Positions 1 through 64,000 of a stretch of 64,000 nucleotides of DNA are shown one piece after another. The stretch comes from Pseudoflavonifractor sp. MSJ-30 (GTDB lineage Bacteria > Bacillota > Clostridia > Oscillospirales > Oscillospiraceae), in NCBI RefSeq assembly GCF_018918045.1, contig NZ_JAHLPU010000026.1, positions 1 to 64,000 of the forward strand, given 5' to 3'. A model generated the notes under the pieces. The model saw only the letters and a list, made by a program, of their open reading frames with translations, ran no database searches and was not told the origin of the DNA. The translations under genes were made by a program, and so were the position numbers. Numbering within the stretch: the first letter of the stretch is position 1; the number at the start of each line of letters is the position of its first letter.

Positions 1-115
1 CGACAGCGCCTCCCTTAGGCCGCATTCTTGCGGAGCTTCTTGGCGGGACAAGAAGCTCCCCGCCGGAGGCACCCAGCTAATGGGCGGACAGGGCAACCGT
101 CCAAAGCACAAAAAG
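1..115 (+). ncRNA. possible 3' part of a structured RNA (6S-like?)
   Basis: No credible protein is encoded here. The stretch holds a perfect 10-bp stem (33-42 with 49-58, loop GCGGGA), followed by a GGCACCC element at about 77-83 and G-rich sequence. This combination recalls the 3' half of 6S RNA, where GGCACCC follows the central stem. The 5' half would lie before the window, so the idea cannot be tested here. Low confidence. Confidence 0.22.
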
Positions 116-169
116 CTAAAGCTTCAGCATTAACAAGCCAGCAAAAGCAACAGATTCCTGTGCTCTCCC

Positions 170-1303
170 TCATTCCTCTTCGATCTCCAGGTCCGCGTCA
201 CCGGAGACGGTGGAGATACTGCAGGTGCCCCGGGGCGTGCCGCCGGGGAGGTTCATTTCGCCGGAGACTGTGCGGCAGGAAAACTGCTTTCCGTGGAGCA
301 GACTGCCGGAAATGTGGCCGGAAACCGTGGTAAAGCCCATTTGGGGGCTGTCGCAGCCCTCCAAAGATACATCGCCGCTGGTGGTCTTGCAAAGGAAATC
401 CCCCTTGGAGAGGACTTGCTCCAGGTTCAGGTCGCCGCTTCTGCTTTCCACATTCAGGATTTCAGCGCATACCCGCTCCATATGCACATCGCCGCTGGCG
501 CTGCGCAGCCGCAATCCCCGGGCGAGTACATTGGAAAGGGTCATGTCGCCGCTGGCAGTTTCTGCGGTCAGATCCCCCGTGAAGCTGGCGCCGGAAAGCT
601 CCATATCGCCGCTGGCGGACCGCAGCTTGCCGGAGGCAAACCGTCCTTTCAGGTTCTGACTGCCGCTGGCAGTCAGAACTTCCAGTTCTCCGCCGAAAAT
701 GCCATCCAGAGATACGTCGCCGCTGGCGGTCTGCACCATCGCTTTGTCGGGATAGGTTCCGGCAAGCGTCACATCGCTGCTGGCGCCTGTGATATGGACG
801 GTGCCGAAGTCCTGCCGCACCTCAATGTCGCCGCTGGCGGTGGTCACGTCCAAAGACTGATACTGTCCCTCGGGCAGGTACAGTGTCAGCTCTCCGGAAA
901 CCGAGGAGAAGAACCGCCGTTCCTTTTGCTGCTTGTTGCGTACAATGCGCAATGTGCCATTTTCCAGTGTCACATTGTGATAGTGCTCATTGCTGACTTC
1001 CAGGCGGTAGGTGTTCTCCGTTGTGGGCAGGATGGTCACGTCAAATTCCCGCTCCCGAATCTCAACACGGGTGATTCCGCAGTGCGGGGCAGCTTCCGCT
1101 CCCGCTTTGGGTACCGTCAACCCCTGAACGCAGCGGGCCAGGATTTCCTCCACGCTGCCCAGCTGCTCTACGGCAGCCTCCTCCTCCATGCCGTCCTCCA
1201 TCCGGTCCTCAATCATCTCCCGGTAAAAGTCCAGCACTTCCTCCGCATCGCCGCTGCCTGTGAGCCCCACTCGCAGAGCATCCAGAAATTCCTGTTTTTT
1301 CAT
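170..1303 (-). CDS. HAAS/DUF1700-like N-terminus with DUF4097 beta-repeat domain
   Basis: A 377-residue protein. The first 60 residues form the helical HAAS/DUF1700-type signalling domain (MKKQEFLDAL start, E-rich helices) usually found beside PadR regulators. The rest, from about residue 75, is a long series of short beta strands with recurring ASGD/SGD turns roughly every 18-20 residues, the DUF4097 beta-solenoid-like fold. No signal peptide or membrane helix is visible, so it is probably cytoplasmic. It is the last gene of a PadR-led operon: its ATG overlaps the stop of the 50-residue gene before it. In this family the DUF4097 protein is thought to take part in envelope-stress or sensory circuits with PadR; the exact role is unknown. 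Confidence 0.85.
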   Translation of the reverse strand: MKKQEFLDALRVGLTGSGDAEEVLDFYREMIEDRMEDGMEEEAAVEQLGSVEEILARCVQGLTVPKAGAEAAPHCGITRVEIREREFDVTILPTTENTYRLEVSNEHYHNVTLENGTLRIVRNKQQKERRFFSSVSGELTLYLPEGQYQSLDVTTASGDIEVRQDFGTVHITGASSDVTLAGTYPDKAMVQTASGDVSLDGIFGGELEVLTASGSQNLKGRFASGKLRSASGDMELSGASFTGDLTAETASGDMTLSNVLARGLRLRSASGDVHMERVCAEILNVESRSGDLNLEQVLSKGDFLCKTTSGDVSLEGCDSPQMGFTTVSGHISGSLLHGKQFSCRTVSGEMNLPGGTPRGTCSISTVSGDADLEIEEE

Positions 1304-1452
1304 CTTCCGTTCCTCCTCACAAAGCCTTTTTTCTTCTGCTGTGGCCGCTCGGCCTCCTGGAGCAACTCCTGCCAGCTCTTCCTCCGAAGCTGCACGGCCT
1401 CCATAAGATTCATCTGCCGCAAATCAAAATTCCGGTACAGTCCCTCATTCAT
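1300..1452 (-). CDS. small coupled protein between PadR and DUF4097 genes (50 aa)
   Basis: An ORF of 50 codons starts at ATG 1452-1450 and ends in a TGA that overlaps the ATG of the DUF4097 gene (ATGA). Its start lies 5 nt before the PadR stop, so it is translationally coupled at both ends. The peptide begins MNEGLYRNFDL, is rich in Q/E/R/K, has a predicted amphipathic helix (QLRRKSWQELLQEAE) and ends in a basic tail (KKKGFVRRNGR). I do not recognise the family. The tight coupling on both sides and the codon choice argue that it is real. It may bridge the regulator and the HAAS-domain protein (inference). Confidence 0.6.
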   Translation of the reverse strand: MNEGLYRNFDLRQMNLMEAVQLRRKSWQELLQEAERPQQKKKGFVRRNGR

Positions 1453-1765
1453 GGCGCGTTCCCTCCCGGGTCACAAAATTATAGATTGCCATCATTTCCT
1501 GCCATTCCTGCCGGAAGGCATCCAGCCGTTCCAGGCCGGCGTCTGTAATATGGTAGTATTTCCGCAGCCGTCCGTTGTGCTCCGCGGTGCGAACCGTCAG
1601 GAGCCGGGCGTTTTCCATCCGCCGAAGGATGGGATACAGAGTGGATTCCGAAATTTCCACATAGGGGTGAATGTCCTTAATGATCTGGTAGCCATAGCCG
1701 TCTTCATCCTTGATGGCCGCCAGCACACAAACGTCCAGCAGCCCTCGTTTCAATTGAATGTCCAT
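1445..1765 (-). CDS. PadR family transcriptional regulator
   Basis: A 106-residue winged-helix protein typical of short PadR-s1 regulators. The N-terminal part reads QLKRGLLDVCVLAAI, followed by GYGYQIIKDI and the recognition region ISESTLYPILRRME; the wing holds GRLRKYYHIT and the C-terminal helix mediates dimerisation. The start ATG is preceded by GGGAGG at good spacing. The gene leads a three-gene operon with a 50-residue protein and a HAAS/DUF4097 protein, an arrangement common in Clostridia. An inverted repeat overlaps its promoter, which suggests autorepression. Confidence 0.93.
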   Translation of the reverse strand: MDIQLKRGLLDVCVLAAIKDEDGYGYQIIKDIHPYVEISESTLYPILRRMENARLLTVRTAEHNGRLRKYYHITDAGLERLDAFRQEWQEMMAIYNFVTREGTRHE

Positions 1766-1786
1766 GGAATACCTCCCTTCAGGTAG

Positions 1787-1816
1787 TACTATACATCACA
1801 TAGTATTGTTTGTCAA
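1787..1816 (-). promoter_or_regulatory. PadR operon promoter with embedded operator
   Basis: On the minus strand TTGACA (1816-1811), a 17-bp spacer and TATAGT (1793-1788) form a near-consensus sigma-A promoter. A perfect inverted repeat TACTAT-N7-ATAGTA (1787-1792/1800-1805) covers the -10 and the spacer, the expected place for a PadR operator. Binding there would block RNA polymerase. Confidence 0.75.
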
Positions 1817-1857
1817 GAGGTATTATGGGAGTTTTTTGGCTGGCCCGGCTTGTGCCA

Positions 1858-1934
1858 AATTGACAGTTGACAATGACGGAGTTTCCTTCGGAAGCAATTT
1901 TAATTTGTCCCGCAGGGACAAATTAATTGTCAAA
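1858..1934. repeat. intergenic palindromic repeat, copy 1
   Basis: Flanks made of TTGACA/TTGACAA units enclose two small hairpins, TTCCTTCGGAA and GTCCCGCAGGGAC, and the element ends in ATTGTCAA. Further copies lie at 6256, 8574, 12453 (inverted), 29904 and 36008. Confidence 0.8.
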
Positions 1935-1969
1935 TCGTACCTCTATACCGCTGATTTAAGCATAAAACT

Positions 1970-1997
1970 CCCCCGCCTCGGAAAACCGAAGCGGGGG
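1970..1997 (-). terminator. terminator of the MarR-ABC exporter operon
   Basis: A 12-bp GC-rich stem (CCCCCGC... / ...GCGGGGG) with an AAAA/TTTT loop lies just after the stop of the ABC gene and is followed on the minus strand by AGTTTTA. Confidence 0.7.
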
Positions 1998-2015
1998 AAT
2001 GCAGCGTTACGGAGT

Positions 2016-3917
2016 TTATTCCAGCTCAAACGCGCCCGTATAGAGCTGATAGTAGGTGCCCTTCTGGGCGATCAGATCATCGTGGGTGCCGCGCTCGATG
2101 ATGCGGCCGTGGTCCAGAACCATGATGCAGTCGGAATTGCGGACCGTGGACAGCCGATGGGCAATGACAAACACCGTCCGGCCCTTCATCAAAGCGTCCA
2201 TACCGGCCTGCACCAGCGCCTCCGTATGGGTATCGATGGAGGAGGTTGCCTCATCCAGAATCATGACGGGGGGATCTGCCACCGCCGCCCGGGCAATGGC
2301 AATCAGCTGCCGCTGGCCCTGGGACAGGTTGCCGCCGTTGGCCGTCAGCATGGTGTCATAGCCCTCCGGCAGACGGGTAATAAAGCCGTCCGCGTTGGCC
2401 AGCTTGGCAGCCCGGATGCATTCTTCATCCGTGGCGTCCAGCTTGCCGTAGCGAATATTCTCCATGACCGTGCCGGTAAACAGGTTGGTCTCCTGGAGCA
2501 CGATGCCCAGAGAATGCCGCAGATCGGGCTTGCGGATCTTGTTGACGTTGATGCCGTCATAGCGAATCTTGCCGTCGGCAATGTCATAGAACCGGTTGAT
2601 CAGGTTCGTAATGGTGGTCTTGCCCGCACCGGTGGCGCCCACAAACGCAATTTTCTGGCCGGGATGGGCATACAGGGTCACATCATGCAGCACGGTCTTT
2701 TCCGGCACATAGCCGAAGTCCACGTGCTCCATGGTAATGTCGCCTTTCAGTTCCGTATAGGTGACGGAGCCGTCTGCCTGGTGGGGATGCTTCCATGCCC
2801 AGTGGCCGGTATGCTCGGGGCACGCATGGACGGTGCCATCGGCATCCACATGGGCGTTGACCAGGGTCACATAGCCATTGTCCTGCTCCGGCTCCTCGTC
2901 CATCAGACTGAAAATACGCTCCGCGCCTGCCAGCGCCATGACAATGGCGTTGATCTGGTTGGAAATCTGGGAGATGGGCATATTGAAGCTGCGGGACAGC
3001 ACCATAAAAGCCATCAGGTTGCCCAGAGTCAGAAGTTTATTGCCGGACTTCACGCACAGCAGGCCGCCGACTACCGCCAGCACCGCGTACTGCACATAGC
3101 CCAGGTTGTTGTTGATGGGGCCCAGCATATTGGAGAACTTGCCGGCACTGTAGGCGTTGACCCGCAGGTCCTCATTGAGCTTGTCGAAATCCTCCTTGCA
3201 GACCTCCTCGTGGTTGAAAATCTTGACCACTTTCTGGCCGGAGATCATCTCCTCGATATAGCCGTTCACTGCGCCCAGAGCCCGCTGCTGGCCAATAAAG
3301 AAGCCCGCGGACTTGCCCGCCAAAACCTTGGTGACATAGATAATCAGTCCCACCGTGAAGAACATGACAATGGTCAGGATCCAGGAGGTATCGATCAGGT
3401 TCCACAGCACGACTACCAGGGTAACCGCGGAGGACACACACTGGGGGATGGACTGGGAAATCACCTGCCGCAGGGTATCGATATCACTGGTATACCGGGA
3501 CATGATGTCGCCCGCGGCATGGCTGTCAAAGTAGCGCAGCGGCAGGCGCTGCATTTTGGCAAACAGGTCGTCACGAATGGTCTTCTGCACGCCCTGGGTC
3601 ACGCCTACCATCAGGTAGTTGAAGAGGAACGTGCCCACAATGCCGAACCCGAAGATGCATGCCAGCTTCACAAGGTAGGCTTTCAACGGTCCAAAGTCCG
3701 TGGAGCCGCTGGCCACCATAGGCAGGATATACGCGTCCACCAGAGGCCCCAGTGCCCGGCTGCCCTGGGCCTGCGCCACGGAGGTGGCAATGATACAGAT
3801 GAAGACGAAGACCAGCAGCGGAATATAACCTTTCATATAGCCGAGCAGACGAGCAAGGGTCTTCATAGGGTTCGCCGCTTTGCGGCCGTCGCCGCGCATT
3901 TGACCGGGACCGGGCAT
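2016..3917 (-). CDS. ABC exporter half-transporter, catalytically canonical subunit
   Basis: 633 residues: six-helix type IV exporter membrane domain (about 20-340) followed by a nucleotide-binding domain. Walker A is GATGAGKTT, the signature is the variant LSQGQ, Walker B ends in ILDEAT with the catalytic Glu, and the switch His is present (IAHR). An extra segment of about 45 residues rich in Cys, His and Trp (CPEH, HWAWKH) sits between the membrane and ATPase domains. The start overlaps the stop of the partner gene by one base (TGATG). Together with the partner it fits heterodimeric multidrug exporters such as BmrCD, LmrCD or TM287/288, this being the subunit with intact Walker B. Likely substrates are toxic amphiphiles; the true substrate is unknown. 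Confidence 0.9.
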   Translation of the reverse strand: MPGPGQMRGDGRKAANPMKTLARLLGYMKGYIPLLVFVFICIIATSVAQAQGSRALGPLVDAYILPMVASGSTDFGPLKAYLVKLACIFGFGIVGTFLFNYLMVGVTQGVQKTIRDDLFAKMQRLPLRYFDSHAAGDIMSRYTSDIDTLRQVISQSIPQCVSSAVTLVVVLWNLIDTSWILTIVMFFTVGLIIYVTKVLAGKSAGFFIGQQRALGAVNGYIEEMISGQKVVKIFNHEEVCKEDFDKLNEDLRVNAYSAGKFSNMLGPINNNLGYVQYAVLAVVGGLLCVKSGNKLLTLGNLMAFMVLSRSFNMPISQISNQINAIVMALAGAERIFSLMDEEPEQDNGYVTLVNAHVDADGTVHACPEHTGHWAWKHPHQADGSVTYTELKGDITMEHVDFGYVPEKTVLHDVTLYAHPGQKIAFVGATGAGKTTITNLINRFYDIADGKIRYDGINVNKIRKPDLRHSLGIVLQETNLFTGTVMENIRYGKLDATDEECIRAAKLANADGFITRLPEGYDTMLTANGGNLSQGQRQLIAIARAAVADPPVMILDEATSSIDTHTEALVQAGMDALMKGRTVFVIAHRLSTVRNSDCIMVLDHGRIIERGTHDDLIAQKGTYYQLYTGAFELE

Positions 3918-5662
3918 CAGTCTTCACTTCCTTTCTGCTGAGATTCGTAGATGCCCCGATAGAAGTCGGAGTTCTGCATCAGGGTATCATGGTCACCCAC
4001 GCAGGCGACCTGACCGTTATCCATAACGATAATGATATCGGAGTCCTGGATAGAGGAGATCCGCTGGGCAATGATCAGCTTGGTGGTGCCGGGAATCTCT
4101 TCCTTGAAGGCCTTGCGGATCATGGCATCCGTATGGGTATCCACGGCGGATGTGGAATCGTCCAGAATCAGAATCTTGGGCTTCTTCAGCAGAGCCCGGG
4201 CAATGCACAACCGCTGCTTCTGGCCGCCGGAGACATTGCTGCCGCCCTGCTCGATATGGGTATCGTATCCCTTGGGGAAGCCGGTGATGAATTCATCGGC
4301 GCAGGCCAGCTTGCAGGCATGTACCAGTTCTTCATCGGCAGCGTTGGCGTTGCCCCAGCGCAGGTTTTCCTTGATGGAGCCGGAGAACAGGGTGTTCTTT
4401 TGCAGCACCATAGCCACGTTATCCCGGAGGACCTCCAGATCGTAGTTCTTCACATCGATGCCGCCTACCTTGACGGAACCCTCCGTCACATCGTACAGTC
4501 TGGGAATCAGCTGCACCAGAGTAGTCTTGGAAGAACCGGTGGCGCCCAGAATGCCGACGGTAGCGCCGCTGGGAATGTGCAGGTTCACATCCTGCAAAGC
4601 AGGACGCTTGGCTTTTCTGGAATACCGGAAGGAGACATTCTCAAAATCGATGGAGCCATCGGGCACGGTTTCCACGGCGTTCTCGGGAGAGGTCAGGTTG
4701 GGCTCTTCCGTCAGGATTTCATAGCAGCGGCGCAGAGGGGCCTGAGACATAATGACCATGACGAAGACCATGGAGAGCATCATCAGGCTGGAAAGGATCT
4801 GCGTGGTATAGGTGAACATGGAGCTGAGTTCGCCGGTGGTCAGGCCGAAGGCCGCATTGTTGCCGGAGGCAATAACCATTTTCGCGCCCACCCAGGAAAT
4901 GGTCAGGATGCAGGCATAGACGCAGATCTGCATAGCCGGGGCGTTGACCGCCAGAATATGCTCCGCCTTGCAGAAGTCGTCGTAGATGGACTTGGAGATG
5001 GTCTTGAACTTGCTGACCTCCTTGTCCTCTCTTACGAAACTCTTCACAACCCGGATGCCGTGGACGTTCTCCTGAACCACGGTATTCAGCCGGTCGTAGG
5101 TCTTGAACACCCGGTCAAAAATCTGAAAGACCAGCGGCACGATCCCCAGCAGCACCAGCGCCAGAATAGGAATGGCCACAAAATACACGGTGCTGAGCTT
5201 GGGGCTGATGCGCATGGAGGAGACCATGGCAAGGATCAGCATCATGGGGCACCGGATGGCCATACGGATCATCATCTGGAAGGCCATCTGGATGTTTGCC
5301 ACATCCGAGGTCAGCCGCGTGACAATAGAGGCCGAAGAGAATTTATCGATGTTGGAAAAGCTGAAATCCTGCACCCGGTAATACATATCATGGCGCAGAT
5401 TCCGGGCAAAGCCGGTGGCTGCCTTGGACGCGTAGTTGGCGGAAAGTACGCCGAATGTCAGGGAGACCAGGGCGCACAGAAGCAGCTGCAGGGCCTTCTG
5501 CCACACCACGGTCATATTGCCCACAGCGATGCCGTAGTCATACAGGTCTGCCATGACCAGAGGGATCGTCACTTCCATGGCGACCTCGCCGACCATACAG
5601 ACGGGGCTGACCAGTGCCGTCCATTTGTATTCGCGCAGGCACTGGGCGAAACGTTTTATCAT
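3917..5662 (-). CDS. ABC exporter half-transporter, degenerate-site subunit
   Basis: 581 residues with a six-helix exporter domain and an ATPase domain from about residue 340. Walker A is GATGSSKTT and the signature is canonical (VSGGQ), but Walker B ends in LILDDST, with Asp where the catalytic Glu should be, and the H-loop is AQR, with Gln in place of His. These changes mark the degenerate half of a heterodimeric exporter; the partner carries the complementary LSQGQ signature. The ATG overlaps the MarR stop (ATGA), so regulator and pump are translationally coupled. Probably controlled by the MarR protein through the palindrome at 6126. Confidence 0.9.
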   Translation of the reverse strand: MIKRFAQCLREYKWTALVSPVCMVGEVAMEVTIPLVMADLYDYGIAVGNMTVVWQKALQLLLCALVSLTFGVLSANYASKAATGFARNLRHDMYYRVQDFSFSNIDKFSSASIVTRLTSDVANIQMAFQMMIRMAIRCPMMLILAMVSSMRISPKLSTVYFVAIPILALVLLGIVPLVFQIFDRVFKTYDRLNTVVQENVHGIRVVKSFVREDKEVSKFKTISKSIYDDFCKAEHILAVNAPAMQICVYACILTISWVGAKMVIASGNNAAFGLTTGELSSMFTYTTQILSSLMMLSMVFVMVIMSQAPLRRCYEILTEEPNLTSPENAVETVPDGSIDFENVSFRYSRKAKRPALQDVNLHIPSGATVGILGATGSSKTTLVQLIPRLYDVTEGSVKVGGIDVKNYDLEVLRDNVAMVLQKNTLFSGSIKENLRWGNANAADEELVHACKLACADEFITGFPKGYDTHIEQGGSNVSGGQKQRLCIARALLKKPKILILDDSTSAVDTHTDAMIRKAFKEEIPGTTKLIIAQRISSIQDSDIIIVMDNGQVACVGDHDTLMQNSDFYRGIYESQQKGSED

Positions 5663-6108
5663 TTGTCAAATTCCTCCTTTTGGATGTCAAAATCCGGAGA
5701 TACGTTGTGCAGCGCCCGGAAAAGATATTCCCGGAACTGTGCCGCTTCCTCCGGGGTAAAGCCCTCCAAGATTTTCTTGTCGCCGCTTTGGATTACGGTT
5801 CCCATGGTTTCAATGCACTCCTGTCCCTTGGGCAGAATATAAACCAGCTTCCGCCGTCGGTCCTCGGAGTCTTCCCGCAGGGTAATGAATTCCTTCTTTT
5901 CCAGCCGAGCCAGAAGCCCCGAAACCGTAGGATGGCTCAGACGGAACCGGTCTTCGATGTCTTTTGCGCAGGGCGGCGCATCACAATGGGCCAGATAGCC
6001 CATGATGTGTCCCTGAGAAAAGGTCAGATTCATACCGGATAGAGCCTGGTTCATCCGCTGCCCCAAAGCACGGTCCAGGCTGCGAAAGATACGGCCAAAG
6101 GTAACCAA
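5659..6108 (-). CDS. MarR family transcriptional regulator
   Basis: About 149 residues from a TTG at 6108, which has an ideal AGGAGG seven bases upstream; a longer reading to 6174 would run through the -35 box and operator and is rejected. The winged-helix region reads GYLAHCDAPPCAKDIEDRF, with recognition helix LSHPTVSGLLARLEKKEFI and a wing rich in Asp and Arg (REDSEDRRRKLVYI). It precedes and overlaps the two ABC exporter genes, a standard arrangement of ligand-responsive repressor and drug pump. The perfect palindrome between promoter and start suggests autoregulation of the whole operon. Confidence 0.92.
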   Translation of the reverse strand: MVTFGRIFRSLDRALGQRMNQALSGMNLTFSQGHIMGYLAHCDAPPCAKDIEDRFRLSHPTVSGLLARLEKKEFITLREDSEDRRRKLVYILPKGQECIETMGTVIQSGDKKILEGFTPEEAAQFREYLFRALHNVSPDFDIQKEEFDK

Positions 6109-6125
6109 ACCATCACCTCCTGATT

Positions 6126-6174
6126 TTACGTAGCAAGCTACGTAATATTCTAGCAGTATTTTCTCAAATTGCAA
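6126..6174 (-). promoter_or_regulatory. MarR operon promoter and 20-bp operator palindrome
   Basis: On the minus strand TTGCAA (6174-6169), a 16-bp spacer and TAGAAT (6152-6147) form the promoter. Immediately downstream lies the perfect inverted repeat TTACGTAGC-AA-GCTACGTAA (6126-6145), between the -10 box and the AGGAGG ribosome site. Its size fits a MarR dimer site. Confidence 0.75.
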
Positions 6175-6255
6175 GAGGGAAAAATGCGTTTTTACAATTC
6201 ATTCAAAAACGCACAGCAGGCAAGCGGCGCAGCTGCCTCAGGCTGAGCAATAACA

Positions 6256-6362
6256 AATTGACAATGGACAATTGACAGTTGAGGTGTTTCCTTCGGAAAC
6301 AATTCAAAAATCAAACTCGTCCGCTTCGGACACCATAATTGTCAATTGTTCATTGTCAATTC
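6256..6362. repeat. intergenic palindromic repeat, copy 2
   Basis: TTGACAAT-type units on both flanks in inverted orientation, with internal hairpins TTTCCTTCGGAAA and GTCCGCTTCGGAC. Same family as the copy at 1858. Confidence 0.85.
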
Positions 6363-6384
6363 ATTTGCTTCGCAAATGGCAAGA

Positions 6385-7653
6385 TTACAGTCTCCTGCAC
6401 GCCGCGGCCAGTTCGCCCAGAGTGGAGCAGGGGATCATGGGGACTATGCTCTGTACTGCCCCGACGCTTTTGATATACTTCCAGTTCCGCTCCGGAATTG
6501 GGTTCAGCCACAAAAGTTTTCCGGACTGCCGTTTGGCTTCCTGGAGCCAGAGAAGGGCTCGGGCCGTATCTACGGTTTTCGTATCCGAAAGGATCAGAAG
6601 GGTGGTATTCTGATTCAGCACCGGCGGACGGGTATCGCACAGGTGCCGCAAGGCCAGCCCCAGATCCGTTCCCCGGCCATAGATACCCGAGGCCCGGACG
6701 GTATCCCGAAACCGGTCCATATTTTGCAGCTGAAAGGGGTCCGCCTCCACGATGGTCTCGGAAAACAGGAATGTCCGGGAGCTCTCGGCCACCTGGTTCA
6801 GGGACTGGATAAACCGCAGGGCAAACTCCGAAAACTGGACCATAGAGCCGGAGACATCGCAGAGGATCACCAGTTTCCGCTTCCGGGTCCGGGGTTTGCG
6901 GAAATAGAGCCTGTGCAGACTTCCGCCGCTGCTGAGGCTGCCCCGGATGGTTCGGCGGAAGTCCAGCTTGCCGGAGCTTCCCTGTCCCCGGCGCTTGGCG
7001 GACAGCTCGCCGTTAATCTGCCGGGCTACATTCTGAATCAGGGCAATGGCCTTGGGGATCTCCGTATCCCGGAAGGCCCCGATGTCCCGGCAGAGAAGGC
7101 CCAGTTCCGGGTCCAGCTCCTCGGCGCCGACCCCGGCATTTTCCAGCAGCATCTGCTGCTCCATCATCGTTTTTGCGAACACGGAGTGGATGAATTCACT
7201 GTAAAGCTGAGGACTGCGGTCTACGTTGCCCTTGTAGCGGTTCAGAAAGTCCTGGAGCTTCTGCCGGGCCTCCTGGGGAAGCTCCCGGTAACTCTGCCGC
7301 TCCCGTTCGTCCAGACGCACCCGTTCCCCGATCTGCTCCAGCTCCTCGCCCGCCTGCTCCATCTGCTCCTGCCGCTGCCGTTCCTGTTCCGCCCGCTGCC
7401 GGGCCTGGGCACGGATGGCCTCCTCGGAAAGGAAAAAGCCGTCAAAAGCGGAACTGAATTTCAGCTGCTCTTCCCGGGACTTGGCATAAACGGTCATAAG
7501 GGCCGTCTTCACCGTTTCACGATCTTCAAAGCCCAGCCGGGTGAGAATTGCCGCGGCATCCTCCGTATCCCTTGGGGACACCGACAGTCCCTCCATACGC
7601 AGAATGCGGGCAAAAGCGGAAAGTTTTTCCAGATATACTTCCGTATCAGCCAT
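6385..7653 (-). CDS. VWA domain-containing CoxE-like protein
   Basis: 422 residues. The N-terminal half is helical and highly charged, with a Gln/Glu/Arg-rich stretch around residues 95-130 that may form a coiled coil. The C-terminal half is a von Willebrand A domain with the MIDAS motif DVSGS (LVILCDVSGSM) and a distal TD at GRGTDLG. CoxE-like VWA proteins work with MoxR AAA ATPases as metal-dependent chaperones that insert cofactors into or remodel client proteins. The start overlaps the end of the MoxR gene by 8 nt, so the two form a unit. The client is not obvious from the neighbours. Confidence 0.88.
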   Translation of the reverse strand: MADTEVYLEKLSAFARILRMEGLSVSPRDTEDAAAILTRLGFEDRETVKTALMTVYAKSREEQLKFSSAFDGFFLSEEAIRAQARQRAEQERQRQEQMEQAGEELEQIGERVRLDERERQSYRELPQEARQKLQDFLNRYKGNVDRSPQLYSEFIHSVFAKTMMEQQMLLENAGVGAEELDPELGLLCRDIGAFRDTEIPKAIALIQNVARQINGELSAKRRGQGSSGKLDFRRTIRGSLSSGGSLHRLYFRKPRTRKRKLVILCDVSGSMVQFSEFALRFIQSLNQVAESSRTFLFSETIVEADPFQLQNMDRFRDTVRASGIYGRGTDLGLALRHLCDTRPPVLNQNTTLLILSDTKTVDTARALLWLQEAKRQSGKLLWLNPIPERNWKYIKSVGAVQSIVPMIPCSTLGELAAACRRL

Positions 7654-8527
7654 GGCAGTGCCCCTGACAAGCGCCGCAGTGCTCCTGCTGTTCCTCTGCC
7701 AGCGTCAGAAGGTCCTCGTTGTTTTTCAGAACAAACCCGGCAGTCTTCCGGATGGCCTCCGGGGTCAGCTCGGCAATGCCCAATGCATCCAGCGCCGCAG
7801 TCCAGTCCAGCGTTTCCGCAATGGAGGGTTTTTTCAGGATTGCCTCCGTTGCGCGGAGTTTCTGGACAGCCAAGGCCACCTGAGCGGCCAGGCGGTCGTC
7901 CACATGGGGCAGCTTCTTCCGCAGAATGGCCAGTTCTTTGTCCATATCCGGGTAATCAATGTGCATATAGGCACACCGGCGGCGCAGAGCCTCGGAAAGA
8001 GGCCGGGCCCGGTTGGAAGTCAGAATTACAAAGGGCGTGGTCTTTGCCCGGATGGTGCCGATCTCCGGGATCGTCACCTGGGTTTCAGACAGCAGCTCCA
8101 GCAGGAATGCCTCAAACTCCTCGTCTGCCTTGTCGATCTCATCGATCAGCAGCACCACAGGCTGTTCGGACCGAATGGACTTCAGCAGAGGCCGTTCCAG
8201 CAGATACGCGTCACTGAACAGGGACTTTGTCAGCTCCTGCTTGTCCTCCCTACCCTGATCCACCTGAATGGCCAGCAGCTGCTTCTGGTAATTCCACTCA
8301 TAGAGGGCCTTGCTCTCGTCCAGCCCCTCATAGCACTGCAACCGCACCAGATCCCGGCCCAGGGCGTGGGCCATGACTTTGGCCACCTCGGTCTTGCCTA
8401 CGCCCGCCGCGCCCTCAATGAGCAAAGGACGGCCCAGCGTCAGGGCCACAAACAGAGTCGTGAGCATGTTTTCATCGTATACATAGCTGGTCTCGTCCAG
8501 CCGGGATTTTAATTCATCCAGAGTCAT
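7646..8527 (-). CDS. MoxR family AAA+ ATPase
   Basis: 293 residues. Walker A is GAAGVGKTE (about residue 40), Walker B is LLIDEIDKAD, sensor 1 lies at TSNRARPLSEALRRRC with its arginine finger region, and a C-terminal helical lid follows. MoxR ATPases remodel or activate protein complexes and are nearly always paired with a VWA protein, as here. The start ATG is preceded by AAAGGAG. A palindromic repeat separates it from the upstream HAD gene, and no clear promoter of its own was found, so it may be read from the HAD promoter at 9417. Confidence 0.92.
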   Translation of the reverse strand: MTLDELKSRLDETSYVYDENMLTTLFVALTLGRPLLIEGAAGVGKTEVAKVMAHALGRDLVRLQCYEGLDESKALYEWNYQKQLLAIQVDQGREDKQELTKSLFSDAYLLERPLLKSIRSEQPVVLLIDEIDKADEEFEAFLLELLSETQVTIPEIGTIRAKTTPFVILTSNRARPLSEALRRRCAYMHIDYPDMDKELAILRKKLPHVDDRLAAQVALAVQKLRATEAILKKPSIAETLDWTAALDALGIAELTPEAIRKTAGFVLKNNEDLLTLAEEQQEHCGACQGHCHG

Positions 8528-8573
8528 GGTGGTCTCCTTTGGTTGGTGTGTAAATTGGGGTCGCGTGGGGGAT

Positions 8574-8694
8574 GAATTGACAATTGACAGTTGACAGTTG
8601 ACAATTAAAATTTTTCCTTCGGAAATGAAAGATTTAAAATTTGTCCCGGAGGGACACCATAATTGTCAATTGTTCATTGTCAATTGTCAATTCA
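8574..8694. repeat. intergenic palindromic repeat, copy 3
   Basis: About 121 bp with three or four TTGACAA/TTGACAG units on the left, hairpins TTTCCTTCGGAAA and GTCCCGGAGGGAC, and inverted TTGTCAA units on the right. One of the most complete copies. Confidence 0.88.
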
Positions 8695-8709
8695 TCTTAT
8701 ATTATCGTC

Positions 8710-9357
8710 CTATTTTCCTTTTTCTTCTGTTGCCGCCGCAACGTTTATTCCTTTTTCCCGCAGCTCTCTGCGCAGTCGTTCCGCGCTGCCGCGGAAGATG
8801 ATGCCGTCCATGCCGGTGCAGAGGGCGGCTTCGATGTTGGCGGGGGAATCGTCAATGAAAACGCAGTGTTCCGGATTCAGACGGAACCGGTCGTACAGGG
8901 CCTTGAATATCTCGTGCTGGGGCTTGATAAGCTTTTCCTCGGCGGAAACCATCAGGCCGTCAAAGCACTCGGAGCCGGGAATGCGGCCAAAATACTTCCG
9001 CAGATCCACGTTGGCGTTGCTGAGCAGATAGATCTTATAGCCCAGTCCTTTCAGTTCCTTTACCAGCTCCCCCATGCCCTCCATGGGCACCAAGGGCCTG
9101 TGCCACCATCCCATGACGATCTCCTCCACAGCGGGATGGAGATGCTTCGGCAGTCTGGCGTTCACCTGCTCCACCACCTGGTTGAGGGTAATGGTGCCGT
9201 GGTCCGTCTGGACCCATTCCACGCTCTGGAACAACTCGGTCATCAAAAGCGCCTTGTCCCGCTCCGTCAGGGCCATATGCTCAACGATCTTCATAGGCGT
9301 CCAATGGATCAGTACCTGACCCATATCGAAAACAACGGTCGTGATTTTTTTCTCCAT
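8710..9357 (-). CDS. HAD superfamily phosphatase (YihX-like)
   Basis: 215 residues with the HAD subfamily IA layout: motif I is FDMGQVL (nucleophile Asp, Gly at +2 as in YihX-type and epoxide-hydrolase-like members), a helical cap follows, motif II is LLSNAN, the conserved Lys lies at LIKPQHEIF and motif III is FIDDSPANI. The cap contains a Trp-rich part (GWWHRP). YihX acts on sugar phosphates such as glucose 1-phosphate; a sugar-phosphate substrate is plausible here but not shown. Own promoter at 9388-9417. Confidence 0.87.
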   Translation of the reverse strand: MEKKITTVVFDMGQVLIHWTPMKIVEHMALTERDKALLMTELFQSVEWVQTDHGTITLNQVVEQVNARLPKHLHPAVEEIVMGWWHRPLVPMEGMGELVKELKGLGYKIYLLSNANVDLRKYFGRIPGSECFDGLMVSAEEKLIKPQHEIFKALYDRFRLNPEHCVFIDDSPANIEAALCTGMDGIIFRGSAERLRRELREKGINVAAATEEKGK

Positions 9358-9387
9358 AGGGATACTTCCTTTCCGACATTTTTCACA

Positions 9388-9417
9388 ATTTTACCACACC
9401 CTCCCGGATAAATGCAA
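9388..9417 (-). promoter_or_regulatory. promoter of HAD phosphatase gene
   Basis: Minus strand TTGCAT (9417-9412), 18-bp spacer, TAAAAT (9393-9388), about 30 nt before the start codon. Confidence 0.6.
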
Positions 9418-9467
9418 GGGGCTTTTCACAGACTTTCCGAAAAGGCGGAATTTTTGCGGATTCTCTA

Positions 9468-9496
9468 TTGACTTTTGCTTTTTGCGGGAGTACCAT
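9468..9496 (+). promoter_or_regulatory. promoter of the lysine-riboswitch transport operon
   Basis: TTGACT (9468-9473), 17-bp spacer, TACCAT (9491-9496), placing transcription start just ahead of the aptamer. Confidence 0.6.
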
Positions 9497-9517
9497 AGGT
9501 CTACAAATTGAATCGCT

Positions 9518-9682
9518 TATGGTAGAGGTGCGGTGCTTATGAGTCCCTTTCTCCAAGGTCTTGCAGCCGGAGAAAGCAAAAGGAAACGCCGCCGAAGCCC
9601 GAAAAGGCGTGCAAGGCCTTTTCCCGCTGGGCCGTCAGAGAATATCTGCCGGACTGTCACGTTTATGTGGAGCGCTATCGTA
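9518..9682 (+). promoter_or_regulatory. lysine riboswitch (L box)
   Basis: The conserved L-box elements occur in order: AGAGGTGCG, CTTATGAGT, GGAGAAAGC, GCCGAAG, GGGCCGTCAGAGA, CCGGACTGTCA and GTGGAGCGCTATC. TATGGTAG at 9518-9525 pairs with CTATCGTA at 9675-9682 to close P1. A terminator hairpin with a T tract follows, so lysine binding should cause premature termination. This makes lysine, or a related cationic compound, the likely substrate of the ABC importer downstream. Confidence 0.93.
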
Positions 9683-9724
9683 GGATCCGGCCGGCAAGTT
9701 TCTTTGTTTCGTCGTATTTTACCT

Positions 9725-9754
9725 GGATCGCCTGCATAGGCGATCCGGTTTTTT
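9725..9754 (+). terminator. expression-platform terminator of the lysine riboswitch
   Basis: GGATCGCC-TGCATA-GGCGATCC (9725-9746) followed by GGTTTTTT. A GGATCC just after the aptamer (9683-9688) may take part in the alternative antiterminator. Confidence 0.85.
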
Positions 9755-9801
9755 GTATCCGACAATCTTCGGAAAAATCAAGAAACAAGAGGTAAACAAA
9801 A

Positions 9802-10692
9802 ATGAGAAGAATCACTTGCCTGGTACTGGCCCTGATGCTGGCACTGTCCCTGGCCGCCTGCGGCTCCTCCGCTGCTTCTAACCAGGGGACTGTACAAACC
9901 GATGCTGCCGGTGGTACCGGCGTGGAAGACGGCGTGCTGACCATCGCCATGGAGTGCGCCTATGCCCCCTACAACTGGATGCAGGGCGACGACTCCAACG
10001 GTGCCGTGCCCATCTCCAATGTGCCCGGTTCCTACGCCAACGGCTATGACGTAATGATCGGCAAGAAGATCGCCGAGGCCAACGGCTGGCAGCTGGAGGT
10101 CATCCAGGCCGACTGGGACTCCCTGGTGCCCGGCGTCCAGACCGGCATCTATGATGCCGTCATCGCCGGCCAGTCCATGACCGCCGAGCGCAGCGAGCAG
10201 GTGGACTTTGCAGGCCCCTACTTCTACGCCTCTATCGTCTGCGTCACCAAGAAGGACAGCCCCTATGCCACCGCCACCTCCATTGCCGATCTGGCTGGCG
10301 GCAAGTGCACCGCCCAGATTGCAACCATCTGGTACGACCAGTGCCTGCCCCAGATCAGCGGCGCTCTGGTCCAGACCGCCGCTGAGACCGCTCCCGCCAT
10401 GCTGATGGCCCTGGAGACCGGCAGCGTGGACTTCATCTGCACCGACATGCCCACCGCCCAGGGCGCTGTGGCCGCCTACCCCGACATGACCATTCTGGAC
10501 TTCTCCGGCACGGAGGGCGATTTCCAGTTCTCTGACGAGGTCCGGGCCGAGAACGTCAACATTGGCGTGTCCGTCAAGAAGGGCAACACCGAGCTGAAGA
10601 ACATGATCGATTCCGTGCTGTCCACCATGACTGCTGACGACATGAACGCCCTCATGGAGCAGGCCATCGTCATCCAGCCCCTGAGCGAGTAA
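9802..10692 (+). CDS. amino acid ABC transporter, substrate-binding lipoprotein (probably lysine)
   Basis: 296 residues. A lipoprotein signal peptide ends in the lipobox LAAC (Cys at about residue 20), followed by a Ser/Ala/Thr linker and a family 3 solute-binding domain from about residue 45 (MECAYAPYNW; NGYDVMIGKKIAE; ADWDSLVPGVQTGIYDAVIAGQSMT; FICTDMPTAQGA). It is anchored outside the cell and delivers an amino acid to the permease encoded next. The lysine riboswitch upstream points to lysine. A hairpin between this gene and the permease may raise the level of binding protein over permease, as in many such operons. Confidence 0.93.
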   Translation: MRRITCLVLALMLALSLAACGSSAASNQGTVQTDAAGGTGVEDGVLTIAMECAYAPYNWMQGDDSNGAVPISNVPGSYANGYDVMIGKKIAEANGWQLEVIQADWDSLVPGVQTGIYDAVIAGQSMTAERSEQVDFAGPYFYASIVCVTKKDSPYATATSIADLAGGKCTAQIATIWYDQCLPQISGALVQTAAETAPAMLMALETGSVDFICTDMPTAQGAVAAYPDMTILDFSGTEGDFQFSDEVRAENVNIGVSVKKGNTELKNMIDSVLSTMTADDMNALMEQAIVIQPLSE

Positions 10693-10700
10693 GAAAATTT

Positions 10701-10734
10701 GGCATTGCGAATCGGGAAACCGGTTCGCAATGCC
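10701..10734 (+). other. intercistronic hairpin after the binding-protein gene
   Basis: GGCATTGCGAA pairs with TTCGCAATGCC, with an inner CGG/CCG and GAAA loop. No T tract follows, so it is more likely an mRNA-stabilising or partial-termination element than a full terminator. Confidence 0.65.
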
Positions 10735-10769
10735 TGCGTTTCAATAAAGAAAAGGAGTAATTTGCTTTC

Positions 10770-11630
10770 ATGGAAATTCTGATTCAGCTTGTCAATGATA
10801 TTGGCAAGCTCTGGGCCAAATATGGCGCTTCCTATTTGACCGGTATGCGCAACACCCTGATCCTTGCCCTGACGGCAACGGCCATTGGCTGCGTCATCGG
10901 CTTTCTGTGCGGTGTGCTGAACACCATTCCCTGTGCCCCCGGCGATTCCCCGGTGAAGAAGTTTTTCCTGAAGCTGATTCGGGCCATTGTCCGCATCTAT
11001 GTGGAGGTCTTCCGGGGCACCCCCATGGTGCTGCAGGCGGTGTTCCTGTACTACGGTCTTCCCTATTTCACAAACGGTGCCCAGCGGTTTGACAACATCT
11101 GGGCCGCCGCCATTCTGGTGGTTTCCATCAACACCGGCGCTTATATGGCCGAGTCCGTCCGGGGCGGCATCATCTCCGTTGACCCGGGCCAGACCGAAGG
11201 CGCCAAGGCCATCGGCATGACCCACGTGCAGACCATGCTGAACGTGATTCTCCCCCAGGCTCTGCGGAACATCATGCCCCAGATCGGCAACAACTTCATT
11301 ATCAACGTGAAAGATACCTCCGTCATGTTCATCATCGGCTTCCCGGACTTTTTCTCCGCCCACCGGGCCGCTGTGGGCGCCAGCTATCTGTACTTTCCCT
11401 CCGCGGCGGTGGAAATGATTGGGTATCTCACCATGACCCTTATCGCCTCCTTCCTGCTGCGCTGGCTGGAAAAGAAGATGGACGGGAAAGGCGATTATGA
11501 GCTGGTGGCTGTTGACCCCCTGGTCATGACCGCCGGAACTTACAGCCACCCGGACAAGGGCACGCCCTTTGACGAGCAGAACCGGGAATATCAGAACGCA
11601 AAATACGGAAGAAACAGAGGGGAACGCTGA
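10770..11630 (+). CDS. amino acid ABC transporter permease
   Basis: 286 residues with the HisM/GlnP-type permease fold. The N-terminal region reads [24 protein letters not shown], and the cytoplasmic EAA loop reads [27 protein letters not shown]. The C-terminal part ends in a transmembrane helix ([18 protein letters not shown]) followed by a hydrophilic tail of about 50 residues, somewhat longer than usual. It probably forms a homodimeric pore with the ATPase encoded 2 nt downstream. The start has AAAGGAG upstream. Substrate by context: lysine. Confidence 0.93.
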
Positions 11631-11631
11631 T

Positions 11632-12372
11632 ATGGACGATTTGATTTTGCAGGTAAACCACCTGTCCAAGAGCTTCGGCACCCATGAGGTGCTGAGGGAT
11701 ATCGACTTCACCGTGAAAAAGGGCGACGTCACCTCCATCATCGGCGCTTCCGGCTCCGGCAAGAGCACCCTGCTCCGGTGCATCAATCTGCTGGAGACCC
11801 CTTCCTCCGGCGAAATCCTCTACCACGGCAAAAATATGGTGGGCCGGGGCGTAAACCAGCCGGAATACCGCAGCCATGTGGGCATGGTATTCCAGTCCTT
11901 CAATCTGTTCAACAACATGACCGTGCTGGAAAACTGCATGGTTGGCCAGATCAAAGTCTTGAAGGTCCATAAGGACGAGGCCCGGAAAACCGCCATGGAG
12001 TATCTGGAAAAGGTGGGCATGGCCCCCTACATCAACGCCAAACCCCGGCAGATCTCCGGCGGCCAGAAGCAGCGTGTGGCCATTGCCCGGGCTCTTGCCA
12101 TGCGTCCTGAGGTTCTGCTCTTTGACGAGCCTACTTCCGCCCTTGACCCGGAAATGGTGGGGGAAGTGCTGTCCGTTATGAAGCGGCTGGCCCAGGAAGG
12201 CATGACCATGCTGGTGGTGACCCACGAGATGGCCTTCGCCCGGGACGTAAGCAGCCATGTGGTCTATATGGCAAACGGCGTCATCTGTGAACAGGGCACC
12301 CCCGCCGAACTCTTCGGCAGCCCCCGGAAGCAGGAGACAAAGGATTTTCTGGCGAGATTCACAAAAGAATAA
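11632..12372 (+). CDS. amino acid ABC transporter ATP-binding protein
   Basis: 246 residues from ATG 11632, which follows AGAGGGG; a longer in-frame reading back to 11569 lies inside the permease gene and is not needed. Walker A is GASGSGKST, the Q-loop is MVFQSFNLF, the signature is ISGGQKQR, Walker B is [19 protein letters not shown] and the switch is VVTHEM. Sequence style matches the GlnQ/HisP polar amino acid group. Third gene of the lysine-riboswitch operon, followed by a strong terminator. Confidence 0.95.
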
Positions 12373-12377
12373 TTTAT

Positions 12378-12416
12378 CCGGCGCTGCCCAATTCCGAAGG
12401 CAGCGCCGGGTTTTTT
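12378..12416 (+). terminator. terminator of the lysine transporter operon
   Basis: CCGGCGCTGCC (12378-12388) pairs with GGCAGCGCCGG (12399-12409), followed by TTTTTT. Confidence 0.92.
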
Positions 12417-12452
12417 ATAGCGATCTCATAAATTCTGGCGTCCGGGGGGAAT

Positions 12453-12577
12453 GGATTGACAATTGACAATGAACAATTGACAATTATTGTGTCCCTGCGG
12501 GACATATTTGAATTATTGGGAAATCTTTCCGAAGAAAGCACTCAAATTGTCAATTGTCAACTGTCAATTGTCAATTG
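12453..12577. repeat. intergenic palindromic repeat, copy 4 (inverted orientation)
   Basis: TTGACAA units at the left, GTCCCTGCGGGAC, then TTTCCGAAGAAA, then inverted TTGTCAA units. The two hairpins come in the opposite order from the other copies, so the element is inserted in the other direction. Confidence 0.85.
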
Positions 12578-12578
12578 A

Positions 12579-13385
12579 TTATCTTGCCCGCAGTTCCCAG
12601 AACGCTACCGCGCTGGCGGCGGCCACGTTCAGGGAGTCTACGCCGTGGTACATGGGGATTTTTACGGTATAATCACAAGCGGCAATGGTTTTCCGGGCAA
12701 GGCCGTCCCCTTCCGTACCCAGAACCACAGCCAGTTTTTCCCGCTGCCGCAAGGTGGGGTCGTCAATAGATACGCTGTCATCCGTCAGGGCCATGGCGGC
12801 AGTGACGAACCCCGCGTTTTTCAGGATCTCCGGCCAGTTTTCCGGCACATAGGCCCAGGGCACCTGGAAAACCGTGCCCATGCTCACCCGGGCGCTGCGG
12901 CGGTACAGGGGGTCCGTACAGCCGGAGGTCAGCAGAACCGCGTCCATGCCCAGAGCGGCGGCACTGCGGAAAATGGCTCCAACATTCGTTGGATTCATAA
13001 CATTTTCCAGCACAGCTACCCGGCGGCAGGCACCCAGGATTTCCTCCGGGCCGGGCTGCTTCGGCCGCAGCATGGCACAGAGCATGCCCCGCGTCAGCTG
13101 GAAGCCGGTGAGTTGGGTAAGGATGGGCATCTCCGCCGTGTACACCGGCACATCGCCGCATCGGGCAATGGCCTCCTGAGCCTCCTCGTTGCAGTGGCTC
13201 CGCTCCACAAGCAGTGAAACGGGTCTGCACCCGGCATCCAGCGCCCTGCAAATGACCTTAGGGCTTTCCGCAATGAACATTCCCTTTTTCGGCTCAAAAC
13301 GATTCAGCAGCTGAGCCTCCGTCAGCCGTGCGTACACATCCAATTCCGGTGCGTTGAAATCCGTGATTTCCGTAAAATTGACCAT
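12579..13385 (-). CDS. TrmH/SpoU family RNA 2'-O-methyltransferase
   Basis: 268 residues from ATG 13385; the consensus promoter at 13411-13439 lies inside any longer reading and fixes this start. An N-terminal substrate-binding domain (EAQLLNRFEPKKGMFIAESPKVICRALDAG) precedes the SPOUT domain with motif 1 NPTNVGAIFRSAAALG, motif 2 VLGTEGDGL and motif 3 IPMYHGVDSLNVAAASAVAFWEL. It transfers a methyl group from S-adenosylmethionine to a ribose 2'-OH in rRNA or tRNA. The HGV in motif 3, where many members have PM or GV, does not disturb the motif. Target nucleotide unknown. Transcribed divergently from the His-rich/CooT genes. Confidence 0.9.
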   Translation of the reverse strand: MVNFTEITDFNAPELDVYARLTEAQLLNRFEPKKGMFIAESPKVICRALDAGCRPVSLLVERSHCNEEAQEAIARCGDVPVYTAEMPILTQLTGFQLTRGMLCAMLRPKQPGPEEILGACRRVAVLENVMNPTNVGAIFRSAAALGMDAVLLTSGCTDPLYRRSARVSMGTVFQVPWAYVPENWPEILKNAGFVTAAMALTDDSVSIDDPTLRQREKLAVVLGTEGDGLARKTIAACDYTVKIPMYHGVDSLNVAAASAVAFWELRAR

Positions 13386-13410
13386 AGCGCTCTCCAAACG
13401 TTTTTGTTTT

Positions 13411-13439
13411 ATTATAGCCTTTGCGCGCGGGAATGTCAA
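13411..13439 (-). promoter_or_regulatory. consensus promoter of the RNA methyltransferase gene
   Basis: Minus strand TTGACA (13439-13434), exactly 17 bp, TATAAT (13416-13411): a perfect sigma-A promoter, giving a leader of only about 20 nt. Confidence 0.85.
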
Positions 13440-13468
13440 ACCGGCAGGAACTTCGCCCCTGCCGGTTT
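13438..13468. other. hairpin between two divergent promoters
   Basis: AAACCGGCAGG pairs perfectly with CCTGCCGGTTT (9-nt loop). It lies upstream of both flanking genes, touching the -35 of the methyltransferase promoter, so it cannot be a terminator for either. Possibly an operator or a remnant of an older gene end. Confidence 0.6.
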
Positions 13469-13496
13469 GCGGGAGAAATCTTTGCAAAAGAAACCT

Positions 13497-13525
13497 TTGA
13501 CATATCCACCCACAGCGGCTATAAT
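13497..13525 (+). promoter_or_regulatory. consensus promoter of the His-rich/CooT genes
   Basis: TTGACA (13497-13502), 17-bp spacer, TATAAT (13520-13525): perfect sigma-A consensus, so high basal expression is expected. Confidence 0.85.
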
Positions 13526-13558
13526 AGATAAAAAAATACAGATAGGAGGATTCAAACT

Positions 13559-13993
13559 ATGCATTTGGATCACGATCATATCGGTGGCCACACCCATGAG
13601 CACACCCACGAGGACGGAACAACCCATACCCATGAACACGAGCATGTGGCTGAGCATGCCCATGAGCATCCCCATACCCACGAGCACACCCACGCCGACG
13701 GCACGACCCACACCCATGAGCACGGGCATCCCCATGACCACAGCCACGACTGCGGCCATAGCTGCGGCAGCTGCGGCACGCCCTGCGAGCACACTCCTAT
13801 GGAGGAGTTGACCGCCCTCATGAAGTACATGGTTGGCCACAACGCGGCCCATGCCAAAGAGCTGGCAGAGTTGGCCAAAAAACTGGAGGAAGCCGGCAAC
13901 CACACTGCCTATGAGCAGGTCATGGCCGCCGTTTCCGACTTTGAAAAGGGCAACATGCGCCTCAGCGTTGTGCTGAGCAGCCTTGCCGAATAA
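13559..13993 (+). CDS. histidine-rich metal-binding protein with helical C-terminus
   Basis: 144 residues. Residues 2-78 contain 27 histidines, mostly as alternating HxH, and four cysteines (65, 69, 72, 76: CGHSCGSCGTPC). Two stretches, about 11-29 and 39-57, are near copies around a DGTTH core, so the region arose by duplication. From about residue 81 an amphipathic helical domain follows (MEELTALMKYMVGHNAAHAKELAELAKKLEE). There is no signal peptide, so it should be cytoplasmic, unlike HypB or ZnuA-type His-rich proteins. The next gene, 12 nt away, encodes a CooT nickel-binding protein. A nickel or zinc store or chaperone is the natural reading (inference). RBS TAGGAGG. Confidence 0.85.
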   Translation: MHLDHDHIGGHTHEHTHEDGTTHTHEHEHVAEHAHEHPHTHEHTHADGTTHTHEHGHPHDHSHDCGHSCGSCGTPCEHTPMEELTALMKYMVGHNAAHAKELAELAKKLEEAGNHTAYEQVMAAVSDFEKGNMRLSVVLSSLAE

Positions 13994-14005
13994 GGAGGAA
14001 TTTCT

Positions 14006-14203
14006 ATGTGTCTTTCTACGGTTTACCGCAATACCGTGGCCCCGGAAGAGGTCATTATGAAAAATGTCATGACCATTGAGCAGAAAGACGGCGTCATCAT
14101 TCTGACCGACCTGATGGAGCGCCAGACCGCTGTGGAAGGGACTCTGGAAAAGGCCAATCTGGTTGACGGCTATGTAGTCATCAAAGAGACTAAGACTGCC
14201 TGA
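14006..14203 (+). CDS. cooT: CooT family nickel-binding protein
   Basis: 65 residues starting MCLSTVY, with the conserved Cys2 that binds nickel in the CooT dimer, followed by the small all-beta fold (VMTIEQKDGVIILTDLMERQTAVEGTLEKANLVDGYVVIKE). CooT helps mature Ni-CO dehydrogenase in Rhodospirillum; in clostridia the family often occurs without that operon. Here it is the second gene after the His-rich protein, preceded by AAGGAGG and followed by a terminator, so the pair forms its own two-gene metal-handling operon. Confidence 0.87.
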   Translation: MCLSTVYRNTVAPEEVIMKNVMTIEQKDGVIILTDLMERQTAVEGTLEKANLVDGYVVIKETKTA

Positions 14204-14208
14204 TTTTT

Positions 14209-14238
14209 CCCCTGCGGACAAACTCCGCAGGGGATTTT
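14209..14238 (+). terminator. terminator after cooT
   Basis: CCCCTGCGGA pairs with TCCGCAGGGG, followed by ATTTT. Confidence 0.85.
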
Positions 14239-14262
14239 AATCAAAAATTAACCCATTTTCCA

Positions 14263-14291
14263 TTGCATCCCGGGAAAGACCATGCTACAAT
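14263..14291 (+). promoter_or_regulatory. promoter of the small export protein gene
   Basis: TTGCAT (14263-14268), 17-bp spacer, TACAAT (14286-14291). Confidence 0.65.
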
Positions 14292-14336
14292 AGGACGGTG
14301 TTCCGATAAGACCTAAACAATACAAATGGTGATAAC

Positions 14337-14813
14337 ATGTTTCTGAAATATCTGTCTGTTTTCCTGATTTCCATGGTGCCTCTGATCGAGCTGCGGGCGG
14401 CGGTGCCCATTGCCATCGGTATGGGACTGGATACCCTGCCCTCCATCGCCGTGTGCGCGCTGGGCAATATGGCGCCTGTGCCCATCATCTATCTCTTTGC
14501 CCGGAAGTTTCTGGTCTGGGGGCTGGATAAGCCCGGTCTAAGCAAAATCTGTCACTTCTTTCATGACAAAGGCGAGGCCGCGGGCAAAAAGCTCTCTTCC
14601 AGCCGCTTCGGCAAGTACGGCCTGGTCATTGCCCTGGCCCTCTTTGTGGGCATTCCCCTCCCCGGCACCGGAGCCTGGACCGGCACTCTGGGCGCCAGCT
14701 TTCTGGACCTGGGGTTCAGGAAAACCGTGGCCGCCGTTCTGACCGGAGTTTTTATTGCCGCGGGCATTATGACCACCGTCAGCCTGCTTGGCGTGAATAT
14801 TCTCGGACTTTAA
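14337..14813 (+). CDS. small multidrug export protein family membrane protein (COG2426)
   Basis: 158 residues, about four or five transmembrane segments (FLKYLSVFLISMVPLIELR; PSIAVCALGNMAPVPIIYLFA; YGLVIALALFVGIPLPGTGAW; VAAVLTGVFIAAGIMTTVSLL). The motifs PLIELRAAVP and GIPLPGTGAWTG are the hallmarks of the putative small multi-drug export protein family, related to DedA-like proteins. Transport function has been proposed for the family but substrates are unclear. It shares a transcript with the HIT protein gene 18 nt downstream. Confidence 0.85.
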   Translation: MFLKYLSVFLISMVPLIELRAAVPIAIGMGLDTLPSIAVCALGNMAPVPIIYLFARKFLVWGLDKPGLSKICHFFHDKGEAAGKKLSSSRFGKYGLVIALALFVGIPLPGTGAWTGTLGASFLDLGFRKTVAAVLTGVFIAAGIMTTVSLLGVNILGL

Positions 14814-14831
14814 TTCTATGGAGGTATATAT

Positions 14832-15173
14832 ATGAACGATTGTCTTTTCTGCCGGATCATTGCCGGAGAAATTCCTTCCACCAAGGTCTATGAGGATGAG
14901 ACCGTCTTCGCCTTCCGGGACATCAATCCCCAGGCACCCACCCACATTCTGGTGATCCCCAAGGCCCATATCTCCGGCTGCGACGGCGTGACTTCCGAAA
15001 ACAGCGCCGTGGTCGCGCACATCTTCGAGGTCATCCCCCAGATCGCCAAAGCGGAAAACCTGACGGGCGGTTACCGGGTAGTCTCCAACTGCGGAGCCGA
15101 TGCCGGACAGACCGTGCCCCATCTGCATTTCCACATTCTGGGCGGCAAGCAGCTTGCTCTGGATATGGCTTGA
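14832..15173 (+). CDS. HIT (histidine triad) family nucleotide hydrolase
   Basis: 113 residues, the usual length for HinT-type proteins. The N-terminus reads DCLFCRIIAGEIPS with a zinc-type CxxC (CLFC), and the C-terminus has QTVPHLHFHILGGK, the H-x-H-x-H triad that carries the nucleophile. These enzymes hydrolyse adenosine phosphoramidates and aminoacyl-AMP. RBS GGAGGT. Its stop codon lies within the -35 box (TTGACA at 15170) of the next transcription unit, so the two units are packed without any spacer. Confidence 0.93.
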   Translation: MNDCLFCRIIAGEIPSTKVYEDETVFAFRDINPQAPTHILVIPKAHISGCDGVTSENSAVVAHIFEVIPQIAKAENLTGGYRVVSNCGADAGQTVPHLHFHILGGKQLALDMA

Positions 15174-15197
15174 CAAAATGAACAAATTGTGTATAAT
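15170..15197 (+). promoter_or_regulatory. promoter of the TPP riboswitch-thiT unit
   Basis: TTGACA (15170-15175, overlapping the HIT stop codon), 16-bp spacer, TATAAT (15192-15197). Confidence 0.82.
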
Positions 15198-15214
15198 AGA
15201 GTCAATCGCATAGC

Positions 15215-15310
15215 GCCGTCTTCGGGGGGCCGGTAAACCGGCTGAGATAGGGATGAGAGCCCTGACCCGCTAAACCTGATACGGTTAATACCGTCGGAGG
15301 GAAAGATGCG
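15215..15310 (+). promoter_or_regulatory. TPP riboswitch (THI element)
   Basis: Canonical THI-box elements are present: CGGGGGGCC, GGCTGAGAT (15240-15248), CCCTGACCC, AACCTGATACGGTTAATACCG and GGAGGGAAAGATG. A terminator hairpin follows at 15330, so thiamin pyrophosphate should shut off thiT. Confidence 0.96.
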
Positions 15311-15329
15311 GACCATGACCTTTTTATGT

Positions 15330-15368
15330 CGCATTGCACCCGGACAGGCTGCAATGCGGCATTTTTTC
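15330..15368 (+). terminator. expression-platform terminator of the TPP riboswitch
   Basis: CGCATTGCA pairs with TGCAATGCG across an 11-nt loop, followed by GCATTTTTT. Confidence 0.85.
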
Positions 15369-15384
15369 TTTGGAGGTCTATTCC

Positions 15385-15939
15385 ATGCAAACTTCTCACG
15401 CAAAACTCCGCGCTCTGACCGAGGGCGCAATCCTCATCGCTCTGGCAGAGATCCTCAGCTTCCTGCCCCTGTACAAAATGCCCTGGGGCGGCTCCGTGGA
15501 TCTGGCCATGCTGCCCATCATCGTTTTCTGTGTCCGCTGGGGCTTTGGCCCGGGCATGATCGTGGCGTTCGCCCACTCCCTGCTGCAGACCATGTTTGAG
15601 GGCGGCATCGCCATCGGCTGGCAGAGCATCCTGGGCGACTTCGTGATTGCCTACACCGTTCTGGGTCTGGCGGGCCTGTTCAAGGGCAAGTTCTATCTGG
15701 CAACCGTGGTTGCCTGCGTTGCCCGGTTCCTGGTCCACTATGTGGTGGGTGCCACCATCTGGGCCGAGTACATGCCCGAAACCTTCTTCAACATGACCAT
15801 GACCACTCCCTGGATCTATTCCGCGCTGTACAACGCCGCATACATGCTGGTGGACATGCTGGCGATCCTGCTGGTGGGCTTCATTCTTATGAAGACGCCC
15901 GCGAAGAAATACCTTCTGGGCACCGATCTTGCGGCCTAA
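15385..15939 (+). CDS. thiT: thiamine transporter ThiT, ECF S component
   Basis: 184 residues from ATG 15385 with TGGAGGT upstream. Six hydrophobic helices; the N-terminal helix reads ALTEGAILIALAEILSFLPL, and the thiamine-site region has VARFLVHYVVGATIWAEYMPE, matching the Trp/Glu-rich substrate pocket of ThiT. As an S component it captures thiamine and needs the shared EcfAA'T energy-coupling module, which is not encoded in this window. Control by the TPP riboswitch agrees with the assignment. Confidence 0.94.
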   Translation: MQTSHAKLRALTEGAILIALAEILSFLPLYKMPWGGSVDLAMLPIIVFCVRWGFGPGMIVAFAHSLLQTMFEGGIAIGWQSILGDFVIAYTVLGLAGLFKGKFYLATVVACVARFLVHYVVGATIWAEYMPETFFNMTMTTPWIYSALYNAAYMLVDMLAILLVGFILMKTPAKKYLLGTDLAA

Positions 15940-15964
15940 ATTTCTCTATTCATTCAGGTTTTGC

Positions 15965-15998
15965 AAAACAGGGGCGACTTTACGTCGCCCCTGTTTTT
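15965..15998. terminator. bidirectional terminator between thiT and the SLH gene
   Basis: AAAACAGGGGCGAC pairs with GTCGCCCCTGTTTT; T tracts flank it on both strands, and it reaches the stop codon of the minus-strand gene. Confidence 0.88.
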
Positions 15999-17106
15999 AC
16001 GTTTTCAACAATCCGCTGAGCTGGTAAAGCACATTGGCCGCATCTTCACGGGTCAGATTTTCCCTATCCGGGAGGGACAGACCGCATTCTTCCAGCGCCG
16101 CCAGACGTGCTTCCGGTTCCGCCTCCAGATCCATGCAGGCGCAGAGCAGGGCAGCCGCTTCTCCGGAAGTCACAGCGTCGGCTTCCTCAAAGTCCCCCTG
16201 CCAGATCGTCCCGGCGGTGAGACCTGCCCGCAGCGCTGCCACGGCATAGGGACGCAGCCATTGGGGGATATTTCCGCTGAGAGACGCGTCCGCCTGGTCT
16301 TCCACAGGAATGCTCAGCGTTTTCACGACCATTGTCAGGAACTCACCCTTCGTGACGGTCTTCTCCGGGAAGAAGCAGGGATTTCCCGCCAGGGTTTCGC
16401 CTTCAAAAATTCCCGTTGAACGCATCCACTCCGCCGTAAAGGCGCAGTCCGTGCCGAAGGTATCCGTATACTCTGTGGGTTCTGTGGGGCGGAGAATGGT
16501 AATGGTGACTGTTGCCTCCCGGGAAACCTTCCCCTGAGGATCCGCAGCCGTATAGGCGAAGGAATCCACGCCGACCTTATTGGTTTTGGGCGTATAGGTG
16601 AATTCCCCGTTTTCCCCGATGGTCACCTCACCCCTGCGGGGCTGGCGGGTAACTGTGAAGGTCAGAGTCTCCCCTTCCGGATCCTTTGCCCGCAGATTGC
16701 CCGTATTTGCCAGATTCTTATAGGTCTCCATGGCGGAATCCTCCGCAATGGGGGCCTTATTTTCTTTCCCCCGGATACCAAGGCTCAGGCTTATCTCAGC
16801 CCCCAGCCCCGAATCACTGACAGGCAGATAGGCCAGGGTCTCCACAATATCCGCTTCTGTTCTGTCCGGTGTATAAGTGACGGCGTTCAGCTGCTCCCAG
16901 GTCAGCACGTCCCCGGAACGCAGCACCCGATTCCCCAGCCGCAGCACCCCCGAGGCCGGGATCTCCCGCAGGCACACGCCCTGCAGATCTTCCCCAAACT
17001 CCTGAGAACCGAAGCAATAGACGCTGCCGCTTTCAACTTCCGCGGCTGCTGCCGACATTGGCAAGGCCAGCAGGAACAGCAGGCAGAGTATCTTTCGCAA
17101 TTTCAT
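15997..17106 (-). CDS. secreted Ig-like/SLH domain protein
   Basis: 369 residues. A signal peptide (MKLRKILCLLFLLALPMSAAAAE) is followed by a first domain of unknown type, then a cadherin/Ig-like domain at about 125-205 with the familiar pattern DPEGETLTFTV...GEVTIGENGEFTYTP...GVDSFAYTAADPQG. The C-terminal 150 residues look like degenerate S-layer homology repeats (KGEFLTMVVKTL; RPYAVAALRAGLTAG; SGEAAALLCACM; REDAANVLYQL), which attach proteins to cell-wall polymers. Probably a surface-anchored protein. It follows the membrane glycosyltransferase gene, and its ribosome site is buried in the hairpin at 17112-17143. Confidence 0.82.
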   Translation of the reverse strand: MKLRKILCLLFLLALPMSAAAAEVESGSVYCFGSQEFGEDLQGVCLREIPASGVLRLGNRVLRSGDVLTWEQLNAVTYTPDRTEADIVETLAYLPVSDSGLGAEISLSLGIRGKENKAPIAEDSAMETYKNLANTGNLRAKDPEGETLTFTVTRQPRRGEVTIGENGEFTYTPKTNKVGVDSFAYTAADPQGKVSREATVTITILRPTEPTEYTDTFGTDCAFTAEWMRSTGIFEGETLAGNPCFFPEKTVTKGEFLTMVVKTLSIPVEDQADASLSGNIPQWLRPYAVAALRAGLTAGTIWQGDFEEADAVTSGEAAALLCACMDLEAEPEARLAALEECGLSLPDRENLTREDAANVLYQLSGLLKT

Positions 17107-17111
17107 AGAAA

Positions 17112-17143
17112 ACTACCTCCAGAAAAGATTTTCCGGAGGTAGT
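17112..17143 (-). other. hairpin that sequesters the ribosome site and resembles a terminator
   Basis: On the minus strand ACTACCTCC-GGAAAA pairs with TTTTC-T-GGAGGTAGT (14 of 16 positions). The 3' arm contains GGAGGT, the ribosome-binding site of the SLH-protein gene, and TTTTCT follows directly. It could both attenuate transcription from the glycosyltransferase gene and limit translation of the next gene. Confidence 0.7.
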
Positions 17144-17167
17144 GTTTGCCAGAACTGGCGGAACTAT

Positions 17168-18697
17168 TCATTTTTTCCACAGGCTGTAACCAGACTGTGT
17201 ATCAACGCATGAGTATTCGCTTTCCAGCATGGCGGCGACGGTATCAGGTTCCACAGTGTCCGCACCGGTCACCACCCACCTGGCTTCCCCACTGCGCAGG
17301 TAGTTCTCGATCTCCCGGCCAATCTCCGGGGCCAGCTGGATGTAGTGGGGCTGCCAGTCGCAGTAGCGCATGGGTGGCTGGAGGCCAGCCTGAATGTACC
17401 AGGCCGAGCAGGAACTCAGGCCATAGACATATACTCTATCCCGCTCTTCCTCCGGAATATGGGCCAGCAGCGCCTGCACAGCATCATAGTCCTGCCGCTC
17501 CTCCACATTATAACGGACGCAGTACATGGCATAGCGGATCTCCTCGATAGCCCGGGGGCAGAGCAGTTTCCACTGTCCAGCTACGGAGGCCAGTATCAGC
17601 AAAACGGACGCGGTCAGGCACACCCACCGGCTCTTGGCCCGGCGAATCTGGAGCCGCTGGGCATTCCAGGCCAGCAGATAACCTCCCAGTACCCAAAGGG
17701 GCAGCGCCAGCACAAAATAATGGGCGTAGCCGTTACCCATCGCTGCCGCCGTCAGCAGCGTCAGCACTCCGGAAACGTACAGCAGCCACTGCTTCCAGTC
17801 CTTTACCCGGTAGACCACCAGTACGATCAGAGGAAACAGCACCGTCAGCAGGCAGGGCCAGATATTTTTCAGATTCCACAGTTTTTCCACAAAGCCCGCC
17901 TCATCGGAATAGGCAAAGCCGAAAAGGAAGACCTGGGAAATCATGTCACCAAGGATACCGTTGCGGAACGCCCAGACACAAGCCGGGGCAATGCCCGCCA
18001 AAATGCCCAGCAGGAACATTCCGGCATTGGCAAACAGATTCCGGATACGCTTCCATGCCAGCAGATTGCAGGTGACGGTCAGCAGAATAGCCCCAATGAT
18101 AGCGGCGTTGGTGACCCGGATCATGGCCATGATGCCGAACGCAATCCCGTAACAGAGGCCATACAGAGGGGGATGGTCCTGGTTTTCGGGACTTGGGATT
18201 CTTGTAACGCCCAGATATTTCAGGCACAGGTACAGGCAAGGCATCAAAAAGGGCATGGACAGCTCTTCCGTCAGATTGCCGCCGGTCATGGTATAGCTGA
18301 GCATGACCGCCCCGGGAAACAGCAGCAGAAGCGAGGCCCAGAGATGGCAGCCCTTTTCCGGGGAAATCAAATCAAAGCACTTGAAGCTGAACAGAAGCGT
18401 CACAAACAGGCACAGGCACTGCACGGTGAAGGCTCCCAGCCGCCCGGGCAGCAGGAGTTGGCCCAGGTACTCCATCCAGAAAAGATAGGGCCCTTTCATA
18501 TCAAAATAATCCCGGTAAGGAAGCAGTCCTTTCGTCATGCCCTCCCCTACCAGCCGAAAGAAGGCGGCATCCTGGCCCACGTTGTACTTGAGCAGAGGGG
18601 TCGTGGACAGGGAGCAGACCGCAAGATAGCCCACCGCCAAAGCTGCCAGCAGAAGCGCGCGAAAAAGCCTATTCAGAAACGAACGTTTTTTTTCCAT
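17168..18697 (-). CDS. GT39-like (GT-C fold) membrane glycosyltransferase
   Basis: 509 residues with about 10-11 transmembrane helices. The first extracellular loop carries YRDYFDMKGPYLFW, matching the D...KGP motif with the catalytic Asp of polyprenyl-phosphate-dependent GT-C enzymes (ArnT/PMT/GT39 group). A soluble C-terminal domain of about 110 residues follows the last helix (VQALLAHIPEEERDRVYVYGL). It probably transfers a sugar from a lipid carrier to an envelope polymer or protein; the acceptor is unknown. The neighbouring gene encodes a secreted SLH-type protein, which may or may not be a client. Confidence 0.85.
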   Translation of the reverse strand: MEKKRSFLNRLFRALLLAALAVGYLAVCSLSTTPLLKYNVGQDAAFFRLVGEGMTKGLLPYRDYFDMKGPYLFWMEYLGQLLLPGRLGAFTVQCLCLFVTLLFSFKCFDLISPEKGCHLWASLLLLFPGAVMLSYTMTGGNLTEELSMPFLMPCLYLCLKYLGVTRIPSPENQDHPPLYGLCYGIAFGIMAMIRVTNAAIIGAILLTVTCNLLAWKRIRNLFANAGMFLLGILAGIAPACVWAFRNGILGDMISQVFLFGFAYSDEAGFVEKLWNLKNIWPCLLTVLFPLIVLVVYRVKDWKQWLLYVSGVLTLLTAAAMGNGYAHYFVLALPLWVLGGYLLAWNAQRLQIRRAKSRWVCLTASVLLILASVAGQWKLLCPRAIEEIRYAMYCVRYNVEERQDYDAVQALLAHIPEEERDRVYVYGLSSCSAWYIQAGLQPPMRYCDWQPHYIQLAPEIGREIENYLRSGEARWVVTGADTVEPDTVAAMLESEYSCVDTQSGYSLWKK

Positions 18698-18753
18698 GGT
18701 TTCGCCTTTCTATGGTTCTTTGTAAAGCTGATCATGTCTCACCCTGATTTTAC

Positions 18754-18796
18754 AAAAAAATCCAGCCGCCGTAAAGAGGGAACTTTCGGCGGCTGG
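18754..18796 (-). terminator. terminator of the opp operon
   Basis: On the minus strand CCAGCCGCCG pairs with CGGCGGCTGG, followed by ATTTTTTT, directly after the DUF3899 gene. Confidence 0.88.
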
Positions 18797-18800
18797 GATT

Positions 18801-19196
18801 TTATGCGGTCATTTCGAAAACGATCAGAAGGACGGCAGATACGGCCAGCCACACAAGGCCCGCGTACAGCAGCCCCGCGGGGCTTTTGCGCTTCTTCGCC
18901 TTCCGGGCCTGGTATTCCTGCATGGTCTCCTGGTCCCGGGCGTTGCCGATGCTGGCACCGGGCACATGGAGATGGAACACGGACTGCACGCCGTAACCCA
19001 GCACGTCAAAGACTCCCTGGTTGGCAACGAACCGAAGCACACCTACGCCCAGCAGCAGCACTGCTGCCACAAAGCAGCCGTCACACAGCTGGCGCAGGGT
19101 ACCGTAGCCCTGATCCCGGTTGATGAGAATCACCAGGGCGCAGAGCACAGCGCCCACGGCAAAACTCACCAGAAAGCTCTTCAGCTTCTTGTTCAT
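18801..19196 (-). CDS. DUF3899 domain membrane protein
   Basis: 131 residues with about three to four hydrophobic segments ([59 protein letters not shown]) and a hydrophilic, charged loop ([20 protein letters not shown]). Matches the DUF3899 pattern; function unknown. Its ATG overlaps the stop of the oppF-like gene (ATGA), so it is the sixth gene of the peptide-transport operon and may assist that transporter. Confidence 0.8.
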
Positions 19197-20398
19197 TTGC
19201 TCAGCTCCTGCTGATACTTGGCAAACTCCGCGTCATTGCACTGAACGAAGTGGCCCGGAGCGACTTCCCGGAAGCTGGGCTTGTCCACAGAGTAGTCGTG
19301 CTCAGCCAGAGGGTTATAGGTGATCCGCTGGCGCTTCTTCTCGTACACGGGGTCCGGCAGAGGAATGGCGGACAACAGGGACTTGGTATAGGGGTGCAGG
19401 GGGTGGGCGAACAGTTCGTCAGAGGAGGCCATCTCCACCATTTTGCCGAAGTACATAACGCCGATGCGGTCGGAGAAGTACTTGACCACGGACAGGTCAT
19501 GGGCAATGAAGAGAATGGTCAGGCCGAACTTCTCCCGCAGCTCGTTCAGCAGGTTGATTACCTGCGCCTGAACGGACACGTCCAGAGCGGACACAGGCTC
19601 ATCCGCGATGATCAGTTCAGGGTTCATAATGACGCTGCGGGCCACGCCGATACGCTGCCGCTGGCCACCGGAGAACTCATGGGGATAGCGGGTGGCATGC
19701 TCAGGCACCAGGCCAACCAGTTCCAGCATTTCATTGACCTTCTGGGTAATGACCTGATCGTCCCGCTCACCCTGAATGACCAGGCCCTCGGAGATGATCT
19801 CCTTGACGGTCATACGGGGGTCCAGAGAGGCGATGGGGTCCTGGAAGATCATCTGGATCTGGGTCACAAGCCGGGTCTTCCTTGCCTTGCGAAGCTCGTT
19901 CCTGTACTCGGCCTCCAGTCTGGTTTTCTCTTCGCCGGACGCCTTGGTCAGCAGAGCCTCATACTTTTCCTTCACGGCAGCTGTCCGCTGCTGCGCGTAG
20001 ACCTTGTCACAGTGTTTCTGATCGGCATCGGCTTCCTTCATCAGGCGGCGCTGCTCGGAGATGGTCTTCTCCATCTCCGCCTTCAGCGCGGCGGCATTCT
20101 CGGGATGCTCACTGGAAGCGGTCTTGTAGTCCTCTCTGGCCTTTTCAATGGTGTTCTTGTAGGACTGCTTGCCCGCGGCAATGCGGATGCCCTTGAAGAA
20201 CACACTGCCGGAGGTAATGTTGTACAGCTTGATGATGGAACGGCCGGTGGTGGTCTTGCCGCAGCCGGACTCGCCGACCAGGCCAAAGACCTCGCCCTTC
20301 CTGATCTCAAAGCTCACATCGTCCACAGCCTTGGTAGGTCCGAAGTACTGGCACAGATGGTCTACCTTCAGCAGGACTTCCTGGTTCTTATTCTCCAT
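19193..20398 (-). CDS. oppF: oligopeptide ABC transporter ATPase OppF-like, with coiled-coil insert
   Basis: 401 residues from ATG 20398 (GGAGGT seven bases upstream; a GTG nine bases earlier is too close to that site). Walker A is GESGCGKTT (42-50), Q-loop MIFQDPIAS near 186, signature FSGGQRQR, Walker [12 protein letters not shown], switch IAHDLS. Between the strand after Walker A and the Q-loop there is an additional, strongly charged helical segment of about 95 residues (roughly 77-175) rich in K, E, A and R, absent from ordinary OppF. The C-terminal region lacks the usual Cys cluster. It energises the OppBC pore with OppD. Confidence 0.9.
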
Positions 20399-22556
20399 CC
20401 GCGGCACCTCCGTTCTTTTCCTTCATTCTGCGAATACGGTCAACAATGATCTTGGGCATTTCCACCTTGGGCGCATCGGGGTGCAGCAGCCAGGTGGCGG
20501 CATAGTGGGTATCGCTGATCTTAAACATGGGAGGCTGCTGCTCGAAATCGATCTGCATGGCATACTTGTTCCGGGCCGCAAAGGCATCACCCACAGGGGG
20601 ATAGATCATATTGGGGGGTGTACCGGGGATGGCTTCCAGCTTCTCGTTGGTGTCCAGATCCGGCATGGAGGACATCAGCGCCCAGGTATAGGGATGGGCG
20701 GCACGGTAGAAGATATCCTCGGCGGTGCCGTACTCCACAATCTTTCCGGCGTACATAACAGCCACGCGGTCGGCCATGTTGGCCACAACGCCCAGGTCAT
20801 GGGTGATAAAGATAACGGACAACTGGCGCTCCCGCTTCAGCTTATTAATCAGCTCCAGAATCTGGCTCTGAATGGTTACGTCCAGAGCGGTGGTGGGCTC
20901 GTCGCAGATCAGGATATCCGGGTTGGCGGCCAGGGCGATGGCAATGACGATTCTCTGCCGCATACCGCCGGAGAACTCAAAGGGATACTGGTTGTAGCGT
21001 CTGTGGGGTTCGGCAATACCAACCTCGTCCATCAGCTTGATGGCGCGGCGCTTGGCAATGCGCTTTGTTACTTTGTCCACAACGCCGGAGGCGTTTGCCT
21101 TGAAGAAATCCACCAGTTCAATGGCCTGCGCCTTGTAGTCCCGGTCCTGCTTCCGGGCCAGCAGCTCCTGATAATGCTCAATCAGACGGGTCAGCAGGTG
21201 GTCGATGTTCTGCTTGACCAGCTCCATATCCACAGTGGAGGCGGCGGCGACTTCCCAGTCAGGAGTCTTGCCCCGGGCAACCAGCTTGTCGTGCTTCCGC
21301 TTGTCCTTGTCGTGAGCCTTGATGGCCTTGGCATTGCCGGCAATGGCGTGGAAGTAGGTATCCAGTTCGCTCTTCAGACTGGTGGAGAAGGTATGGGTCA
21401 GAGAATCCTTGTGGATGTTCAGAGAATCCACCGTGGCCATAACAGCGGCGTTCAGAGCCTTGTGGGTATCATAGGACTCTTTCTTATCCAGGTTCTCCCT
21501 GCCGAAAACGCTTCTGGCCTGCTCCAGCGCTTCCACAGCCTTGGCCATGTTCTCATAGGAGGTATTGGCGGTGTACTTCAGCGCGGCCACGGTATTTTCC
21601 AGGAACTCGTTCATGAAATGACCATCCAGATATCCCAGCAGGAACTCGTTCAGTTCCGGAACAGGCATAGCAGGCAGAGGCTCGTTGGCAAAGGTCACAT
21701 AGTAACCCATGCGGAAGAAGTTGGGGGCCTCCTTGGCCATGGCGGAGCGGAGAATCTCCCGGATCTCCCGCATGGCGGAGAGAGTCCCGGACTGGTCTCC
21801 GGACTTTCTGCCATCCTTATAGAGCTTGTTCAAAGAACCGGCCAGAGACTTTATCTGCTCGGCCTCTTCCTTGACCACATACTCGTTGACGGAGGCGGCG
21901 GCCTGAACGGCGATATCATTCACCCGATCGGTGGCGTCCTTATCCGCCTGCTTTTCCAGCTCAAAAATCAGAACGTCCAGATCGTCCAGAGCCTCCTGGG
22001 CGGCCTCATGGGCCTTTGCGTAAGCAGCTTCCAGCTCGATATGCTTGAACTCAAACTTGTCGAAGTCCTTGCACATCTGGGTGAGACGGGCGGCCTTTTC
22101 GGAGTCATTGGGAGCCAGCGTCTGGATCATGGCGGTATTCAGGCCCTTCAGGGTATCGTTGAAGTTCCTGCGGCTCTCCCGCTGGCGGGCCTTGCCTTTC
22201 AGGAGCATAGCCTCGGTCAGCTGGCGGCCGATTTTGACAATGGGGTTCAGGCTGGACATGGGGTCCTGGAAGATCATGGCGATCTTGTCGCCCCGAATCT
22301 TGTGGAACTCCTCCTCGCTGATCTTCAGCAGGTCCTTGCCGTCATAGATAATCTCGCCGGACTCGGTGACGGCATTGTTGGCCTGAATGCCCAGAATTGC
22401 CTTGGAGGTCACGGACTTGCCGGAGCCGGACTCGCCCACGATGGCCAGGGTCTCGCCCTTGGCCAGGTCAAAGTCAATACCCCGAACAGCCTGGACCTTA
22501 CCGTTGGAGGTGCGGAAGGATATCCGCAGATTACGCACTTGCAGTTTGGTTTCCAT
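20388..22556 (-). CDS. oppD: oligopeptide ABC transporter ATPase OppD-like, with very large helical insert
   Basis: 722 residues, roughly twice the normal OppD length. Walker A is GESGSGKS (41-48), Q-loop MIFQDPMSS near 97; the signature FSGGMRQR appears only near 528, where an ordinary OppD has it near 160. The intervening 365 or so residues (about 125-490) are almost entirely charged, helix-forming sequence. Walker [13 protein letters not shown] and switch THDLG are intact, and the C-terminal substrate-transporter tail ([13 protein letters not shown]) is present. The ATPase core therefore looks functional, with a big domain grafted into the helical subdomain. Start overlaps the oppC stop (TGATG). 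Confidence 0.92.
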
Positions 22557-24091
22557 CAGTCGTCCTCCCCTCTGGTAGTCGGGTTAAAGGCATCCCGCAG
22601 GCCGTTGCCAAACAGGTTGAAAGAGATCATCAGCAGACTCAGGAAGATGCTGGGCCACAGCAGCGTATGAGGCGCGCTTGTAACGGCGGCATTGCCCTGG
22701 CTCAGCAGGGTGCCGATGGTGGTGCCGGCGAAAGCGGACAGATCCACAATGCCAAGATAGGAAATGGTGGTCTCAGACCGGATAACGCTGGGAATAACCA
22801 GAGCGCAGCTGGTGATAATGGTGCCGATGGCATTGGGGAAGATGTGCTTGAACATCAGCCGGGCATCGGATGCGCCCAGAGTACGGGCAGCCATAACGAA
22901 TTCCTGGCCCTTGAAGCGGTAGAACTGCTTCCGGGTCAGGGCGGCCATACCGATCCAGCCCGTCAGCACGAACGCGAACAGCAGCGACGGTACAACGCCC
23001 CACTTCTGTGCCAGATGCAGCTGGAACAGGGTGATAACGACCACAAAGGGCAGGCCGGACAGGATATCGGAAATACGGTCCATGAACAGGTCAATACGGC
23101 CGCCGTAGTAGCCCTGAATGGCGCCGTAGATGGCGCCGATGGTCAGGTTGATGGCGGAGACCAGCAGAGCGAAAATCAGAGAGAACCGTGCGCCAACACC
23201 AACGGCGGCAAACAGGTCCTGACCCATGGAGGTGGTTCCGAAGACGTAGCTTGGCTCATGGCCGTTCAGGTACTGGTAGTAGTTGTAGTAGCACACACGA
23301 GCCTGAACAGAGCCGGACTTCTTGGCGGAGTAAATATAGCTGCCGTCGTCGCCCGCAATGCGCAGGGAGTTGTACTCCGCGCCCTCAATGGACTTCTTGG
23401 TGCAGTAGACCGGCTGCAGATTGCCATCGGCGTCCAGCACGGCGCTGCCGCTGCCGTCCACCTGATACCAGATATTGGGGGTATCCGTGGAGCCGCCGAT
23501 GTCGGCAGGGTCTACATAGGGGTAGATGACCTGAATGCCGGTCTCGTTCTGCCAATCCTGAATTTTCTGGAACTCGGCATAGGAGAACACGCGGTAAACA
23601 ATACCCAGCTCATAATACCGGTTCACGTACAGATCGTAGGTCTTCCGCTCTACCATCTGGCCCCGGTACTTGACGGTGGTGACGTTTTCCTTCACCACAC
23701 CCAGCACAGGCTCCATTCCGGTCTCCTGGGCGATGCCCTTCCAGTAGTTCATGGAAGTCTCATTCTGGCTGGAATGTACCTTGGCGCCGTCCATAATACC
23801 AATATGCAGCTTGGCAATGGAAGGAACATAGGAGGGGTAGTTGATATACAGTTTGTCCTTATCGTTGATGGAATAGGGGGACAACAGCGGAGAAATCAGA
23901 GAAAACAGGATCAGAAAAGCAAGAATCCAGGCAGCAACCACAGAGGACTTGTTCTTGGAGAATCGCAGCAGGGCATCCTGGAAGAAGCTGCGGGACTTGG
24001 TCTCCAGCCGCTTGTCGTGGAGCTGGGCATCCATTTGGACGAACCGAAATTTCTCCTGGGGAATATGTTCAAAATTCGTATTATTGCTCAT
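22556..24091 (-). CDS. oppC: oligopeptide ABC transporter permease OppC-like, with extracellular domain insert
   Basis: 511 residues against about 300 for typical OppC. After a cytoplasmic N-terminus and the first transmembrane helix (VVAAWILAFLILFSLISPLL, about 55-75) comes a segment of about 190 residues outside the membrane, rich in Tyr, Asn and Gly (YSINDKDKLYINYPSYVPS to YYQYLNGHEPSYVFG). The normal permease core follows: FGTTSMGQDLFA, then about five helices with the EAA loop RTLGASDARLMFKHIFPNAI. The extra domain could contact the enlarged binding protein (inference). Confidence 0.92.
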   Translation of the reverse strand: MSNNTNFEHIPQEKFRFVQMDAQLHDKRLETKSRSFFQDALLRFSKNKSSVVAAWILAFLILFSLISPLLSPYSINDKDKLYINYPSYVPSIAKLHIGIMDGAKVHSSQNETSMNYWKGIAQETGMEPVLGVVKENVTTVKYRGQMVERKTYDLYVNRYYELGIVYRVFSYAEFQKIQDWQNETGIQVIYPYVDPADIGGSTDTPNIWYQVDGSGSAVLDADGNLQPVYCTKKSIEGAEYNSLRIAGDDGSYIYSAKKSGSVQARVCYYNYYQYLNGHEPSYVFGTTSMGQDLFAAVGVGARFSLIFALLVSAINLTIGAIYGAIQGYYGGRIDLFMDRISDILSGLPFVVVITLFQLHLAQKWGVVPSLLFAFVLTGWIGMAALTRKQFYRFKGQEFVMAARTLGASDARLMFKHIFPNAIGTIITSCALVIPSVIRSETTISYLGIVDLSAFAGTTIGTLLSQGNAAVTSAPHTLLWPSIFLSLLMISFNLFGNGLRDAFNPTTRGEDD

Positions 24092-25041
24092 TTCTTAGAC
24101 CCCATTCTGATGCGCGGATCGATAAAGCCGTAGCTGATATCGACCACAAGGTTGGCGACCAGTCCGATTGCGGTGTAGAAGCAGGTGGTCAGCATGAAGA
24201 TCGGGTAGTCCTGGGCGTTGATGGCGTCAATGGTCAGGCGGCCGACGCCGGGGATGGAGAAAATCTTCTCAATGATCAGGCTGCCGCCCAGAATGCTGAC
24301 GAACTCGCCGATGATGGCGGGAACGACGACTACGAAGCAGTTCCGCAAAGCGTGGCGCACAGTGGCCTGAGCCTTGGTCAGGCCCTTGGTCCGTGCCAGC
24401 AGCATGAATTCGCTGGTCAGCACCTCCGTCAGCTCCGCCCGGGTGGTCCGGGTAAACGCGGCAACGGTGCCAAAGCCCAGGGACATGATGGCGGGAATCA
24501 TACTGACAAACATAGCGGGGCTGAACCAGTCGGTGCCGGACTTCATCAGGAAAGGCAGCCAGCCCAGCTTATAGCTGAATACATACTGGATGATAAAGGC
24601 GTAAACGAAGTTGGGCACAGAAATGACCACCATGGTCAGGGTAGAAATGGTATAGTCCACCCAGGTATTCTTCTTCAGCGCCGCGAAGATGCCGAAGGCA
24701 ATGCCCAGAGGAATGCTGAACAGCACGGAATAGAGGTTGACAATAACGGTAGCGGGCATTCTCTGGGAGAACAGCTTCACGACATCCTGTCCGAAGAACA
24801 GCTTGTCGCTGACGCCCCAGTTGAAGTCCGTTACAATATCCTTCAGGAATATTCCGAACTGGACCATATAGGGTTTGTTGTAACCTGCCGCTTCCCGGCG
24901 GGCCTCAATGACGATGGTATGGGGGTCGCCTGCGGGCAGCTGTGCCGGCGGAAGCATCCGGATCAGCACAAAGCACATGCAGGTAATGATCATAAAGACG
25001 ATCACCATGTAGACAATTCTTTGGAGACTGTATTTGAGCAA
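24088..25041 (-). CDS. oppB: oligopeptide ABC transporter permease OppB-like
   Basis: 317 residues, normal for OppB. N-terminal helix SLQRIVYMVIVFMIITCMCFVLIRMLPP, then an extracellular loop of about 70 residues and five further helices. The EAA region reads EFMLLARTKGLTKAQATVRHALRNC and the C-terminus FYTAIGLVANLVVDISYGFIDPRIRMGSKK. It pairs with the OppC-like subunit, whose start overlaps its stop. It is the only subunit of this system without an added domain. A 232-nt spacer with two hairpins separates it from the binding-protein gene. Confidence 0.94.
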   Translation of the reverse strand: MLKYSLQRIVYMVIVFMIITCMCFVLIRMLPPAQLPAGDPHTIVIEARREAAGYNKPYMVQFGIFLKDIVTDFNWGVSDKLFFGQDVVKLFSQRMPATVIVNLYSVLFSIPLGIAFGIFAALKKNTWVDYTISTLTMVVISVPNFVYAFIIQYVFSYKLGWLPFLMKSGTDWFSPAMFVSMIPAIMSLGFGTVAAFTRTTRAELTEVLTSEFMLLARTKGLTKAQATVRHALRNCFVVVVPAIIGEFVSILGGSLIIEKIFSIPGVGRLTIDAINAQDYPIFMLTTCFYTAIGLVANLVVDISYGFIDPRIRMGSKK

Positions 25042-25172
25042 TTTGCCTTCCTCCCTGTTTATTTTTTGAAACCGCAGACCTTGCGGGGCATTTTACCCTG
25101 TTATAACAGGGAATAGGCTCAGCCTTTCCGTTTCCGGGAGGGCTCAGTCCATTCCCCATATACAGAAATCGA

Positions 25173-25202
25173 CTGTAATGGGGGCCGAAGCCCCCATTAC
25201 AG
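25173..25202 (-). other. oppA-oppB intercistronic hairpin
   Basis: A perfect 13-bp stem, CTGTAATGGGGGC with GCCCCCATTACAG, closed by a TTCG tetraloop on the transcribed strand. No T tract follows. It probably protects the oppA message or causes partial termination. A second perfect palindrome CCCTGTTATAACAGGG lies at 25096-25111. Confidence 0.75.
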
Positions 25203-25272
25203 CTGCGTTAGAGTTTTCTCAGTGGAAACTGGCCTTTGGGCGCTCCGATAGGCTCGGAGTTTCCGTTAAAAA

Positions 25273-27810
25273 TTAATAGGTCAGCTGGCCGCCCTGCTCA
25301 GCAATGTAAGCAGCCCACTCGGCGTCGTTGTAGTTGTATCTGGTGTAGGGCAGTCCGCCGTACTCCATGACGGGGTTGTAATCCTCGGTCACGTAGTAGA
25401 CCTGCTGGCTCAGCAGAGCCATGCTGGAATCCTGCAGCATGGGCAGGTAGTCGTAGGTCTGCAGGACCTTGCCCTCGATGCCGGCCAGGATGGTCAGACG
25501 AGTCTCAACCTCGGCAATGCCTTCACCGAAGTTGTAGTCGGTACCGTTCACGGTGACGGTAGAGCCGTTCAGGGCATCGGACCACTGACGCAGGTTCATG
25601 GTCAGCTCCTTGCCGTCGATGGTCAGGGTCAGATCCACAGTGGTGGCATCGAACCAGCCAGCGTCATACTGATAGACGGGGTTGACGTACAGGTCAGACA
25701 GGGAGAAGGGGTTCATCTTGGAACCGGTCCAGCCGGCCAGAACGGTGTCGGACAGACCGGACTTGATCTTGTTGGTCCAGTCGTTGCCGTAAGGAGCGGA
25801 CTTGACGAACTGAACCTTGCCGTCGAAGGGAGTGCCCTTGGTGACTTCGTTCATCTTCTCATTGAGGTAATCAATGGTCTTGGTCAGGAAGTCGTTGTCT
25901 GCGGACATGCAGTACTCGATGGTCACAACCTGGTCGGAGACACCGTCGCCGTCCTTGTCGGTGATGTAGCCCTTCTCCAGAGCCTCGTTGAAGGCCTCGG
26001 TGAACAGCTCCTTGGCAGCCTCGGGATCGTAACCGGTGATGGAAGCAACAGCCTCATCCAGGTTGGCGTACTTGCTGGTATCCACGGAGTAGAAGTCGCA
26101 CAGGACCTGCTTGGCCTGCTCGGAGCTCCGATAGGTGTCGCCGGTCTCGGGGTTGTAGATATAGGTGTTGCCGATGATGCCGTAGCCGCCGGAACGGGCG
26201 GGAGAAATGGTGCTGGCGAACAGCTCCTTGTCGTAGGTAACAGCGACAGCCTTCCGGAAGGAAGTCAGCGTCATGGTCTGCAGGTCCTTGGTGGTATCGT
26301 CAAAGTCAGCAGCGGCCTCACGCTCATCCAGAACGCTCTTGTTGCCGTTCAGGATCAGGAAGAACAGGGTCTCCTTGGGGATGCGGTGGCAGAACTCGGA
26401 GTTGCGGTAGGTGGCGAAGTCGTCAGCGGTCAGGCCGTAGCCCATCAGCTCGCCCTTCAGGAACATCATCTTGTTGGTGGATGCCTCTTCGATCTGCTGG
26501 CAGTCGATAGCGGTGGTCTGGTACATGGGATAGGTGTTGCCATCGGTGGGATCGACGTAGACGTGCTTGCCGTCGTTCCAGCCGTACCAGTTCTCGTTCT
26601 TCTCCAGGCGCAGAGCCTTGCCGGACTGGAAGGAGACCAGCTTGTAGGGGCCGTAGGAACAGGTGGTCTCCACGCTGGTGTCATAGGTGGAGGTCTTCTG
26701 GTCCTTGTTCAGGCACTCGTCGTACAGGTCGGTCTTGACCAGCCAGTTGGAGGTCAGGGAGTACAGCAGGTTGAAGCCGGCCAGGCTCTTGGACAGGGCC
26801 ATGGTGATCTGGTAGTCGCCGGACTTGTACAGGCCAACGTTCTCGAAGGGAACCTCAGCCCACTCCTCAGCGTAGACCAGATACATAGGCAGGGTGGAGC
26901 CGTCGGTCTCGCCCCAGGCTTCGTTGCCGGTGACCAGAGTGGTCAGGGCGTCCAGGGTCTCGTCGGTCAGAGGAACAACGCCGTCAGCGTTCTCGTTGGC
27001 GGTCAGGGTCTCGTACTTGGAAACATCGAAGTACTGGTCGCCGTAGTTGTCAACGTAGTCCTTCAGGACTTCGCCGCCCAGCTGCTCGCAGCCAACGCCC
27101 AGAGCAACATAGACCTTCTTGCCGTTGGTGTCCACATACTGGCCGTCCTCACCCTTGGTCAGGTCGGCGATAGCGTCGGCGTTGGCCTCATAGGTGGTGG
27201 TGCCGCCCTTGGCGTAGCTCTCGGCGTTGGCAATGCACATGCTCTGCGCATAGTAGTCGGAAGCACGGTAGTTCAGCATTTCCGGATCCAGCAGACGCTT
27301 CATGGATTCCACATAGTCGTCGGCGGTGATGGGGGTGCCGTCTTCCCAGCAGGCGTTGGGGTTCAGGTCGATGGTGTAGGCGTAACCGGCGGTCGCGCTC
27401 TCGGGAATGCCAAACTCGGGATGATCCTTCTTGACCTGCTCGGTCACATCCACAGGCTCGCTGGCGGCCATCTCAGGCACGAACTTGTAGCCGGTGAAGG
27501 GAGCCTTCACGTTGCCCTCGGTGTCCTCAACGGGATTCAGCTCGTCATTGAAGATGAAGGTGTAGAAGCCGACCTGAATGAGAGTCTGCAGATAGGCATC
27601 GTCATTGGTCTGGTAGGTGTGGGGATTCCAGTTGGCAGCCAGCAGAGGAACGGAATCCTTATAGGTATAGGTCGCGTTGTCTGCAGCTGCGGTTGCTTCG
27701 GTGGCGGCGGTGGCAGCGGCCGTGGTCTCGGTATTGCTCTTGTTGGAGCAGCCGGCGAACACGGAAACAACCATCAGAACGGCCAGAAGCAGTGCGAGTG
27801 TTCTTTTCAT
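25273..27810 (-). CDS. oppA: oligopeptide ABC transporter substrate-binding lipoprotein, enlarged
   Basis: 845 residues; usual OppA proteins have 500-600. The lipoprotein signal ends VFAGC (Cys near 20), followed by a Thr/Ala-rich linker. Family 5 solute-binding features appear in order: ENVGLYKSGDYQITMALSKSLAGF, TCSYGPYKLVSFQSGKALRLEKNENWYGW, FRKAVAVTYDKELFA. The extra length lies mostly in the N-terminal half (about 90-330) and in the final 150 residues. The start has GGAGGT. Expressed from its own promoter as first gene of the opp operon; probably an abundant surface protein for peptide capture. Confidence 0.92.
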   Translation of the reverse strand: MKRTLALLLAVLMVVSVFAGCSNKSNTETTAAATAATEATAAADNATYTYKDSVPLLAANWNPHTYQTNDDAYLQTLIQVGFYTFIFNDELNPVEDTEGNVKAPFTGYKFVPEMAASEPVDVTEQVKKDHPEFGIPESATAGYAYTIDLNPNACWEDGTPITADDYVESMKRLLDPEMLNYRASDYYAQSMCIANAESYAKGGTTTYEANADAIADLTKGEDGQYVDTNGKKVYVALGVGCEQLGGEVLKDYVDNYGDQYFDVSKYETLTANENADGVVPLTDETLDALTTLVTGNEAWGETDGSTLPMYLVYAEEWAEVPFENVGLYKSGDYQITMALSKSLAGFNLLYSLTSNWLVKTDLYDECLNKDQKTSTYDTSVETTCSYGPYKLVSFQSGKALRLEKNENWYGWNDGKHVYVDPTDGNTYPMYQTTAIDCQQIEEASTNKMMFLKGELMGYGLTADDFATYRNSEFCHRIPKETLFFLILNGNKSVLDEREAAADFDDTTKDLQTMTLTSFRKAVAVTYDKELFASTISPARSGGYGIIGNTYIYNPETGDTYRSSEQAKQVLCDFYSVDTSKYANLDEAVASITGYDPEAAKELFTEAFNEALEKGYITDKDGDGVSDQVVTIEYCMSADNDFLTKTIDYLNEKMNEVTKGTPFDGKVQFVKSAPYGNDWTNKIKSGLSDTVLAGWTGSKMNPFSLSDLYVNPVYQYDAGWFDATTVDLTLTIDGKELTMNLRQWSDALNGSTVTVNGTDYNFGEGIAEVETRLTILAGIEGKVLQTYDYLPMLQDSSMALLSQQVYYVTEDYNPVMEYGGLPYTRYNYNDAEWAAYIAEQGGQLTY

Positions 27811-27949
27811 TTCATTACCTCCAATTAAATTTCTATAGAAACGGATGTCTCCGTAACATAGACATTCTCATTCCTCTCTATTTGCAGGAAGAGGCGGGGG
27901 AAATTTCATTTCTCTCACGGACATTTGTCTTTTCTGAAAGAGTGGGTCT

Positions 27950-27978
27950 ATTTTACCACAGATATAACAATATTTCAA
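27950..27978 (-). promoter_or_regulatory. oppA promoter
   Basis: Minus strand TTGAAA (27978-27973), 17-bp spacer, TAAAAT (27955-27950), leaving a leader of about 130 nt before the oppA start at 27810. Confidence 0.62.
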
Positions 27979-28386
27979 TCCATTTTTTACAGTTTGGTTA
28001 TATTTTACTGTTTTTCTCTTTTCAGCAAGGGCAGCGTGCTTTCACCCGTGTACAGTTCCGGTTTATTTGTGCACTTTTCGACTATTTTTCGTCTTTTCTT
28101 CCAAGTCAAATGTCTTTCTTTCACGGACTTCCAGTTCAGTGGCCTTCCGCGGAATGTGTTTCTCCCGAAAAGACATTTTTCTACCGGTACAACTTTCAGA
28201 TCCGGGAGATTCATTTTGCGAAGAATCCTCCGTCCGGTCCGGGCGTGCCCCGGCAGTAGGTGCCAACCTTTGTTCCCGTCCGGGCAGAGGCGGCGTGTAC
28301 GGCCCTCCGTACTATCCGTAGTATATGGCATGTGTTTATTTGTAAACGGCATGGCGCGCGATTGTCACGAACCTTTGCTCCTTATC
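27979..28386. other. gene-free stretch between divergent oppA and murI promoters
   Basis: About 400 bases, pyrimidine-rich on the plus strand and poorer in G than the flanks. The short readings through it lack ribosome sites and family resemblance. No repeat copy, RNA gene or clear operator was recognised. Confidence 0.5.
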
Positions 28387-28415
28387 TTGCATTCTTCTCA
28401 TCTTTTTGCTATAAT
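28387..28415 (+). promoter_or_regulatory. murI promoter
   Basis: TTGCAT (28387-28392), 17-bp spacer, TATAAT (28410-28415), about 60 nt before the start. Confidence 0.72.
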
Positions 28416-28474
28416 CTCTCCGTACAAACCCTTCCGGCAGAAGCACAAAAATCTACACAAAGCAGGTGGAACGG

Positions 28475-29281
28475 TTGAACACCAAAGAGGATTATATTGG
28501 GGTCTTCGACTCCGGCGTGGGCGGCATCAGTGTGCTGCGGCATCTGCGGCGGGTCATGCCCAATGAAAGATTTTTATATTACGGCGATTCCGCCAACGCG
28601 CCCTATGGCATCCGCACCAAGGCCGAGGTCCAGGCTCTGAGCTTTGCGGTGGTGGAAAAGCTCATGGCCCGTGGGCTGAAGGCTCTGGTCATCGCCTGCA
28701 ACACCGCCACCTCCGCCGCCGTAAAGGAGCTGCGGGAAAAATACCCCGACCTCATTATTGTGGGCATTGAGCCGGCCCTGAAGCTGGCGGCAGACCGATA
28801 TCCCGGCGGCGGTATCGGTGTTATGGCGACGCCCATGACATTGTCCGAGGAAAAGTTTGCCCGGCTGCTGCACCGCTACGATGTGACCTGCGATATTTAC
28901 AAGATTCCCGCCCCCCGGCTGGTGGAGATTGTGGAAGCCGGCAAAGTAGACACCCGGCGGACCATAGATATGCTGCAAAGGCTCTTTACCCCCTACCGGG
29001 GACGGCTGGACGCTCTGGTTCTGGGCTGCACCCACTACCCCTTCGCCTCCCATACCATCTCCCGTATTTTGGGCGGCCAGGTGGACATTCTGGACGGCGG
29101 CGACGGCACTGCCCGGGAGACCCGGCGGCGGCTGGATGAGGCGGGGCTGCTGCGGGAAGGCCCCGGGGAAGTTGTTATTGAAAACAGCTGGAATTCGCCG
29201 GAAATCCTGCGGCTTTCCTGGCGGCTTCTGGAGGGAAAAAGTCTGACAAATCACTGGAAGGAAGAGAAAGATGGAAAATGA
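28475..29281 (+). CDS. murI: glutamate racemase
   Basis: About 268 residues. The TTG at 28475 follows AGGTGG at five bases and is taken as start; a GTG at 28466 is the alternative. The family landmarks are all present: FDSGVGGISVLRHL (first Asp/Ser), YYGDSANAPYG, ACNTATSAAV (first catalytic Cys), VVGIEPA-like VGIEPALK, and VLGCTHYPF (second catalytic Cys). It converts L- to D-glutamate for peptidoglycan. The end overlaps the uridine kinase start by 11 nt. Confidence 0.95.
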   Translation: MNTKEDYIGVFDSGVGGISVLRHLRRVMPNERFLYYGDSANAPYGIRTKAEVQALSFAVVEKLMARGLKALVIACNTATSAAVKELREKYPDLIIVGIEPALKLAADRYPGGGIGVMATPMTLSEEKFARLLHRYDVTCDIYKIPAPRLVEIVEAGKVDTRRTIDMLQRLFTPYRGRLDALVLGCTHYPFASHTISRILGGQVDILDGGDGTARETRRRLDEAGLLREGPGEVVIENSWNSPEILRLSWRLLEGKSLTNHWKEEKDGK

Positions 29282-29900
29282 GGACATTCTGGTCATCGGC
29301 ATCGCCGGCGGCAGCGCCAGCGGCAAGACCACTTTGATGAAAAATCTGATTGCCGACTGCGAAGACGAGGTCACGGTTTTAAGCCACGACAACTATTACA
29401 AGCGCCATGACGACCTGACCTACGAGGAGCGCAGCCGTCTGAACTATGACGAGCCTGATGCCTTCGACACCAGCCTTATGGTCTACCATCTGGACCAGCT
29501 GCGCCACGGCCACAGCGTAGAGTGCCCGGTGTATGACTTTGCCATTCACAATCGCAGTGAGGAGACCATCCATCTGGAGCCCCGGCGGGTCATTATTGTA
29601 GAGGGCATTCTGATTTTTGAGAACCGGGAACTGCGGGACCTGATGGACATCCGTATCTTCGTGGACTCCGACGCTGACATCCGCCTGTGCCGCAGAATCA
29701 AGCGGGACGTGGAAAAGCGGGGCCGCTCCTTGCAGAGCGTGCTTCAGCAGTACCAGCAGACGGTGAAGCCCATGCACGAGCGTTACGTGGAGCCCAGCAA
29801 GAAATACGCCCATCTGGTAGTGCCGGAGGGCGGCAAAAACGTGGTGGCCCTGGATATGATCATCAGCCGGATCAGACGGCATCTGAAAGAGAACGGGTAA
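29271..29900 (+). CDS. udk: uridine kinase
   Basis: 209 residues of the P-loop uridine/cytidine kinase family: Walker A GGSASGKTT (about 13-21), the substrate loop HDNYYKRHDDLTYEERSRLNYDEPDAFD, YDFAIHNRSEET, the Asp-containing VEGILIFENRELRDLMDIRIFVD and the lid RRIKRDVEKRGRS. It phosphorylates uridine and cytidine in pyrimidine salvage. The ATG lies inside the 3' end of murI, so translation is probably coupled. Confidence 0.95.
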   Translation: MENEDILVIGIAGGSASGKTTLMKNLIADCEDEVTVLSHDNYYKRHDDLTYEERSRLNYDEPDAFDTSLMVYHLDQLRHGHSVECPVYDFAIHNRSEETIHLEPRRVIIVEGILIFENRELRDLMDIRIFVDSDADIRLCRRIKRDVEKRGRSLQSVLQQYQQTVKPMHERYVEPSKKYAHLVVPEGGKNVVALDMIISRIRRHLKENG

Positions 29901-29903
29901 GGG

Positions 29904-30018
29904 CAATTGACAGTTGACAATTAAGGAGCTTCCTTCGGAAACAAATCAAAGAATAATTTCAAACCCGTCCCGCAGGGACACAATAATTGTCAATTGTTCA
30001 TTGTCAATTGTCAATTCG
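29904..30018. repeat. intergenic palindromic repeat, copy 5
   Basis: TTGACAGTTGACAA flank, hairpins CTTCCTTCGGAAA and GTCCCGCAGGGAC, and inverted TTGTCAATTGT units at the right. Confidence 0.88.
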
Positions 30019-30037
30019 TTACAGTAAGGAGGACAAT

Positions 30038-30673
30038 TTGGAAAGTCTTATTTTTGACATCGACGGCACCCTCTGGGATTCCCGGGCTTTGGTTGCCGAG
30101 GGGTATAATATCCAGCTGCGCAGGGAGGGCATGACCGATCGCTTCGTGACCGCGGAAACCCTGCGGCCGCTTTTCGGCAAGGTCATGACGGAAATCGCTG
30201 ACGCGCTGTTCGGGGATCTAGCTCCGGCGGACCGCTATTCTCTCATGGAGCGGTGTATGGCCACGGAGAACCAATATCTCCACGAGAACGAATGTCCCAT
30301 CGGCTATCCCAAAGTGAAGGAGACTTTGCTTGCCCTTTCCAAAACCCACCGGCTGTTCATCGTCAGCAACAGCCAGCAGGGCTACCCGGAGCTGTGCATC
30401 GGCAAGCTGGGCCTGGACGGGCTGATTACCGGCCATCTGTGCTTCGGCGATACAGGTACGGACAAGGGCACGACCATCCGCACTCTTTTGGAGAAATACG
30501 GCATCACCTCCGCCGCCTATGTCGGCGACACACAGGGGGATATGGAAGCAGCCTATGCCGCGGGCCTGCCTTTTGTCTGGGCGGACTACGGTTTCGGAAC
30601 GCCGGAAAAGTATGACCTGCGGATATCCGCTTTTGAGAACCTTCTGTCTTTGGAACAGGAGGGGAATCTTTGA
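30038..30673 (+). CDS. HAD superfamily hydrolase, phosphoglycolate phosphatase-like
   Basis: 211 residues from TTG 30038, with AGGAGG six bases upstream; readings that begin further upstream start inside the repeat and are rejected. Motif I FDIDGTLWDS has both Asp residues, motif II is IVSNSQ, the Lys is in DKGTTIRTLLEKYG and motif III YVGDTQGDMEAA. The alpha-helical cap lies between about 20 and 80. Resembles Gph/PgmB-type phosphatases; substrate unknown. A tiny ORF with a perfect ribosome site overlaps its stop. Confidence 0.88.
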   Translation: MESLIFDIDGTLWDSRALVAEGYNIQLRREGMTDRFVTAETLRPLFGKVMTEIADALFGDLAPADRYSLMERCMATENQYLHENECPIGYPKVKETLLALSKTHRLFIVSNSQQGYPELCIGKLGLDGLITGHLCFGDTGTDKGTTIRTLLEKYGITSAAYVGDTQGDMEAAYAAGLPFVWADYGFGTPEKYDLRISAFENLLSLEQEGNL

Positions 30674-30795
30674 GCATCTCCATCGACACCTGCCGCATGG
30701 AGTGCCAGCGTCTTGCGGACCCCATGGGCAAGCCTTTAATGGCCCCAATGCAGCTGCGGGACCTGGTCGAAAGGAGCCCGGCGGATGCTGTTTAA
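30670..30795 (+). CDS. possible 41-codon coupled small protein
   Basis: A TTG at 30670, overlapping the TGA of the phosphatase gene (TTGA), has AGGAGG at a seven-base spacing. The frame runs 41 codons to TAA 30793-30795 and overlaps the ATG of the MBOAT gene by 11 nt. The peptide (MSISIDTCRMECQRLADPMG...) has two Cys and several Met and matches no family I know. The ribosome site and overlaps at both ends argue for translation, perhaps as a coupling cistron; alternatively it is a gene remnant. Confidence 0.4.
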   Translation: MSISIDTCRMECQRLADPMGKPLMAPMQLRDLVERSPADAV

Positions 30796-32278
30796 CTCCT
30801 ATATCTTCGTCCTGCTGTTCCTGCCGCTCTGCCTGGTGGGCTGGTTCAGCCTGAACCGTCTGCCCAGCCGGAAGCCTGCGCTGCTGTTCCTGCTGGGAAT
30901 GTCTCTGTGGTTCTACGGCTACTTTAACCCCAAGTACATTCCAATCATTCTGTGCAGCATCGGCGGGAATTATCTTCTGAGCCGTCTGATGCAAAAGGCC
31001 GCCGCTTCTGAGAACGCGCAGCAGAGGACTGCCCCTCCTCGCAAAACCATTCTTCTGGCGCTGGGGCTGCTTGCCAACATCGGCGTGCTGTTTTACTACA
31101 AATACATGAATTTCTTTCTGACCGAAGCCGGAAGCATATTGGGCGAAACCTTCACTCTGCACACCATCGTTCTGCCCCTTGGCATCAGCTTCTTCACCTT
31201 CCAGCAGATCTCCTTTCTGGTGGACAGCTGGCGGGGAGAGACGGAAGCGTACAGTTTGTTGGAATACGCCTGCTTTGTGGCCTATTTTCCCCAGCTGATT
31301 GCCGGTCCCATTGTGACACATGATGAACTGATTCCCCAGCTCCGCGCCCCGGAAAACCGGAGGCTGAACTGGGACAACCTGGCCCGGGGCCTCTATCTTT
31401 TTTCCCTGGGGCTCGGCAAAAAGGTGCTGCTGGCGGATCTTTTCGGCAATGTGGCCAACGTTGGCTTCAACGGAGTGGACGCATTGGACAGCACCGGGGC
31501 GCTGGTTTCCATGCTGGCCTACACCCTGCAGATCTACCTGGATTTCAGTGGCTACTGCGATATGGCCCTGGGCATCGGAAAAATGATGAATATCAATCTT
31601 CCAGGAAACTTTGACTCGCCTTACAAAGCCCTGGATATCCAGGATTTCTGGGATCGCTGGCACAAAACCCTGACCCGTTTTCTGACACGGTATGTTTACA
31701 TTCCTCTGGGCGGCAGCCGGAAGGGGAAGCTGCGGACCTACGTCAATGTAATACTTGTATTCCTCATCAGCGGTCTGTGGCACGGGGCCGGCATGAGCTT
31801 TCTGTTCTGGGGTGTCCTCCACGGCGCGGCCTCTGTGCTCACCCGGATGGTCAAAGCGTCTCCCGGACTTCAAAAGCTGCATCCGCCCAAATGGCTGCGC
31901 TGGCTGCTGACCTTTGCATTTCTGAATATCACCTGGGTCTTTTTCCGGGCCAATTCCCTGTCTGAGGGCTTCCGATTTATCTCCGCCCTGTTCTCCGGGA
32001 ACTTCGGTCCTGTGGCGGAGGGTTATCTTTCCGCCTTCCATCTGCCGGAGGTCACGGCCCTGCGCCGGTGGTTTTCCATCGACTCGCCCAACTATCTGGC
32101 AATGCTCATCGGGTTCTTCCTGCTGAATCTGCTCTCCGTTCTGTTCCTGCCGAATGACTTGGAAAAGACAGAGCGCTTCCAGCCCACCGCCGGACGGATG
32201 GTCTATGCAGCCGTCGTGTTCGTGTGGAGCGTTTTCTCCCTGAGCGGCGTCAGCACATTCCTGTACTTTAATTTCTGA
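30785..32278 (+). CDS. MBOAT family O-acyltransferase (AlgI/DltB-like)
   Basis: 497 residues with about 11 membrane helices. The MBOAT features include LPLGISFFTFQQISFLVD, YFPQLIAGPIV, the invariant-Asn type region FWDRWHKTLTRFLTRYVYIPLGGSRKG, and the catalytic His in FLISGLWHGAGMSFLFWGVLHG. It resembles AlgI and other enzymes that move acetyl groups across the membrane for O-acetylation of exported glycans. The next gene encodes an SGNH-like protein, the usual second component. RBS AAGGAG. Confidence 0.93.
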   Translation: MLFNSYIFVLLFLPLCLVGWFSLNRLPSRKPALLFLLGMSLWFYGYFNPKYIPIILCSIGGNYLLSRLMQKAAASENAQQRTAPPRKTILLALGLLANIGVLFYYKYMNFFLTEAGSILGETFTLHTIVLPLGISFFTFQQISFLVDSWRGETEAYSLLEYACFVAYFPQLIAGPIVTHDELIPQLRAPENRRLNWDNLARGLYLFSLGLGKKVLLADLFGNVANVGFNGVDALDSTGALVSMLAYTLQIYLDFSGYCDMALGIGKMMNINLPGNFDSPYKALDIQDFWDRWHKTLTRFLTRYVYIPLGGSRKGKLRTYVNVILVFLISGLWHGAGMSFLFWGVLHGAASVLTRMVKASPGLQKLHPPKWLRWLLTFAFLNITWVFFRANSLSEGFRFISALFSGNFGPVAEGYLSAFHLPEVTALRRWFSIDSPNYLAMLIGFFLLNLLSVLFLPNDLEKTERFQPTAGRMVYAAVVFVWSVFSLSGVSTFLYFNF

Positions 32279-32286
32279 GAGGTTCT

Positions 32287-33327
32287 ATGAAAAAGACAAG
32301 CAAAGGCTGGGCCCTGGGCTTTTTCGGTGCGGTAGGTGTGCTTCTGCTCCTGCTGTGCGGGAAGACCCTGCTGCTGGATCCCTATTTTCACTATCACAAG
32401 CCCCTGCCCGGGGTCGCCGTTCCGGGACTGGACAGCCGCTACCAGAATGACGGGATTCTGCGCAATTTTGACTATGACACCATCATCACCGGCTCCTCCA
32501 TGGCAGAAAACTTCAAGTCCTCCGAGTTAGATGCTCTGTTCGGCTCCACCTACCACGAAATCTATCTGCAGACCCAAACCGCCCTGAAGCGGACGCCGAA
32601 CCTGAAAATGGTGTTCCAGTGTCTTGACTACAACGGTCTGATCCGTGACCCCCAGGAGCTGCGTTATGACGCAAGCTGGTACCCTCAATATCTTTATGAC
32701 GACAATCCCTTTAACGATGTCTATTATCTGATGAACAAGACCGTCCTTCTGACGGCTACAGACTATGTCCTGCAGCAGACTCTGGAGGGAAAACCCGCCT
32801 TCAGTATGGACGAATACTGCCGGTGGGCAGACTGGTACACCCTGGGCCGTGACGCGATTAACGAGACCTATACACGGCCCGGCAAATCAACCGCCACCCA
32901 CCCGCTTACGGACGAGGACCGGGCAACCATTCAGGAAAATCTGGAGTTGAACGTCCTCTCCCTGGCAGAAGAAAACCCGGATGTGACCTTTTATCTGTTC
33001 TTCAGTCCCTACAGCATCTTCTTCTGGGACCGCATGGACCGCACCGGCAACCTGCAGCGCCAGCTGGACGCGGAAAAATACGCCATTGAGCTCCTGCTGA
33101 CCTGCGACAACATCCGGCTGTACTCCTTCTTTGACGAATACGATATGATATGCGATGCCGATAATTACCGGGATGCCGGCCATTACGGAGAGCATATCAA
33201 TTCCCGGATGCTCCGGTGGATGCGGGAGGATGCGCACCGCCTGACAAAGGAAAACTACGAAAACTACTGCGCCGCCAATGCCGCCTTCTACGGTTCCTAT
33301 GATTATGACGCGCTGTTTGCGCAATAA
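32287..33327 (+). CDS. membrane-anchored SGNH/AlgX-J-DltD-like protein
   Basis: 346 residues: short N-terminal anchor (WALGFFGAVGVLLLLLCGKTLLL), then an extracellular domain. Block I is ITGSSMAEN with the probable nucleophile Ser; near the C-terminus DAGHYGEHIN fits the D-x-x-H of block V. Such proteins take the acetyl group delivered by an MBOAT partner and place it on a polysaccharide. Separation from the MBOAT gene is only 8 nt. The glycan acceptor is unknown. Probably the last gene of the unit. Confidence 0.82.
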   Translation: MKKTSKGWALGFFGAVGVLLLLLCGKTLLLDPYFHYHKPLPGVAVPGLDSRYQNDGILRNFDYDTIITGSSMAENFKSSELDALFGSTYHEIYLQTQTALKRTPNLKMVFQCLDYNGLIRDPQELRYDASWYPQYLYDDNPFNDVYYLMNKTVLLTATDYVLQQTLEGKPAFSMDEYCRWADWYTLGRDAINETYTRPGKSTATHPLTDEDRATIQENLELNVLSLAEENPDVTFYLFFSPYSIFFWDRMDRTGNLQRQLDAEKYAIELLLTCDNIRLYSFFDEYDMICDADNYRDAGHYGEHINSRMLRWMREDAHRLTKENYENYCAANAAFYGSYDYDALFAQ

Positions 33328-33416
33328 GGTCTTTTCATCCCCGGTGTCTTCTTCGGGTAGCTGAAACTGGTTGTAAGGTACAAAAAATCCTTTCGGAGGT
33401 AGTAAAATTCACGAAA

Positions 33417-33470
33417 ACGAAAGCGCTTTTCCAGAAATTGCTTGACAACGGATTCCGAAAACGCTACTCT
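33417..33470 (+). promoter_or_regulatory. glgP promoter with cre-like boxes
   Basis: TTGACA (33442-33447), 17-bp spacer, TACTCT (33465-33470). A box ACGAAAGCGCTTTTCC (33417-33432, core AAAGCGCTTT palindromic) lies just upstream, and a weaker CCGAAAACGCTACT sits in the spacer. Both resemble CcpA sites, which would make glycogen breakdown respond to carbon supply (inference). Confidence 0.5.
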
Positions 33471-33604
33471 ATACATCGGGCGCGCGCTTTGGCGGCGGCA
33501 TTTCGCGCCGTCTGCCGCGGCGCCGCGGACCAATGCAGAGGGACCTACCCCCTGTTATTTTGAAATCTTACGGCGGAAGCCGTATTTTGGATTGGAGCAT
33601 GAAC

Positions 33605-35938
33605 ATGAGTTACAACTGCACAAACATCCTCAAATGGACCGAGGCACAGCTGAAATACACCTACGACGTCACCTTGCAGGAAGCCACCCCTCAGGAACTG
33701 CATGAGGCTCTGGGCGAGGCTGTCATGATGGCCATTTCCGACAACTGGAGCAGCAGCAAGAAGGCCCGTCTGCAGCAGCGGAAGGCCTACTACTTCTCCG
33801 CCGAATACCTGATTGGCCGGTTGGTTTACTCCAACCTGTACAACCTGGGCATTCTGGACGAGATGAAGCAGCTCTTTGCCGCCCAGGGCGTAGACCTGGC
33901 CGTGCTGGAGGACATCGAGGACGCCGCTCTGGGCAACGGCGGTCTGGGCAGGCTTGCCGCCTGCTTCCTGGACAGCGCCGCCTCCTGCGATCTGCCTCTG
34001 TCCGGCTATGGCCTTCGGTACAAGTTCGGCCTGTTCAAGCAGAGCTTTGACGAGCAGGGCAGCCAGAAGGAGAACGCGGACGACTGGTCCAAGTATGGCG
34101 ATCCCTGGTCTTACCGCCGGTATAACCATACCGTAAAGGTCAAGTTCCCGGACCACACCGTGCTGGCCGTTCCCTACGACGTGCCCATCATCGGCTACGG
34201 CACGCACAACATCAACACCCTGCGTCTGTGGCAGTGCGAGGCCGAGGAAGAGCTGGACTTCAACGCCTTCAACGACCAGGATTACCTGCGGGCTCTGGAT
34301 CAGAAGAACAAGGCCGAGGACATCACCCGTGTTCTCTACCCCAATGACTCCACCTGGGAGGGCAAGCGTCTGCGCATCAAGCAGCAGTATGTGCTGTCCT
34401 CCGCCTCCCTGCAGGATATGCTGCGGACCTTCAAAACCGCCCATGGCAACGACCTGAGCCGGTTTGCCGACTACTATGCCGTGCAGCTGAACGACACCCA
34501 TCCCGCCATGTCCATCCCCGAACTGATCCGGCTGCTGATGGAAGAGGGCATGGATTTCGAGCAGAGCTTCTCCATCGCCCAGCGGACCTTCTCCTACACC
34601 AACCACACCGTCATGTCCGAGGCTCTGGAAAAGTGGCCCCTGGATTTGCTTGGCAGCGTCGTCCCCGAGATCGTGGACATCATACGCCGCATTGATGAAA
34701 AGCTGAAGTGGGAGCACCCGGGTCTCTACATTATCAAAGACAACACCGCCCACATGGCGAATCTCTCCGTCTACGTCAGCACCTATGTCAACGGCGTGGC
34801 CGAGATCCACAGCCAGATTCTGAAGGACGATCTGTTCCGCGACTGGTACCAGGTCTTCCCCGACCGTTTTCAGAACAAGACCAACGGCGTGACCCCCCGG
34901 CGCTGGATGGGCCTGTGCAACCCCGAACTGACCCAGATGCTGAAATACCGCATCGGCGGTGACTTCCTGAAGGATCTGGACAAGCTGGCCGATCTGAAGC
35001 CCATGATCGACGATGACATGGTCCGTCAGTTCAACGCCATCAAGCGTCAGAAGAAGGAGCAGCTGTGCAAGGTCATTGCCGAAAAGGAAGATGTCCAGCT
35101 GAACCCCGACTTCATCTTTGACGTCCAGGTCAAGCGGCTCCATGAGTACAAGCGTCAGCTGATGAACGCTCTGTCCATTGTGGATATCTATTTCCGTCTG
35201 AAGAACGGCGAGCTGCCTGACTTCCATCCCACCGTGTATATCTTCGGCGCCAAGTCCGCCCCCGGCTATGCCCGGGCCAAGGCCATTATCCGCTATATCA
35301 ACCGGATTGCAAAGATGATCAACAATGATCCCGCCGTATCCGATAAGCTGAAGGTGGTCTTCGTTCAGAACTACAACTGCTCCTACGCCGAGCATATCAT
35401 CCCCGCCGCGGATATCTCCGAGCAGATTTCCCCTGCCGGCACCGAGGCCTCCGGCACCGGCAACATGAAGCTGATGCTCAACGGTGCCGTGACTCTGGGT
35501 ACCCTGGACGGTGCCAATGTGGAGATTGCCCAGGAGGCCGGCATGGAGAACGAGTATATCTTCGGCCACACCGTGGAGCAGATCAACGCCGCCAAGGACA
35601 GCTACTATGCCCGGGGCATCTACGACACCGACAGCCACCTGCACCGTGCCATCGACACCCTGGTGGACGGCACCGTTCCCACGGACGATGCCCAGAAAGA
35701 ACTGTACCATGCCCTGCTGGACGGCGCCTCCTGGCACAAGGCCGACAACTACTTCGTGCTGCTGGACTACGCCTCCTACATGGACGCCAAGCTGCGGGTA
35801 AACCACGACTATGCCGACCGGCTGGCCTTTGGCCGCAAGTGCCTGGAGAACATCGCCTCCGGCTCCAAGTTCTCCTCCGACCGCACCATCCGTCAGTACG
35901 CCGACGAGATTTGGCACATCAAGCCCGTGCGGTTCTGA
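33605..35938 (+). CDS. glgP: glycogen/starch/alpha-glucan phosphorylase
   Basis: About 777 residues from ATG 33605 (GGAG seven bases upstream; ATG 33599 is possible, one base from that GGAG). Family features include YFSAEYLIGR, ALGNGGLGRLAACFLDS, QLNDTHPAMSIPELIRLLM, NGVTPRRWM, VQVKRLHEYKRQLMNAL and the PLP-lysine region EASGTGNMKLMLNGAVTLGTLDGANVE. It releases glucose 1-phosphate from alpha-1,4-glucans. N-terminal regulatory sites of animal enzymes are absent, as usual in bacteria. Single-gene unit with terminator; no other glg genes are in the window. Confidence 0.96.
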   Translation: MSYNCTNILKWTEAQLKYTYDVTLQEATPQELHEALGEAVMMAISDNWSSSKKARLQQRKAYYFSAEYLIGRLVYSNLYNLGILDEMKQLFAAQGVDLAVLEDIEDAALGNGGLGRLAACFLDSAASCDLPLSGYGLRYKFGLFKQSFDEQGSQKENADDWSKYGDPWSYRRYNHTVKVKFPDHTVLAVPYDVPIIGYGTHNINTLRLWQCEAEEELDFNAFNDQDYLRALDQKNKAEDITRVLYPNDSTWEGKRLRIKQQYVLSSASLQDMLRTFKTAHGNDLSRFADYYAVQLNDTHPAMSIPELIRLLMEEGMDFEQSFSIAQRTFSYTNHTVMSEALEKWPLDLLGSVVPEIVDIIRRIDEKLKWEHPGLYIIKDNTAHMANLSVYVSTYVNGVAEIHSQILKDDLFRDWYQVFPDRFQNKTNGVTPRRWMGLCNPELTQMLKYRIGGDFLKDLDKLADLKPMIDDDMVRQFNAIKRQKKEQLCKVIAEKEDVQLNPDFIFDVQVKRLHEYKRQLMNALSIVDIYFRLKNGELPDFHPTVYIFGAKSAPGYARAKAIIRYINRIAKMINNDPAVSDKLKVVFVQNYNCSYAEHIIPAADISEQISPAGTEASGTGNMKLMLNGAVTLGTLDGANVEIAQEAGMENEYIFGHTVEQINAAKDSYYARGIYDTDSHLHRAIDTLVDGTVPTDDAQKELYHALLDGASWHKADNYFVLLDYASYMDAKLRVNHDYADRLAFGRKCLENIASGSKFSSDRTIRQYADEIWHIKPVRF

Positions 35939-35954
35939 TTTTAAGTGCAAAAAC

Positions 35955-35988
35955 GCCCCGCCGCTTTCCAAACGGAGAGCGGCGGGGC
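35955..35988 (+). terminator. terminator after glgP
   Basis: GCCCCGCCGCT pairs with AGCGGCGGGGC across a 12-nt loop; the following T tract is weak (ATTCGTTT). Confidence 0.75.
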
Positions 35989-36007
35989 ATTCGTTTACGG
36001 CAGATGC

Positions 36008-36090
36008 ATTGACAACAAAGGCGTTTCCTTCGGAAGCAAATAAGAGAATACTTCAGATTCCGTCCCGGAGGGACACCATAATTGTCAATC
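36008..36090. repeat. intergenic palindromic repeat, copy 6 (shortened)
   Basis: One TTGACAA unit, hairpins TTTCCTTCGGAA and GTCCCGGAGGGAC, ending ATTGTCAAT. Flank units are fewer than in other copies. Confidence 0.82.
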
Positions 36091-36251
36091 ATGCCTCCCC
36101 CAAGGCCGCGCTTTGCAAGGCCGCGCCTTTTTCGTCCGGCAAATTGCCCAGTTTTTTCCTCTCTTTCTTTTACCATTTTGCCGTTTTGCACATACGACAA
36201 AATCCGCAGCCTGTCAGCCGCGGATTCTGCAACAAAAAAGAGGAGAGGAAA

Positions 36252-36323
36252 ATGAAAAAGATCAAAATCAAATCTGATTTGTCTTTAGTATACCCGGAAG
36301 ATGTGAAGAAAGAAAGGGGATAA
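36252..36323 (+). CDS. possible 23-codon leader ORF upstream of pckA
   Basis: ATG 36252 with GAGGAGAGG just upstream; 23 codons rich in Lys (MKKIKIKSDLSLVYPEDVKKERG) to TAA at 36323. It lies before the pckA promoter, so it is not a pckA leader peptide in the strict sense. Base composition here is lower in GC than the surroundings. Could be a small protein or chance. Confidence 0.28.
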   Translation: MKKIKIKSDLSLVYPEDVKKERG

Positions 36324-36406
36324 TTATTAAGTTCCTGTGAAGATGTAAACAAATTTTGTACATTTCGGAGAAAGTGTCAAGCAGTAAAAAAATATCGAAA
36401 AACCTG

Positions 36407-36435
36407 TTTACAATCTGGATTTGTTGTGTTAATAT
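36407..36435 (+). promoter_or_regulatory. pckA promoter
   Basis: TTTACA (36407-36412), 17-bp spacer, TAATAT (36430-36435), in an A/T-rich stretch; leader of about 100 nt containing the hairpins AACCTCGGG-TTTT-CCCGAATT and AAAGCGG-TTTT-CCGCTT. Confidence 0.62.
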
Positions 36436-36543
36436 GTATGTGGTGAACCTCGGGTTTTCCCGAATTGGCTTTACCAATTTGTGTTAAAAAGCGGTTTTCC
36501 GCTTCTACTTAACGCCATAATTAAAAATCAGGAGGAACCAATC

Positions 36544-38148
<1,605 letters not shown>

Positions 38149-38173
38149 GGCCTGAAAGTGTTCGTTTTCACGG

Positions 38174-38203
38174 TACCAGCAGGGGGATTTTCCCCTGCTG
38201 GTA
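38174..38203 (+). terminator. terminator after pckA
   Basis: TACCAGCAGGGG pairs with CCCCTGCTGGTA around a GATTTT loop; almost no T tract follows on the plus strand, so it may act as a stabiliser instead. Confidence 0.65.
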
Positions 38204-38270
38204 TCTGAAATTGCGGCAGTGGGGTGAATCTGTAGGGATAAACCGGGCGCATCCGCCAAAAAAGAACCGT

Positions 38271-38377
38271 GTCATTGCGAACCAGTGCGCACACTGGTGT
38301 GGCAATCTCCCGGTTACTCGCACGCACTGAATATCCGGGGGATTGCCACGACAGTCTGCTGACTGTCTCGCAATGAC
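38271..38377. repeat. 107-bp REP/MITE-like palindromic element
   Basis: Ends GTCATTGCGA / TCGCAATGAC are inverted. Inside are hairpins ACCAGT-N6-ACTGGT (38281-38298) and ACAGTC-N4-GACTGT (38351-38364), and a second pair GGCAATC / GATTGCC. The element can fold as a cruciform with two side arms. It is unlike the TTGACAA repeat family. Confidence 0.82.
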
Positions 38378-38450
38378 AACGGAGTCTGTTTATCCCCAGA
38401 GATTTCCCCATTTGCCGTGGATATATTCATTTTAACGGAGGTTAAAACCA

Positions 38451-39860
38451 ATGGCTCAGAAAGTCCAATTCACTGAAACCGTCCTTCGTGATGCAAACCA
38501 GTCTCTGATGGCTACTCGTATGCCTTTTGCCGATATGGAGGGCATTCTCTCCACTATGGACAAGGCCGGCTACTATTCCGTCGAGTGCTGGGGCGGCGCT
38601 ACCTTTGACAGCTGCCTGCGTTACCTGGATGAGGATCCCTGGGAGCGGCTGCGCAATTTCCGCAAGGCCATGCCCAACACCCGTCTGCAGATGCTGCTGC
38701 GGGGCCAGAACCTGCTGGGTTACAAGCACTATCATGACGACGTTGTAGAGAAGTTCGTAGAGCTGTCCATCAAGAACGGCATCGACGTTCTGCGTATCTT
38801 CGACGCTCTGAACGATTTCCGCAATATCCGCACCGCTCTGGAGGCTACCAAGAAGTACGCCACCAAGAACACCGTGGCTTCCGGCTGTATTTCCTACACC
38901 CAGTCCCCTGTACACACTCCCGCCAAGTACGCCGAGATGTGCAAGGAGCTGCAGAGCATGGGCTTTGACACCATCTGCCTGAAGGACATGGCCGGTACCA
39001 TGAGCCCCAACGAGGCTGAGCAGCTGTTCAAGGGCATTAAGGACGCAGGCGTGACCCTGCCTCTGGTGCTGCACACCCACTGCACCACCGGTATGGCTTA
39101 CATGACCGTTATGAAGGCTGTGGAAGCCGGTGTGGACATCATCGACACCGCCACCTCCTGCTTCTCCAACGGCACCTCTCAGCCCGCCACCGAGACCATT
39201 TACTATGCCCTCAGCGAGCTGGGCATTGAGACCGGCCTGAATGAGAAGGTCATCAACGAAGTCAACGACTACTTCAAGCCCGTCAAGCAGAAGTACATCG
39301 ACTCCGGCCGCATCAATCCCAAGTCCATGGGTACCGACGCCCAGGCTCTGGTCTACAAGGTCCCCGGCGGCATGCTGTCCAACATGATCGCCAACCTGAC
39401 CGATATGCACGCCATGGATAAGTTCGACGCCGCTCTGGCCGAGATTCCCTCCGTCCGGAAGGACATGGGCTATCCTCCTCTGGTCACTCCTCTGTCCCAG
39501 ATGGTTGGCAACCAGGCCGTTACCAACGTTCTGGTGGGCGAGCGCTACAAGAACATCTCCAAGGAAGTCAAGGCTTACTTCAAGGGCGAGTACGGCATTG
39601 CCCCCGCTCCCGTGGACGCCGACCTGGAGAAGCGCATCCTGGACGAGGCCGGTATGACCGCTCCTCAGGACTGCCGTGTGGAAGACAGCAAGCGCACCGG
39701 TAAGGAGTTTGAGGACGCCAAGGCTGCTCTGGGCGATCTGGCTCAGTCCGAAGAGGATGTCATGAGCTATATCTGCTTCCCCGCTCAGGCCGAGAAGTTC
39801 CTGGAAGGCCGCAAGGCAAAGGAAGAGAACAAGGTTACCTATACCATTACCGAAGCCTAA
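38451..39860 (+). CDS. oadA: oxaloacetate decarboxylase, carboxyltransferase (alpha) subunit
   Basis: 469 residues. The TIM-barrel motif TVLRDANQSLMATRM and metal/substrate residues in LRGQNLLGY, RIFDALND, LKDMAGTMSPNEA and LHTHCTTGMAYMT fit the oxaloacetate-specific carboxyltransferase. The biotin domain of classic OadA is missing and is supplied by a separate gene (40226). The enzyme passes the carboxyl group of oxaloacetate to biotin. First gene of a four-gene operon with gamma-like, biotin-carrier and beta subunits. Confidence 0.95.
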   Translation: MAQKVQFTETVLRDANQSLMATRMPFADMEGILSTMDKAGYYSVECWGGATFDSCLRYLDEDPWERLRNFRKAMPNTRLQMLLRGQNLLGYKHYHDDVVEKFVELSIKNGIDVLRIFDALNDFRNIRTALEATKKYATKNTVASGCISYTQSPVHTPAKYAEMCKELQSMGFDTICLKDMAGTMSPNEAEQLFKGIKDAGVTLPLVLHTHCTTGMAYMTVMKAVEAGVDIIDTATSCFSNGTSQPATETIYYALSELGIETGLNEKVINEVNDYFKPVKQKYIDSGRINPKSMGTDAQALVYKVPGGMLSNMIANLTDMHAMDKFDAALAEIPSVRKDMGYPPLVTPLSQMVGNQAVTNVLVGERYKNISKEVKAYFKGEYGIAPAPVDADLEKRILDEAGMTAPQDCRVEDSKRTGKEFEDAKAALGDLAQSEEDVMSYICFPAQAEKFLEGRKAKEENKVTYTITEA

Positions 39861-39872
39861 GGAGGATGCCTT

Positions 39873-40223
39873 ATGCTGCTTACTTCTGATATTACCATCG
39901 GCGAGGCCGGTGTGTACGCGCTGCTGGGCTATGCCGTGGTTTTCTTCGGCATCGTTCTGCTGATGCTGGTTGTCATGGTTCTGGGCAAGTACTTCGCTTC
40001 CAAGAATACGAAGCTGGCCGCCACCGCTGCCGCTGCCGCCCAGGCTGTTGCCCCCGCCGCTCCTGCCGCCGCCCCCAAGGCTGTGGCTCCCGGTTCCGCC
40101 GGTGAACTGAAGCTCCATGATGTGGAGCCCAAGACCGCAGCCATGCTCATGGCCATCGTGGCCGACAAGATGGGCAAGCCTCTGAACGAGCTGCGCTTCA
40201 TTTCCATTAAGGAGGTCAAATAA
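39873..40223 (+). CDS. OadG-like (gamma) subunit of Na+-pumping decarboxylase
   Basis: 116 residues: one N-terminal transmembrane helix (YALLGYAVVFFGIVLLMLVVMVLG), an Ala/Pro-rich flexible linker, and a C-terminal domain of about 40 residues (LKLHDVEPKTAAMLMAIVADKMGKPLNELRFISIKEV). Gamma subunits hold alpha and beta together at the membrane. Position between the alpha and carrier genes agrees. Confidence 0.88.
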   Translation: MLLTSDITIGEAGVYALLGYAVVFFGIVLLMLVVMVLGKYFASKNTKLAATAAAAAQAVAPAAPAAAPKAVAPGSAGELKLHDVEPKTAAMLMAIVADKMGKPLNELRFISIKEVK

Positions 40224-40225
40224 TC

Positions 40226-40639
40226 ATGAAATATAAAGTGACTCTGAAGGGCCGTACTTACGAGATCGAGGTTGAAGCCGGTGAGGCCATCCTGCTGGAC
40301 GAGTACGAAGCCATTGCGCCTTCCGCACCTGCCGCCGCTCCCGCAGCCGCTCCTGCCGCTGCCCCTGCTGCCCCTGCTGCCGCTGCCGCTCCCGCTCCTG
40401 CCGCCGCTCCTGTGGTGACCGGCGCCGGTGAGCCCGTCAACGCCCCCATGCCCGGCAACATCCTGAAGGTCAACGTCACTGCCGGTCAGGCTGTCAAGTC
40501 CGGTGACGTTCTGTGCGTCCTGGAGGCTATGAAGATGGAGAACGAAATCATGGCTCCCAAGGACGGAACCGTTACCCAGGTTCTGGTCTCCAAGGGTGCC
40601 AACGTGGACACCGGTGCGCCTCTGGTCGTGATCGGTTAA
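40226..40639 (+). CDS. biotin carboxyl carrier subunit
   Basis: 137 residues: short N-terminal beta domain (MKYKVTLKGRTYEIEVEAGEA), then an Ala/Pro linker of about 35 residues, then the biotinyl domain with the target Lys in CVLEAMKMENEI. It carries the carboxyl group from the alpha subunit to the beta-subunit pump. Gap to the gamma gene is 2 nt. Confidence 0.94.
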   Translation: MKYKVTLKGRTYEIEVEAGEAILLDEYEAIAPSAPAAAPAAAPAAAPAAPAAAAAPAPAAAPVVTGAGEPVNAPMPGNILKVNVTAGQAVKSGDVLCVLEAMKMENEIMAPKDGTVTQVLVSKGANVDTGAPLVVIG

Positions 40640-40651
40640 GGAGGGCTTCCA

Positions 40652-41866
40652 ATGAATGTTGGTGCTATCCTTGGAAAGCTGTGGGGTAATTCCGGTTTTT
40701 CCGCGATTATTACCGGCTTTGTCTCCAATAACGGCTGGCAGAACCTGGTGATGCTGGCCATCGCCTGCGTACTACTGTACCTGGCCATTGTCAAAAAGTT
40801 CGAGCCTCTGCTGCTGGTTGGCATTGCCTTTGGCTGTCTGCTGACCAACCTGCCCAACGCCGGGTTGTATCATCAGGACCTGTGGAATGATTTCATGGAC
40901 CCCGCAAGTCCCTTCTTCCACAGCTTCGGCCAGATCATGCGGCAGGGCGGTCTGCTGGACATCTTCTACATCGGTGTCAAGACCTCCCTGTACCCCTGCC
41001 TGATTTTCATGGGCGTTGGCGCCATGACCGACTTTGGTCCTCTGATCTCCAACCCCAAGAGCCTGCTGCTGGGCGCTGCCGCACAGCTGGGCGTGTTCGT
41101 TGCCTTCTTCGGTGCCGTTTGCATGGGCTTTAAGGGAACTGAAGCCGCTTCCATCGGCATCATCGGCGGCGCTGACGGCCCCACCGCCATCTTCCTGACC
41201 ACAAAGTTGGCCCCCCATCTGCTGGGCGCCATCGCCGTGGCAGCCTATTCCTACATGGCCCTGATTCCTCTGATTCAGCCCCCCATTATGAATCTGCTGA
41301 CCACCCCCGAGAGCCGCAAGATCAAGATGGTCCAGACCCGCAACGTGACCAAGACCGAGAAGGTTATCTTCCCCATTATGGTCACCATGTTCGTGGCACT
41401 GCTGCTGCCTGACACCGCTCCTCTGATCGGCTGCCTGATGCTGGGCAACCTGTTCAAGGAGACCGGCTGCACCGACCGTCTCAGCGATACTGTGCAGAAC
41501 GCTCTGATGAACATCGTCACCATCCTGCTGTCCACTGCCGTGGGCTCCACCATGGTGGGTTCCTCCTTCCTGACCGCGCAGACCCTGAAGATTGTCGTTC
41601 TGGGCGTAGTCGCCTTCGGCATCTCCACCGCCGGCGGTCTGCTGGGCGGCAATGTCATGTGCTGGGCCACCAAGGGCAAGGTCAATCCTCTGATTGGCTC
41701 CGCCGGTGTTTCCGCCGTTCCTATGGCTGCCCGTGTGGCCAATAAGGAAGGCCAGAAGGCCAACCCCTCCAACTTCCTGCTGATGCACGCCATGGGCCCC
41801 AACGTGGCCGGCGTTATCGGCTCCGCCATCGCCGCAGGCTTCCTGCTGAGCGTCTTCGGCGGCTAA
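40652..41866 (+). CDS. oadB: Na+-translocating decarboxylase beta subunit
   Basis: 404 residues with about 9-11 membrane helices. The key conserved segment [19 protein letters not shown] carries the Asp used in Na+ transport, and [16 protein letters not shown] and [35 protein letters not shown] match the beta-subunit family. It decarboxylates carboxybiotin and exports Na+. An N-terminal region of about 35 residues ([26 protein letters not shown]) precedes the core. Strong terminator follows. Confidence 0.95.
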
Positions 41867-41881
41867 GCATATTCCTTCCCT

Positions 41882-41919
41882 GCCCCGGTTTTGCCAGTGC
41901 AAAACCGGGGCGGTTTTTT
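41882..41919 (+). terminator. terminator of the oxaloacetate decarboxylase operon
   Basis: GCCCCGGTTTTG pairs with CAAAACCGGGGC, followed by GGTTTTTT. Confidence 0.93.
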
Positions 41920-42024
41920 ATTCTCAATTCATTCATTTCTTTTTCAGGTGTTTTTCAGGTCGGCGGGGTATAACAATGCCATAAAAACAAACGGTCCCAA
42001 AGGCCGGGAAGGAGAACCAGAATT

Positions 42025-43893
42025 ATGTTTGAGAAATTGATTTCTATCGTGTTGTCCGCTGCCATAACCCTAAGCTTGGCGGCTTGCTCCCGGAATACCC
42101 AAACGGAGACGACCATAGCGGCGACCACGGCCACAGAGCAGGCCGAAACCAGCCTGACCGGGAAGATCACTGCCATTGAAGGCAGCACCGTTACACTTTC
42201 CCTTGGCAGTCTGACAGAGGGACAGCCCGGCGACATGGACAGTCAGGCCCCGCCGGATATGTCGGGCAGCGATAACAGCCAGACCCCCCCGGATGCCCCC
42301 AGCGGAAACAACAGTCAAACGCCGCCCGAGAAGCCGGAGGGTGACAGCAGCCAGACACCCCCTGAGATGCCCAGCGGCAGCAATAGTCAGGTCCCCAGTG
42401 GAAACGCTGGCCAGACGCCGCCTGATAACCCCGGCGACGACAGTGCTCAGGCTCCCGGCAACGGTCAGATGCCCAAAGGACAGCCCGACGGTATGAATTT
42501 CCAGGAAAGCGGCGAGGCCCGCACCCTGGATCTGTCCAATGCCGAAATCACCAAAAACGAGCAGAGCGTCACTGTAGATACTCTGGCGGTGGATGACATT
42601 CTGGTGCTGACACTGAGCTCTGACGGAACCGCGGCAGCCGTGCAAGTGCTCTCTGCGCAGGGCCAGAGCGGCGGTATGCCCGGCGGCTTCGGCGGCAGCG
42701 GCGAAGTGACCCAGGGCACCAGCGCCAATACCATCTCCGAGGATGGCAGCTACACCGGCGAATTCCTCTCTCAGGGAGATGACGAGAACGCCCTGCGTGT
42801 TGACGGTGCGGCCGTGACCCTGAAGGATATCGTTGTAAAGAAAACCGCCGGTTCCAGCTCCAACACGGAGGACGGCGACTTTTACGGCATGAACGCCGCT
42901 CTGCTTGCCACCAACGGCGCAACCGTCACTATTGAGAATGCTCAGGTGGAATCCTCTGCCCAGAACGGCAACGGCGTGTTCAGCTACGGCGAGGGCACTG
43001 CCGTGAACATCTCCAATTCCACCATCACCACCACCGCCGACAATTCCGGCGGCATCCAGACCACCAGCGGCGGTACCACCAACGCCTCCGGCCTGACCGT
43101 CACCACCTCCGGCAATTCCGCCGCGGCCATCCGGTCCGACCGGGGCGGCGGAACGGTCAATGTGGACGGCGGCACCTATACCTCCAACGGCCTGAACTCC
43201 CCGGCGGTCTACTCCACAGCGGACATTACCGTAAAGAACGCGCTTCTGACCGCCAGCAATTCCGAAGCTCTGGTCATTGAGGGCAAAAACAGCATCGCCC
43301 TTTCCGACTGCACCGTTTCCGGCTCCATGACGGATCAGGGCACCAGCTCCGACGAAAACATCCACACCGTCATGATTTATCAGTCTATGTCCGGCGACGC
43401 CCAGGTGGGTACCTCCACCTTCACCATGGAAGGCGGCAGCCTGACAGGTACGGCTGGGGATCTGTTCTATGTTACCAACACACACAGTATCATCACCCTG
43501 AAAAACGCGGCTCTGAGCAATCTGGACACATCCGGCGCGCTGCTGCGCGTCGTGGGCAACTCCGCCAGCCGCGGCTGGGGCACCGCCGGAAGCAACGGCG
43601 CCCAGGTGGAGCTGACGGCCCAGGCCCAGACCTTGGAGGGCAATATTTTTGTGGACACCATCTCCACCCTGAATCTGACATTGGAGGACGGAACGGAATT
43701 CACAGGCACTGTGAATATCCTTGACAATGCCCAGAGCGGTGCCGCCGTAGACAATAACGCCGTTGTCACCATCAGTGAAGGCTGCACCTGGACCCTCACC
43801 GGCGACTGCGCCATCACAAGCCTTACGAACAACGGTACTCTGAACCTGAATGGCTACACCATCACCCTGGCAGACGGCACCGTGATCCGCTGA
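42025..43893 (+). CDS. secreted beta-helix lipoprotein with Pro-rich linker
   Basis: 622 residues. Lipobox LAAC (Cys near 22), then a short beta domain (SLTGKITAIEGSTVTLSLG), a Gln/Pro/Ser linker at about 72-155 with repeated NSQTPPD-like units, a second small domain, and from about residue 235 a long series of beta-rungs typical of right-handed beta-helix proteins (TLKDIVVKKT; NGATVTIENAQVESS; AVNISNSTITTTADNSGGIQTTSGG). This pattern is common in clostridial surface proteins once labelled as carbohydrate-binding or adhesin-like. It is anchored outside the membrane; ligand unknown. Single gene unit. Confidence 0.82.
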   Translation: MFEKLISIVLSAAITLSLAACSRNTQTETTIAATTATEQAETSLTGKITAIEGSTVTLSLGSLTEGQPGDMDSQAPPDMSGSDNSQTPPDAPSGNNSQTPPEKPEGDSSQTPPEMPSGSNSQVPSGNAGQTPPDNPGDDSAQAPGNGQMPKGQPDGMNFQESGEARTLDLSNAEITKNEQSVTVDTLAVDDILVLTLSSDGTAAAVQVLSAQGQSGGMPGGFGGSGEVTQGTSANTISEDGSYTGEFLSQGDDENALRVDGAAVTLKDIVVKKTAGSSSNTEDGDFYGMNAALLATNGATVTIENAQVESSAQNGNGVFSYGEGTAVNISNSTITTTADNSGGIQTTSGGTTNASGLTVTTSGNSAAAIRSDRGGGTVNVDGGTYTSNGLNSPAVYSTADITVKNALLTASNSEALVIEGKNSIALSDCTVSGSMTDQGTSSDENIHTVMIYQSMSGDAQVGTSTFTMEGGSLTGTAGDLFYVTNTHSIITLKNAALSNLDTSGALLRVVGNSASRGWGTAGSNGAQVELTAQAQTLEGNIFVDTISTLNLTLEDGTEFTGTVNILDNAQSGAAVDNNAVVTISEGCTWTLTGDCAITSLTNNGTLNLNGYTITLADGTVIR

Positions 43894-43960
43894 TTCTAAA
43901 CAAATCCCCCGGATTGCCAAAAAATACAGCAGCACCGGCTCCGTGCTGAAAACTCTATCA

Positions 43961-44007
43961 CCCCCGATTTTCTGTTCATAGTCAGAACGGATAATCGGGG
44001 GTATACT
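43961..44007 (+). promoter_or_regulatory. palindrome and -10 box upstream of oleate hydratase
   Basis: CCCCCGATT (43961-43969) pairs with AATCGGGGG (43993-44001), with an inner TTCTG/CAGAA. The right arm abuts TATACT (44002-44007), a good -10 without a clear -35. The layout suggests an operator, or an activator-dependent promoter, for the oleate hydratase gene. Confidence 0.45.
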
Positions 44008-44105
44008 AATGCCATCAGAAAAAACAAAACGCACCCCAAAATATCCGGCGGCTCGCAATGCCATCCGCGTTTGGGGTACACAGGAAACTATGGAGGTAAG
44101 GTTTT

Positions 44106-45899
44106 ATGTATTATTCCGCAGGCACTTATGAAGCATTCGCACATCCTGAAAAGCCCCAGGGCGTGGACAGCAAGTCCGCTTATATCATCGGCACCGGCCT
44201 TGCCGGTCTGACTGCCGCATTCTACCTGGTCCGTGACGGCCAGATGAAGGGCGAGCGCATCCATCTGCTGGAAAAGCTGGATCTGGCCGGCGGCAGCTGC
44301 GATGGCCGGAAGGACGTTTCTAAGGGCTTCTATATGCGCGGCGGCCGGGAAATGGACAACCATTTTGAGGTCATGTGGGATGTATTCCGGGATGTTCCCT
44401 CTATTGAAACCCAGGGCGTGTCCGTGCTGGATGAATACTACTGGCTCAACAAGCACGACCCCAACTATTCCCTCTGCCGTGCTACCGTGAAGTGCGGTCA
44501 GGATGCCCACACCGACAAGCAGTTCAAGCTGGACCGGGAGTCCGCCATGGCCCTTTCCAAGCTGTTTATGACCCCGGAAAGCCAGCTGGAAGACAAGAAG
44601 ATTTCTGACATCCTGCCGGATTCTTTCTGGGATACCAACTTCTGGCTCTACTGGCAGACCATGTTCGCATTCCAGCGTTGGTCCAGCGCACTGGAAATGA
44701 AGCGGTACCTCTGCCGCTATGTCCACCACATTGACGGCCTGCCCGACTTCTCCGCCCTGCGCTTCACCAAGTACAACCAGTATGAGAGCATGATTTTGCC
44801 TCTGGTCCGCTATCTGGAAGCCCATGGTGTGAAAGTAGAGTTCGGCATGGACGTGAAGAACGTGGTCATCGACCATGTGGGTGACCGGCAGATTGCCCGG
44901 AAGATCGTCTACGTCAAGGACGGCGTGGAACAGTCCATCGACCTGGTGGAAGATGACCTGGTGTTCATCACCAACGGCTGCTGCACCGACACCTCCTGCT
45001 ACGGCGACCAGACCCACGCCCCGGACCTCAGCGGCATCGTTAATGGCTGCGGCGAGAGCTGGGATCTGTGGAAGAACATTGCCGCCCAGGCCAAGAACGG
45101 CGAGTACGGCAATCCCGATGCCTTCTGCTCCGATGTGGAAGCCACCAACTGGATGAGCGCCACCGTGCAGACCAAAGACGAGAAGATCATCCGCCACATT
45201 ATGGATATCTGCCAGCGTGACCCCCGTGCCGGGAAAGTCACCACCGGCGGCATTGTCACCGTCAAGGACAGCACCGACAACTGGTACCTCAGCTGGACCA
45301 TCAACCGTCAGCCCCAGTTCAAGGCCCAGGACAAGGACACCGTTCTGGTTTGGGTATACGGCCTGACCACCAACAAGCCCGGCCAGTTCGTCAAGAAGGC
45401 CATGCGGGAGTGCACCGGCGAAGAGATCTGTCAGGAGTGGCTGTACCACATCGGTGTGCCCGAGGAGGAGATCCCCGAGCTGGCGGAGAGCGCCTGCAAC
45501 ACCACCACCTGCTATATGCCCTATATCAACGCCTTCTTCCAGCCCAGAAAGGAATCCGACCGTCCTAAGGTCGTGCCCGACGGCGCTGTGAACTTCGCCT
45601 TCATCGGCCAGTTCGCCGAGACCCCCAGAGACACCATCTTCACCACCGAGTACTCCATGCGTACCGGTATGGAATCCGTCTACACCCTGCTGAACGTAGA
45701 CCGGGCCGTTCCCGAGGTCTGGGGCAGCAAATACGACGTCCGGGAACTGCTGCGCGCCTGCTACTACGCCATCGACAAGAAGCCCATTTCCCAGGCTCCT
45801 CTGTCCTTCAAGGAAAAGGAAATGCTGAAAATCCTCATCAAAAAGACCCGTGGCACCGACATTGAGCTGCTGCTGAAAGAAAGCGGACTCATCGAGTAA
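44106..45899 (+). CDS. ohyA: oleate hydratase (FAD-dependent)
   Basis: 597 residues, standard for bacterial oleate hydratases (the former 67 kDa myosin-cross-reactive antigen family). The FAD site is AYIIGTGLAGLTAAFYLVRDG; GGREMDNHFE contains the catalytic Glu; FWLYWQTMFAFQRWSSALEMKRY lines the fatty-acid channel; FITNGCCTDTSCYGD and GQFAETPRDTIFTTEYSMRT are conserved. It adds water to the cis-9 double bond of oleic or linoleic acid, giving 10-hydroxy fatty acids, a detoxification route for gut bacteria. RBS GGAGG. Transcribed alone from the promoter at 44002. Confidence 0.95.
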   Translation: MYYSAGTYEAFAHPEKPQGVDSKSAYIIGTGLAGLTAAFYLVRDGQMKGERIHLLEKLDLAGGSCDGRKDVSKGFYMRGGREMDNHFEVMWDVFRDVPSIETQGVSVLDEYYWLNKHDPNYSLCRATVKCGQDAHTDKQFKLDRESAMALSKLFMTPESQLEDKKISDILPDSFWDTNFWLYWQTMFAFQRWSSALEMKRYLCRYVHHIDGLPDFSALRFTKYNQYESMILPLVRYLEAHGVKVEFGMDVKNVVIDHVGDRQIARKIVYVKDGVEQSIDLVEDDLVFITNGCCTDTSCYGDQTHAPDLSGIVNGCGESWDLWKNIAAQAKNGEYGNPDAFCSDVEATNWMSATVQTKDEKIIRHIMDICQRDPRAGKVTTGGIVTVKDSTDNWYLSWTINRQPQFKAQDKDTVLVWVYGLTTNKPGQFVKKAMRECTGEEICQEWLYHIGVPEEEIPELAESACNTTTCYMPYINAFFQPRKESDRPKVVPDGAVNFAFIGQFAETPRDTIFTTEYSMRTGMESVYTLLNVDRAVPEVWGSKYDVRELLRACYYAIDKKPISQAPLSFKEKEMLKILIKKTRGTDIELLLKESGLIE

Positions 45900-45940
45900 C
45901 CGCTGTCCGTTTCAATATTAGCCCCGCTGTAAGAGGACAT

Positions 45941-45974
45941 GGTGGGACGGCAAATCTGCCGTCCCACCGTTTTT
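45941..45974 (+). terminator. terminator after oleate hydratase
   Basis: GGTGGGACGGCA pairs with TGCCGTCCCACC, followed by GTTTTT. A second small stem GCCCC/GGGGC with TTTT follows at about 45975-45996. Confidence 0.92.
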
Positions 45975-46017
45975 GCCCCTTTACGGTGGGGCTTTTCCCA
46001 TACTTTCAGAAAAATAC

Positions 46018-46046
46018 TTGCTATTTTGGCCCCCAATGGCTATAAT
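46018..46046 (+). promoter_or_regulatory. promoter of the asparaginase gene
   Basis: TTGCTA (46018-46023), 17-bp spacer, TATAAT (46041-46046). Confidence 0.75.
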
Positions 46047-46080
46047 GTTATGCAGAGATCGTATTTTTTCAGGAGGATGC

Positions 46081-47079
46081 ATGAAAAAGCATATTTTGCT
46101 GCTGACCACCGGCGGCACCATTGCCTGTGCCCCCGGCGGGGAGGGGCTGGAGCCCCAGAAAAGCTCCATTATGGAGCGGGAGCTGGAGCAGCTGCGCAGC
46201 TACTATGATATCACCGTCAAGGACGTAATCTGCCTGGACTCCTCCAACATCACCCCGGAGGAATGGCAGCTCATCGCCCGGGCGATTTTTGAAAATCGGC
46301 TGGATTACGACGGCGTCGTGGTCTCCCACGGTACGGACACCATGGCCTATACGGCTTCGGCGGTAACCTTTCTGCTGCCGGATATCGACCGACCCGTGGT
46401 CTTCACCGGCTCTCAGCTTCCTCTGACGGACATGCTCTCCGACGGCCCCGCCAATCTGCGGACGGCCTTCGCCATGGCGGCTTCGGGCCGCAGCGGCGTA
46501 TTCCTGGCCTTTGACCGAAAGGTCATGCTGGGCTGCCGGGCGGTAAAGGTGCGTGCCTCCGGCTTTTCCGCTTTTGAAAGTGTCAACGCCCGCTATGTAG
46601 CCACAGTCACCAATCAGGGACTGGTGGTGGACGAGCAGGCGCTGCCCATTCCGCACGGCCCCGCCCAGCTGAAGCCCATGCTGAGCCGGGAAGTCTTTCT
46701 GCTGAAGCTGACGCCGGGCCTGAGCCCTGCCATTTTCGATATGCTGGCGGCCATGGGCTACAAGGGCATCGTCATTGAGGCCTTCGGCCTTGGCGGCGTC
46801 AATGTGCTGCACAAGGGGCTGCGGGGCATCCGCAGAGCCGTGGAGGACGGCATCAGCGTCGTCATCACCACCCAATGCCTGTACGACAGCGCCGACCTGC
46901 GGGTCTACCAGGTGGGCAATAAGCTTTTGGAGCTGGGTGTTATTCAGGGCATGGATATGACCTCAGAGGCTGCCTACACCAAGCTCATGTGGGGCCTGGG
47001 ACAGGGTATGGATCAAAAACAGATTGCAAATCTTTTCGCCGCCAGCCTGGCGGGAGAAATACAGCCGAAAACAGAGTAA
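46081..47079 (+). CDS. ansA: type I L-asparaginase
   Basis: 332 residues from ATG 46081 with CAGGAGG upstream; upstream in-frame sequence belongs to the promoter and terminator. The two catalytic threonine motifs are TTGGTIACAPG (Thr near 10) and VVSHGTDTMAYTA. No signal peptide, so cytoplasmic type I. Hydrolyses asparagine to aspartate and ammonia. The pyrophosphatase gene follows 24 nt downstream and is probably cotranscribed. Confidence 0.94.
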   Translation: MKKHILLLTTGGTIACAPGGEGLEPQKSSIMERELEQLRSYYDITVKDVICLDSSNITPEEWQLIARAIFENRLDYDGVVVSHGTDTMAYTASAVTFLLPDIDRPVVFTGSQLPLTDMLSDGPANLRTAFAMAASGRSGVFLAFDRKVMLGCRAVKVRASGFSAFESVNARYVATVTNQGLVVDEQALPIPHGPAQLKPMLSREVFLLKLTPGLSPAIFDMLAAMGYKGIVIEAFGLGGVNVLHKGLRGIRRAVEDGISVVITTQCLYDSADLRVYQVGNKLLELGVIQGMDMTSEAAYTKLMWGLGQGMDQKQIANLFAASLAGEIQPKTE

Positions 47080-47103
47080 ATTCAACCATCAAGGAGGAGA
47101 TTT

Positions 47104-48717
47104 ATGGATCCCATTTATGTAACCGGGCACAGAAACCCGGACACAGACTCTATCGTTGCCGCCATGGCCTATGCGGCCCTGCGCAACGCCGTAGGAGACC
47201 GGGAGTATAAAGCCGCATGCCTGGGCCGTGTATCCGACGAGACCCAACTGGTGCTGGATCGCTTCGGCTTTGAGGCTCCCAAGCGCATAACCAGTATGTA
47301 CACCCAGGTTCAGGACCTGGATTTTGATACGCCCCCGGTGCTGGACGCCAACGTCACCGTAGCCCAGGCCTGGAAGACCTTCCAGGCGCAGCCCAGCATT
47401 CCCGCCCTCCCCGTAGCCAACGAGGACGGCACCCTGTACGGCATGCTCTCCAAGGACTATATCGCTACATACAATATGGACCTGATCGCGGGGGCCGAGT
47501 TGGCGGATGTGCCCCTGTTCAATGTGCTGTCCGCCCTGGAGGGCAAGGTACTCAACGACGCCGGCGACCAGGTGGACACCATCTCCGGCAAGGTCACCAT
47601 TGCGCTGCCCCATGACCGGGAGAGCCTGCTGTGGAGCCGGAAGGACTCCATCGTCTTCTGCGGCCATCAGCCGGATATGATCCGCCGGGCGCTGGAAATG
47701 AATGTCACCGCCGTAGTTCTGTGTCAGGCGGAGCTGTGTGAGGAGCTGCGGAACTTCCCCACCACTACCTGCATCATCTCCACGCCCTATGCCGCCTATC
47801 GGGCCACCCGCATGATCTTCCAGTCCACCCCCATTGGCCGCATCTGCCGCCGGGATGGTCTGGTCTGCTTCCATCTGGAGGACCGTGTGGACGACGTAAA
47901 AGAAACCGTACTGAAGCACAGAGAGTCCTGCTACCCCATTCTGGACGGGGATGAAAGAATCGCGGGCGTACTGAGCCGGTATCACCTGCTGCGGCCCCGC
48001 CGGAAGCGGGTGGTTCTGGTGGACCACAACGAAGCCGCTCAGTCCGTACCCGGTCTGGAGGAGGCAGAGATTCTGGAGATCATCGACCACCACCGTCTGG
48101 CAGATATTCAGACCACCAACCCCATCTACGTCCGCAATGAGCCTGTAGGCTCCACCAATACGATTCTTGCCGGAATGTACCAGGATCGGGGGCTGATGCC
48201 CTCCAAGGGCATGGCCGGTATGATGGCGGCGGCCATTCTCTCCGACACCGTTATGTTCAAATCCCCCACCTGCACGGAGCGGGACCGGAAAATGGCGGAA
48301 CGGCTGGCCCGCATGGCCGACGTCTCTCTGGACGAGCTGGGCAAGGCCATCTTCTCCGGTTCTCTGGGCAACAAGACAGCCCAGGAGCTGCTGTTTACAG
48401 ACTACAAGGAATTCCACATCGCCGGCCATGACTTTGCCGTCTCTCAGATCACCTGCGTGGACAGCCCCAGCATGCTCCAGCGCAAGGACGAGTTCCTGGA
48501 GTATATGCGTAAGCAATGCGAAAAGGAGAATCTGGTGATGGTACTGCTGATGCTGACGGATGTGCTGCTGGAAGGCACCCAGCTGCTGTATGTGGGCGAC
48601 GACGATACCATTCAGCAGGCCTTCGGCGTTACGCCCAAGGACAATACCGTGTTCCTGCCCCATGTCATGAGCCGCAAGAAGCAGATCATCCCCATGCTTT
48701 CCGCCTTGTGGGGCTAA
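47104..48717 (+). CDS. CBS/DRTGG-regulated Mn-dependent inorganic pyrophosphatase
   Basis: 537 residues, the size of CBS-PPases. The DHH-type catalytic core is split: the N-terminal VTGHRNPDTDSIVAAMAYA and, after an insert of about 240 residues, VVLVDHNEAAQSVPGLEEAEILEIIDHHR; the C-terminal DHHA2 domain has the substrate-binding SRKKQIIP. The insert contains two CBS halves (47340 and 47930 regions) and a DRTGG domain, which bind adenine nucleotides and regulate activity in relatives. It hydrolyses pyrophosphate in the cytoplasm. Confidence 0.93.
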   Translation: MDPIYVTGHRNPDTDSIVAAMAYAALRNAVGDREYKAACLGRVSDETQLVLDRFGFEAPKRITSMYTQVQDLDFDTPPVLDANVTVAQAWKTFQAQPSIPALPVANEDGTLYGMLSKDYIATYNMDLIAGAELADVPLFNVLSALEGKVLNDAGDQVDTISGKVTIALPHDRESLLWSRKDSIVFCGHQPDMIRRALEMNVTAVVLCQAELCEELRNFPTTTCIISTPYAAYRATRMIFQSTPIGRICRRDGLVCFHLEDRVDDVKETVLKHRESCYPILDGDERIAGVLSRYHLLRPRRKRVVLVDHNEAAQSVPGLEEAEILEIIDHHRLADIQTTNPIYVRNEPVGSTNTILAGMYQDRGLMPSKGMAGMMAAAILSDTVMFKSPTCTERDRKMAERLARMADVSLDELGKAIFSGSLGNKTAQELLFTDYKEFHIAGHDFAVSQITCVDSPSMLQRKDEFLEYMRKQCEKENLVMVLLMLTDVLLEGTQLLYVGDDDTIQQAFGVTPKDNTVFLPHVMSRKKQIIPMLSALWG

Positions 48718-48720
48718 AAA

Positions 48721-49674
48721 ATGGGCTTCGAAAGACTGCTTGGAAACGAGCATATCAAAGCAAATCTGGAAATGAGCCTGGAAAAAGGCCATATTTCCCA
48801 TTTTTATCTGATTTCCGGCCCGGAGGGGTCCGGCAAGCACACCCTGGCGGACCTTCTGGCCGCGGCCATCCTCTGCCAGGGGGCCCACAAGCCCTGCGGC
48901 AGCTGTACCCCCTGCCGGAAGGTGCGGGAAAAAGTCCATCCGGACTACATCACCATTGACGACCCGGAAAAGAAGACCGTCCCCGTAGACCTGATCCGTG
49001 AGGCCCGGGCGGATATTTACATCCAGCCCAACGAATCCGAGCATAAGATCTACCTCTTTCCCCGGGCCCAGGATATGGGTCTGCCGGGGCAGAACGCCCT
49101 GCTGAAGGTGCTGGAGGAGCCGCCGTCCTACGGTGTTTTCATTCTGCTGACCACCAACGCGGATGCCCTGCTGCCCACGGTCCGCTCCCGCTGCACGGAA
49201 CTGCGGATGCAGCCTCTGCCCGGGAATCTGCTGCGGGGGGTTCTGGAACAGGAATACACCGGTGTATCCGCCGAGGCCATTTCTGCCGCGGCGGAACGCG
49301 GCGGCGGCTTTCTGGGTCAGGCCAAACGCCTTTTGGACGAGGACGGCCAGGTACGTCAGGAGACAGCAAGGCTTGTGGATGCCCTGTGCAAAAAGGACGC
49401 GCTTCTGCTCATGCAGCTGCTGGTGCCTCTGGAAAAAAGCAAACGGGATGCCCTCGCAGAGCTTTTACAGGACTGGCAGATGCTGCTGGAAAACGCCCTC
49501 ACCGCCTCCTGCGGCATGCGCACCGTCTCCGACCAGGCCCGCCGCCTGGCCGCCGCCCTGGACAGCCGTACCCTCCACCGGCAGTACACCCTGGTCCGCA
49601 AGGCCAGAGAGTATACCTTAGGCAACGTCTCCCCCGCCGCCGTGTGCGGCTACCTGGAGTGGGCGCTGCGATAA
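48721..49674 (+). CDS. holB: DNA polymerase III delta' subunit
   Basis: 317 residues. P-loop GPEGSGKHT (about 35-43), zinc-binding Cys set CQGAHKPCGSCTPC, the region FPRAQDMGLPGQNALLKVLEEPPSYGVFILLTTN and sensor LLPTVRSRCTELRM identify the clamp-loader delta' family. Starts 3 nt after the pyrophosphatase stop. It is followed by ricT, the same order as holB-yaaT in many Firmicutes. Confidence 0.94.
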   Translation: MGFERLLGNEHIKANLEMSLEKGHISHFYLISGPEGSGKHTLADLLAAAILCQGAHKPCGSCTPCRKVREKVHPDYITIDDPEKKTVPVDLIREARADIYIQPNESEHKIYLFPRAQDMGLPGQNALLKVLEEPPSYGVFILLTTNADALLPTVRSRCTELRMQPLPGNLLRGVLEQEYTGVSAEAISAAAERGGGFLGQAKRLLDEDGQVRQETARLVDALCKKDALLLMQLLVPLEKSKRDALAELLQDWQMLLENALTASCGMRTVSDQARRLAAALDSRTLHRQYTLVRKAREYTLGNVSPAAVCGYLEWALR

Positions 49675-49795
49675 AACGATCCGCCGAAGCAAAGCAATAT
49701 TCGAATTGACAATTTATCCACCACCAGGCCAATATTTACAAAGTACTTCGAAATTTTCCGCGTCTGCGGTTATGGATAAAAGTTAGGAGAACACT

Positions 49796-51130
49796 ATGGA
49801 ACAAACCAATACTCCGGAGCTGGTCTCCGTTGTTGATATTCAGTTCCGGCCGGGGCAGAAGGTCTACTTCTTTGACCCGGACGGGCTTACCCTTGTCCAG
49901 GGAGACCATGTGATCATGGATACCGCCCGGGGTGAGGAATTTGGCATCTGTGCCAGCGGCATCCACAGGGTGCCGAAAAAGGACGTTGTGGCGCCTCTGC
50001 GGAGGATCCTGCGAAAGGCCAGCGCCCAGGACGAGAAGATTGTCGCTGAAAACCGTGCCAAAGAGGCCAAGGCAGAGGCCGTCTGCGCGCAGAAGATCCA
50101 GTCCCACGGTCTGGACATGCAGTTGGTCAGTGCGGAATGCGCCTTCGACGGGAGTAAGATTCTTTTCTATTTCACCGCTGACGAGCGGGTGGATTTTCGG
50201 GAGCTGGTCAAGGATCTTGCCAGCGTTTTCCACACCCGCATCGAGCTGCGGCAGATTGGCGTCCGGGATAAGGCCAAAATGGTAGGCGGCCTGGGCATCT
50301 GCGGACGGCCCTTCTGCTGCGCCAGTTTTCTGGATGATTTCCAGCCTGTTTCCATCAAAATGGCCAAATCTCAAAACCTGAGTCTGAATCCCACCAAGAT
50401 TTCCGGCACCTGCGGACGGCTCATGTGCTGCCTGAAATATGAGCAGGACACCTATGAAGCCCTGATCCGCACCAGCCCCAAGCCGGAATCCTTTGTGGAT
50501 ACCCCCGAGGGCCGGGGCACCGTCATTGAGGCGGACATTCTGCGCCAGCGGGTCAAGGTGCGTATGGAGAACAACCCCGATACCATTTCCACCTTTGCCA
50601 ATGAGGAAGTGGCCGTGCTGCGCAGCGGCAAGGCCAAGAAGAACGATCCTCCCATCCCCGCGGATCTGGCCCCCATTTCCGGAAGCGGCATACGGCCCAA
50701 GGCGGCTCCGAAGCAGGAGGATGCCATGGTGCTGGAGCCGATCCGCTTCCGCTACAGTACAGAATCCATTGTAGACGAGCCGGAGGCTCCGGCGGAATCT
50801 GCCCCGGAAGCGGAAGAACGTCCTCAGAAGCCCCGGCGGAATGACCGCCGCCGTTCCAGAGGCCCCAAGCCCGAAACCCGCCAGCAGGCACAGAATCCCG
50901 CACCGCAGCAGGAGCAAAAACCGGAGCGGCCCAGAAAGCCCCGCCCTCCCAGAGATGAGCAGGGTACCCCCGCTGAGCAGAAATCTTCCGCGGCAGTCCA
51001 AAAAATCGCCGGAGAAAGTTTGAAGGAGGGGGCTTCCCCCAGCGGCGAGCAGAAGAACCGCCGTCGGGGAAACTACAGAAATTACCGCAGAAACAGAGGC
51101 TCCGCCCGGAATTCCGGCGAGAATTCTTGA
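49796..51130 (+). CDS. ricT: PSP1-domain protein RicT (YaaT)
   Basis: 444 residues; Bacillus RicT has about 275. The PSP1 domain covers about 10-265, with the Fe-S cysteines in GICGRPFCCASF and TCGRLMCCLKYEQ. Beyond about residue 300 there is an added low-complexity tail rich in Pro, Arg, Gln and Glu that ends in Arg/Tyr/Asn-rich repeats (RRRGNYRNYRRNRG). RicT works with RicA and RicF to direct RNase Y processing and affects sporulation and biofilm control. The tail may bind RNA (inference). The 121-nt gap before it holds a fragment of the TTGACAA repeat. Confidence 0.92.
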   Translation: MEQTNTPELVSVVDIQFRPGQKVYFFDPDGLTLVQGDHVIMDTARGEEFGICASGIHRVPKKDVVAPLRRILRKASAQDEKIVAENRAKEAKAEAVCAQKIQSHGLDMQLVSAECAFDGSKILFYFTADERVDFRELVKDLASVFHTRIELRQIGVRDKAKMVGGLGICGRPFCCASFLDDFQPVSIKMAKSQNLSLNPTKISGTCGRLMCCLKYEQDTYEALIRTSPKPESFVDTPEGRGTVIEADILRQRVKVRMENNPDTISTFANEEVAVLRSGKAKKNDPPIPADLAPISGSGIRPKAAPKQEDAMVLEPIRFRYSTESIVDEPEAPAESAPEAEERPQKPRRNDRRRSRGPKPETRQQAQNPAPQQEQKPERPRKPRPPRDEQGTPAEQKSSAAVQKIAGESLKEGASPSGEQKNRRRGNYRNYRRNRGSARNSGENS

Positions 51131-51189
51131 GATAGGCCGAATTCTACCCATAGTAGAGTTCTCAAAGGCGGTAGAGTAGAGTGCGTTCA

Positions 51190-51220
51190 CCGTGCAGTCG
51201 ATACCCGGCTGCACGGTTTT
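51190..51220 (+). terminator. terminator after ricT
   Basis: CCGTGCAG pairs with CTGCACGG across an 11-nt loop, followed by TTTT. Confidence 0.8.
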
Positions 51221-51222
51221 CC

Positions 51223-51251
51223 TTGCCCAAAATGCATAAACAGCCTATAAT
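51223..51251 (+). promoter_or_regulatory. degV promoter
   Basis: TTGCCC (51223-51228), 17-bp spacer, TATAAT (51246-51251), starting 3 nt after the ricT terminator. Confidence 0.7.
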
Positions 51252-51280
51252 GGTTATCAAAGAAAACGGAGGGATGACAA

Positions 51281-52144
51281 ATGGCTTTTATCGTATTTGC
51301 GGACGGCAGCGCCAACCTGCCGAAGGATTGTCTGGAAGGCATCACCCTGCTGCCCTGCAGCTATTGTGTTGACGGGGTACAGAAGGAATATCAGGGCGAC
51401 ATAGACAGCTTTGATGTCCACCACTATTATGATTCTCTGCGCGGCGGCGCCAAAATCACCACCAGTCTGCTCAATACCCACCTGTTCCTGGAGCATTTCC
51501 GGGAAGCTATGGAAGCCGGGCAGGACGTGGTATATGTTTCCATGTCCTCCGGCATCAGCGGCACCTATCAGGCAGCCGTGAACGCCAAGCATGAACTGGA
51601 AGAGGAATATCCGGACCGCTATATTCATATCGTGGATTCCCACGGCTGCGGCTTCGGCAGCGGTCTGCTTGCCATCCGCGCCGCGGAGCTGAGCCGGGAA
51701 GGCAAAACAGCCCGGGAGTCCGGCGCTTTGCTGGATGCGGATGTGCCCCATATTTGCCAGTATTTCACCGTGGACGACCTGAACTTTCTGAAGCGCAGCG
51801 GCCGGGTCAGCGGAGCCACTGCCATGATCGGCACCGTGCTGAACATCAAGCCCATTCTCTACGGTGACGCCACGGGTCACATTGTCTCCTGCGCCAAAGT
51901 CCGGGGCCGGAAAAAGGCCATCGACGCGCTTGTGGAAAAGTACGCCCAGAAGCAGCTCGACGCGGAGCATCGGATCGTCGCCATTTCTCACGGTGACTGC
52001 CCGGAGGATGCCGAGATTCTGGCAGAAAAGGTTCGGGCCGTAGCAAATCCCGGCAAACTCATCATCGTCCCGCACGAGCCCTTCTCCGGCGCCCATGTGG
52101 GCCCCGGTATGCTGGCCCTGTTCTTCCACGGATCGGAGCGGTAA
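51281..52144 (+). CDS. DegV family fatty-acid-binding protein (FakB-like)
   Basis: 287 residues. DegV features: FADGSANLP at the N-terminus, KITTSLLNTHLFLEHF (conserved TS), VYVSMSSGISGTYQAA, VDSHGCGFGSGLLA, YFTVDDLNFLKRSGRVS and the C-terminal ISHGDCPEDAE. FakB/DegV proteins hold a fatty acid so that FakA can phosphorylate it for membrane lipid synthesis. No fakA is in the window. RBS GGAGGG. Ends at the boundary of a decayed phage fragment. Confidence 0.93.
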   Translation: MAFIVFADGSANLPKDCLEGITLLPCSYCVDGVQKEYQGDIDSFDVHHYYDSLRGGAKITTSLLNTHLFLEHFREAMEAGQDVVYVSMSSGISGTYQAAVNAKHELEEEYPDRYIHIVDSHGCGFGSGLLAIRAAELSREGKTARESGALLDADVPHICQYFTVDDLNFLKRSGRVSGATAMIGTVLNIKPILYGDATGHIVSCAKVRGRKKAIDALVEKYAQKQLDAEHRIVAISHGDCPEDAEILAEKVRAVANPGKLIIVPHEPFSGAHVGPGMLALFFHGSER

Positions 52145-53175
52145 CGGGCAGAAAGGCAGCTGATTCAGGCAGGTGGTGCTTCTTCTGAATCTGCACCACC
52201 TGCTTCAGGTACTCCGCCTCACCCTTCAACTCCGCATTGGTCCCATGGTACACCACCTTCGGCGTACCATCTTCATTCACAACCTTGCTCGCCTTGGTGG
52301 GATTCTTCTCCCAGTCGCCGAACCACTTCTTGAAATTCTCCGTTTCCGTCTGGTCAGAAACGCTATTGACATTTCTGCTGCTTTTGCGTATACTGTCCCC
52401 AGAGGAATCCCCAGTAATGGCGTTACGCGGTTCTACCGCTGTGACGGCGGAGTGGGATTCCTCTTTTTTCAGTTCAAACTTCACTGGCGTCAAATCGACA
52501 ACATCATAGAAAACAGCGTCCCCATTTTTGGTAATCCCGACTGCAACTTCTGCACTGTATGTGGAATCCCCCGCTTCAATCAGCGTTTTCCCGTGGTCGA
52601 AATCAACAAATTTGTCTGATCTTGGATGTATCACCCCACCATCTCGCGCCCAATCCGTTGCCGCAATCACAACGTCATCCACAGCACTTGCCGCTCTCAT
52701 TTTGTCAGCAAAAGCGGAAGGATTATTTCTTGCAAGCCGAATCGTGTCTTTCGATCTTGTGTATTCGTCTCTGGATACCTTGTTAACTTTTCTCGTGATA
52801 CCATTTACAACGATACCGTCCGAGAACTTCATCAGCGCTTTTGCGGCTGCTTTTTGCGCCGCTTTTTTTGTTTCACTGTTCCAATGCTCCGTGTCCAGGT
52901 TGGCCAAAATGTCATCGTCAACCACAGCTACAAATCTTCCGTCTGTGGTCGTCCTCAGCGAATACTTCTCGCCCCCCCGGGCGTTATTTTTGCCCGTCCC
53001 GGCTTCCGTTCCGCGCAGGATGCACAGGCCCTGTATCCGCCACAATATAGGTCTGCGCCCCTGTATCGGTGTCCTTCATGACGATTACATCGTATTTGTA
53101 CAGGTTGTCTTTCATAAACGTATCCAGAGCATCGCGTCCGGCAGCGGCGGATTGCGGGAAATCGGCTGAAAGCAT
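52145..53175 (-). pseudogene. remnant of a phage/ICE polyvalent (LPD/MuF-associated) protein
   Basis: The readable frame (53045-52145) has no credible start: it is entered from another frame (53175-52984) through a frameshift near 52990-53010. The peptide contains KYSLRTTTDGRFVAVVDDDI...SDGIVVNGI...NPSAFADKM...AATDWARDGG and a strand-rich part (YSAEVAVGITKNGDAVFYDV), a pattern of large polyvalent phage proteins. A second typical segment follows: FKKWFGDWEKNPTKASKVVNEDGTPKVVYHGT, the entry to an ADP-ribosyltransferase-like domain, which then breaks off. Beyond 52145 the frame runs antisense into degV. It is therefore a truncated, frameshifted relic of an integrated element. An 11-bp stem GCAGGTGGTGC/GCACCACCTGC at about 52170-52204 lies at the broken end. 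Confidence 0.75.
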
Positions 53176-53264
53176 ATCACGGGACGCCGCCCGCTTAGCA
53201 GCGGTCGGTTTCCCGCGTTTTGATGTTTATCGATAAAAATGTGTTTTATTCTACAATTATTTTA

Positions 53265-53293
53265 TTGACAAAACAAATAGGTTGTGCAATAAT
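53265..53293 (+). promoter_or_regulatory. promoter of the cobalamin-riboswitch operon
   Basis: TTGACA (53265-53270), 17-bp spacer, AATAAT (53288-53293), about 40 nt before the aptamer. Confidence 0.68.
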
Positions 53294-53330
53294 AACAAAA
53301 AGTTCACAAAGTCGGCCCTTTGGCCGCTGA

Positions 53331-53481
53331 AAATAAGTTCGGGCATTTGCCCGATGAAAAGGGAAGCCGGTGTGATTCCGGGACGATCCCGTCACTGTGA
53401 TAGCCAGGATGCAGCATGATGCCACTGATTTTTTTGGGAAGGCGCTGCAGACGTAACTTAAGTCAGGAGACCTGCTTATTT
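53331..53481 (+). promoter_or_regulatory. cobalamin riboswitch (B12 box)
   Basis: P1 closes AAATAAG (53331-53337) with CTTATTT (53475-53481). Inside are GGGAAGCCGGTGTGATTCCGGGACGATCCCGTCACTGTGA, written here only as its parts GGGAAGCCGGTG, ATTCCGGGAC and CCGTCACTGTGA, then GCCACTG, GGGAAGGC, and the conserved B12-box end AGTCAGGAGACCTGC. A terminator at 53571 completes the switch. High adenosyl- or methylcobalamin should turn off the transport operon that follows. Confidence 0.93.
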
Positions 53482-53570
53482 TTGAGAATGCACTTGCGTC
53501 GGACAAGGATCATTCCGCAAAATGCAGCTGTCACCATTTTTCGGTGGCGTCTCCTTTGCGTATGTTTTTT

Positions 53571-53597
53571 GGTCGGACGGAAGTCCGGCCTTTTTTT
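53571..53597 (+). terminator. expression-platform terminator of the cobalamin riboswitch
   Basis: GGTCGGAC-GGAA-GTCCGGCC followed by TTTTTTT. An upstream hairpin around GTCACC/GGTGGC (53530-53549) may be the alternative structure. Confidence 0.85.
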
Positions 53598-53638
53598 GCG
53601 CCGTATTTTGGGAACAAATTATGAAAGGATGACAAGGT

Positions 53639-55207
53639 ATGAAACATCGGAAAACATGGCTGGCGTTGCTTCTGTGCGCCGCGCTGCTGCTCTCCGGCTG
53701 CGCCGGGAAGCAGGGAGAAGACAAAGAGGAGACATCCCAAAAGGTACTGAACTTCGGCTGTCAGATGTACGATGACGGGTCCGTCAACACAGCTATGGCC
53801 ATCAGCTCCTCCTGGAACTGTATGCGCTATGGTGTCAGTGAAGCACTGTTTCGATTTGACGACAATATGAATGTGGAGCCATGGCTGGCGGAGAGCTATA
53901 CGGTCAACGACGAGCATACCCAGTGGGTCATTACCCTGAAAAAGGATATCAAATTCTCCGATGGCTGTCCCCTTACTCCCTCCAGCGTGAAGGCCTATTT
54001 TGATTACCTGAAAGAGGTGGGCCCCGGCGGCTCCGCCAAGCCCCAGAAATACCTGGAATATGAGGCGGAGGTGACTGCCGATGACGCCGCCAATACCGTT
54101 ACCATCGTGACCTCCAAACCCTACGCCAATCTGCCCGGCCAGCTGGCCTATCCGGTGATGGCGATTCTGGATGTGGAGCATACGAAGGATTTTGACAACG
54201 GCGCCATCGGTACCGGTCCCTACATGATCGATAAATTCAACGGCGTGGGTGTGGGTTACGACATGAAAGCCAACCCCAACTATCGGGAAAAAGTCCCCTA
54301 TGACAAGGTCCATATTCTCTTTATGGGCGATGCTTCCGCCAAGACCATGGCGCTGCAGAGCGGTCAGGTGGATCTGGTGGAGAACATCACCAATGTTTCG
54401 GACATCCAGAACTTCCAGCAGGACGCCAATTACACGGTGGACATTGCCTCCGGTGTACGCTGCGGCTTCAGCTGGATGAACCTGAACGGTGTCCTGGGCA
54501 ACAAGACCCTCCGTCAGGCAATTCTCATGGGCATTGACTATGATACCATCTGTTCCTCCAAGACCATTGGCGGCCTGTACACTGCCGGCTTCTCCGTTCT
54601 GCCCTCCACATTGAACTATGGCTATGACAAGCTGGTAAATCCCTATAAGTATGACCCTGAGGGGGCAAAGAAACTGCTGGACGATGCGGGCATCGTGGAC
54701 TCCGATGGCGACGGCTTCCGGGAACTGGACGGAAAGAAAATCGACCTGCGCTATGTTTCCTATGAAAACCGGATGCTCAATGATTTCTCCAATGCCCATA
54801 TGCAGTATCTGGCGGAAATCGGCATTGCCTGCACTGCGGATTTCGGCAGCTCGGACGATCAGTGGAGCAAGCTGGCGGCCGGCGAGTATGATCTCAACAA
54901 CAACAACTGGACCACAGTGGGCACCGGCGATCCCTTTGAGTATATGGCAAACTGGACCACAGAGGGTACCTACTGCGGCTACAGCAATCCCGAATACGAT
55001 GCTCTGTATGAGCAGCTCAAGGGTGAAATGGACGGAGAAAAACGGGCAGACCTGATCCGTCAGATGCAGCAGATCGTCATTGACGATGCGCTGGTCATTG
55101 TGGACGGCTACTACAATTCCTCCATGATCTACTCCAAGAACGTAGGTTACGCCCACATCCATACGGCGGACTACTACTGGCTGACCACGGAGATCGTACC
55201 TGCGTAA
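53639..55207 (+). CDS. Dpp/Nik-type ABC transporter substrate-binding lipoprotein
   Basis: 522 residues. Lipoprotein signal with lipobox LLSGC (Cys near 21). Family 5 solute-binding features: YGVSEALFRFDDNMNVEPWLAESYTVND, WVITLKKDIKFSDGCPLTPSSVKAYFDYL, GTGPYMIDKF, GYSNPEYDALYEQLKGEMD. Overall style is that of nickel/dipeptide binding proteins (NikA/DppA/CntA group) rather than BtuF, the usual B12 binding protein, which belongs to another family. Control by a cobalamin riboswitch suggests the ligand is cobalt, a cobalt chelate, a corrinoid precursor or something used with B12 enzymes (inference). Confidence 0.9.
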   Translation: MKHRKTWLALLLCAALLLSGCAGKQGEDKEETSQKVLNFGCQMYDDGSVNTAMAISSSWNCMRYGVSEALFRFDDNMNVEPWLAESYTVNDEHTQWVITLKKDIKFSDGCPLTPSSVKAYFDYLKEVGPGGSAKPQKYLEYEAEVTADDAANTVTIVTSKPYANLPGQLAYPVMAILDVEHTKDFDNGAIGTGPYMIDKFNGVGVGYDMKANPNYREKVPYDKVHILFMGDASAKTMALQSGQVDLVENITNVSDIQNFQQDANYTVDIASGVRCGFSWMNLNGVLGNKTLRQAILMGIDYDTICSSKTIGGLYTAGFSVLPSTLNYGYDKLVNPYKYDPEGAKKLLDDAGIVDSDGDGFRELDGKKIDLRYVSYENRMLNDFSNAHMQYLAEIGIACTADFGSSDDQWSKLAAGEYDLNNNNWTTVGTGDPFEYMANWTTEGTYCGYSNPEYDALYEQLKGEMDGEKRADLIRQMQQIVIDDALVIVDGYYNSSMIYSKNVGYAHIHTADYYWLTTEIVPA

Positions 55208-55223
55208 AGAAAACCAGTTCTCG

Positions 55224-55251
55224 CACAGCCGGGGCTTCGGTCTCGGCTGTG
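55224..55251 (+). other. hairpin between binding-protein and permease genes
   Basis: CACAGCCG pairs with CGGCTGTG around a 12-nt loop, no T tract. Similar in position to hairpins after the other two binding-protein genes in this window. Confidence 0.6.
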
Positions 55252-55285
55252 TATGTAGTGTATGTAAAAGAGAGGAGAATCGGCC

Positions 55286-56233
55286 TTGAAGAAGAAGAAA
55301 CTGGCTCTTCGGCTGGCACAGATTCTGGTGGTGCTGGTGGGCATCAGCTTTGTGACCTTTTTGCTGACCTACCTGTCCCCGGGAGACCCCGTGCGCAATA
55401 TGTACACTGCCGCGGGGATCATGCCCACGGAGGAACTGGTGGCGGAGACCAGAGAAGAACTGGGCCTCAACGATCCGCTGCCGACCCAGTATCTCCGCTG
55501 GCTGCGGAACTGTCTGCGGGGGGACTTTGGAAAATCCTATACGCTGAACAAGCCGGTGACAGAGCTGCTTCTGGGACGGCTTTGGCCCACGGTGAAGCTG
55601 ACCCTGCTTTCCATGGGGCTGATGCTGCTTATGGCGGTGCCTCTTGGCATGCTGTCCGCGGTTTATAAGGACCGGTGGATCGATTATCTGGTACGGGGGC
55701 TGACCTTTATAGGCTGTGCCATGCCGAATTTCTGGGTGGGCCTGCTGCTGATGCTGGCGTTCTGCGTTCATATAAATGCCTTTCCCGTCATCAGTTCTGC
55801 CGGGGATCTGCGCAGTATTTTTCTGCCCGCCCTGACGCTGGCCCTGGCCATGTCCTCTAAATATACCAGACAGGTCCGCACGGCGGTTCTGGAAGAACTG
55901 AATCAGGACTATGTGGTGGGGGCAAGAGCCAGAGGGGTTCGGGAATCCGTGATTCTGTGGCGGAACGTGTTCCCCAATGCGCTGCTGCCCCTCATTACCA
56001 TGTTTGGACTGTCCGTAGGCAGTCTGCTGGGTGGTACCAGTGTGGTAGAAGTCATTTTTTCTTATCCCGGACTGGGAAATCTGGCGGTTTCGGCCATCAC
56101 TTCCAGCGACTATAATCTGATTCAGGGGTACGTCCTCTGGCTGGCACTGATTTACATGGTCATCAATCTTCTGGTAGACGCCTCCTATGGGGCCGTAGAC
56201 CCCAGAATGCGGGCAAAGGAGCAGATACGATGA
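55286..56233 (+). CDS. Dpp/Nik-type ABC transporter permease 1
   Basis: 315 residues from TTG 55286 (GAGGAG eight bases upstream). NikB/DppB pattern: N-terminal helix LAQILVVLVGISFVTFLLTYLSPGDPV, long first extracellular loop with LGLNDPLPTQYLRWLRNCLRGDFGKSY, and EAA loop DYVVGARARGVRESVILWRNVFPNALLPL. It forms half of the membrane pore. End overlaps the second permease start (ATGA). Confidence 0.93.
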   Translation: MKKKKLALRLAQILVVLVGISFVTFLLTYLSPGDPVRNMYTAAGIMPTEELVAETREELGLNDPLPTQYLRWLRNCLRGDFGKSYTLNKPVTELLLGRLWPTVKLTLLSMGLMLLMAVPLGMLSAVYKDRWIDYLVRGLTFIGCAMPNFWVGLLLMLAFCVHINAFPVISSAGDLRSIFLPALTLALAMSSKYTRQVRTAVLEELNQDYVVGARARGVRESVILWRNVFPNALLPLITMFGLSVGSLLGGTSVVEVIFSYPGLGNLAVSAITSSDYNLIQGYVLWLALIYMVINLLVDASYGAVDPRMRAKEQIR

Positions 56234-57057
56234 AAAAGAAAAATTTCTTCCTTGCCCATAAGCAGTTTACGTTTTTCCTGATTCTGGCACTGCTGATCAT
56301 TCTGGGAGCGGTATTTGCCCCGGTGGTGACCGGCGGCGCAGACCCGCTGAAGGGTTCTCTGACGGAGGCTCTGGAGGCACCCAGCCGGGCGCACATTTTT
56401 GGCACCGACAAAATGGGCCGGGATATTTTTACCCGGGTTATTTACGGAGCAAGGGCTTCTCTCAGCGCGACCTTTGGCGTGGTCGCACTGATTTTTCTGG
56501 TTGGCACAGCGGCAGGCGTGACGGCAGGATATTTTGGCGGCTGGGTCGATGGGGTGATTATGCGCGTTGCGGATATGATGCTGGCCTTTCCCGGCCTGGT
56601 GCTGGCGCTGGCTGTTGCCGGAATTATGGGGGCCAGCAGCCGGAACGCAATCATCGCCATTGTTCTGGTCAACTGGACCAAGTACGCCAGGCTTTCCAGA
56701 AGCCTTGTATTGAAGATCCGGGACCGGGATTATGTGTCGGCGGCCATTGTGACCGGCTCCAAAACAAAGCATATGCTTTTTTCTTATATGCTTCCCAATG
56801 CCCTGCCCACGCTGATCATTACGGCAACGACAGATATTGGCGGCATGATGCTGGAATTGGCGGCACTGTCGTTTCTGGGCTTCGGTACCAGACCCCCCGC
56901 GCCGGAATGGGGCTATATGCTGAACGAAGGCCGCGCCTGTATGCAGTCCGCACCATGGATGATGATTTTTCCGGGATTGGCCATTTTTCTGGTCGTTGTG
57001 GTTTTTAACATGCTGGGAGATTCCGTGCGGGATATTCTTGACCCCAAGGAGGCGTAG
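56230..57057 (+). CDS. Dpp/Nik-type ABC transporter permease 2
   Basis: 275 residues. NikC/DppC pattern: an N-terminal helix (TFFLILALLIILGAVFAPVV), then FGTDKMGRDIFTRVIYGARASL, five further helices, and EAA loop DYVSAAIVTGSKTKHMLFSYMLPNALPTL. Normal length, in contrast to the enlarged OppC of the other system. Translationally coupled to permease 1. Confidence 0.93.
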   Translation: MKKKNFFLAHKQFTFFLILALLIILGAVFAPVVTGGADPLKGSLTEALEAPSRAHIFGTDKMGRDIFTRVIYGARASLSATFGVVALIFLVGTAAGVTAGYFGGWVDGVIMRVADMMLAFPGLVLALAVAGIMGASSRNAIIAIVLVNWTKYARLSRSLVLKIRDRDYVSAAIVTGSKTKHMLFSYMLPNALPTLIITATTDIGGMMLELAALSFLGFGTRPPAPEWGYMLNEGRACMQSAPWMMIFPGLAIFLVVVVFNMLGDSVRDILDPKEA

Positions 57058-57061
57058 AAAA

Positions 57062-57844
57062 ATGCTGGAACTGGACCATGTTTCCATAGCCTATGGGGAA
57101 ACACAGGCTGTGGAGAATTTTTCTTTGCATATGGAACCCGGTGAGATTGTCAGTCTGGTGGGCGAGAGCGGCAGCGGGAAAACCAGCGTGATCCGTGGGA
57201 TTCTGGGCCTGCTGCCGGGAGGCGGTGCTGTTACCCAGGGGGAAATTGTATTTGACGGAAAGGATCTTCTGGATATTCCCCCGGAGCAGTGGCGCGCCAT
57301 CCGGGGGCGGGAAATTTCCATGATTTTTCAGGGCAGCGGGGCCATGATGAATCCTACCCGCAAAATCGGCACCGTTTTTGCGGAGTATCTGCGAACCCAT
57401 GAAAAACTGACAAAAAAAGAAGCCTGGGAAAAAGGAACCCAAATGCTTGCCAGAATGCGACTGCCAAGCCCTGAAAATATCATGCGCTCCTATCCCTTTC
57501 AGCTTTCCGGCGGTATGCAGCAGCGGGTGGGCATTGCCATGGCCATGAGCTATGAGCCGAAGCTGCTGTTGGCGGATGAACCCACCTCTGCGCTGGATGT
57601 GACGACCCAGGCCCAGATCGTCGGGGAGATGGCCAGACTGCGCCGGGATTATGGAACGGCAATTCTGCTGGTCACCCATAATCTGGGCGTTGCCGCCTAT
57701 TTGTCAGACCGTATTCTGGTGATGCGTCAGGGGCGCATTGAGGAGGCGGGGGACCGGGACTCCATTCTTAAATCTTCCACCAATGCCTATACAAGGAGTC
57801 TGCTGGAATCCGTTCCGACGATGGGAGGTGTGCGCTATGTCTGA
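57062..57844 (+). CDS. Dpp/Nik-type ABC transporter ATPase 1 (NikD-like)
   Basis: 260 residues from ATG 57062, AGGAGG upstream overlapping the preceding stop region; a longer frame starting inside the permease is rejected. Walker A GESGSGKTS, Q-loop MIFQGSGAMMNPTRKIG, signature LSGGMQQR, Walker [12 protein letters not shown], switch VTHNLG. The C-terminus ends soon after NAYTRSLLESVP, without the longer tail of DppD, as in NikD. Confidence 0.93.
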   Translation: MLELDHVSIAYGETQAVENFSLHMEPGEIVSLVGESGSGKTSVIRGILGLLPGGGAVTQGEIVFDGKDLLDIPPEQWRAIRGREISMIFQGSGAMMNPTRKIGTVFAEYLRTHEKLTKKEAWEKGTQMLARMRLPSPENIMRSYPFQLSGGMQQRVGIAMAMSYEPKLLLADEPTSALDVTTQAQIVGEMARLRRDYGTAILLVTHNLGVAAYLSDRILVMRQGRIEEAGDRDSILKSSTNAYTRSLLESVPTMGGVRYV

Positions 57845-58802
57845 ACCGGAAGTGATCATGGAGGCCCTGCATGTTTGCAAAAGCTATCCCGCTTCTGACG
57901 GCCGATGGCTGCGGGCAAATGAGGATGTGTCACTGCAGCTGGTAAAGGGAAAAACGCTGGGCCTTGTAGGAGAATCCGGCTGCGGCAAAAGCACATTTAT
58001 GCGATTTTTGGTAGCGCTGGACCAGCCGGACAGCGGGAAGATTCTGTACCGGGGTCAGGATATTACAGCCCTTCGGGGAGAGACGCTGCGGCAGACACGG
58101 CGGCACATTCAGATGGTTTTTCAGGATCCCGGCGCATCCTTCAATCCCAAAATGAAAGTGCGGGATATTGTCTGTGAGCCTTTGCTGAATTTTGGCCTGA
58201 TCACCCCAAAAGAAAAGGCAGCGGTATGCCGCAGCCTTCTGGAAATGGTGGAGTTGCCCGGAGACTTTGCAGACCGTTATCCCCACAGCATGAGCGGCGG
58301 TCAGCGGCAGCGGGTAGCAATTGCCCGGGCGTTGGCCCTCCAGCCTGAAATCCTGATTTTGGATGAGGCAACGGCGGCACTGGATGTATCCGTACAGAAA
58401 AATATAATCGAACTGATCGTTAAACTTCAGAGAGAGCGGGGCCTTACCATAGGCTTTATCTGCCATGACATTGCTTTGGTGCAGAGCGTGGCCCATCAGG
58501 TGGCGGTCATGTATCTGGGCAGGGTGGTAGAGGTTTTACCCGGGGAGAATTTGCGCAGTGAGGCACGGCACCCCTATACCCGTGCGCTCATCGATGCGGT
58601 TCTGGACCTGGATACGGACCCGAGAAAGCCTGTAACGGTTATTGACTCGGAGCCGCCCAGCCCTCTGGATATTCCGGCGGGCTGCCCTTTCCGGGACCGC
58701 TGCGGCCAATGCTTTGAAAAGTGCGCCAGAGAAAAACCGGAGATGCGCTGGCTGTCCAAAGAACACGGCGTGGCCTGTCATCTGGTTTCTGAGGAAGGGT
58801 AG
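57837..58802 (+). CDS. Dpp/Nik-type ABC transporter ATPase 2 (NikE/DppF-like)
   Basis: 321 residues from ATG 57837, 8-nt overlap with the preceding gene, GGAGG eight bases upstream. Walker A GESGCGKST, Q-loop MVFQDPGASFNP, signature MSGGQRQR, Walker B LILDEATAALD (Ala where most DppF have Ser/Thr-Ser), switch ICHDIA. The C-terminal tail carries the CPFRDRCGQCFEKC cysteine set, which in DppD/OppD homologues binds an Fe-S cluster. Confidence 0.92.
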   Translation: MSEPEVIMEALHVCKSYPASDGRWLRANEDVSLQLVKGKTLGLVGESGCGKSTFMRFLVALDQPDSGKILYRGQDITALRGETLRQTRRHIQMVFQDPGASFNPKMKVRDIVCEPLLNFGLITPKEKAAVCRSLLEMVELPGDFADRYPHSMSGGQRQRVAIARALALQPEILILDEATAALDVSVQKNIIELIVKLQRERGLTIGFICHDIALVQSVAHQVAVMYLGRVVEVLPGENLRSEARHPYTRALIDAVLDLDTDPRKPVTVIDSEPPSPLDIPAGCPFRDRCGQCFEKCAREKPEMRWLSKEHGVACHLVSEEG

Positions 58803-58808
58803 GATGCC

Positions 58809-60152
58809 GTGAAAAAAAACGGAAGTCTGATTTCCGGCCCCATCGGTTCCGCGCTGCTGGCCTTTGCGGTGCCGCTGATGCTCAGCAGTCTGGTGCAGCA
58901 GCTGTATGTGACGGCGGATGCGGTGATCGTTGGGCGCATTGCCGGCAAGACCGCACTGGCGGCCATTGATTCCGTGCATACGCTCTTTCGGTTTCCCATC
59001 AATTTTATGAACGGTCTTGCCGCCGGGGCGACCATCCTGATTTCCCGGCACTTCGGTGCGGAGAACCGGGACGGATTGCGCTCGTGTATGCTCTCAGCGG
59101 TCGCCTTGGCAGTGGCACTGGGAATCCTGTGCGCAGTGGGAGGGGTTCTGCTGACGCCTGTGCTTTTGCAGTTCATGCAGGTCCCGGAGGAAATCTATGC
59201 CCAGACCCTGAGCTATACGAGAATCTATTTCGGGGGCATTTGGGCCATGATCTTATACAACATGGCCTCCGGCATCCTGCGTGCCTTTGGAAACTCCAAA
59301 AGCCCCCTATACATTCTGCTGGTCAGCTCGATGATCAATATTGTGGGAGATATTCTGCTGGTGGGCGCACTGGGGATGGGAACCGCGGGTGCGGCAATCG
59401 CAACGGTTTTCGCCCAGATGGTCAGCGCGGCCATGGCACTGTGGATGGCAGGGAAAAACCTGCCGCAAAGGCTCGGCGTCCGGCGGCTCCGGCGGTGGCT
59501 GGAACACCTGTGGGCCATGGTACGGACCGGCATTCCGCTGGCGCTGCAATCGGTGCTGTTTCCGGTGGCCAACTCCATTGTGCAGGCAGCGGTGAATACG
59601 ATGGGAACAGATACCATTGCGGCCTGGGGCATCTGCGACAAGCTGGACATGCTGATCTGGCTCCTGGCAGACGCCATGGGACCGGCACTGACGACCTACA
59701 CCGCCCAGAACATGGGGGCGGGACGTTGGGACAGGGTCTGTAAAGGCAACCGGATCGGTGCGGCCATGTCCGTGGCCGCGGTGGGTATGGTAAGCCTTGC
59801 TCTATATTTCCTGACTGGCCCATTGGGCGGCCTGTTTGTTCCCGTGCAGGATGCGGCGGCAGTGGTACCCCAGGCGGCTGCATTCATGCGGCGAATGGCT
59901 CCATTTTTCCTGTTTTATGCCTTGGCGGAGAGTTTTTCCGGCGCATGCTGCGGAACAGGCGATACGGTAAGGCCCATGATTCTGACGCTTTTGTCCATCT
60001 GTCTTCTGCGGGTACTGGGAATTCTGCTGCTGCTTCCCAGACAGCATACCATGGAATGTATCATCGATATCTATATCGCCTCCTGGATCGCAGCGGGCAT
60101 CGGGTTCCTGAGCCTGTGGCAGTGGGAGAAAAAAAGAGTTCAAAAGGCGTAA
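58809..60152 (+). CDS. MATE family efflux transporter
   Basis: 447 residues with 12 membrane helices in two homologous halves. N-terminal half: PLMLSSLVQQLYVTADAVIVGRIAGKTALAAI; second half: GIPLALQSVLFPVANSIVQAAVNTMGTDTIAAWGI. These match the NorM/DinF-type clostridial branch. Begins with GTG 6 nt after the ATPase stop, so it belongs to the same B12-controlled transcript. Its placement suggests export of something linked to the imported substrate, for example a carrier molecule released after uptake (inference). Confidence 0.92.
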   Translation: MKKNGSLISGPIGSALLAFAVPLMLSSLVQQLYVTADAVIVGRIAGKTALAAIDSVHTLFRFPINFMNGLAAGATILISRHFGAENRDGLRSCMLSAVALAVALGILCAVGGVLLTPVLLQFMQVPEEIYAQTLSYTRIYFGGIWAMILYNMASGILRAFGNSKSPLYILLVSSMINIVGDILLVGALGMGTAGAAIATVFAQMVSAAMALWMAGKNLPQRLGVRRLRRWLEHLWAMVRTGIPLALQSVLFPVANSIVQAAVNTMGTDTIAAWGICDKLDMLIWLLADAMGPALTTYTAQNMGAGRWDRVCKGNRIGAAMSVAAVGMVSLALYFLTGPLGGLFVPVQDAAAVVPQAAAFMRRMAPFFLFYALAESFSGACCGTGDTVRPMILTLLSICLLRVLGILLLLPRQHTMECIIDIYIASWIAAGIGFLSLWQWEKKRVQKA

Positions 60153-60248
60153 ATAAGCTGCCATGAAACAAAAAACGGCGGGCGTATTGCTGCCCTTGCC
60201 AACAAAAATCTGTTTCATCACAGCACAATGCAATCATTTGCAAAGCGT

Positions 60249-60277
60249 TTGACAAATGGGTTTTCCTGGGGTAAAAT
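60249..60277 (+). promoter_or_regulatory. promoter of the coiled-coil membrane protein gene
   Basis: TTGACA (60249-60254), 17-bp spacer, TAAAAT (60272-60277). Confidence 0.75.
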
Positions 60278-60320
60278 GAGGAAAAACGCCGGGATAGGCG
60301 CATCTCAAGGAGGCTCTGTC

Positions 60321-60767
60321 ATGGAAGAACAGAAGACAAATGAAAATCAGCTCCTGCTGCTGGCAAAAATTCAAACGGCACTGCTGGGGGCCGTGCTGGC
60401 CCTGCTGCTGATCGGCGGCATTTTTGCGGGCGTGCAGTTGAACCGGGCCATGCAGATCTTCAAGGGCGTGGACACAGAACAGCTCAACGGTCTGATTCTC
60501 TCTCTGCAGAACACCGCTGCGGATTTGGAGAATCTGGATATGGATTCCGTTGCAAAAACTGTGGAGGCTCTGCAGAGCGCCGCCAAAAATCTGGCCGATG
60601 TAGATATGGACGCCGTAAACGACGGCATCCTGGCACTGTCCGACGCCGCGGAAAATCTACAGGGGCTGGATATCGAGAAGCTCAACGATCTCATCACATC
60701 CCTGGAAAAAACCGCCGCACAGATGGAAAAGACCTCCGCGGCCTTCGGAAAACTCTTCGGAAAATAA
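60321..60767 (+). CDS. single-pass membrane protein with amphipathic repeats
   Basis: 148 residues from ATG 60321 (AAGGAGG upstream); a longer frame from 60228 would start inside the promoter. A transmembrane helix (ALLGAVLALLLIGGIFAGVQL, about 20-40) is followed by three tandem helical repeats of about 22 residues with the core LxxLDxDxVxxxVxALxxAAxNL (roughly 60-125). I do not recognise a family. The repeats resemble helices that lie along a membrane or form a coiled coil. Stand-alone gene. Confidence 0.75.
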   Translation: MEEQKTNENQLLLLAKIQTALLGAVLALLLIGGIFAGVQLNRAMQIFKGVDTEQLNGLILSLQNTAADLENLDMDSVAKTVEALQSAAKNLADVDMDAVNDGILALSDAAENLQGLDIEKLNDLITSLEKTAAQMEKTSAAFGKLFGK

Positions 60768-60770
60768 AGC

Positions 60771-60800
60771 ATCGGCACCCGATGGGGTGCCGATATTTTT
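60771..60800. terminator. terminator between the coiled-coil gene and the TetR gene
   Basis: ATCGGCACCC pairs with GGGTGCCGAT, GATG loop, then ATTTTT on the plus strand; it lies between convergent genes. Confidence 0.85.
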
Positions 60801-61539
60801 ATGCTTCTTCTTTGGCGTCAGGGGCAGACAGGGTAAACTGATATTCCATTTCCAGCATCCGGAAAAGCTGCCGCATCACCTCATTGGCAATGGAGCGAAT
60901 ATCCAGGCTGTTAATGGTCTGAATTGCGGCATCGATTTTGTCCTCGGGAACCTCAAAAATATTCAGTGTTGTCCGCAGGAATCGGTTCAGCTTCCGCTCC
61001 AGCGTGAAATACACGTCACAGGGACGGGCCATATACGCCCGCATGATGCCCGCCGTGCCAATCTCAATCTCATAGAATCCGCTGCCATCGGTATCAGGCA
61101 GGTAAGACCCAAATATCTTCTGCAGTTCCGGCGCGGTCTTTTGATGGACCAACGCCACCAGATTCGGCTGGGTATAGACCTCTACATATACCTCCCGCAG
61201 GACTTCGTTCAATTCCGCCAGAGTCAGCTGTATGCTGGTCTCCACAGCGTACAAAAGCACGGGGTCAGGATTCTCCCCAACGATTTTTCCCGCAACATTA
61301 AACTGGTTTCCGAACATGAACTGGGTCAGATCCGCCAGCACGTCACTCTTGCTTTTGTAAAGGTGGTAGAAAGTACCCGCACTGACATCTGCCTCCTCAA
61401 AAATCTGCTTGGGAGGCGTGTTGCTGAAGCCCTGCTCCAAAAAAGTCGGACACAGGTTGACAGAATTCGCTTTTCTGTAGCCTGCCGATCGTAACGTGTT
61501 CTGATGGGATCGCCCTCTTTCTTTTCTATTAGAATCCAT
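60799..61539 (-). CDS. TetR/AcrR family regulator with disrupted N-terminal frame
   Basis: The open frame from ATG 61539 gives 246 residues. From about residue 33 it is a good TetR protein (LEQGFSNTPPKQIFEEADVSAGTFYHLYKSKSDVLADL). The first 32 residues are not. The missing first helix is encoded in another frame: RYDRQATEKRILSTCVRLF, which joins LEQGFSNT at a run of six T (minus strand) near 61438-61445. A seventh T would restore the classic LFLEQGF sequence. In that other frame no ATG/GTG/TTG follows the ribosome-like site AGAGGG; the codon seven bases later is ATC. So either two compensating indels altered helix 1, or the gene is inactive, or the assembly lacks one base. The C-terminal ligand domain looks intact. 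Confidence 0.7.
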   Translation of the reverse strand: MDSNRKERGRSHQNTLRSAGYRKANSVNLCPTFLEQGFSNTPPKQIFEEADVSAGTFYHLYKSKSDVLADLTQFMFGNQFNVAGKIVGENPDPVLLYAVETSIQLTLAELNEVLREVYVEVYTQPNLVALVHQKTAPELQKIFGSYLPDTDGSGFYEIEIGTAGIMRAYMARPCDVYFTLERKLNRFLRTTLNIFEVPEDKIDAAIQTINSLDIRSIANEVMRQLFRMLEMEYQFTLSAPDAKEEA

Positions 61540-61585
61540 TCTAATGTTCTGGATTTATCATACTCTTTTATCATCCAAATGTCAA
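61528..61585 (-). promoter_or_regulatory. TetR gene promoter and operator
   Basis: Minus strand TTGACA (61585-61580), 17-bp spacer, TATGAT (61562-61557). Downstream lies the perfect palindrome ATTAGAAT-GG-ATTCTAAT (61528-61545), which contains the ATG of the annotated frame in its centre. A start codon inside the operator, only about 10 nt after the transcription start and without a ribosome site, is doubtful. Confidence 0.72.
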
Positions 61586-61627
61586 GACATGGGAAAAATT
61601 TTTCTTTTTCTCCAAAAATTGTGCATC

Positions 61628-61666
61628 AAAAAAAGCAAACCGGAATCGCACTTGGTTCCGGTTTGC
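61628..61666 (-). terminator. terminator after the hydroxy-acid dehydrogenase gene
   Basis: Minus strand GCAAACCGGAA pairs with TTCCGGTTTGC, followed by TTTTTTT. It separates this gene from the TetR gene. Confidence 0.9.
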
Positions 61667-61680
61667 CTGTATTTCCTCTG

Positions 61681-62694
61681 TTACACTCTGACGCAGTCTC
61701 TGGTAATCTCTGCCAAAGCATGTACACCGCACATTTGCATGGTATCCGCCAGCTCCGCCTGGAGCTTTTGTGTCAAGGCCACGGCACCCTCCGCGCCGCC
61801 GCCGTAGACCGCGCAGACATAGGGCCGGGCAATCACGACTGCCTGGGCGCCCAAGGCCAGGGCACGGAACACATCCGTACCGGTGCGGATACCGCCGTCC
61901 ACCAGCACGGGAACACGGCCCGCCACTGCTTCCACAATCTCCGGCAGAACCTCCGCTGTGGCCGCGCAGCCGTCCAGCACCCGGCCGCCGTGGTTGGAAA
62001 CCAGAATGGCGTCCGCGCCGGCCTCCAGGGATTTCAGCGCGCCCTTGACGGTCATAACGCCCTTGACGATAAAGGGCAAACCGGCCGCTTCCTTGATTTC
62101 CCGCAGCTGCTCCACAGTCTTGCTGCCCGCAGGGGGATTCATACCCTTCAGGAAAGGCAGACCCGCCGCGTCAACGTCCATGGCGGCGGCGAAGGCGCCG
62201 CTCTCCCGGACCAATGCCATCTTCTCCCGGATCAGTTCCATGTTCCAGGGCTTGACGGTGGGTACGCCCATGCCGCCCACGGCGGCAATGGCACTGGTGG
62301 CCTGAATCATAACGTTGGAGTCCAGGCCGTCGCCGGTAAAGGCGGCAATGCCCGCCTGGGCGCAGCCGCTGACCAGCGCGGCGTTATAGGTCTGGTCATT
62401 GTATTTGTCGCTGTAGTGCAGCGTAACCGCACCAACCGGGCCCGCAAAAATAGGAGCGGTGAAAGTTCTGCCGAAGAGGGTGAATCTCGTATCCGCATCG
62501 CCGCAGGAACACAGAGTATCCATGTTCACCCGGATCTTCTGCCAGGCGTCATAGTTCCGGATTGCCGTATCGCCTACACCCTTGGCTCCGGGGCCGGGAA
62601 TCGTATTGCGGCACGCCAGGCCGTTGCAGACGGGGCACGCCTTGCACTTGCCCATATTGCCTTTGGCCTGAGCCATTGCTTCCTGATAAGTCAT
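61681..62694 (-). CDS. FMN-dependent alpha-hydroxy-acid oxidising protein (LldD/IDI-2-like fold)
   Basis: 337 residues. The C-terminal FMN barrel has the active-site motif VSNHGGRVLDGC, the phosphate-binding VLVDGGIRTGTDVFRALALGAQAVVI, and a central IVKGVMTVKGALKSLEAGADAILV. The N-terminus has a Cys-rich stretch (CKACPVCNGLAC) not found in classic lactate dehydrogenases but common in clostridial homologues, perhaps binding a metal or cluster. Likely oxidises a 2-hydroxy acid such as lactate; the substrate is not proven. Single gene with own promoter and terminator. Confidence 0.88.
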   Translation of the reverse strand: MTYQEAMAQAKGNMGKCKACPVCNGLACRNTIPGPGAKGVGDTAIRNYDAWQKIRVNMDTLCSCGDADTRFTLFGRTFTAPIFAGPVGAVTLHYSDKYNDQTYNAALVSGCAQAGIAAFTGDGLDSNVMIQATSAIAAVGGMGVPTVKPWNMELIREKMALVRESGAFAAAMDVDAAGLPFLKGMNPPAGSKTVEQLREIKEAAGLPFIVKGVMTVKGALKSLEAGADAILVSNHGGRVLDGCAATAEVLPEIVEAVAGRVPVLVDGGIRTGTDVFRALALGAQAVVIARPYVCAVYGGGAEGAVALTQKLQAELADTMQMCGVHALAEITRDCVRV

Positions 62695-62731
62695 GATGTA
62701 TACACCATCCTTATGTTTTGTAGTGTTTCGT

Positions 62732-62760
62732 ATTATAGCACAGCAGAGAAGAAATGTACA
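62732..62760 (-). promoter_or_regulatory. promoter of the hydroxy-acid dehydrogenase gene
   Basis: Minus strand TGTACA (62760-62755), 17-bp spacer, TATAAT (62737-62732). Confidence 0.6.
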
Positions 62761-62844
62761 GCCAGAACATAATCCGGAATATAAAATTTGCGAGGTATTG
62801 TTTATAGGGAAGTTTTATAAAGCGGCAAGCGGGTTCCTGCGATG

Positions 62845-62854
62845 CCCCCCCCCC
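62845..62854. repeat. homopolymer of ten C
   Basis: A run of ten C in the intergenic region between divergent genes, about 50 bp upstream of the promoter at 62899. Such runs vary in length by slippage and are error-prone in sequencing. Confidence 0.8.
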
Positions 62855-62898
62855 GCAGAAGCCTATTTACTGTTTGCAATAAATTTGCATCTGTCCGG

Positions 62899-62927
62899 TT
62901 GACTTTGCAGTATAAGCAGTATAAAAT
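62899..62927 (+). promoter_or_regulatory. promoter of the last gene in the window
   Basis: TTGACT (62899-62904), 17-bp spacer, TAAAAT (62922-62927), with a direct repeat GCAGTATAA in the spacer region. Confidence 0.6.
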
Positions 62928-62956
62928 ATAAGAAAAAGCACAAAGGAGTTGCTTTT

Positions 62957-64000
62957 ATGGCCAACACAAACTTCAGCGTCCGCATTATTGCACTACTTAT
63001 TCTGCTGGGGGGATGTGCGGCTTTGGCGTGGCACCGGTATGCCGCACATTTTACGAATAAGGATCAGGAACCCTTATTCGGCGAACAGATCGAATCCACA
63101 GACGAAAATGCGCAGGAGCATCCGCTCAGTCAGCCGCAGGGGGGCTATACCTTAGCGCTGGAATCTACGATTGTTGAAAACGGTATGGCCTATGTTACAT
63201 TCGGCCTCACCGCGCCGGAGGATACGGATTTTTCCGATGTTCTGGATATTCGTTCGGATGCGGGCCTGACGTTCTCCGATCTCACGGCAAAGCCGGCGGA
63301 AAAGAATACATCGGCGGAAATTTCCTATGATGTAATTGACGACAGGGACGGAAAAGACAACACACTCAAAATCGTGGTCAGAGTCAGGCCTGTTATACAG
63401 CAGGGAGCGGTTTCCGCGTTTGGCTCCGGAAAAACCTGCGAAATTGTTTTCAAAGATATTGTAAAGCGGGGACATGACCAGACCTATGAACAAACGCTTT
63501 TGGCAACCAAATACGCGGGTCAGACAGACTATGTGTTAACCGCGGAGGAAGCGGAGCGTGTGCATCCTAAGACGCTGCTGGCATCCGGGGAATGGAAGTT
63601 TGTGATCGAATTGACGGATGCGGATCCGGGCGAAATGGAGCTGCTGGAATCGCCGGTATCGACCAAGGTTTGGGTCGTTCGTACCGGATCGACGGAATAT
63701 GAAGCACTTGATTCCGTAGAGGATGTTACCTTAACATCTGTTCGTGTCTCTCCTCTTCGTGTAGATATCTCGTTTGATATACCGGAACCATCCGACAGGT
63801 TTGAATGCCTGTTTATTGATGCCGGTATGTTTCCCTCACTCCCCGGCACCGTCCCGATGGACTATGATAATGTTATTTTGGTGCTGAAAGACGGAACAAA
63901 AATCACGCTGTTCCAGTCAAGAGGCGCAACAGATATGGCAATATTAGCCGCCAACAGACCCATTGTATTGGAGGAAGTGGATTATTTGCAAATGTCGGAC
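62957..64000 (+). CDS. membrane-anchored extracellular protein, incomplete at the window end
   Basis: 348 codons are open from ATG 62957 (AAAGGAG upstream) to the window end, with no stop. An uncleaved signal anchor lies at residues 8-28 (RIIALLILLGGCAALAW), with a Cys inside it that could instead be a lipobox-like site. The rest is hydrophilic and rich in beta-strand patterns, with two similar-looking domains: residues about 65-190 and 195-340 (GYTLALESTIVENGMAYVTFGL; EWKFVIELTDADPG). The style recalls the DUF4179-type extracellular domains of anti-sigma-factor-like proteins, but I cannot confirm it. Codon third positions use more A/T than the neighbours, hinting at a different origin. Confidence 0.75.
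   Translation, partial: MANTNFSVRIIALLILLGGCAALAWHRYAAHFTNKDQEPLFGEQIESTDENAQEHPLSQPQGGYTLALESTIVENGMAYVTFGLTAPEDTDFSDVLDIRSDAGLTFSDLTAKPAEKNTSAEISYDVIDDRDGKDNTLKIVVRVRPVIQQGAVSAFGSGKTCEIVFKDIVKRGHDQTYEQTLLATKYAGQTDYVLTAEEAERVHPKTLLASGEWKFVIELTDADPGEMELLESPVSTKVWVVRTGSTEYEALDSVEDVTLTSVRVSPLRVDISFDIPEPSDRFECLFIDAGMFPSLPGTVPMDYDNVILVLKDGTKITLFQSRGATDMAILAANRPIVLEEVDYLQMSD

Follow-up and report, generated by a model that had tools for sequence, protein, structure and literature searches.

What does a small protein that is extremely rich in histidine do directly upstream of a CooT-type nickel protein, and which nickel enzyme would the two serve? The natural neighbour of CooT is CooJ. The locus that raises this question belongs to a gut bacterium, and lies in a stretch of 64,000 nucleotides that is called the window below.

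A two-gene unit

The unit lies on the plus strand. It opens with a promoter-like sequence of the sigma-70 type (13497-13525), TTGACA and TATAAT separated by 17 nt, which matches the consensus at 12 of 12 positions. This is followed by an open reading frame for a His-rich HNxxH-domain protein of 144 amino acids (13559-13993), conserved upstream of cooT, and by cooT itself (65 amino acids; 14006-14203), 12 nt after the stop codon of the first gene. An AGGAGG ribosome-binding site precedes each frame (13544-13549 and 13993-13998), and a terminator-like hairpin of 11 pairs (14208-14234; -22.8 kcal/mol, z -7.35) ends the unit, with a T-run that is short and weak. The earlier note, made from the letters of the window, had described a CooT-type protein 12 nt behind a His-rich gene, a perfect consensus promoter and a terminator of the unit's own, and our results agree on all of these. 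The flanking genes, encoding an rRNA/tRNA methyltransferase (opposite strand), a PF06695 export-family protein and a HIT protein, are of families unrelated to the pair. Another 12/12 promoter-like site lies on the minus strand (13411-13439), ahead of the divergent methyltransferase gene.

The His-rich protein contains 30 His and 4 Cys in total. Its N-terminal His/Cys-rich region (residues 1-77; 13559-13789) has 26 His; the extreme content that had been reported for these 77 residues stands, while the reported count of 27 does not. The sequence DGTTHTHEH occurs twice, starting at residues 19 and 47, in line with the internal duplication described before. Cys 65, 69, 72 and 76 form the cluster CGHSCGSCGTPC. 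From about residue 80 to residue 144 (13796-13990), AlphaFold2 predicts a helical-hairpin domain, whose first helix carries the motif HNAAH (His94, Asn95 and His98; 13838-13852), a proposed metal site.

Judged by its sequence, the second gene is an ordinary CooT. It matches Pfam PF10133 over its whole length (E 2e-18; 66.9 bits, with the cut-off at 27), and a profile of the window CooT and 20 other CooTs matches the solved CooT chains 6fan (E 9e-18), 5n76 and 6y8v. Cys2 is present in the window protein and is invariant in the 21 aligned CooTs. According to PMC6006190, CooT of Rhodospirillum rubrum binds one Ni per dimer with a Kd of 9 nM and with involvement of the Cys at position 2. The best-scoring CooTs of Bacillota, mostly of an MCEA type, are unpaired, whereas the window CooT begins with MCLS and is paired with the hairpin protein.

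The HNxxH hairpin domain

Neither Pfam nor NCBIfam assigns the His-rich protein to a family, and its C-terminal domain is likewise uncovered. The same holds for 8 stand-alone relatives and for the protein at locus L052, while a relative fused to a methyltransferase matches methyltransferase families alone. Weak matches in these family searches (53-BP1 Tudor, Ezh2-like CXC, Chap-C) were taken as chance.

The conserved part of the protein comprises its last 64 residues, with matches in 56 of the 99 relatives searched, all within the window's genus. In named genomes, a profile of the domain (A1) led to 235 confirmed stretches, from which 80 loci were retained; in a sample of the phylum, it found the domain in 17 of 398 genomes. 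H-N-x-x-H is invariant across 87 aligned sequences, and HN..H is kept in 130 of 131 non-identical sequences. Members come from Bacillota, together with a Coriobacteriaceae and a Treponema record; a match at locus L160 (E 7e-4, without CooT) was treated as chance. Most of the remote members, with reading frames of about 68-110 amino acids as read, have no His-rich tail. The actual core of this His-rich protein lies in its C-terminal hairpin domain.

Based on an 87-row alignment (A3), AlphaFold2 predicts a two-helix hairpin with a mean pLDDT of 92.9. The helices span residues 11-42 and 46-74 of the piece that was modelled, and the first of them bears the motif. This replaces the four-helix-like domain proposed earlier, although two such hairpins could form a four-helix bundle by dimerisation.

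Linkage with CooT

The His-rich protein and CooT form a unit far beyond chance. Within the window's genus, CooT lies immediately downstream in 38 of the 38 loci read of the stand-alone, closest-matching class. At 12 loci of more distant paralogues in the genus, there is no CooT within stretches of about 2.7-4.2 kb. In the named genomes, a same-strand pair of domain and CooT is found at 69 of the 80 retained loci, mostly 1-31 nt apart; where the distance comes out negative, an ORF start was set too far upstream. In the phylum sample, where the search for the domain took no account of CooT, 16 of 17 loci have a pair, among them remote members that lack the His tail. The conserved linkage that had been suggested as a check in other genomes is therefore present, and the view of the two genes as a nickel-handling pair is supported.

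The partner is not universal to CooT, as the domain is found at 0 of the 30 CooT loci that score best in the phylum sample (flanks of about 1.5 kb; drawn from matches in 119 genomes). Similarly, 9 of 12 CooT-containing genomes of an order sample have the pair, and 3 have no domain beside CooT. At 9 of the 30 best-scoring loci, CooT has a neighbour with a VDGxGGG motif instead, and one such protein from another locus (L150) is assigned to DUF3842 by Pfam. Other CooTs adjoin or are fused to the VDGxGGG protein (L150:1903-2229, L002:1685-2101, L012:1072-1689), and two of these loci (L002, L012) also contain cobalt/nickel ECF-type transporter genes, as judged by eye.

Association with CODH/ACS

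The earlier note had seen no CO dehydrogenase, hydrogenase or urease genes near the unit. This holds for CO dehydrogenase/acetyl-CoA synthase (CODH/ACS), which has no gene inside the window, and for [NiFe]-hydrogenase (PF00374), for which the window's genome gave no match. The idea that the unit stands apart from nickel enzymes, by contrast, is not supported by its relatives, in which its association with CODH/ACS is both physical and phylogenetic.

In the family to which the window belongs, 19 of the 24 genomes that have the domain contain a CODH (TIGR01702 over cut-off), compared to 0 of 20 without CooT. The former comprise 17 of 21 congeners, which were selected by the domain itself and in 19 of which the pair was actually read, and 2 of 3 genomes of other genera with the pair. 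Counted per genus, CODH is present in 3 of 4 and 0 of 12, respectively (Fisher p 0.007). CODH over cut-off was not found in three other congeners, nor in the genomes G071, G265 and G286. [NiFe]-hydrogenase was dismissed as nickel recipient (0 of 21 congeners).

At the level of loci, cooS, acsB, acsC or acsD lies within at most 8 kb of 26 of the 69 paired loci and of 0 of the 11 unpaired loci (p 0.013), in neighbourhoods that are often shorter because many contigs end sooner. Gene order in several relatives places the pair inside CODH/ACS clusters. One locus (L186) reads domain-cooT-(gap)-cooS-cooC-acsB-cooC2-acsD-acsC-acsE, another (L182) reads domain-cooT-cooC2-acsB-RACo beside cooS-cooC-acsB-acsD-acsC-acsE, and two more (L183, L185) have CODH/ACS clusters with the domain gene and cooT in a similar layout. 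In this respect the pair resembles the known maturation system of CODH/ACS (CooC, CooT, CooJ). It differs in that the pair is free-standing in the window's genus, away from cooS-cooC-acsB, which is located elsewhere in the genome (L177-L180, L188). The link to a nickel enzyme was missed from the window alone because the CODH genes of this genus lie elsewhere.

The separate location of cooS-cooC-acsB is consistent with PMC11338639, which describes cooS-cooC-acsB as the conserved order with acsCDE elsewhere in most genera of Oscillospirales; of 446 Faecousia genomes, it reports 282 with CODH. Neither CooT nor CooJ is mentioned in the main text of that paper.

Relation to CooJ

A 2019 paper on CooJ reportedly found that its homologues share an H(W/F)x2Hx3H motif and a C-terminal His tail. 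The motif region of the window protein, YMVGHNAAH, retains two of the three motif His of CooJ and does not match the full motif, with Tyr90 in place of the first His and Met91 in place of the aromatic W/F. Moreover, its His-rich tail is N-terminal, whereas that of CooJ is C-terminal. Since both the side of the tail and the first motif His fail, the window protein was not filed as CooJ. Further differences are the CxxxCxxCxxxC cluster of the window protein and a sequence similarity that is barely detectable. Remote Bacillota members do have HWxxHxxxH, for example HWIEHNxSH. Among 130 sequences, a count that includes four apparently mis-anchored ones (EQ, DA, GG, TM), the motif starts with YM in 106, HW in 8 and HL in 3.

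The likenesses to CooJ of R. rubrum (PDB 6hk5; PMC6006190) are a helical domain, two His separated by three residues, a flexible His-rich tail and a gene adjoining cooT; adjacency to CODH/ACS genes is shared by relatives, not by the window. The coiled-coil core of CooJ has its counterpart in the predicted two-helix hairpin. As given in the same paper, R. rubrum CooJ binds four Ni per monomer with a Kd of 4.3 uM.

CooJ was not found in the PDB by a single-sequence search or by profile A1 (6hk5, up to E 10). Profiles A2, A3 and A4 matched CooJ chain 6hk5_B weakly, at E 0.6, 0.3 and 0.39, ranking 3 of 5, 3 of 30 and 6 of 15 amid coiled-coil and designed proteins. In the printed alignment with A2, LAHFLDHVEGH of CooJ, whose HFLDHVEGH is an instance of its motif, falls on the motif of the domain in register. 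Shuffled versions of the CooJ piece served as a control. Full shuffles reached its score in 0 of 4818 cases for A4, 1 of 4897 for A3, 1 of 4811 for A2 and 5 of 4957 for A1; shuffles that kept the heptads in 0 of 4906, 5 of 4973, 4 of 4897 and 131 of 4995, respectively; and shuffles with the motif fixed in 10 of 4984, 15 of 4973, 9 of 4985 and 36 of 4987.

Structural comparison by VIA-align gave CooJ (6hk5_E) a Z of 8.0 and an rmsd of 2.2 over all 64 residues. Unrelated helical hairpins scored equally or higher, with rubrerythrin-like hairpins at Z 9.6; the similarity to rubrerythrin and ESCRT-III was put down to a helix arrangement that is common. With a second model, CooJ was absent among the 50 VIA-align matches listed, and neither model had a Foldseek match with an E of 0.001 or less. 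Taken with the motif register and the shuffle control, distant homology of the hairpin domain to CooJ is likely, and the window protein probably works like CooJ. The earlier view that it stands apart from known nickel chaperones is therefore not supported. It also shares an extreme His content with the nickel stores Hpn and Hpn-like, from which it differs by its conserved, predicted HNxxH hairpin and by the near-constant neighbour cooT.

Other genomic contexts

Among the 80 retained loci, 11 are unpaired, five of which are fusions to a SAM methyltransferase (L065, L089, L090, L104, L107). Many congeners have a second gene in which a SAM methyltransferase, a His-rich linker and the HNxxH domain are joined in about 280-340 amino acids as read (fusion loci L044:1136-1984, L045, L046, L047, L048, L049, L050, L055 and L065:7311-8201). 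At two other loci (L138:3409-11942, L092:730-5349), the HNxxH protein is unpaired and its neighbours are SAM methyltransferases and genes for a NikA/NikB/NikC-like ABC importer. The best NCBIfam matches of these importer genes are nickel subunits, with one over cut-off (Opp2C, 308 against 300) and the rest below. At another locus without CooT (L052:1-2342), a His-rich HNxxH protein adjoins genes that look FeoA/FeoB-like by eye.

Paired genomes without CODH show a different recurring cluster. HGD-D or BadF-type genes occur, as a full or partial set, at 12 of the 69 paired loci. The cluster has a BadF-type activase, two 2-hydroxyglutaryl-CoA-dehydratase-like (HGD-D) proteins, a CooC-like ATPase in most cases and an OYE-like flavin reductase in some, and a short ACS-like protein is found in five genomes (L191:2526-10551; L118:1214-10442; L130:5552-9649 and on; L084:3610-8143; L257:6436-11201). 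Family assignments are PF03598 (ACS-like) at L191, and PF01869 (BadF-type activase) and PF06050 (HGD-D) at L118. In G071, the source of L257, the HNxxH-CooT pair is on another contig than the ACS-like cluster. The occurrence of the pair together with ACS-like, CooC-like, BadF and HGD-D genes in CODH-less genomes may point to an undescribed nickel enzyme. We tentatively suggest, as a possibility that may well prove wrong, that the HNxxH hairpin represents a nickel module of Bacillota that has gone unrecognised, a near-obligate partner of one CooT branch that would feed nickel proteins beyond CODH, including an undescribed enzyme for whose maturation CooT and this partner would supply the nickel.

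Proposed function and alternative explanations

The unit is real, conserved and nickel-related, and it is a variant on the theme of CooT and CooJ rather than a new principle. Relatives have the pair beside CODH/ACS genes, which makes a variant of a known nickel-delivery system the most likely reading. We give a probability of about 0.62 to the view that the pair stores nickel and passes it on in the manner of CooJ and CooT, with CODH/ACS as recipient. The flexible N-terminal His/Cys tail would collect several Ni(II) with micromolar affinity. The helical hairpin, probably dimeric, would hold nickel more specifically at HNxxH and dock on CooT for direct transfer, after which CooT, via Cys2, would supply the nickel when CODH and acetyl-CoA synthase are assembled with the aid of CooC. 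Counter-evidence to this reading is that CooT manages without the partner at the 30 best-scoring phylum loci and in 3 of the 12 order genomes described above.

Alternatively, the tail might be low-complexity sequence devoid of a metal role, with the hairpin alone of importance. Indeed, 29 of 130 non-identical relatives have no 30-residue window with at least 6 His, and several of these are still followed by CooT. Yet such a window is kept in the N-terminal part of the other 101 and in the C-terminal part of 0 of the 130, the extension varies between relatives but is always N-terminal, and many have Cys clusters. Moreover, nickel binding by His-rich tails is reported for CooJ and for Hpn-like proteins (PMC6006190, PMC8704837). 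We consider a tail devoid of a metal role very improbable. The resemblance to CooJ could also be a convergence, in which an unrelated hairpin gained a His-x3-His pair and His-rich tails. This would fit the CooJ matches, whose E values of 0.3-0.6 are comparable to those of designed coiled coils, the failure of profile A1 alone to separate CooJ from heptad shuffles and the higher structural scores of rubrerythrin-like hairpins. We consider it unlikely, because CooJ, known beforehand as the natural neighbour of cooT, aligns end to end with the metal motif in register and exceeds all 4906 heptad shuffles with profile A4.

Two further explanations concern the recipient. Neither CODH (TIGR01702 over cut-off) nor ACS (PF03598) was found in the search of the window's genome, nor were the cooS-cooC-acsB genes, which is a further difference from known CODH/ACS maturation. 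The unit may therefore serve a CODH/ACS missing from the assembly, serve another nickel protein, or be left over. A remnant after recent loss of CODH/ACS is possible, if doubtful. One contig (C61) carries cooC2-acsD-acsC-acsE, and acsB-RACo, present in a close relative (L250), is missing after acsE although the contig is uninterrupted (L249:6545-13712); likewise, the cooS-cooC-acsB trio has no match while its flanks map to contig interiors. L249 and L250 also differ by a local inversion. Conversely, the unit itself is intact in both reading frames and in its motif, promoter and hairpin, and genes may have been missed in an assembly that is 94.5% complete in 75 contigs and was searched rather than read whole; either loss or an assembly gap is possible for acsB and CODH. 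The pair could, instead, be a general buffer or supply of nickel (or Co/Zn) for whichever nickel protein the cell has. This role is kept in play by pairs in genomes without CODH over cut-off (G071, G265, G286), by the HGD-D/BadF-type loci, some with the CooC-like ATPase and the short ACS-like protein, and by unpaired domain proteins beside nickel-type ABC importers or near the Feo-like genes. It is nevertheless quite unlikely in view of the strong genome-level association with CODH within the family and of the pairs contained in CODH/ACS clusters of several relatives. Delivery of nickel to CODH/ACS thus remains our preferred reading.

Implications

Our literature searches found no paper describing an HNxxH partner of CooT, and none on the HGD/ACS-like cluster. 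CooJ-type nickel chaperones have been described from few bacteria. A conserved, unannotated partner of CooT across Bacillota offers a concrete protein for testing. The clusters in CODH-less genomes are flagged as the possible home of an unknown nickel enzyme. For acetogens and gut Clostridia, the HNxxH partner may account for the loading of CODH/ACS at low nickel.
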